IMG/VR virus record: IMGVR_UViG_3300050191_000005
Coordinates: 1-20,667 of that record
DNA length: 20,667 nucleotides
From: a virus
Reading direction: 5' to 3' (one strand)
A program made the position numbers and the translations under genes. This document shows positions 1-20,667 of this stretch, piece by piece. Within the stretch, counting starts at the first letter, position 1; each line of letters opens with the position of its first letter. Under the pieces are notes generated by a model. The model had not been told where the DNA came from. It searched no databases and saw only the letters and a list, made by a program, of their open reading frames with translations.

Positions 1-22
1 CAGAAATATTCAGAGTCGCCAT
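1..22 (-). CDS. 5' end of a further late gene (partial, cut by window edge)
   Basis: Only the first seven codons are present (MATLNIS). An ATG at 22-20 is preceded on the minus strand by AAGGTG at 33-28, a good Shine-Dalgarno about 5 to 7 bases away. It follows the terminator hairpin at 36-67 so closely that there is no room for a promoter of its own, so it probably depends on read-through. Nothing can be said about its product. Confidence 0.6.
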
Positions 23-35
23 ATTAGCACCTTAG

Positions 36-67
36 AAAAATACCGGGTGGCCTTACGACCACCCGGT
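36..67 (-). terminator. Rho-independent terminator after the 187-residue tail gene
   Basis: A perfect 9-bp inverted repeat, ACCGGGTGG at 42-50 and CCACCCGGT at 59-67, encloses an 8-base loop. On the minus strand it is followed at once by ATTTTTC (41-35). The GC-rich stem plus U-tract lies 14 bases after the stop codon at 81-83. The plus strand has no U-tract after the stem, so the signal is directional. Confidence 0.85.
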
Positions 68-80
68 GGTTACAAACCGA

Positions 81-644
81 TTACGCAGACGTTGTGTAGG
101 TGATGTTCAACTGATCACCAGAACTTGTAGGAACAGGCGAACCGAAAGGTGCCGTCGCCCACAATTTACCTGTCGTACCGGAGATGGTACTGTTACTGCA
201 CACGAAGATTCCATAAATCGTGCCACCAGAACCATTGATGTTGAACACGGCTGCACTGGCATTGGTCACTGTTCGCACACCGCCGGAAGCAGTACCAGAA
301 CCCCAAGCAACGCGAGTAGATTGCGAGTACGCTGTGAATTCTGTCCAACCAGCGTGACTGCCCATCACGTCACCAGCGGCCAAAGCCGAGAAGCCGGAGT
401 TATCGATAAATCCGATGTACCACGACGTATTGGCAATTTGCGTCGCAGTGTTGAACATGACATTGAACAGCGTATTCACGCCTTCGTTCGTAATGTCATT
501 CTTGGTGAAGTGCCTTCCCAAGAGCTTGCCACCACGCAAATGTTCCATGCAGATGGGGTTATTGAAACGCAGACGACTGCCAAGGTCACGATCCTTTTTG
601 GCCGTGAACTCGACCTGTTGCTGCATCGTAAACGATTGAATCAT
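81..644 (-). CDS. Beta-rich virion/tail protein downstream of the tape measure
   Basis: The product has 187 residues. The ATG at 644-642 follows CGGAGAATCAAA, matching the leaders of other late genes here. The N-terminal half contains a charged stretch and the segment NEGVNTLFNVMFN. From about residue 75 (WYIGFIDNSGFSAL) it is rich in Gly, Ser, Thr and aromatic residues, with predicted beta character, and it ends GDQLNITYTTSA. From memory, proteins of this style recur beside tape-measure or fibre genes in siphoviruses; no enzymatic motif is seen. Its place between the tape measure and a terminator suggests a tail-tip or baseplate-associated structural part. The specific role is unknown. Confidence 0.75.
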   Translation of the reverse strand: MIQSFTMQQQVEFTAKKDRDLGSRLRFNNPICMEHLRGGKLLGRHFTKNDITNEGVNTLFNVMFNTATQIANTSWYIGFIDNSGFSALAAGDVMGSHAGWTEFTAYSQSTRVAWGSGTASGGVRTVTNASAAVFNINGSGGTIYGIFVCSNSTISGTTGKLWATAPFGSPVPTSSGDQLNITYTTSA

Positions 645-658
645 TTTGATTCTCCGAG

Positions 659-3600
659 TTAGATGTTACCACGCCGCTGTTCACGACGTATTCTGCTGTA
701 AACTGCACGCGCAGTTTTGTCTGGACTATCTGCACCGTTCACATTGATGTTCATGTGACCGATGCTGTTGTTGACTGTACCACCCGTGGCGTATCCACCG
801 CCTCTTGGCGAATCTCCACGATTCATTGAAACCAATTGGGAATAAAACTGACGACTCGAATCTGGATTCATAACGAACTCACCAACGCGAGCGTTGATTC
901 GTACATTATCTGGACCCATAGCCGAGAAGGCATTTCCAATCAAACCACCGCTTGCGAATCCTTCCTCATCTTCATTAGGTACTGAACCGTTGAAGATATT
1001 CGATCTGTCACCTACTCCTGGAGAATTTACTGTTAGAACACCACCACCAACAGTTGTTGACCCACCGCCAGGACTTGGCAACGTATACGTGCCATCTGCA
1101 TTTGGTTTCAATATATTTGGTGCCTTTGGAATATACAAATCCTCAGGTTTGACACCAAACATACGAGCAACTGCTGTAATCGCATCTTGCGAATTCTCAG
1201 TATCACGACCTGGTGAATATTGAAGCATTCGTTGCGCTGTTGCCAAGTTTGATTGATAAAGATTACTCGAATTCACAGCAGGTCCAAATTCCGATCCATT
1301 ACCTGCTATTGAATTTTGAGGACCGCCAGCACCAAATGGTCCACTACCAGTACCAAGTGAACCAGAACCACGTGAACCAGAACCACCGCTAGCACTGACA
1401 CCAACAGCAGGTCCTGGGGCAAATGCCGGTGCCGTAGGATGATGCGATGCAGTTGCATGACCAACTGCACCTGTTGCTAGACCATCCATAGCAGTAGCTA
1501 TCATACCAGCTATGCCACCACCATGACCTGGAGAAGCAGAAGCAGTATCACTACTACCACCTGCACTTGCTTGTGGTCCAATATTACCGTCCGCATCCAT
1601 ACGTGACGGGCTTGGTGCTGTTGCACCACGCGGTGTAGTCGCACCACCATTCAAAGAATCCCATAAAGCTTCCGCACTACCAGGTGCTGGTGCAGAGGTT
1701 GGCGTTGCTCCTGGCGACCCAGGTGCCCTCAACGAATCAAACATCGAAGATGCTGCATTCATACTCTGAATTCGCATCTCTCTAACTACTGCCTGCTCTG
1801 CCTGCAATCGCACTACATTTGCTTCTCTCAGATTGCTGACCGTTGTTCTTCCTTCTTTGATGATACTTCGATCAGCCATCGAGTCACTACGATCTGGATT
1901 CCTTGCATCCTTCTGATCGAAAATCTTCTGAGCAATGTTAAGCAAACGTTCCAACGCCGCCGCAGCAAGCTGCATGTTTTCTGGCGTCTTATCTCTCTGT
2001 GCTGCCAAAGCAGCAGCATTATTTGCAGTTTTAGCATTACGCAACTCAGCTTGGTCTTGTAGACTGATATTGTCCCACGCCGTCAAGTGAGTATGTCCAG
2101 CAATCTCATTGCCAATCGTTTGAGAATCAGTTAGACCCTTATTCTCCATTCGATTAGCTTCTGATGCATTCAATCGGCTTTGTGCAATCAATTGAGCACT
2201 GCTCTTGATTTCAGCAATAGCAGCATCAAATTTCTGCTTAATCTCGACATGCGCTTGCATAGCATTTCGTAATGCTAATTGTGCGTCTACGTGAGCATTC
2301 AATGCGTCACGTGTACGACTCAAATCTGCATCGGATGGCGCATCACGATGAATCTGATCGCGTTGCTCGCGACTAATCTGCCCGGCCCTGAGCATCCTAT
2401 CGGCATTATCCGGACCAATCCTCGCAGCCCTAGTAAGCTCGGCCATCACCCTTTCTACACCGCGCGTTAGACTTTCATTTAACGCGGCACCACCACCAGG
2501 CCCTGCAAACTGAGGATTAAGTTCCCCACCATGCTCAACATTGTTTTGACGGAAAAATCTACTTGTAGTAAGTGATGCTTCTTTATTAGCATCACGTTGA
2601 GACTTAGAGGCATCCTCTGCTGATTGTTGACGTTGCCTTAGCATTGCCTGATAAGCAGCTTCTCGTTGTGCCGAAGCAGCATTTAAAGCATTTGCACCTG
2701 CTTCACGTTCATCGTTGAATGGATTATATTGCTGTGCACGTCCAGTCAATCGTCCTTGCAAATCAGCATTACGTCTCGACCGCGCAGCTTCGGTATTAGC
2801 AATCTCGTCGTTAATGCGTAGAAGTTCTTCTTCTTTACGGCGAGCAGAAGCGATACTAGCATCATCGCCCTTTCTATACAATTCAGCTACTTCTGCTGTC
2901 ACCCTTGCAGTACGATCACGAAGTAAGGTAAGTTGATTTGCAGAATCATTATTTTGCAGCTTATTTAAAGCAACAGCATCTCTTGCCTCTGTACCAGCAT
3001 GTTTTCCCTTGAAAGGGGAAACCATGTGCGAACTTCCTGCCGTAGCCAAACGATGCTTGAAAGCATCCTGATCAGCCTTATCGGCAGCCTCACCAACCCG
3101 CTTCAAAGAGTTAATGATTTCTGCTTCGGCCTTCTTGGCTATGCTTTCAAAATCACTAAGCACTTTACTTAAAGAATGCATAATGCCTTGAGCCGCAGCC
3201 TCAGCCTGCTCTTTCATCTGACTTGCAGCTTCCCTCGCCGACTCAACGGCTTTCTGGGATTCCATTACTTGCGGTTTGAATGATTGAGTAACAACCTGTT
3301 CTTGCATCCTTGCAGTGCCTTCTGTTTCCTCCCGCTGACGACTCAGACCAGCATTATAAGCTGTTTCATTTGCTGCCCTAGCCTCATTTAACTTCCTTGT
3401 TGCCTCCGTCATTCCAGCAAGTTGGCGATTTATTAGGCCCAAACCTTCGCCAACCTTACCCAACCAGCCAGCCCAAATAATAAAGCCATTAACAGTATTA
3501 ACAATCACTGGTGCCCATTTAGCAATCTCAGTACCGATTGCAATAATCGGTCCAGAAAATTCACCAAATGCTTTGAAAGCATCAAGAATCTTAGGACCAA

Positions 3601-4840
3601 TTTCGGTTGCGAATGCTGTCGCAATCTTATTGAACTCAGCCTGGAACGTAGTATTCTCACGAATGACTTGTCCAGCCCGCGCAGCTTCTGCTGCAAGCTC
3701 TTCACGATTATTAAGAGGATTTTCTCCCCTACTTAATTCTTCGCCTAATGTCAGAGTACCAAGGGCGCGACGCGATGAAAGTAATTTTCTAGCTGACTCG
3801 CCAGTTTCATCCATTCGTTCGGCTAGGAGTCTTAAAACATTACCCAATCCGCCATCAGCCGCAGCCGCTTGAACACTGACATATCCGTGATTCAGAAGAA
3901 TCTTATCAAATTCTGCTGTTCTTCGTTCAAGCCCCGTCAATGTGCCTTGCAACTGAGACATTGCATCGGCGCCGGTTGAACCGCGTGCTTTGAGTAGCTC
4001 GAAAGCATGAAGCATGTCCGGCAAGGTGATATTCAGACGAGCAGCACTTGCACCTGTATTGCGAAGTGTATCACCAATTGACTCAAGATCACCACCGTGT
4101 TGTGCCACATGGAACAACTGATTCATCGTGTTGGCAGCTTCACTTGTAGGAAGCCTGAAAGCCTGCATTATGCCACCTAAGGTGGACATAGCTGAGCCAG
4201 TCGATATACCAGCCACCTGGGCTAATCGCATAGCCTCAGTCAACGTGTTCATGTCTCCGGCCGATTGAATGGCTCCAGACTGAACACCTTGTCTTGCTGC
4301 TGATGCTACCTCACCAATTGGCTGATTGAACTGATTAGCTCTCTGGGCCATTTGCTGGCCTAATTGCTGCGTATTACCAACATTTTTATTGAGGGCCTGA
4401 ATTTGGCCCATTTTTGCTTGGAATTCAGCAGCAGCCTTGACAGCTTCTCGCATACCGGAAGCGATGTCAAGAAAGACGTGACGAATCGTTGTAACTGCAA
4501 GCAAACGAGCAATGCTGGTCGCAGTAAGTCCAAAAATGCCGGCAGTTTTCTTGGCAGCATTTCCAGCATTATCAAGTTCTTTAGTAGCTTCTTTTAACTT
4601 GATGCTGACGGCTTCCCAACCCTGTGCCGTATTCTTCAAAGTACCTTGTATCTGCTGACCAGCGCTATTGATTCCTTGAAAACCAATCTTTAATTTTTCA
4701 CCAATGTCATTGACTTGCGTCCAAGTTTTAGAAAGCTCGAATGATGCAGTATTGATTCCAGAAAGCGCACCACTAGCTTGTGCTGCACCGCTGACGACAC
4801 CACTGGCATCAAGCAGGATTCTTTCAACTGTATCAGCCAT
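659..4840 (-). CDS. Phage tail tape measure protein, TP901 type
   Basis: This 1393-residue protein should set tail length and be ejected with the DNA. The N-terminus is rich in small and hydrophobic residues. Residues about 135-365 match the TP901 tape-measure core in character (QIQALNKNVGN, GDMNTLTEAMRLAQVAGIS, GIMQAFRLPTSEAANTMNQL, RGSTGADAMSQLQGTLTGL). A hydrophobic region near 420-475 may be membrane-active during ejection, and long charged helical segments follow to about 1040. A Gly/Pro/Ser-rich linker leads to a C-terminal end with GEFVMNPDSSRQFYSQL and MNINVNGADSPDKTARAV, typical of tape-measure tails. ATG at 4840 follows GGAG at a 7-base spacing and overlaps the previous gene by 8 bases. 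At the usual rule of about 0.15 nm per residue the tail would be near 200 nm. Confidence 0.95.
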   Translation of the reverse strand: MADTVERILLDASGVVSGAAQASGALSGINTASFELSKTWTQVNDIGEKLKIGFQGINSAGQQIQGTLKNTAQGWEAVSIKLKEATKELDNAGNAAKKTAGIFGLTATSIARLLAVTTIRHVFLDIASGMREAVKAAAEFQAKMGQIQALNKNVGNTQQLGQQMAQRANQFNQPIGEVASAARQGVQSGAIQSAGDMNTLTEAMRLAQVAGISTGSAMSTLGGIMQAFRLPTSEAANTMNQLFHVAQHGGDLESIGDTLRNTGASAARLNITLPDMLHAFELLKARGSTGADAMSQLQGTLTGLERRTAEFDKILLNHGYVSVQAAAADGGLGNVLRLLAERMDETGESARKLLSSRRALGTLTLGEELSRGENPLNNREELAAEAARAGQVIRENTTFQAEFNKIATAFATEIGPKILDAFKAFGEFSGPIIAIGTEIAKWAPVIVNTVNGFIIWAGWLGKVGEGLGLINRQLAGMTEATRKLNEARAANETAYNAGLSRQREETEGTARMQEQVVTQSFKPQVMESQKAVESAREAASQMKEQAEAAAQGIMHSLSKVLSDFESIAKKAEAEIINSLKRVGEAADKADQDAFKHRLATAGSSHMVSPFKGKHAGTEARDAVALNKLQNNDSANQLTLLRDRTARVTAEVAELYRKGDDASIASARRKEEELLRINDEIANTEAARSRRNADLQGRLTGRAQQYNPFNDEREAGANALNAASAQREAAYQAMLRQRQQSAEDASKSQRDANKEASLTTSRFFRQNNVEHGGELNPQFAGPGGGAALNESLTRGVERVMAELTRAARIGPDNADRMLRAGQISREQRDQIHRDAPSDADLSRTRDALNAHVDAQLALRNAMQAHVEIKQKFDAAIAEIKSSAQLIAQSRLNASEANRMENKGLTDSQTIGNEIAGHTHLTAWDNISLQDQAELRNAKTANNAAALAAQRDKTPENMQLAAAALERLLNIAQKIFDQKDARNPDRSDSMADRSIIKEGRTTVSNLREANVVRLQAEQAVVREMRIQSMNAASSMFDSLRAPGSPGATPTSAPAPGSAEALWDSLNGGATTPRGATAPSPSRMDADGNIGPQASAGGSSDTASASPGHGGGIAGMIATAMDGLATGAVGHATASHHPTAPAFAPGPAVGVSASGGSGSRGSGSLGTGSGPFGAGGPQNSIAGNGSEFGPAVNSSNLYQSNLATAQRMLQYSPGRDTENSQDAITAVARMFGVKPEDLYIPKAPNILKPNADGTYTLPSPGGGSTTVGGGVLTVNSPGVGDRSNIFNGSVPNEDEEGFASGGLIGNAFSAMGPDNVRINARVGEFVMNPDSSRQFYSQLVSMNRGDSPRGGGYATGGTVNNSIGHMNINVNGADSPDKTARAVYSRIRREQRRGNI

Positions 4841-5414
4841 TTCTTATCTCCGTCTTTTCGATGTAATCCGAAATCGCTGGCACATCGTCCAGTAAATTTT
4901 CATGCAGATAATTAATAAATGCCATGTGACCAGCGGCGAAACTCAACCAAGGTGAACTTGGCGTATAAGGATTCGCACTTGCATCATTGATGACATAATA
5001 CAAGATTGAGGCGGCGTAATTAAATATAAATACGCCATCTTCTTGCGTGAATACCTTATCTGGAGCGGTTGAAAACTGTCTAGCATTTTCAGGTGTTTTG
5101 GGTACTTTGCCACCGGAATCGGTATAGTAAGAAACCTTACCGTTCAACGGGACGTTGTACACTTTCATTCGTCTCTTGTCCAATTTCCTTCTGAAAGATT
5201 CTGGACTAGAGGAAGCACTCAAACCAATAGCGTCTGCAAGATTAAGAAGGCTTCCGCGTGCAAATCCAGTTTGGACTGGCACGCGGATTAGTACAGCCTT
5301 CGCAAATTCTCTCGCGGCATTCCTCATTACAAGTTGAATAGCTTTAAAGAATGCGGCCGTGTAAGGCTCTCTCTTAAATCCAAACTGAAACAGTGTTGAT
5401 TTAATGAAAGGCAT
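4833..5414 (-). CDS. Putative tail completion or minor tail protein
   Basis: The product has 193 residues and sits between the chaperone frameshift extension and the tape measure. ATG at 5414 overlaps the upstream stop as TAATG and follows GAGG with a 5-base gap. The N-terminal helical part contains AREFAKAVLIRVPVQTGFAR, reminiscent of the VPVDTG motif of HK97 gp10-type tail-completion proteins. The C-terminal part has SPWLSFAAGHMAFINYLHEN. HK97 gp10-like genes usually precede the tube gene, so position argues against a simple equivalence. The assignment rests on motif resemblance and context only. Confidence 0.55.
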   Translation of the reverse strand: MPFIKSTLFQFGFKREPYTAAFFKAIQLVMRNAAREFAKAVLIRVPVQTGFARGSLLNLADAIGLSASSSPESFRRKLDKRRMKVYNVPLNGKVSYYTDSGGKVPKTPENARQFSTAPDKVFTQEDGVFIFNYAASILYYVINDASANPYTPSSPWLSFAAGHMAFINYLHENLLDDVPAISDYIEKTEIRNG

Positions 5415-5665
5415 TATATCCTCATTCCAATCTTTGCAAATTGTAACTTCTCTTCGGCTTCTTCATAATCGCGTACTTGACTATACGCAATCATTCGAGC
5501 TTTCGAATCGGCGCCGCAACCATCCCAAGTATCCTTAACATCAGGGGGTAGGATTCCTATACGTTCGCAAGCCCGCCAGATGGCGTAGTCACCTGTCCGT
5601 CCGCTGGGGACGAGGCGTCGGAGACTCGTACCGCTTGCGATTGTATAAAACGGTTCCGTGCTTCC
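5414..5665 (-). CDS. -1 frame extension of the tail assembly chaperone (T part)
   Basis: A reading frame -1 relative to the upstream chaperone gene is open from 5665 to a TAA at 5416-5414. Its distinctive part reads ACERIGILPPDVKDTWDG, then GADSKARMIAYSQVRDYEEA, ending KIGMRI. This resembles the C-terminal extension of siphovirus G/GT chaperones. There is no usable start: the first in-frame ATG lies inside the conserved helix without a Shine-Dalgarno. That argues for production by ribosomal frameshift from the gene at 5557-6090, giving a fusion of about 240 residues or less, depending on the slip site. The stop overlaps the next ATG (TAATG), as expected for coupled translation. The exact slip site is not resolved. 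Confidence 0.75.
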   Translation of the reverse strand, partial: GSTEPFYTIASGTSLRRLVPSGRTGDYAIWRACERIGILPPDVKDTWDGCGADSKARMIAYSQVRDYEEAEEKLQFAKIGMRI

Positions 5666-6090
5666 TCAATCTTCCGCTCATTCAAACAGTTTGCAATCAT
5701 GCAACCCTGTGTGATGAGGTTCCGTTCGATAAGACTGAAACCGGCATCCTGCAATTCCTTCTCGAAGTTCAACCACGTATCAGGGCGATTTATGTCAATC
5801 GTATCCCAGGTAAGCCCTTCCGTAGCTTCCAGGGACTTGATAAACATGTAGTAGGTTTGAAGCCTCGTTTTGTTGTTCAGCGCAGTGACGAAACTCTGAT
5901 CGCGGTAATTCTTTTCACGACCAGTACCGGGCTTGATAATCCATGGAGCTTCCGGTTCTGGACACAGCTTGTTGAAAGTCTCATAATCAGCCACAGCCTG
6001 TGCCTTGAAGATGATGTCCTCACCGTTACCCCGAGGGATAACGATGAGTTCAACATTGAGACTTTTGATTTCCTTGCCCTGGATACGCAT
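5557..6090 (-). CDS. Tail assembly chaperone (G part)
   Basis: The product has 177 residues from the ATG at 6090-6088, chosen because CGGAG lies 5 bases upstream and directly follows the tube stop at 6103-6101. A longer in-frame start would overlap the tube gene. Features are an N-terminal beta segment (GKEIKSLNVELIVIPRGNG), a middle with APWIIKPGTGREKNYRD, and a helical C-terminal half (NRPDTWLNFEKELQDAGFSL; GCMIANCLNERKIEEARNRF). Between the tube and the tape measure, with a -1 frame extension overlapping its 3' end, it fits the chaperone that coats the tape measure while the tube polymerises. Such chaperones usually do not remain in the virion. Confidence 0.8.
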   Translation of the reverse strand: MRIQGKEIKSLNVELIVIPRGNGEDIIFKAQAVADYETFNKLCPEPEAPWIIKPGTGREKNYRDQSFVTALNNKTRLQTYYMFIKSLEATEGLTWDTIDINRPDTWLNFEKELQDAGFSLIERNLITQGCMIANCLNERKIEEARNRFIQSQAVRVSDASSPADGQVTTPSGGLANV

Positions 6091-6100
6091 GACTTCTCCG

Positions 6101-7255
6101 TTAGTGAGTGATAACTTGGTTGAACGCGTCCTTGGCCACACGAGTGACCGTCGGTTGAGTGAGGTTGCACTTCGCCGTGCACGCGATCATACCGGTCTTT
6201 GCATCGTGCTGGAGTTCTTCGTACCGGAACTCCGCGAGGTCGATGATTTCATTGTCCACGCCGGGGCACGGTGGGACATAGTAGATTTGCAATCGGACGC
6301 AATACGGTTCGCAAGGATCGACACCGGCCGTCACCCAACCAGCAGCCTGGCCGGTTTGCTTGAGGGCGTCTTCCACCATGATGGCTTCACCGCTGGACGA
6401 CTTGATGAAGACCCAAGCGAACTCAAGTTTGATTTCGAGTGGGTCTTCGTCACCGTTTCGCACTGCATCCAAGAAGCCACGATTCTTCTTGTATTCGCGT
6501 GGCTTCTTCTCGGTCCACGTGCAGTTACCGTCGCCCAGCTTCACGTTCAGGCTGTGCGGCTGGATGGTCAATGACTGATCATCCTGAACACCCACGGACA
6601 AACCAGGAGTGAATGTAATCGAAGTCGTGTTGCCATCCGTCTCGGTATGCGCCGTGACGGTGTAAACATTGTCGTCAGGCAGAAGATTCGTATCCGTTGG
6701 TACGATCTTGAACGTGTCACCAACGCTCCAGATGCCAGTGCCGGTGTCGATCAACATGGTCGTCGCAGCAACCGCGTATGCGTACACACCAGTAATCACT
6801 GCGGCCGATACGAAAGTGATTGGCGCCGAGCCGCTTGTTTCCATACTGTTATCGGAGTCGACCGTAATCAGATTGGTTTGTGGCTCACTTGCCAAGACGC
6901 CAGCAAATGTCACAGTGAATGGACCAGCGCCCGTTGTACCAGTCACAGTAACGCCACCAGCACCGATTGTTGGAATACTTACCAACGATGCCTGGAGTCC
7001 AGCAGCAGTGTAAGTGCTAGCCCACGCAACTGTGGACTTTGCGCCGCGGAAATCAAAATCAGTTGATCCGGAACCACCAACAGCCGTTGCGCTGAGTGTC
7101 AAGGTTTGGGTGGCAACAGTGCCAGCGTTGTTCACGAGGAACGAGCCAGCTGCAAGGCCGGGGCCGATGTAGCCGTCGTAGATAAAGACGTTCGCGTTCT
7201 TGAGGTCGAAATACGCGCAAAACGTCTGAACCGGAATACCGGAAAGAAACTTCAT
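6101..7255 (-). CDS. Major tail tube protein with two inserted beta domains
   Basis: The product has 384 residues. ATG at 7255 is preferred to an upstream TTG because GGAG lies 7 bases before it. Residues 1-29 (FLSGIPVQTFCAYFDLKNA) and 236-384 (LNVKLGDGNCTWTEKKPREY; EIKLEFAWVF; LAEFRYEELQHD) look like a tube core. Residues about 33-139 form an inserted Ala/Gly/Thr-rich beta domain. Residues about 150-232 form a second (AVAATTMLIDTGT, TTSITFTPGL) that closely resembles an insert in the capsid protein of this window. The C-terminal part has several cysteines (CEPYC, PPCPG, CTAKC). Position just before the chaperone and tape measure supports the call, and no sheath gene accompanies it. GC content is higher than in flanking genes, consistent with strong expression. 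Confidence 0.82.
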   Translation of the reverse strand: MKFLSGIPVQTFCAYFDLKNANVFIYDGYIGPGLAAGSFLVNNAGTVATQTLTLSATAVGGSGSTDFDFRGAKSTVAWASTYTAAGLQASLVSIPTIGAGGVTVTGTTGAGPFTVTFAGVLASEPQTNLITVDSDNSMETSGSAPITFVSAAVITGVYAYAVAATTMLIDTGTGIWSVGDTFKIVPTDTNLLPDDNVYTVTAHTETDGNTTSITFTPGLSVGVQDDQSLTIQPHSLNVKLGDGNCTWTEKKPREYKKNRGFLDAVRNGDEDPLEIKLEFAWVFIKSSSGEAIMVEDALKQTGQAAGWVTAGVDPCEPYCVRLQIYYVPPCPGVDNEIIDLAEFRYEELQHDAKTGMIACTAKCNLTQPTVTRVAKDAFNQVITH

Positions 7256-7268
7256 GTTCAAACTCCTG

Positions 7269-7757
7269 TTAAAGATCGAGCCACATGTTGTAGTGGGCTT
7301 CGATGATTGATTGTGTAATCTTCACATCAACATCCAGTTGACCGAAGTGGGCTACTTGAATAGCGTTCTTATCGTCCGCTTCAAGTTGAAAACAGCCAAG
7401 AAGACTCTTGTCGTCACACTTACCCGTGCCATACTTAAACACAGGAATTGAATTGGCGTAAGCAGAATAAACAATCCCAACTGTTGCATCATGCGCGTAG
7501 GCGTTTACCTGATCCAATTTTGTCGATACTAAGAAGTTAACAATCACCTGATGGTGAGATGTACTCAAAGTAATCGGCGTAGAGATAGGCCCATTAAAAC
7601 GAGCTTCGGCCCATCTGTCCTGCTTGGTGATGTAATTGCCATCCTTGTCAACATGCTCGTTAGTCTCGATATAACACGTGACACCTTTCCCTTTGATGAT
7701 GTCCGTGAACCATTTAATCATCGAGGCTCGCATCCACCGTGGCCAGTTTTCATTCAT
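7269..7757 (-). CDS. Putative neck/tail terminator-type protein
   Basis: The product has 162 residues. ATG at 7757 follows AGGG by 8 bases and overlaps the preceding gene by 8 bases (AATGAATGA). It begins NWPRWMRASMIKWFTDIIKG, an amphipathic helix, followed by a beta-rich body with CYIETNEHVDKDG and AEARFNGPISTPITLST. It ends with a helical tail (IIEAHYNMWLDL). Its place between a neck-type protein and the tube gene is where siphoviruses usually keep the tail terminator or tail-completion protein. No specific family was recognised, so the name rests on position. Confidence 0.6.
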   Translation of the reverse strand: MNENWPRWMRASMIKWFTDIIKGKGVTCYIETNEHVDKDGNYITKQDRWAEARFNGPISTPITLSTSHHQVIVNFLVSTKLDQVNAYAHDATVGIVYSAYANSIPVFKYGTGKCDDKSLLGCFQLEADDKNAIQVAHFGQLDVDVKITQSIIEAHYNMWLDL

Positions 7758-8244
7758 TGTTAGTGCCCTGCCTTAAACACACCTTGGAACAAACAGGGAT
7801 ATTAAGAACTTGAAAGGGTTCCAAACCTTTTGTCTCTTTCAGGGCCATTAAGAATCCATAATCGCCCATGAGGTTAGTAACATGACTAACTTGGTATCTG
7901 ATATCCTCAGCAACCATGTAGTCATCAACCAGCGGTGTAAACGCAACTGGTAGATCCATCGCATCCAAGATACACATACGAATGCCAACATCAAAGTAGC
8001 CACCGTATGTGAACGCACGATTTTCCGCAATGAAGGCTCTTGAATAAGCGAACTTTCTGGAATCTTGTTCAGACATGATAACAGCTAAGGGAATTTCAAT
8101 TTTCGTTCTGGTGCGACAAATCACACCTGTAGCTGTATCAATATCTTCACTGGTGAACCGATAGAGGTCTACCGGAAACCCATAATCCAGTTTCAGCTTA
8201 TACATCACGTTCTGGATGTAGCTCAACGAATTCATTGGATTCAT
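7750..8244 (-). CDS. Putative head-tail joining (neck) protein
   Basis: The product has 164 residues. ATG at 8244 lies 4 bases after AGGTG, which overlaps the TAG of the upstream gene. An N-terminal segment YKLKLDYGFPVDLYRF is followed by SRKFAYSRAFIAENRAFTYG, then YFDVGIRMCILDAMDLP and DDYMVAEDIRYQVSHV. This order (a KF-x-Y segment with FTYGG, then a short beta domain with D-D-Y and Y-x-V) is what I recall from head-tail joining proteins that follow DnaT-like connectors in P22-coat-type siphoviruses. The context, connector upstream and tube downstream, agrees. Confidence 0.65.
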   Translation of the reverse strand: MNPMNSLSYIQNVMYKLKLDYGFPVDLYRFTSEDIDTATGVICRTRTKIEIPLAVIMSEQDSRKFAYSRAFIAENRAFTYGGYFDVGIRMCILDAMDLPVAFTPLVDDYMVAEDIRYQVSHVTNLMGDYGFLMALKETKGLEPFQVLNIPVCSKVCLRQGTNNE

Positions 8245-8251
8245 GCGTCAC

Positions 8252-8518
8252 CTATTTAGTCCTAATGATCTCCAGCGTCTTGTTCACCAATTCTCGTAAC
8301 GGAGTATACAGCTTCGTTACAGATGCCTTAATGATTTCAGCACCAAGGTTTTGTTGATTGCTGTAAACAACAACAGGTTTGTTTAGATTCATAGGCTGAT
8401 CAGCTACAACCACATCACATGGACTATGCTCATCACCTATGAATGCATCGAACCCTGATGCATTTAATGCCGACACCAACATTGTTCCTGCTTGTGCTAT
8501 AATACAAACACGAATCAT
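8252..8518 (-). CDS. Small receiver-like (Rossmann-type) protein of unknown role
   Basis: The product has 88 residues. ATG at 8518 overlaps the upstream stop (ATGA) and follows GGAG at 9 bases. The pattern is MIRVCIIAQ (strand), helix 11-21, FDAFIG, CDVVVADQPM (strand 34-40), KPVVVYS (strand 47-53), GAEIIKAS helix, VTKLYTPLRELVNKTL. The second half resembles a CheY-type receiver, with D40, S53 and K69 where the phosphoacceptor Asp, the Thr/Ser and the Lys would lie. The acidic pair after strand 1 is absent and the protein is about 30 residues shorter than a normal receiver. It may be a degenerate or miniature receiver. What it does between coiled-coil and neck genes is unknown. Confidence 0.65.
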   Translation of the reverse strand: MIRVCIIAQAGTMLVSALNASGFDAFIGDEHSPCDVVVADQPMNLNKPVVVYSNQQNLGAEIIKASVTKLYTPLRELVNKTLEIIRTK

Positions 8519-8922
8519 TTTGGTACTCTCCGTTCGAGGTCTTCGACTTGCGAACGGAGAATTGTGTTAGCTGCTTTCAATTTTTCAATTTCGGCAGAAT
8601 TTTCATTCTTCTCTGTTTGCAATGCAACAATCTGCTGTTTCATGTTCACGTTCTCCATCAACGTTGCGATATGTGCAGTCTGCATATCAAGAATGCGTTG
8701 CTGGACTTCCAGCAACTTAGATTCAAGTTTGTTCGATTTGTCAATTTGATCTTGACTAAGTTGACGATAGTTTTTGACAATGAAATCGATGTCAGATTGG
8801 GATTGAACCGTTTTATCCTTCTTACGGTTTGTGACCCACTCAGAAATCTTAGGCAGGAGAGCCCCTAAGCCAGTCATAACAGTCATCAACACGCCAACCC
8901 AAACTGGATGAATTGGTTCCAT
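8515..8922 (-). CDS. Single-span membrane protein with long coiled coil
   Basis: The product has 135 residues from ATG at 8922, preceded by GAGAG at 8 bases; an upstream in-frame GTG at 8946 would overlap the connector gene. Residues about 5-25 (HPVWVGVLMTVMTGLGALLP) form a hydrophobic segment, followed by a basic stretch (NRKKDK). From about 40 to the C-terminus there is a heptad-like charged helix (SNKLESKLLEVQQRI, ENVNMKQQIVALQTEKNENS, KLKAANTILRSQVEDLERRV). The topology, an N-terminal membrane segment and a coiled-coil ectodomain, resembles inner-membrane spanins and some holin-like proteins. No endolysin or outer spanin is adjacent, and it lies inside the neck cluster. A structural coiled coil is equally possible. 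Confidence 0.7.
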   Translation of the reverse strand: MEPIHPVWVGVLMTVMTGLGALLPKISEWVTNRKKDKTVQSQSDIDFIVKNYRQLSQDQIDKSNKLESKLLEVQQRILDMQTAHIATLMENVNMKQQIVALQTEKNENSAEIEKLKAANTILRSQVEDLERRVPK

Positions 8923-8924
8923 TT

Positions 8925-9578
8925 TTATACTCTCGTAAGGAAACACTCAGCTGGATCGCGGAGAAACGGTTTCAAATATGACCAAGCCCGAAAACTAGGG
9001 ATACCAGCACGCATGTAATCAGGAATGAAGTCACGATTGAAAGCAGTGCGAACACCGCTAAAAGAGTGACTCTCCGTGGCCAGCAAGTCTGCCTCGCGGT
9101 CAGGATCGTATCCTTGAATTAGCTTCATAGCTATTTCATAGCAAGCATATTGAATGTCAGTTGGGACCACTGTGTCAGCAGCATCGTCCAGAGAAGCCAA
9201 CGTTACAGGGATACCAGATTCATTCACAACGATCTGGGTTGGTGATGCAATCGGCCCACGTGGAAACTGATGTACTTGAGACGGATCGGTTTTATTTCCA
9301 GCAAAATTCAACCGATCAATCATCTGCGTAGCTTCATGCAATGCGGATCGTTTGTCGTTACTATTCGCACGTTTCCAAGGTGTACTTCGAAGACGATTAT
9401 CGAAGTAATTATTCGCATCTGACAATGTCCCATAAGCATCCAGAAATTGACTATTGTCAATTGTCGGAAAATGGACCGGGAATAAATTATGCAGCAACGA
9501 CCGAACAAGATTGTTGGCCGTTGCTGGGCCATGCGTCAACGTCAAAGTATTCGTCAGTGATTCATTGAAAGTTGACAT
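8925..9578 (-). CDS. DnaT-like head-tail connector protein with repeat-like N-terminus
   Basis: The product has 217 residues. ATG at 9578 abuts the upstream stop (TAAATG), with GAGG about 11 bases upstream. From residue 46 it follows the pattern of the DnaT-like phage connector family: LDAYGTLSDANNYFDNRL, ALHEATQMIDRLNFAG, HQFPRG, VPTDIQYACYEIAMKLIQGY, ending AGIPSFRAWSYLKPFLRD. Such proteins occupy the head-completion position below the portal. The first 33 residues (TLTLTHGPATANNLVRSLL) are not part of that fold. They resemble the last repeat unit encoded in the gene just upstream (SLTLTHSVSVALNLVRSV), suggesting a fused repeat remnant. Confidence 0.8.
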   Translation of the reverse strand: MSTFNESLTNTLTLTHGPATANNLVRSLLHNLFPVHFPTIDNSQFLDAYGTLSDANNYFDNRLRSTPWKRANSNDKRSALHEATQMIDRLNFAGNKTDPSQVHQFPRGPIASPTQIVVNESGIPVTLASLDDAADTVVPTDIQYACYEIAMKLIQGYDPDREADLLATESHSFSGVRTAFNRDFIPDYMRAGIPSFRAWSYLKPFLRDPAECFLTRV

Positions 9579-11435
9579 TTAGTTAATCCTCACACCTTCA
9601 AAATCAAGTTCGACCGAATACCACTCACCACATGGAGGCGTTCCATGTTTTTCAGCAACCAAATCAACAGGGTCAGTGAGGAAATTTACATTCCACATTT
9701 CACCCTTCCAATTGGTCATGTTGACTCGTTGAGTAAGATTCTGCAACAAAAATACTCTAAGTTCATAAGCTTTCTTGCGAGTGATTATGAACTTGTATTT
9801 CAATTTTCTTGAAGCATTCTTTCGAACATAGGTGTATATGTCGCCAGTAATGGTTCTAAGAATCTTGATAGCACTTACAGGTGCTTCTGCATCACCTAAC
9901 TCTGGGTTAGGTAATACGATTGTTGAAAACCTACCAACGATTGTTGTCGACCTACCAGGCACTGGACAACATATGCCACCACCCTGGCCACCCATCGTAT
10001 AGATGAGGTTTGATATGACAAGAAAGCCACCTGTACCATCAGGTATATGATGTTCAGGGAAGAACATCAAAGTGCTTGTCACACTTCGCACAAGATTCAA
10101 AGCAACACTAACGCTATGAGTTAGCGTCAAACTCTGACTTATATGTCTGCTCTTGAAAGCGGCATGAACTACAGCTTGAGTAATCGTCAAACTTTGAAAG
10201 AAGCCAAACGACTGAGTCTCAGTTGCAGATTGCGTAATCGTCAACGACTGATTGATACTTCTCGGCTTGAACTGGAAGTAATCAGCAACACTTATGAGAC
10301 TGAGACTATTCGAAGCACTGTGACCGAATGTACTCCCAGATCGACTGAGAGTTTCTGTAATCGACAGACTTTGACTGGCCTTTTGATTCGGAGTTTTATA
10401 GATAGCACTTTGAGTAATGGTCAAAGTGTTACTAGCTAATTCGTCTCCTACCTCAATGGCATTCTGAGTAATCGTTAATGTCTGAGTGACACTACGATTA
10501 AACACACCCGCTCTGACGACAGATTCTGAAATTGCTAATGCGTCAGTGTCAGTGCGATGGAATGCACCTATTCTGACAACAGATTCTGCAACCGTTAATG
10601 CGTCAGTTGTTGTTCTTGGTTCAGTTATCAGTCGTACAGCAGATTCTGCAACTGCTAATGCGTCAGTTGCAGTAAGACTGAAAAGACTGCTAACGCTAAA
10701 GAAGTCGTACTTCTTTGGCTTCTGCCGTAGATTCCAGCGAGTTGCTGGATTCCACATGTTCGTTACAACATTTTGTGGCAATGCGTAATTGTAGATTCTT
10801 GGGTCATCCATGTGCCCAATGAACCAATCACCTGTGTTAGATCCATCCGACAATGCACCGAAATATACCTGGCTTGCATTCGTTCCAATGTTGCCAGTTA
10901 CGCCAAGTGTGGCATCAAGCTGACCATCAACATAAATCTTAGTGTTTACACCATCGTAGGTGCAAATAACAAGATGCCATTTTCCGTCAATAACATTGAT
11001 GCTGCCTACGAGTTCATTACCAGCCTGGTAGGCATTGTTTGTAGAGATCAACCAGTGCAGATAGCCTGTGGTTGCCTCGGCGTATATTGACCAAGAATCA
11101 TTTACAACACCCCACATTGCTGCAAGGTATTGAATTCTTGATGTGGCGGTTGAATTAACCCAAAAAGTTACAGATATTGCATCAGTTCCTTGCAGCAATC
11201 CTGACGAGCTAACTAAGTGTGTATAGCTCGTTGCACCGTCATATGTAAGTGCAGTTTGCCCACCATCTACACCAAAGACCCAAGAAGGTGTATCTAAAGG
11301 AAATATCTGTCCAACATCGCCACTGCCGGAGAAATCATACAAGTTACCGGAACCGAAACCACCAGGCCCCCAGAAAACTAATCCTGGTGCCTGGACACTA
11401 TTTCGATTCAACCTAAATGGAAATAGTGGTTTCAT
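9579..11435 (-). CDS. LamG-domain virion protein with tandem repeats and tail-type C-terminal domain
   Basis: The product has 618 residues, with ATG at 11435 eight bases after AAGGG. Residues about 60-222 form a LamG/concanavalin-like beta sandwich: YDGATSYTHL, DAISVTFWVNS, GKWHLVICTYDG, KIYVDGQLDATLG, and the closing motif WFIGHMDDPRIYNYALP. Residues about 255-456 hold tandem repeats of two kinds, TDALxxxESVVR and QSLTITQSA. Residues about 525-618 (YTYVRKNASRKLKYKFIITR, YELRVFLLQNLTQRV, YSVELDFEG) form a domain I recall from other phage virion proteins. LamG domains bind glycans or proteins, so a surface adhesin or decoration role is likely. It lies in the head block between paralogous virion genes and the connector. 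Confidence 0.82.
   Translation of the reverse strand: MKPLFPFRLNRNSVQAPGLVFWGPGGFGSGNLYDFSGSGDVGQIFPLDTPSWVFGVDGGQTALTYDGATSYTHLVSSSGLLQGTDAISVTFWVNSTATSRIQYLAAMWGVVNDSWSIYAEATTGYLHWLISTNNAYQAGNELVGSINVIDGKWHLVICTYDGVNTKIYVDGQLDATLGVTGNIGTNASQVYFGALSDGSNTGDWFIGHMDDPRIYNYALPQNVVTNMWNPATRWNLRQKPKKYDFFSVSSLFSLTATDALAVAESAVRLITEPRTTTDALTVAESVVRIGAFHRTDTDALAISESVVRAGVFNRSVTQTLTITQNAIEVGDELASNTLTITQSAIYKTPNQKASQSLSITETLSRSGSTFGHSASNSLSLISVADYFQFKPRSINQSLTITQSATETQSFGFFQSLTITQAVVHAAFKSRHISQSLTLTHSVSVALNLVRSVTSTLMFFPEHHIPDGTGGFLVISNLIYTMGGQGGGICCPVPGRSTTIVGRFSTIVLPNPELGDAEAPVSAIKILRTITGDIYTYVRKNASRKLKYKFIITRKKAYELRVFLLQNLTQRVNMTNWKGEMWNVNFLTDPVDLVAEKHGTPPCGEWYSVELDFEGVRIN
10068..10673 (-). repeat. 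Tandem repeats inside the LamG protein gene
   Basis: The first three units are spaced about 60 bases apart and keep recognisable DNA similarity: on the plus strand AGATTCTG followed by TAATGCGTCAGT recurs near 10517-10550, 10577-10610 and 10637-10670. Encoded units read TDALAVAESAVR, TDALTVAESVVR, TDALAISESVVR. Later units diverge to TLTITQ and SLSITE types with variable spacing. The repeats are coding and diverged, not a non-coding array. Confidence 0.85.
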
Positions 11436-11438
11436 TGG

Positions 11439-12134
11439 TTACCCTTGTACGTAAACGCCTTTATAGGTGACTTGATGGCCGCTACTGGCAAGAGCAATAC
11501 CAGAATTCTGCGCAATAAAAATAGTCCAGTATCTAGGCATAAAGCCAAATACACCAGTCAATCCTATTGGTGCGAATGGATTCACCTGATTAGCAGTAAT
11601 CGCTACAGCCAGTGAAGTTATCAAATACATACAACCACCTTCAATCTGTGAAGAGGTTATTGTTTTGAGATTATCAGCACCGGTTAAAGTATCTGGCCAA
11701 GTTGGTGTATCATCAATAGCTGCTACTGCATTGATTTGAATTGATCGACCAGATGAAGGCGATCCTGAACCATTCTTTATAAATCCTGAAACTCCGATTT
11801 CAAGTGGCGCACCTGTTGCACCATTATCGACAGCCAAAGCCTCTGCACCAGACAAAATAAGCGTGTCACTTGCCAATGAAACCAAACTCGTATACGTCAT
11901 GTTTACAGAAGCTTGGAATGCGAATTGAAAGTTGACGTTCTCTTTGAAATCCAACCATCTAGATGATTCTTTAACTCCACGAAGATTGCGATTCCGTGAG
12001 CTAAATTCAATTCGATGGCCACGATGTTTATACTCCCAGGATGTCATTTCCCTAATAAGTGGTGTACCTGGGGTTGTACGAATATCGTGGAATCTTTTGC
12101 AATCAAGGCAATATGCTCGAAAGGCCATATCCAT
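11439..12134 (-). CDS. Putative virion surface protein, paralogue B of a tandem pair
   Basis: The product has 231 residues from the ATG at 12134, which lies 7 bases after AAGGG; a longer in-frame start would overlap paralogue A by about 110 bases. It starts MDMAFRAYCLDCKRFHDIRT, then WEYKHRGHRIEFSSR, giving C-x2-C plus nearby His residues that could bind a metal. The remaining beta-rich part contains LAVDNGATGAPLEIGVSGFI, AIDDTPTWPDTLTG, FGFMPRYWTIFIAQNSG and ends TYKGVYVQG. It aligns along its whole length with paralogue A, lacking only a segment of about 12 residues after the N-terminal domain. I recall similar domains in other phage structural clusters. Function is not known; decoration or fibre are options. 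Confidence 0.72.
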   Translation of the reverse strand: MDMAFRAYCLDCKRFHDIRTTPGTPLIREMTSWEYKHRGHRIEFSSRNRNLRGVKESSRWLDFKENVNFQFAFQASVNMTYTSLVSLASDTLILSGAEALAVDNGATGAPLEIGVSGFIKNGSGSPSSGRSIQINAVAAIDDTPTWPDTLTGADNLKTITSSQIEGGCMYLITSLAVAITANQVNPFAPIGLTGVFGFMPRYWTIFIAQNSGIALASSGHQVTYKGVYVQG

Positions 12135-12138
12135 TTCA

Positions 12139-12888
12139 TTACCCTTGAACGTAAACGCCTTTATAGGTGACCTGGTTTCCGCTGGCATTAATCGACTGTC
12201 CAGAATTATGAACCACAAATATAGACCAATATCGTGGCATAACTCCAAACAATGCAGATAACGCAGTTGAAGCCACTGGATTTACTTGACTTGCAGTGGC
12301 AGCTATAACCAGAGATGTTATTTGTCTCAACCCAGACGATAACATATTTGCATTACTAATCGTCTTGGTTGCATCTGTACCGGCTAATGTATCTGGATAG
12401 GTTGGCGTATCATCAATGGCTGCATAGCCAAACATATTGATTACTTTGCCAGCAGTTGGCGTGGTGCCGCTGTTCTTGATTAACGCTGAAACTCCGATTT
12501 CAAGCGGACATCCTGTTGCACCATTATCGACAGCCAAAGCCGACGCACCAGCCAAAAGACTCGTATCACTGGCTAACGAATTTAACGTTGTGTACGTTAA
12601 AGCTGCCGAAGAAACGAATGCAAATTGGAAATTGTTGTTCTCTTTGAACTTCAACCACCAAGGTTCCTTTCCAATTTTCTCATATTGGGAATCATCAAGA
12701 TCGCGAGGAATATCACGATCTCGTGAACTGAATTCGATTCGATGCCCGCGATGTTTGTATTCCCAAGATTCCATTTCCTTAATTAACGGTGTACCCGGGA
12801 AAGTACGAATGTTGTGGAACGTTTCGCAATCGAGGCAAAACGCCCGAAAGGCCATCGTTGGCCCATTACCCGACTTGAGTGTGGACAT
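12139..12888 (-). CDS. Putative virion surface protein, paralogue A of a tandem pair
   Basis: The product has 249 residues. ATG at 12888 is 6 bases after GAGG, which overlaps the TGA of the preceding gene. The N-terminal domain holds MAFRAFCLDCETFHNIRT and WEYKHRGHRIEFSSRDRD. The C-terminal beta-rich domain holds ALAVDNGATGCPLEIGVSAL, AIDDTPTYPDTLAGTD, LFGVMPRYWSIFVVHNSG and the same TYKGVYVQG end as paralogue B. It has an extra stretch near residues 64-80 (DLDDSQYEKIGKEPW) that the other copy lacks. The pair probably arose by tandem duplication. No enzyme motif is seen, and placement between capsid and connector genes suggests a virion surface or head-associated role. Confidence 0.72.
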   Translation of the reverse strand: MSTLKSGNGPTMAFRAFCLDCETFHNIRTFPGTPLIKEMESWEYKHRGHRIEFSSRDRDIPRDLDDSQYEKIGKEPWWLKFKENNNFQFAFVSSAALTYTTLNSLASDTSLLAGASALAVDNGATGCPLEIGVSALIKNSGTTPTAGKVINMFGYAAIDDTPTYPDTLAGTDATKTISNANMLSSGLRQITSLVIAATASQVNPVASTALSALFGVMPRYWSIFVVHNSGQSINASGNQVTYKGVYVQG

Positions 12889-12896
12889 TTTTTACC

Positions 12897-13418
12897 TCAA
12901 TACGTTTGTGTGAGACTCAGATCATTACCAGGATCATCTACTGCGATTGCGTTACGTGCAAAACGCACCCAATCAAAGAAACGATTCATTGGTGGATTAC
13001 CGTTTTGCAAAACCAAAGTTAAGTCAGAAAACAACAATAACATAGTTAAAGCGTTTTGGACATAACCCAACTTACCAACCATTGTCAAGGTTGGTGTTCG
13101 TTCAGTAGCGAATGTTTGTGCAATATACAACCACGCAGGATCAGGAATCGGTGCCGGATACACAGTGTTGCTAACATCAGCAAATGTGTTAATTGCAGAT
13201 GGAGAAACCACATTGGTTTGAAGATTAATCCAAGTGAAGAAAGAATCATTCAAACTATTGGGTATGTTGAATGATACCTCTTTACCCAATTCAGACATAT
13301 CTCCTGGCAAATTAACAACACCTGTCGATGCAACTGAAAGCATAATCGGTGTATTTGCATTTGCAAATACTTGACACAAATACACCCAATAAGGGTTAGG
13401 AATCGTTATTGGGTACAT
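12897..13418 (-). CDS. Internally duplicated protein of unknown function
   Basis: The product has 173 residues from the ATG at 13418, chosen because GAGG lies 6 bases upstream; an in-frame GTG at 13460 has no such site and lies in a structured region. The protein consists of two copies of one unit. Residues 2-69 begin YPITIPNPYWVYLCQVFANA and residues 87-156 begin YPAPIPDPAWLYIAQTFATE. Both continue with TP, a G-x-V step and an FF-x-W motif (DSFFTWINL, NRFFDWVRF). I do not recognise the family. It is the first gene after the tRNA region, and the next gene's Shine-Dalgarno overlaps its stop, so it is probably co-expressed with the paralogue pair downstream. Confidence 0.7.
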   Translation of the reverse strand: MYPITIPNPYWVYLCQVFANANTPIMLSVASTGVVNLPGDMSELGKEVSFNIPNSLNDSFFTWINLQTNVVSPSAINTFADVSNTVYPAPIPDPAWLYIAQTFATERTPTLTMVGKLGYVQNALTMLLLFSDLTLVLQNGNPPMNRFFDWVRFARNAIAVDDPGNDLSLTQTY

Positions 13419-13448
13419 AGCGGACCTCAGTGTAAAAATGACGTTTCG

Positions 13449-13516
13449 GTCTCGCTCCACAAAGTGGAATCCCCGATCACGGCGTCAATCCGGCCTTCAC
13501 AACGTCAAGGCGAGAC
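13449..13516 (-). other. Structured 5' element with cloverleaf-like pairing potential
   Basis: On the minus strand GTCTCGC (13516-13510) can pair with GCGAGAC (13455-13449), a perfect 7-bp closing stem around 54 bases. Inside, CCTT/AAGG and CGG/CCG can form short arms. TCCAC-TTT-GTGGA (13468-13456) forms a hairpin that directly abuts the closing stem, as the T-arm does in a tRNA. The 3-base loop and weak inner arms rule out a normal tRNA. It lies between the tRNA and the 173-residue gene and may be a degenerate tRNA, a leader structure or chance. Confidence 0.35.
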
Positions 13517-13523
13517 ATCTGAG

Positions 13524-13597
13524 TCGCGGGAGCAGGATTCGAACCTGCGTCGGACGGCTTATGAGACCGTGCTGGGACCTCTCCAGTCGATCCCGCG
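13524..13597 (-). tRNA. tRNA, anticodon CAT (Met or modified Ile type)
   Basis: Read on the minus strand, acceptor CGCGGGA (13597-13591) pairs with TCCCGCG (13531-13525), with discriminator A at 13524. The D-arm is CTGG-AGAGGTC-CCAG. The anticodon arm is ACGGT-CTCATAA-GCCGT, anticodon at 13563-13561. The variable loop is CCGAC, and the T-arm is GCAGG-TTCGAAT-CCTGC. Everything is canonical except a 4-base linker (TCGA) before the D-stem where 2 are normal. CCA is not encoded. Whether it is elongator Met or an Ile tRNA needing lysidine cannot be told from the anticodon. It lies between the capsid gene and the next gene, in their orientation. Confidence 0.85.
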
Positions 13598-13606
13598 AAC
13601 ATAAAG

Positions 13607-13631
13607 CCTGGTGGCTCATAGAGCCACCAGG
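13607..13631 (-). terminator. Hairpin after the capsid gene: weak terminator or processing site
   Basis: CCTGGTGGCTC (13607-13617) and GAGCCACCAGG (13621-13631) form a perfect 11-bp stem with a 3-base loop, 52 bases after the capsid stop. On the minus strand it is followed by CTTTATGTT, a poor U-tract, then directly by the tRNA. It could terminate part of the transcripts or protect the 3' end of capsid mRNA. Confidence 0.6.
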
Positions 13632-13683
13632 TAATCTAAGCCACAAGGACTTAGTAATCCCATTGCTGGGAGTGGTTAACGAG

Positions 13684-15090
13684 TTACGCCAACATGACAG
13701 CGCCGAGGTTCGTGTCGAGGGTCTTGATACCGGCGAGGATATCGAGAGTCACACGCGTGCCCTGGGCCTTGCCGTCGTAAGTCAACACAACACGAACGGA
13801 CAGGCCGTTGTAGTTGACGTTGGCTGCGGCAGCGCCGATTCCCTGGCGAGGCAGTTCCATCGGACGAGTCACCAACGCGATGGCGTTCCGGTGGAAGGCG
13901 AAGTTGTATTCGCCGGCCGGGGACAGATTCACATTGTCGCCGTCATTGATGGCGACTTCCAGCGAACGATCCAGAGTAACACCAACCAGCGCGTCGACCG
14001 CGATAATCGTGTACACGGCGTTCGTGCCGACAACACCGAAGGAAACCAACTGGCCAACCACAGGAGCCACGGTGAACACGTCGACCGTGATTTCCTTGTT
14101 GTAACCAGCCGGATAACCAGCCGGGCTGACAGCCTGATTCACCGCACCCACGACGTAGTTCGTGATGATTGCATCGTCAGCCACAGCCGCCTGGAGAGGA
14201 GGCGTGAAGACGAGTGTCGTCACCGAAGAAGTACCACCCGTGATGACACGGTGAGGAATCGTGTCGCCAGCCACCGTGAACCACATGTTCGCAGTGAAGT
14301 TGGTTGTGCCGGTGTCGATGACCATCGTGGTCGCACCAGCGGCGTAGCCACCGGAGTGATTCACGAGGTAGGTGATGTCAATCGAGTTGCCAACGGCAAC
14401 GGACGACTGGTGCTGGCACATGTACGTGTTGAAACCGTACTTGCGGCCGATGAAGGCTTCCTGCAACGCCTGGCCCTGGTCACCGACCTGTTGAGCCTGC
14501 GTGAAGATCGCCAGGTTCAAGAGTGTGGTTTCCGTGGTCGGAGTGAGGATCAAGTTTCGGCCATCGACGTAGGCCAGATTCTTGTTCATCTTCTCGCGCG
14601 TGCCGAGGATGGCATCCACGCCGTTGGAAGTCGTCATCGCATTCAAGTAGCCGTAGCTGTTCGGCATGAAGTTCGCGACCTGGCCGAGAACGACTTTGTC
14701 GAGGAACTGCGCATGTGCCAACATGGCTGGCCGCATGTATTCGGTCACCAGGTCCTTGAAAGACTTGCTGGATTCCGAATCGTAGATCACGAAGGACACG
14801 TGGATCAGCTGATCCAGCACGACCGGGACGTTGGTCGCCGTCGCATCTTGATCGGTCACGTCTTCCGTGCCGGTCTTACGCAAAGCGGTGAACTTGGATG
14901 GCCGACGCGTATTGACCGTATCGCCGTAAGAGGCGATCAACGGGCTGAAATCGCGGTGGACCAGGTTCGCTGCGACCATGTTTTCCTCAAGGATGGCCAG
15001 GGATTCCTGTGCCCACATCTGAGGAACGTACGCGCTGTTGTCGTTCACGCAAAAGGTTTGAACCGCAACAGCATTCAAGAATTGCAACAT
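13684..15090 (-). CDS. Major capsid protein, P22 coat-like HK97 fold
   Basis: The product has 468 residues from the ATG at 15090 (GGAG 9 bases upstream); an in-frame TTG two codons earlier lies too close to that site. Core signs are MWAQESLAILEENM, NLVHRDFSPLIASYGDTVN, RRPSKFTALR, QDATATNVPVVLDQ, HVSFVIYDSE and KSFKDLVTEYMRPAM, the usual N-terminal pattern of P22-type coat proteins. The C-terminal strand NFAFHRNAIALVTRPMELP is also typical. Between them, residues about 240-395 hold an insertion with two beta subdomains (AAGATTMVIDTGTTN with TTLVFTPPLQAAVADDA; then YNKEITVDVFTVAPVVGQL). Scaffold and portal genes are just upstream. GC and C-ending codons are enriched relative to neighbours, fitting a very abundant protein. 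Confidence 0.92.
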   Translation of the reverse strand: MLQFLNAVAVQTFCVNDNSAYVPQMWAQESLAILEENMVAANLVHRDFSPLIASYGDTVNTRRPSKFTALRKTGTEDVTDQDATATNVPVVLDQLIHVSFVIYDSESSKSFKDLVTEYMRPAMLAHAQFLDKVVLGQVANFMPNSYGYLNAMTTSNGVDAILGTREKMNKNLAYVDGRNLILTPTTETTLLNLAIFTQAQQVGDQGQALQEAFIGRKYGFNTYMCQHQSSVAVGNSIDITYLVNHSGGYAAGATTMVIDTGTTNFTANMWFTVAGDTIPHRVITGGTSSVTTLVFTPPLQAAVADDAIITNYVVGAVNQAVSPAGYPAGYNKEITVDVFTVAPVVGQLVSFGVVGTNAVYTIIAVDALVGVTLDRSLEVAINDGDNVNLSPAGEYNFAFHRNAIALVTRPMELPRQGIGAAAANVNYNGLSVRVVLTYDGKAQGTRVTLDILAGIKTLDTNLGAVMLA

Positions 15091-15108
15091 TTTCAAATTC
15101 TCCGAGTA

Positions 15109-15930
15109 TTAGACCTTGTTAAGGCCCGTTTTGATACGATAAGCCCGATACTGTTCTGTAGTCATCGTAGATGGATCAACTTCGCCGCCCCTGCCGCCGC
15201 CACTACGATTACCGGCACCAACGCCGGCAGTTGCAGTAGATTCGAACAGGTAACCGAACCGAGGATTCTCTTTCATCTTCGCGACAACCTCGGGGACAGT
15301 CAGATCGAGATTGACAACCTTGCCATCTTTGTCCTTATCGACATACTTCGTCTTCGGGACAAATTGACCGGTCGCTTTGCCTTCGTCATCAATCACTTCG
15401 ACCAAACGTGTCTTGGGTTCCAACATGGCGATCAATGCGTCAGAGTCGAACGCCTTGTGGGTAACCGCCTCACTTGTGATAGCTTGCTGGATTTGAGTCG
15501 TATGGAAACGATTCTTCCAGGAGTCACGATCCTCGGTGAGTTCTTTGGTCGTGGTCTCAAGCGTCTTCTTGAGTTTTTCCTCAGTCTTGGCAGCCAATTG
15601 TTCTTTCGTCAGAACGCTGTTTTGCAAATCTTCGATCTTTTGCGCCAGGTTATGACGCTCTTGATCGTTCAGGCTTTTCGATTTCTTGAGTTGTTCAAGT
15701 TCAGCAACGTGTTTGTTAATCTGAGTCACGTGCTTACGGCGATCTTCCGCCACGATCTTGTTCACTTCATCCTGAGTGAACGACTTCTTCGCAGCAGCCG
15801 CAGCGTCAGCCTTAGCCTTCGCCTCTGCCTCTGCCGCCTGTGCTGCCGCAGCCGCTTCTGCTTCCGCAGCCGCAGTACCGTCGTCTTCGCCTTCGCAGTA
15901 AGTGTAGACCAGTTGCCCATTAAGATACAT
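15109..15930 (-). CDS. Capsid scaffolding protein
   Basis: The product has 273 residues from the ATG at 15930, chosen because CGGAG sits 9 bases upstream as in the capsid gene; an in-frame ATG at 16017 would overlap the portal gene and has poor spacing. Residues about 19-47 are almost only Ala, Glu and Lys. KSFTQDEVNKIVAEDRRKH follows, a sequence style seen in phage scaffolds. Residues about 60-155 form a long charged coiled coil (HVAELEQLKKSKSLNDQER, EKLKKTLETTTKELTEDRD). The C-terminal part contains a Gly-rich linker and ends TTEQYRAYRIKTGLNKV, a likely coat-binding tail. It would nucleate the procapsid and then leave. No protease motif is seen. Confidence 0.88.
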   Translation of the reverse strand: MYLNGQLVYTYCEGEDDGTAAAEAEAAAAAQAAEAEAKAKADAAAAAKKSFTQDEVNKIVAEDRRKHVTQINKHVAELEQLKKSKSLNDQERHNLAQKIEDLQNSVLTKEQLAAKTEEKLKKTLETTTKELTEDRDSWKNRFHTTQIQQAITSEAVTHKAFDSDALIAMLEPKTRLVEVIDDEGKATGQFVPKTKYVDKDKDGKVVNLDLTVPEVVAKMKENPRFGYLFESTATAGVGAGNRSGGGRGGEVDPSTMTTEQYRAYRIKTGLNKV

Positions 15931-15988
15931 TGTTGAGAACTCCGAAAACCCTACATAAGTAAAACTCGATGAGACGTAGGTAATCTTA

Positions 15989-17761
15989 TCAAGCTTTGAC
16001 ATTGGCACCGGCAGCATTGCCTCTTACCGGTTTGCCTTGTTTCTCTTTCTTACTTGCTTGAGGATCAGTACCACTGTCACTGATTCCACGAGCTTGAGGA
16101 TCACTACCGGGCGGGTCACCAGCTGGCGCCACCTGTGGTGCCGGTGTCTGAGCCGCTTGAACTCTAGCCAAACGATCAGCATGGTCCTTCTCAGCCTTCT
16201 TCGATTCCCCGTCAGCATAACCGCGAAGTTTCGAAGCTGTTTCTGTACAAACCAAACCATTCTGTACGTCGACGGTAATCACATCCGGGTCGCTACTCAA
16301 CCCAGGTGCATTATCGATTTCCTTGTAAATCTTAGTCATGACTTCCTTGGAGCTTGTAGCACCAAGTAAGGCATTTGCCAGTTTCTTACCAACATTCCGT
16401 TGATAAGTTTGACTTGGCACTAAGGTCAACATACCACCCAATTGAGTAGCTTCATTGCGACGATCAGTTTCCGTCCGAAGAGTATAGTTGTCTGGATAAT
16501 TAACCGTCGCAACCGGCAGATTCTTCTTTTCATACATAGACCATATGTTGGCGATCTTTCGTTCGCCGTTTTCCAAGGTCAACCCGATGTAACTCAAACC
16601 GGATTCCAAAGTAGCTTCATCCTTGGTCTTGGATTCAGCCGAAGCCATCCTTGGGCCTTTGAGATTCGCAATCGTCAAATTAAGCAGTAGTCGAATCTCA
16701 GCCATCAACTGAGCCTGTTTCTCCATAGATGCCCTCATAGGCTCCGGAGAAGGATTGATAAATGCAGGTGGATTCAACCCTCGTGGATATTTTCTACCCT
16801 TACTGACACCAACCCTGACTTCTTCATTGCCGGCTACACCAGAGCCAGCGACCTGTCCTTGCGTACCATCATTTCCAGGACCGCGTAAATGAACACTATC
16901 AGCACGCGGCTCGTATTGCTCAACGTAGAACGGAAAGTTCGCTTTCAGAGCATACGACATATCTGCCGAAGCCAAATTCAGTAAAGCAATTTGGTAATCG
17001 GCGATATTTTTCATCAACGAGTCTGAAATCTCGAAGAGGACAAAGGGGACGATTGGTAGCTCAAGGACAATTGGCTTATCAATTTTGTTTCCGAGTTTGT
17101 CAACTGGCTGCGATTTTTCATCGTAGAACGAGACGAGGATTGCGCCGTCTTCCCGCCATATACGCCGGAAACGCTCGGTGTAGCTAGTCGGGAAGCCGAA
17201 GTCCGGGTCGTACTCATAAATGTAATCCCTCAATAGGACCGCTTTAAATTGACTCGGGTCTTCCGCGTCATCAAGTGCCCAAGCCCGAATGTCTTCTGTG
17301 AAGTAAGTGTACAAGTATGGATGCTTGCCACTTACATCGGCTAAAGATGAACCAGGCTTGAGCGGTGGCATATCTACATAGACACCCACCTTTTTCATCT
17401 TTAACATTTCTTCGAGGACGTGGCAACCAATGTAATAGTTCATTGAACTACCACAAAGGTCAACACCATTTTGACGACCTTCACAAGCTTCTTGATAACT
17501 CTTGCTACCACCCACTCGCGTCACATCAGACATGCGTTGGTAGATGGAGTTCTTCACTTCATCTAATCCGGCTTTAGCGAAAGCAGGACAGTATGACATA
17601 TCTCGACGTGTCAAGAAGTCGCTATCGTCTTCACGATTGCTGAACTGCTTGAGGTATTTCAAGATAAAAATGTGGCCTGATTCGTAAGTATATCGCCATT
17701 TTATCCATTGCTGCAACATCAACTCATAATCTGGGTGAGTAATGTCTGTTATCATGCTCAT
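15989..17761 (-). CDS. Portal protein, DUF4055-like
   Basis: The product has 590 residues, with ATG at 17761 eight bases after GGG. Features of the DUF4055 portal group include a helical N-terminus (DITHPDYELMLQQWIKWRYT), then MKKVGVYVDMPPL, HPYLYTYFTEDIRAWALDDA, and ELPIVPFVLFEISDSLMKNI followed by ADYQIALLNLASADMSYALK. This is the pattern P-x-x-P-F followed by a helical segment rich in A, S and Y. The middle contains a Gly-rich loop (GNDGTQGQVAGSGVAGNEE). The C-terminal 60 residues are a Pro/Gln/Lys-rich disordered tail. It should form the dodecameric portal ring through which DNA is packaged. Scaffold and capsid genes follow directly, and the terminase is not in the window. Confidence 0.85.
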   Translation of the reverse strand: MSMITDITHPDYELMLQQWIKWRYTYESGHIFILKYLKQFSNREDDSDFLTRRDMSYCPAFAKAGLDEVKNSIYQRMSDVTRVGGSKSYQEACEGRQNGVDLCGSSMNYYIGCHVLEEMLKMKKVGVYVDMPPLKPGSSLADVSGKHPYLYTYFTEDIRAWALDDAEDPSQFKAVLLRDYIYEYDPDFGFPTSYTERFRRIWREDGAILVSFYDEKSQPVDKLGNKIDKPIVLELPIVPFVLFEISDSLMKNIADYQIALLNLASADMSYALKANFPFYVEQYEPRADSVHLRGPGNDGTQGQVAGSGVAGNEEVRVGVSKGRKYPRGLNPPAFINPSPEPMRASMEKQAQLMAEIRLLLNLTIANLKGPRMASAESKTKDEATLESGLSYIGLTLENGERKIANIWSMYEKKNLPVATVNYPDNYTLRTETDRRNEATQLGGMLTLVPSQTYQRNVGKKLANALLGATSSKEVMTKIYKEIDNAPGLSSDPDVITVDVQNGLVCTETASKLRGYADGESKKAEKDHADRLARVQAAQTPAPQVAPAGDPPGSDPQARGISDSGTDPQASKKEKQGKPVRGNAAGANVKA

Positions 17762-17778
17762 GTTGAATCACCCTTTAA

Positions 17779-18051
17779 TCAGACAGAAAAGTAACTAACA
17801 CTGTCACCATTGTTCAATGCGATAAAGAACAAGTCCATAGTTACAGTTTTGTCGGCTGGAACGAAGGTTGTTTCACTTGGATACAATATGTATCCATTAC
17901 TACTACTTACATCCGAACCGCCCATGTAAATAGGGCCTGTATTGTTCTTATCGGCTTTAACTTGGATGCCGATTAAAAACATGTCAACAACGAGTTGTGT
18001 CTTTGAAACATTGCTTAAAGCAACATTTCTACCTAAAAATCTAAACCCCAT
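17779..18051 (-). CDS. Small beta-rich virion-type protein
   Basis: The product has 90 residues. ATG at 18051 overlaps the 3' end of the repeat-protein gene by 19 bases and has a weak GGA site 9 bases upstream. The sequence TGPIYMGGSDVSSSNGYILY followed by a short strand-rich end (TMDLFFIALNNGDSVSYFSV) resembles small beta-sandwich modules common in phage virion gene clusters, often in copies on the particle surface. No catalytic residues are visible. It sits directly upstream of the portal gene, 18 bases away. The role is inferred from sequence style and context only. Confidence 0.65.
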   Translation of the reverse strand: MGFRFLGRNVALSNVSKTQLVVDMFLIGIQVKADKNNTGPIYMGGSDVSSSNGYILYPSETTFVPADKTVTMDLFFIALNNGDSVSYFSV

Positions 18052-19370
18052 GGGTATATTCCAAGTATGTAAAGAGTCATAAAACTGTTGCTGACAAGAG
18101 CAGCATTTGGACCATTACCAATTGCAATGTCTGATTGAGACAAACTGTCTGTTGTAATTCTATTACCAACAAACAATCTTATGACAGATTCAGACATTCC
18201 CAATGATTCTGTTGCAAAAACAGTATAGTGCCCTGAGACAATGCTTGTGTCAATAACTTCTGATTCAGTCAACGAATCAGAACTAACACGTTGGCCGTCG
18301 AAGATTCTTACAACTGATTCACTAATGCCTGGAGTGTTGTGAGTTGTTCTAAAACCAACAAACAATCGAGCTACAACCTCAATAACAAGCAAAGAATCAG
18401 TAGCACCACGGTAAGCACCAAAACCCTCAGACATTGATTCGGAATCAGATAAAGAATCCGTAGTAACCCTCAATAGGTGACTACTTTTAGTTGCCGATTC
18501 TGATAACGACAATGAATCATCTGGCGTTCTCAGACCAACAAAGACTCTTGAAACTGATTCAGACAATCCTAGATGTTCAGTTGTTGAGCGAATACCAACC
18601 AACATCCTATGAACACTTTCCGAATCAGTTAGTGAATCAGTTGCAGTTCGATATAAACCAACGATTCCGATTACTGATTCTGAAAGTGTTAAAGCATCGG
18701 TAGCTGCACAAATTAGACTTTGTCCAGAAGATGCAGATTGAGTGTTACTAAGGGCATCAGTAGTTGTACGGTGACAAACCAGTATCCTACTGGCAATTTC
18801 AGAATCATGCAGATTATCTGTCGATGTTCTATGACCAACAAATAATCTTGTCACTACTTGTGAAACTGTCAAGGAATCAGTTGGACTTCTGATTGCAATC
18901 AAAGTCTTTCTTAAAGACTCAGCAATCGTTAACGAGTCTGTTGTCGTTCTCAATGCAGCTAAGATTCTCTTCAAAGATTCAGCTAAAGCCAATGCATCAG
19001 TTGCCGTTCTATGGGCAACCAATGATCTCGATACAACTTGTGCTGATGTTGGTGCATCAGTTGTTGTTCTATGTGCGACCAATAATCGTTTTACTGATTG
19101 AGCGATTGCAGTTGCATCTGTAGCAGTTCTCAATGCGAGTAGAATTCTACTCACTGATTGAGAATCCGAAAGAGCATCAGTTGTTGTTCGATGACCAACA
19201 AATACCCTATGTACTACTTGAGAATTTGAAAGAGCATCTGTTGTTGTTCTGTGTGAAACTATTGTTCTTGTTACTGATTCAGAAATAGTTGGTGCATCTG
19301 TTGCCGTTAATCCTATTGGCAGTAAAGATGTATCTGAAAACGGCAGATCAGAAAATGCACCATCCGTCAT
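18033..19370 (-). CDS. Repeat protein of about twenty 20-residue units, probable fibre or spacer
   Basis: The product has 445 residues, with ATG at 19370 after AGAGG that overlaps the upstream stop. After a 21-residue leader, the protein is a run of about 20 units of near-constant 20 residues, for example TTTDALSDSQSVSRILLALR and TATDSLTDSESVHRMLVGIR. Fixed features are T-D at positions 3-4, a hydrophobic at 6, S/A-E/Q-S near 9-11, V at 12, and a closing R. The last about 20 residues are hydrophobic (SFMTLYILGIYPWGLDF) and may anchor it. The regularity suggests a solenoid or extended stalk, but the fold is not known to me. The same repeat family recurs in the LamG protein. Base composition is lower in GC than the capsid gene. 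Confidence 0.8.
   Translation of the reverse strand: MTDGAFSDLPFSDTSLLPIGLTATDAPTISESVTRTIVSHRTTTDALSNSQVVHRVFVGHRTTTDALSDSQSVSRILLALRTATDATAIAQSVKRLLVAHRTTTDAPTSAQVVSRSLVAHRTATDALALAESLKRILAALRTTTDSLTIAESLRKTLIAIRSPTDSLTVSQVVTRLFVGHRTSTDNLHDSEIASRILVCHRTTTDALSNTQSASSGQSLICAATDALTLSESVIGIVGLYRTATDSLTDSESVHRMLVGIRSTTEHLGLSESVSRVFVGLRTPDDSLSLSESATKSSHLLRVTTDSLSDSESMSEGFGAYRGATDSLLVIEVVARLFVGFRTTHNTPGISESVVRIFDGQRVSSDSLTESEVIDTSIVSGHYTVFATESLGMSESVIRLFVGNRITTDSLSQSDIAIGNGPNAALVSNSFMTLYILGIYPWGLDF
18099..19307 (-). repeat. Array of about twenty 60-bp coding repeats
   Basis: Units of 60 bases (with four of 57, 63, 63 and 66) run through the gene without a frame break. On the plus strand each unit shows variants of ACTGATTC, then AGAATC or AATG, CATC or AATCAGT, TGTTGTTCT and ACCAACAA. 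Protein conservation exceeds DNA conservation, so the array is old and under protein-level selection, yet similar enough to permit recombination. Confidence 0.9.
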
Positions 19371-19371
19371 G

Positions 19372-19674
19372 TTAACCTCTTAAAGCTGCTAATGCTTTTA
19401 TTGCATCCGCTTTAATAATGCCTTGAACTTTCATTTTCTCGTCCGTCGTCAAAGAAGCCCAAGTTGCCGGCGATGCTTGAATTGCCAATGCTGCTTGCAG
19501 AGTCAATTCTTTAACTTGTACGGCTAAACGATTAACTGAATCATGAATATATGGTCCTTGTTTTCCTGGCATAGCAACGAGTTCGACATCTATCGAACCG
19601 TCAGTCCATAGTCGTGGTTCTGCGACATGTTGAATGTCTGTTAATCGTCCATTCAGAAGTTTGCCGTAAATCAT
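19372..19674 (-). CDS. Hypothetical 100-residue protein
   Basis: ATG at 19674 overlaps the preceding stop as ATGA, showing translational coupling to the fibre-like gene upstream. The first half (MIYGKLLNGRLTDIQHVAEP, then DGSIDVELVAMPGKQGPYIH) looks beta-rich. The second half is helical and Ala-rich (RLAVQVKELTLQAALAIQ, SLTTDEKMKVQGIIKADAIK). No family is recognised. Placed between two fibre-like genes, a fibre chaperone or small linker is possible, but nothing in the sequence proves it. Confidence 0.6.
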   Translation of the reverse strand: MIYGKLLNGRLTDIQHVAEPRLWTDGSIDVELVAMPGKQGPYIHDSVNRLAVQVKELTLQAALAIQASPATWASLTTDEKMKVQGIIKADAIKALAALRG

Positions 19675-20667
19675 AACGACTCCACATAGCCACCTATGTA
19701 AACATCTCCACTACCGCCATTTACAAGGTAATCCAAATACTGAGCACCATCGCAACTAACAAAACTCTGTGTGCCTGTTGAAGCACCAAAAGTAGGACGA
19801 GTAGTTGCTGTATTTCCAGCTGCACGTTTACGTAAATATGTAAAATCGGTAGTAGAAGCTGATGAAATTTCAGCAATAACTTCTGTAGCTGTCGGTGGTA
19901 CCCATGCATGACATCCTAAATTAGTCCACCCTGTTTGAGTTCCTCCATTTAATGCCACTGTATTGGTTGTTGAATCTTCAAACGCATAAGTCCGATCAAT
20001 GCTTAATCCAGCTTGATTGAACCAAACAACCTGAGCAGAAGTATTAAGACGAACAGAACCGATTCGACGTATACTTATTGCATAGCCAGTTAATCCGTAT
20101 GGAGTTGTGCGTTGTGTTGACCAATAAGCAGTGGTACCAGAAGTTCCTGACGCAATGAAAACATAAAGATAAATCGGTGAGTTGAGGCCGCTAACCGAAC
20201 ACAACTGACCAATCGTATATGTTTTGCCACTGAGTGTTCCGAATGTAGCTACTGCACTTAGAGACGTATCAGTGATAATCTTCAATACGGGAAGAGGACC
20301 GCCACCTGTAGCAACACTTATTGAAGGTTGCTCAATACAGTTGGGTGTCTGTCCTGTGAAAGCCGTTCCAGGTGTAGCACCTATGGTCAAAGCCGTATCA
20401 GATGCAATTGCAGTGATAGCATAATAACCTAAAGATGCTGTACCGATTAAATCGTTGACAGCAAATTCACTCATGAATTTGGTGCCAGTACCAGTTACAG
20501 CAGTAGAACTGCTAGTAATCGTTCCAGTACAAGTACGCACACCAAATGATGTGGTGAATGTAGTGCTTGATCCTGTAGCGACTGCACCAGATGTGCTTAC
20601 TGTTCCAGGACCAGTAAAAGAATCATCACCAAGAGCAGCACCAACATTAGCACTGCTAATCGTATAA
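19671..20667 (-). CDS. Fibre-like virion protein, 5' end beyond the window
   Basis: The frame is open to the right edge with in-frame codons upstream of the GTG at 20540 (…GPGTVSTSGAVATGSSTTF…), so GTG 20540 is not the true start and the gene is partial. About 332 residues are visible. Thr/Ser/Gly-rich repeats lead to TGTGTKFMSEFAVNDLIGT with AITAIASDTALTIGATPGT, a beta module I recall from many phage tail and fibre proteins. Next come IYLYVFIASGTSG and ISIRRIGSVRLNTSAQVVWF, another known virion module. A C-terminal domain follows (GWTNLGCHAWVPP, LDYLVNGGSGDVYIGGYV). It is probably a tail fibre or other surface protein; receptor binding is inferred. Confidence 0.72.
   Translation of the reverse strand, partial: YTISSANVGAALGDDSFTGPGTVSTSGAVATGSSTTFTTSFGVRTCTGTITSSSTAVTGTGTKFMSEFAVNDLIGTASLGYYAITAIASDTALTIGATPGTAFTGQTPNCIEQPSISVATGGGPLPVLKIITDTSLSAVATFGTLSGKTYTIGQLCSVSGLNSPIYLYVFIASGTSGTTAYWSTQRTTPYGLTGYAISIRRIGSVRLNTSAQVVWFNQAGLSIDRTYAFEDSTTNTVALNGGTQTGWTNLGCHAWVPPTATEVIAEISSASTTDFTYLRKRAAGNTATTRPTFGASTGTQSFVSCDGAQYLDYLVNGGSGDVYIGGYVESL

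Follow-up and report, generated by a model that had tools for sequence, protein, structure and literature searches.

The window, by which we mean the whole stretch of DNA analysed (20,667 nucleotides of a viral record), is part of a tailed-phage late operon that is transcribed from the minus strand. It holds the following features:

17761..15989, minus strand: portal gene of the late operon
16017..15109, minus strand: scaffold gene
15096..13684, minus strand: major capsid gene, 470 amino acids (phrog_283 major head protein, E 2.3e-59)
13607..13631, minus strand: perfect 11-bp hairpin with a 3-nt loop, -20.9 kcal/mol
13598..13606, minus strand: 9-nt spacer between hairpin and tRNA, CTTTATGTT, read in the sequence, with a predicted RNase P cut at its 3' end
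13524..13597, minus strand: tRNA gene with anticodon CAU and no encoded CCA (Rfam, and ARAGORN at 13523-13597 with anticodon CAT)
13425..13429, minus strand: probable Shine-Dalgarno sequence (GAGG) of the gene after the tRNA, read in the sequence
12897..13418, minus strand: open reading frame after the tRNA, about 173 amino acids from the ATG at 13418, a start picked by the Shine-Dalgarno sequence (listed frame 12897-13460)
9578..8925, minus strand: head-tail adaptor gene
7261..6101, minus strand: predicted tail-tube gene (alignments and a fold search on a predicted structure)
4840..659, minus strand: tape measure gene
42..67, minus strand: second strong hairpin, with a U-run, right after the last tail gene (81-644)

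Past the gap behind the capsid gene there are several unnamed genes, followed by the head-tail adaptor, the predicted tail tube and the tape measure. Around 95 bases separate the 3' end of the tRNA from the next Shine-Dalgarno sequence and its ATG. The initial annotation had located the tRNA between the capsid stop and the next structural gene. The location is right, but the structural label of the next gene is not borne out, as a PHROG search with the downstream frames 13460-12897 and 12888-12139 gave no match.

Several other observations concern the window at large. A 107-kb contig (G001) is 99.9% identical to it over the matching part, and the two differ by about 237 bases near 10167-10197, inside the repetitive, tail-fibre-like gene at 9579-11435; this is either a change in repeat copy number or an assembly collapse. 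This gene and 18033-19370, in the structural region, encode long proteins with many TTDALxxSES-type repeats. Downstream of the tRNA region, 11439-12248 and 12139-12888 are neighbouring paralogous genes (76% identity over 186 bases). A plus-strand open frame of 832 codons (13438-15936) runs antisense to the capsid and scaffold genes and is most likely a by-product of codon composition. We also looked for host or prophage copies by scanning genome contigs with the capsid alignment, which gave zero relatives.

Regarding the tRNA, the initial annotation had described a CAT-anticodon tRNA in the orientation of the late genes, preceded by a perfect 11-bp hairpin with a weak U-tract, and this description stands. 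ARAGORN puts the tRNA on the minus strand, where the capsid gene also lies, sequence and fold agree on the hairpin, and the tRNA covariance model (Rfam RF00005) scores it at 43.4 bits (gathering score 29). With a score above the curated threshold and a cloverleaf fold it belongs to the tRNA family; it is the sole RNA family match of the window and the single tRNA that ARAGORN finds in the 20.7 kb. All four stems pair, with compensated changes relative to its closest relative; compared with the tRNA at G004:46347 (in a 112-kb contig, G004), C1:G72 stands for U1:A72 and the 28:42 pair is C:G and not U:A.

The D arm is unusual, with a CUGG/CCAG stem and two extra nucleotides before it. This tRNA belongs to a family with members in over 120 viral contigs, usually inside tRNA arrays. 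Since the D arm and most anticodon-stem positions were set in advance by the pattern that recruited the family, their invariance is no evidence; only the acceptor, the T arm and the spacing could vary. An unbiased scan with a pattern starting at the anticodon loop yielded too few cleanly parsed members for a D-arm frequency. Among the 81 distinct members the 1:72 position is mismatched in 52 and a weak or wobble pair in 28, which leaves the window tRNA, with its strong C1:G72, alone among the 81. A mismatched or weak 1:72 end is a hallmark of initiator tRNAs. By the sequence of its ends the family is initiator-like; the window tRNA departs from this with its C1:G72, and of the three G:C pairs of initiators at 29-31/39-41 (GGG/CCC in E. 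coli metZ) it has G29:C41 and G30:C40, with U:G at 31:39. An initiation role for phage Met tRNAs was suggested by the authors of the Felix O1 genome (PMC3185647). As for the tRNA complement, ARAGORN counts 13 tRNAs in G001 and 21 in G004, and those read in the sequence have no encoded CCA; in G004 single tRNAs are dispersed among the genes, and two of its three CAU tRNAs belong to the initiator-like family.

The hairpin reads CCTGGTGGCTC-TAT-GAGCCACCAGG (13631..13607) with the tail CTTTATGTTC, and 8 of its 11 base pairs are G:C. The stem is followed by a weak U-tract (the spacer, with 5 T in 8 and no run longer than three). It lies 52 nt from the capsid stop at 13684, and two weaker stem-loops are found between this stop and the main hairpin. 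The gap folds much better than its shuffles (z -4.45, 0 of 200 shuffles), and its minimum-energy fold contains the main hairpin together with the complete cloverleaf.

In order to see how general this arrangement is, we drew relatives of the capsid from viral contigs and applied the same script and criterion to all gene classes, namely that the best simple hairpin within 70 nt after the stop reaches -15 kcal/mol or better. A strong hairpin followed 45 of 65 distinct capsid genes, 20 of 57 predicted tail-tube genes and only 5 of 515 other genes, counts taken without tree correction from contigs that are not independent. The window's own hairpin, at 52 nt from the stop, fell outside the criterion and was not counted. 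The capsid hairpins of the relatives start 4-19 nt past the stop, with a median of 11, and none extends beyond nt 47, whereas the window hairpin starts much further on and is a less exact fit to the class. The next start codon usually comes 50-60 nt past the capsid stop, and the hairpin ends before its Shine-Dalgarno sequence. About a third of the relatives lack the capsid hairpin. The hairpin sequences are unrelated from contig to contig, therefore shared ancestry of the letters does not explain their presence. Furthermore, a T-run of at least 4 in the 10 nt after the hairpin was found in only 8 of the 45 capsid hairpins and the longest run was 3 or less in 37 of them, and thus most are not standard intrinsic terminators.

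The genes that carry the second, non-capsid class of hairpins form one homologous family, which includes the window gene at 7261..6101; this gene itself has no strong hairpin behind it, unlike many of its relatives. Because PHROG scans gave this gene no name, we turned to structure prediction from the family alignment (mean pLDDT 80.6). The top fold matches were phage trunk or tail-tube proteins and tube or baseplate proteins of injection systems; they are individually weak (best E 4.6e-3), although tail components dominate the list. Its place in the operon also fits the annotated major tail gene of Gordonia phage VanLee, which has a hairpin of -39.9 kcal/mol behind it. These genes are therefore predicted, from the modelled fold, to encode the tail tube. 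If so, the two hairpin-bearing genes are those of the capsid and the tail tube, the two proteins of which many copies polymerise. A first tail-tube hairpin count was discarded since it included some capsids through a shared domain, and the count given above separates both. The capsid (13684-15096) and the predicted tail tube (6101-7261) seem to share an inserted domain, and tail-tube relatives match residues 239-304 of the phrog_283 major head profile.

The tRNA is much patchier than the hairpin. The three next-closest contigs (L003, L004 and L005, 75% capsid identity) have a member of the same tRNA family behind the capsid gene, with a tRNA-Asp in front of it, but no other capsid relative has a tRNA at this site except L196, where an unrelated one (L196:2667-2741) lies 30 nt past the capsid stop and no hairpin was found. 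ARAGORN reads the anticodon of the L196 tRNA as four bases (gtaa), and Rfam gives it 61.6 bits. Moreover, identity between the window tRNA and those at the same site in these closest relatives is 71-72%, against 88% with a tRNA elsewhere in G004, and the slot has therefore been refilled or converted. Judged by these sequences, the post-capsid tRNA is not one inherited gene among the closest relatives; what is conserved in the relatives is the hairpin, not the tRNA. A member of the tRNA family is thus kept at the site in the three contigs, at 71-72% identity, whereas almost all other relatives have no tRNA there.

We consider it fairly probable that the hairpin works as a leaky mark for the 3' end or for mRNA stability which favours capsid output, and that the tRNA is a co-transcribed gene which settled behind it. 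The first layer is the strong hairpin, which this class of phages keeps behind the capsid and predicted tail-tube genes. It may form the 3' end of the capsid message, either by partial termination, which the 5 T in 8 of the window tail make possible, or by endonuclease cutting and 3' trimming. It would then cap and stabilise the capsid message and set it apart from the less-needed downstream genes, while the polymerase would mostly continue past it. The second layer would have come later and be mobile: a tRNA(CAU) from the widespread family with initiator-like ends, which probably took its place behind the hairpin. This tRNA would be made from the late message, and cutting at the window tRNA is expected, RNase P releasing the 5' end and RNase Z the 3' end. 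This would leave a capsid mRNA that ends in the hairpin and 9 nt, probably as a by-product and not as the ancestral mechanism.

The initial annotation had gone further, proposing that processing of the tRNA uncouples capsid output from the downstream genes, in the manner of organelles. In a strict form of this idea, selection would act on hairpin and tRNA as a pair: once RNase P and RNase Z had cut the late message at the tRNA, the capsid mRNA would retain its 3' hairpin and the downstream mRNA would decay separately. The short distance in the window speaks for it, as the hairpin ends 9 nt before the tRNA and hence before the predicted RNase P site, and so does the recurrence of the order of stop, hairpin and tRNA in G004, where the last tail gene is followed by a hairpin of -22.0 kcal/mol, 6 nt and a tRNA-Ser. 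This G004 site is equivalent to the window hairpin at 67..42, which has no tRNA behind it; the post-capsid site of G004 holds a tRNA-Asp and a tRNA-Met. A looser version is seen in L202 and L214, with late-region tRNAs 28-37 nt behind hairpins, and the post-capsid tRNA of L196 may be added, even if no hairpin is there. In G001 all three ARAGORN tRNA groups have a hairpin 3-9 nt before a tRNA, but Rfam finds an extra tRNA upstream of one of these three hairpins. Against the proposal, most relatives have the post-capsid hairpin without any tRNA, the same-site tRNAs differ between the two closest lineages, as described above, and in a wider survey only 58 of 814 cluster-leading tRNAs had a strong hairpin within 100 nt upstream (30 of the 58 within 20 nt), many of these hairpins with the U-runs typical of terminators. 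G004 and this survey also speak against a general rule that tRNA groups of these phages begin with a hairpin. We therefore regard selection of the pair as a unit as rather unlikely; tRNAs seem to end up in gaps where a hairpin is already present. The protective 3' hairpin of the initial annotation is thus supported by the comparison with the relatives, but tRNA punctuation is not supported as a general mechanism, and its organelle-like form is not established for a window with one tRNA.

The hairpin could also be an ordinary intrinsic terminator of the capsid transcript, the tRNA and the downstream genes being reached by read-through or from a promoter further upstream. A terminator scan accepts it, and in T7 the terminator that separates genes 10 and 11 is described as leaky by design, its inefficiency being tuned to give more expression of upstream genes (PMC9157156). 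However, terminator-like sites are not enriched in the window (19 observed against 17.0 in shuffles), and the hairpins of relatives at the same place mostly have no U-run. Furthermore, the nine bases that separate hairpin and tRNA are too few for a promoter. A transcript from upstream can therefore give rise to the tRNA only if the polymerase passes the hairpin, which speaks against efficient termination there, and we hold this explanation to be distinctly unlikely. Finally, that the tRNA is a decayed or non-functional passenger is very improbable: in Rfam score it ranks low among the tRNAs of its phage (range 42.6-76.5 bits) and its C1:G72 is unique among the 81 family members, but its four stems all pair with compensated changes and the unusual D arm is common to the family, including the annotated tRNA-Met of an isolate.

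A leaky 3'-end or stability mark would bear on an incompletely understood matter, namely how one long late message can supply capsid and tail-tube subunits by the hundreds and connectors in small numbers. The rule is simple and holds over dozens of unrelated spacers: hairpins stand behind two polymeric virion genes and almost nowhere else. The relatives with and without the tRNA are natural variants, in which the effects of hairpin and tRNA are separable. A bolder idea, of which we are doubtful, is that hairpin and tRNA form a reusable processing mark of late operons, where the RNase P cut would give a hairpin-capped capsid mRNA and set capsid stoichiometry, tRNAs having been recruited repeatedly to hairpin gaps after the capsid, the last tail gene and the scaffold and near the tail-tube region. 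In the open-access literature we found no description of a tRNA behind a capsid gene as a processing mark.

Regarding known systems, the window shares with mitochondrial tRNA punctuation an in-line tRNA that lies between coding genes and would be excised by RNase P and RNase Z. Nevertheless, in organelles tRNAs generally stand between genes and their excision makes the mRNAs, whereas the window has one tRNA in 20.7 kb, not fixed in relatives, and gene starts with Shine-Dalgarno sequences. The annotated tRNA-Met of Gordonia phage Boopy resembles the window tRNA in its D arm (GACTGGA...CCAGC) and its CTCATAA loop, but lies in a tRNA array and not behind the capsid. An intercistronic hairpin can protect the upstream part of a message, as in the segmental mRNA stability of the Rhodobacter puf operon and of REP elements, which for the window hairpin, also between genes of one message, is only an analogy. 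In Cluster O mycobacteriophages a stem-loop follows the major tail subunit gene and is itself followed by TTTCT, and its authors took it as a terminator (PMC4351075). The closest parallels are the post-capsid hairpins of HK97 (after gp5), lambda (after E) and T7 (Tphi after gene 10), a class found in phage late operons, to which the window hairpin belongs in spite of its distance from the stop. In HK97 and lambda the hairpins start 2-5 nt past the capsid stop and, unlike in the window, no tRNA is behind them; HK97 has another one after the major tail stop, without U-run, and both HK97 hairpins are annotated as putative terminators. T7 Tphi resembles the window in that a strong hairpin comes right behind the capsid gene, in a late operon whose downstream genes are still expressed; it differs in having a U-run and in acting on T7 RNA polymerase, whereas the window has a weak U-tract and a tRNA. 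Thus, this kind of element is already known, and what is new is the breadth and the specificity measured here.
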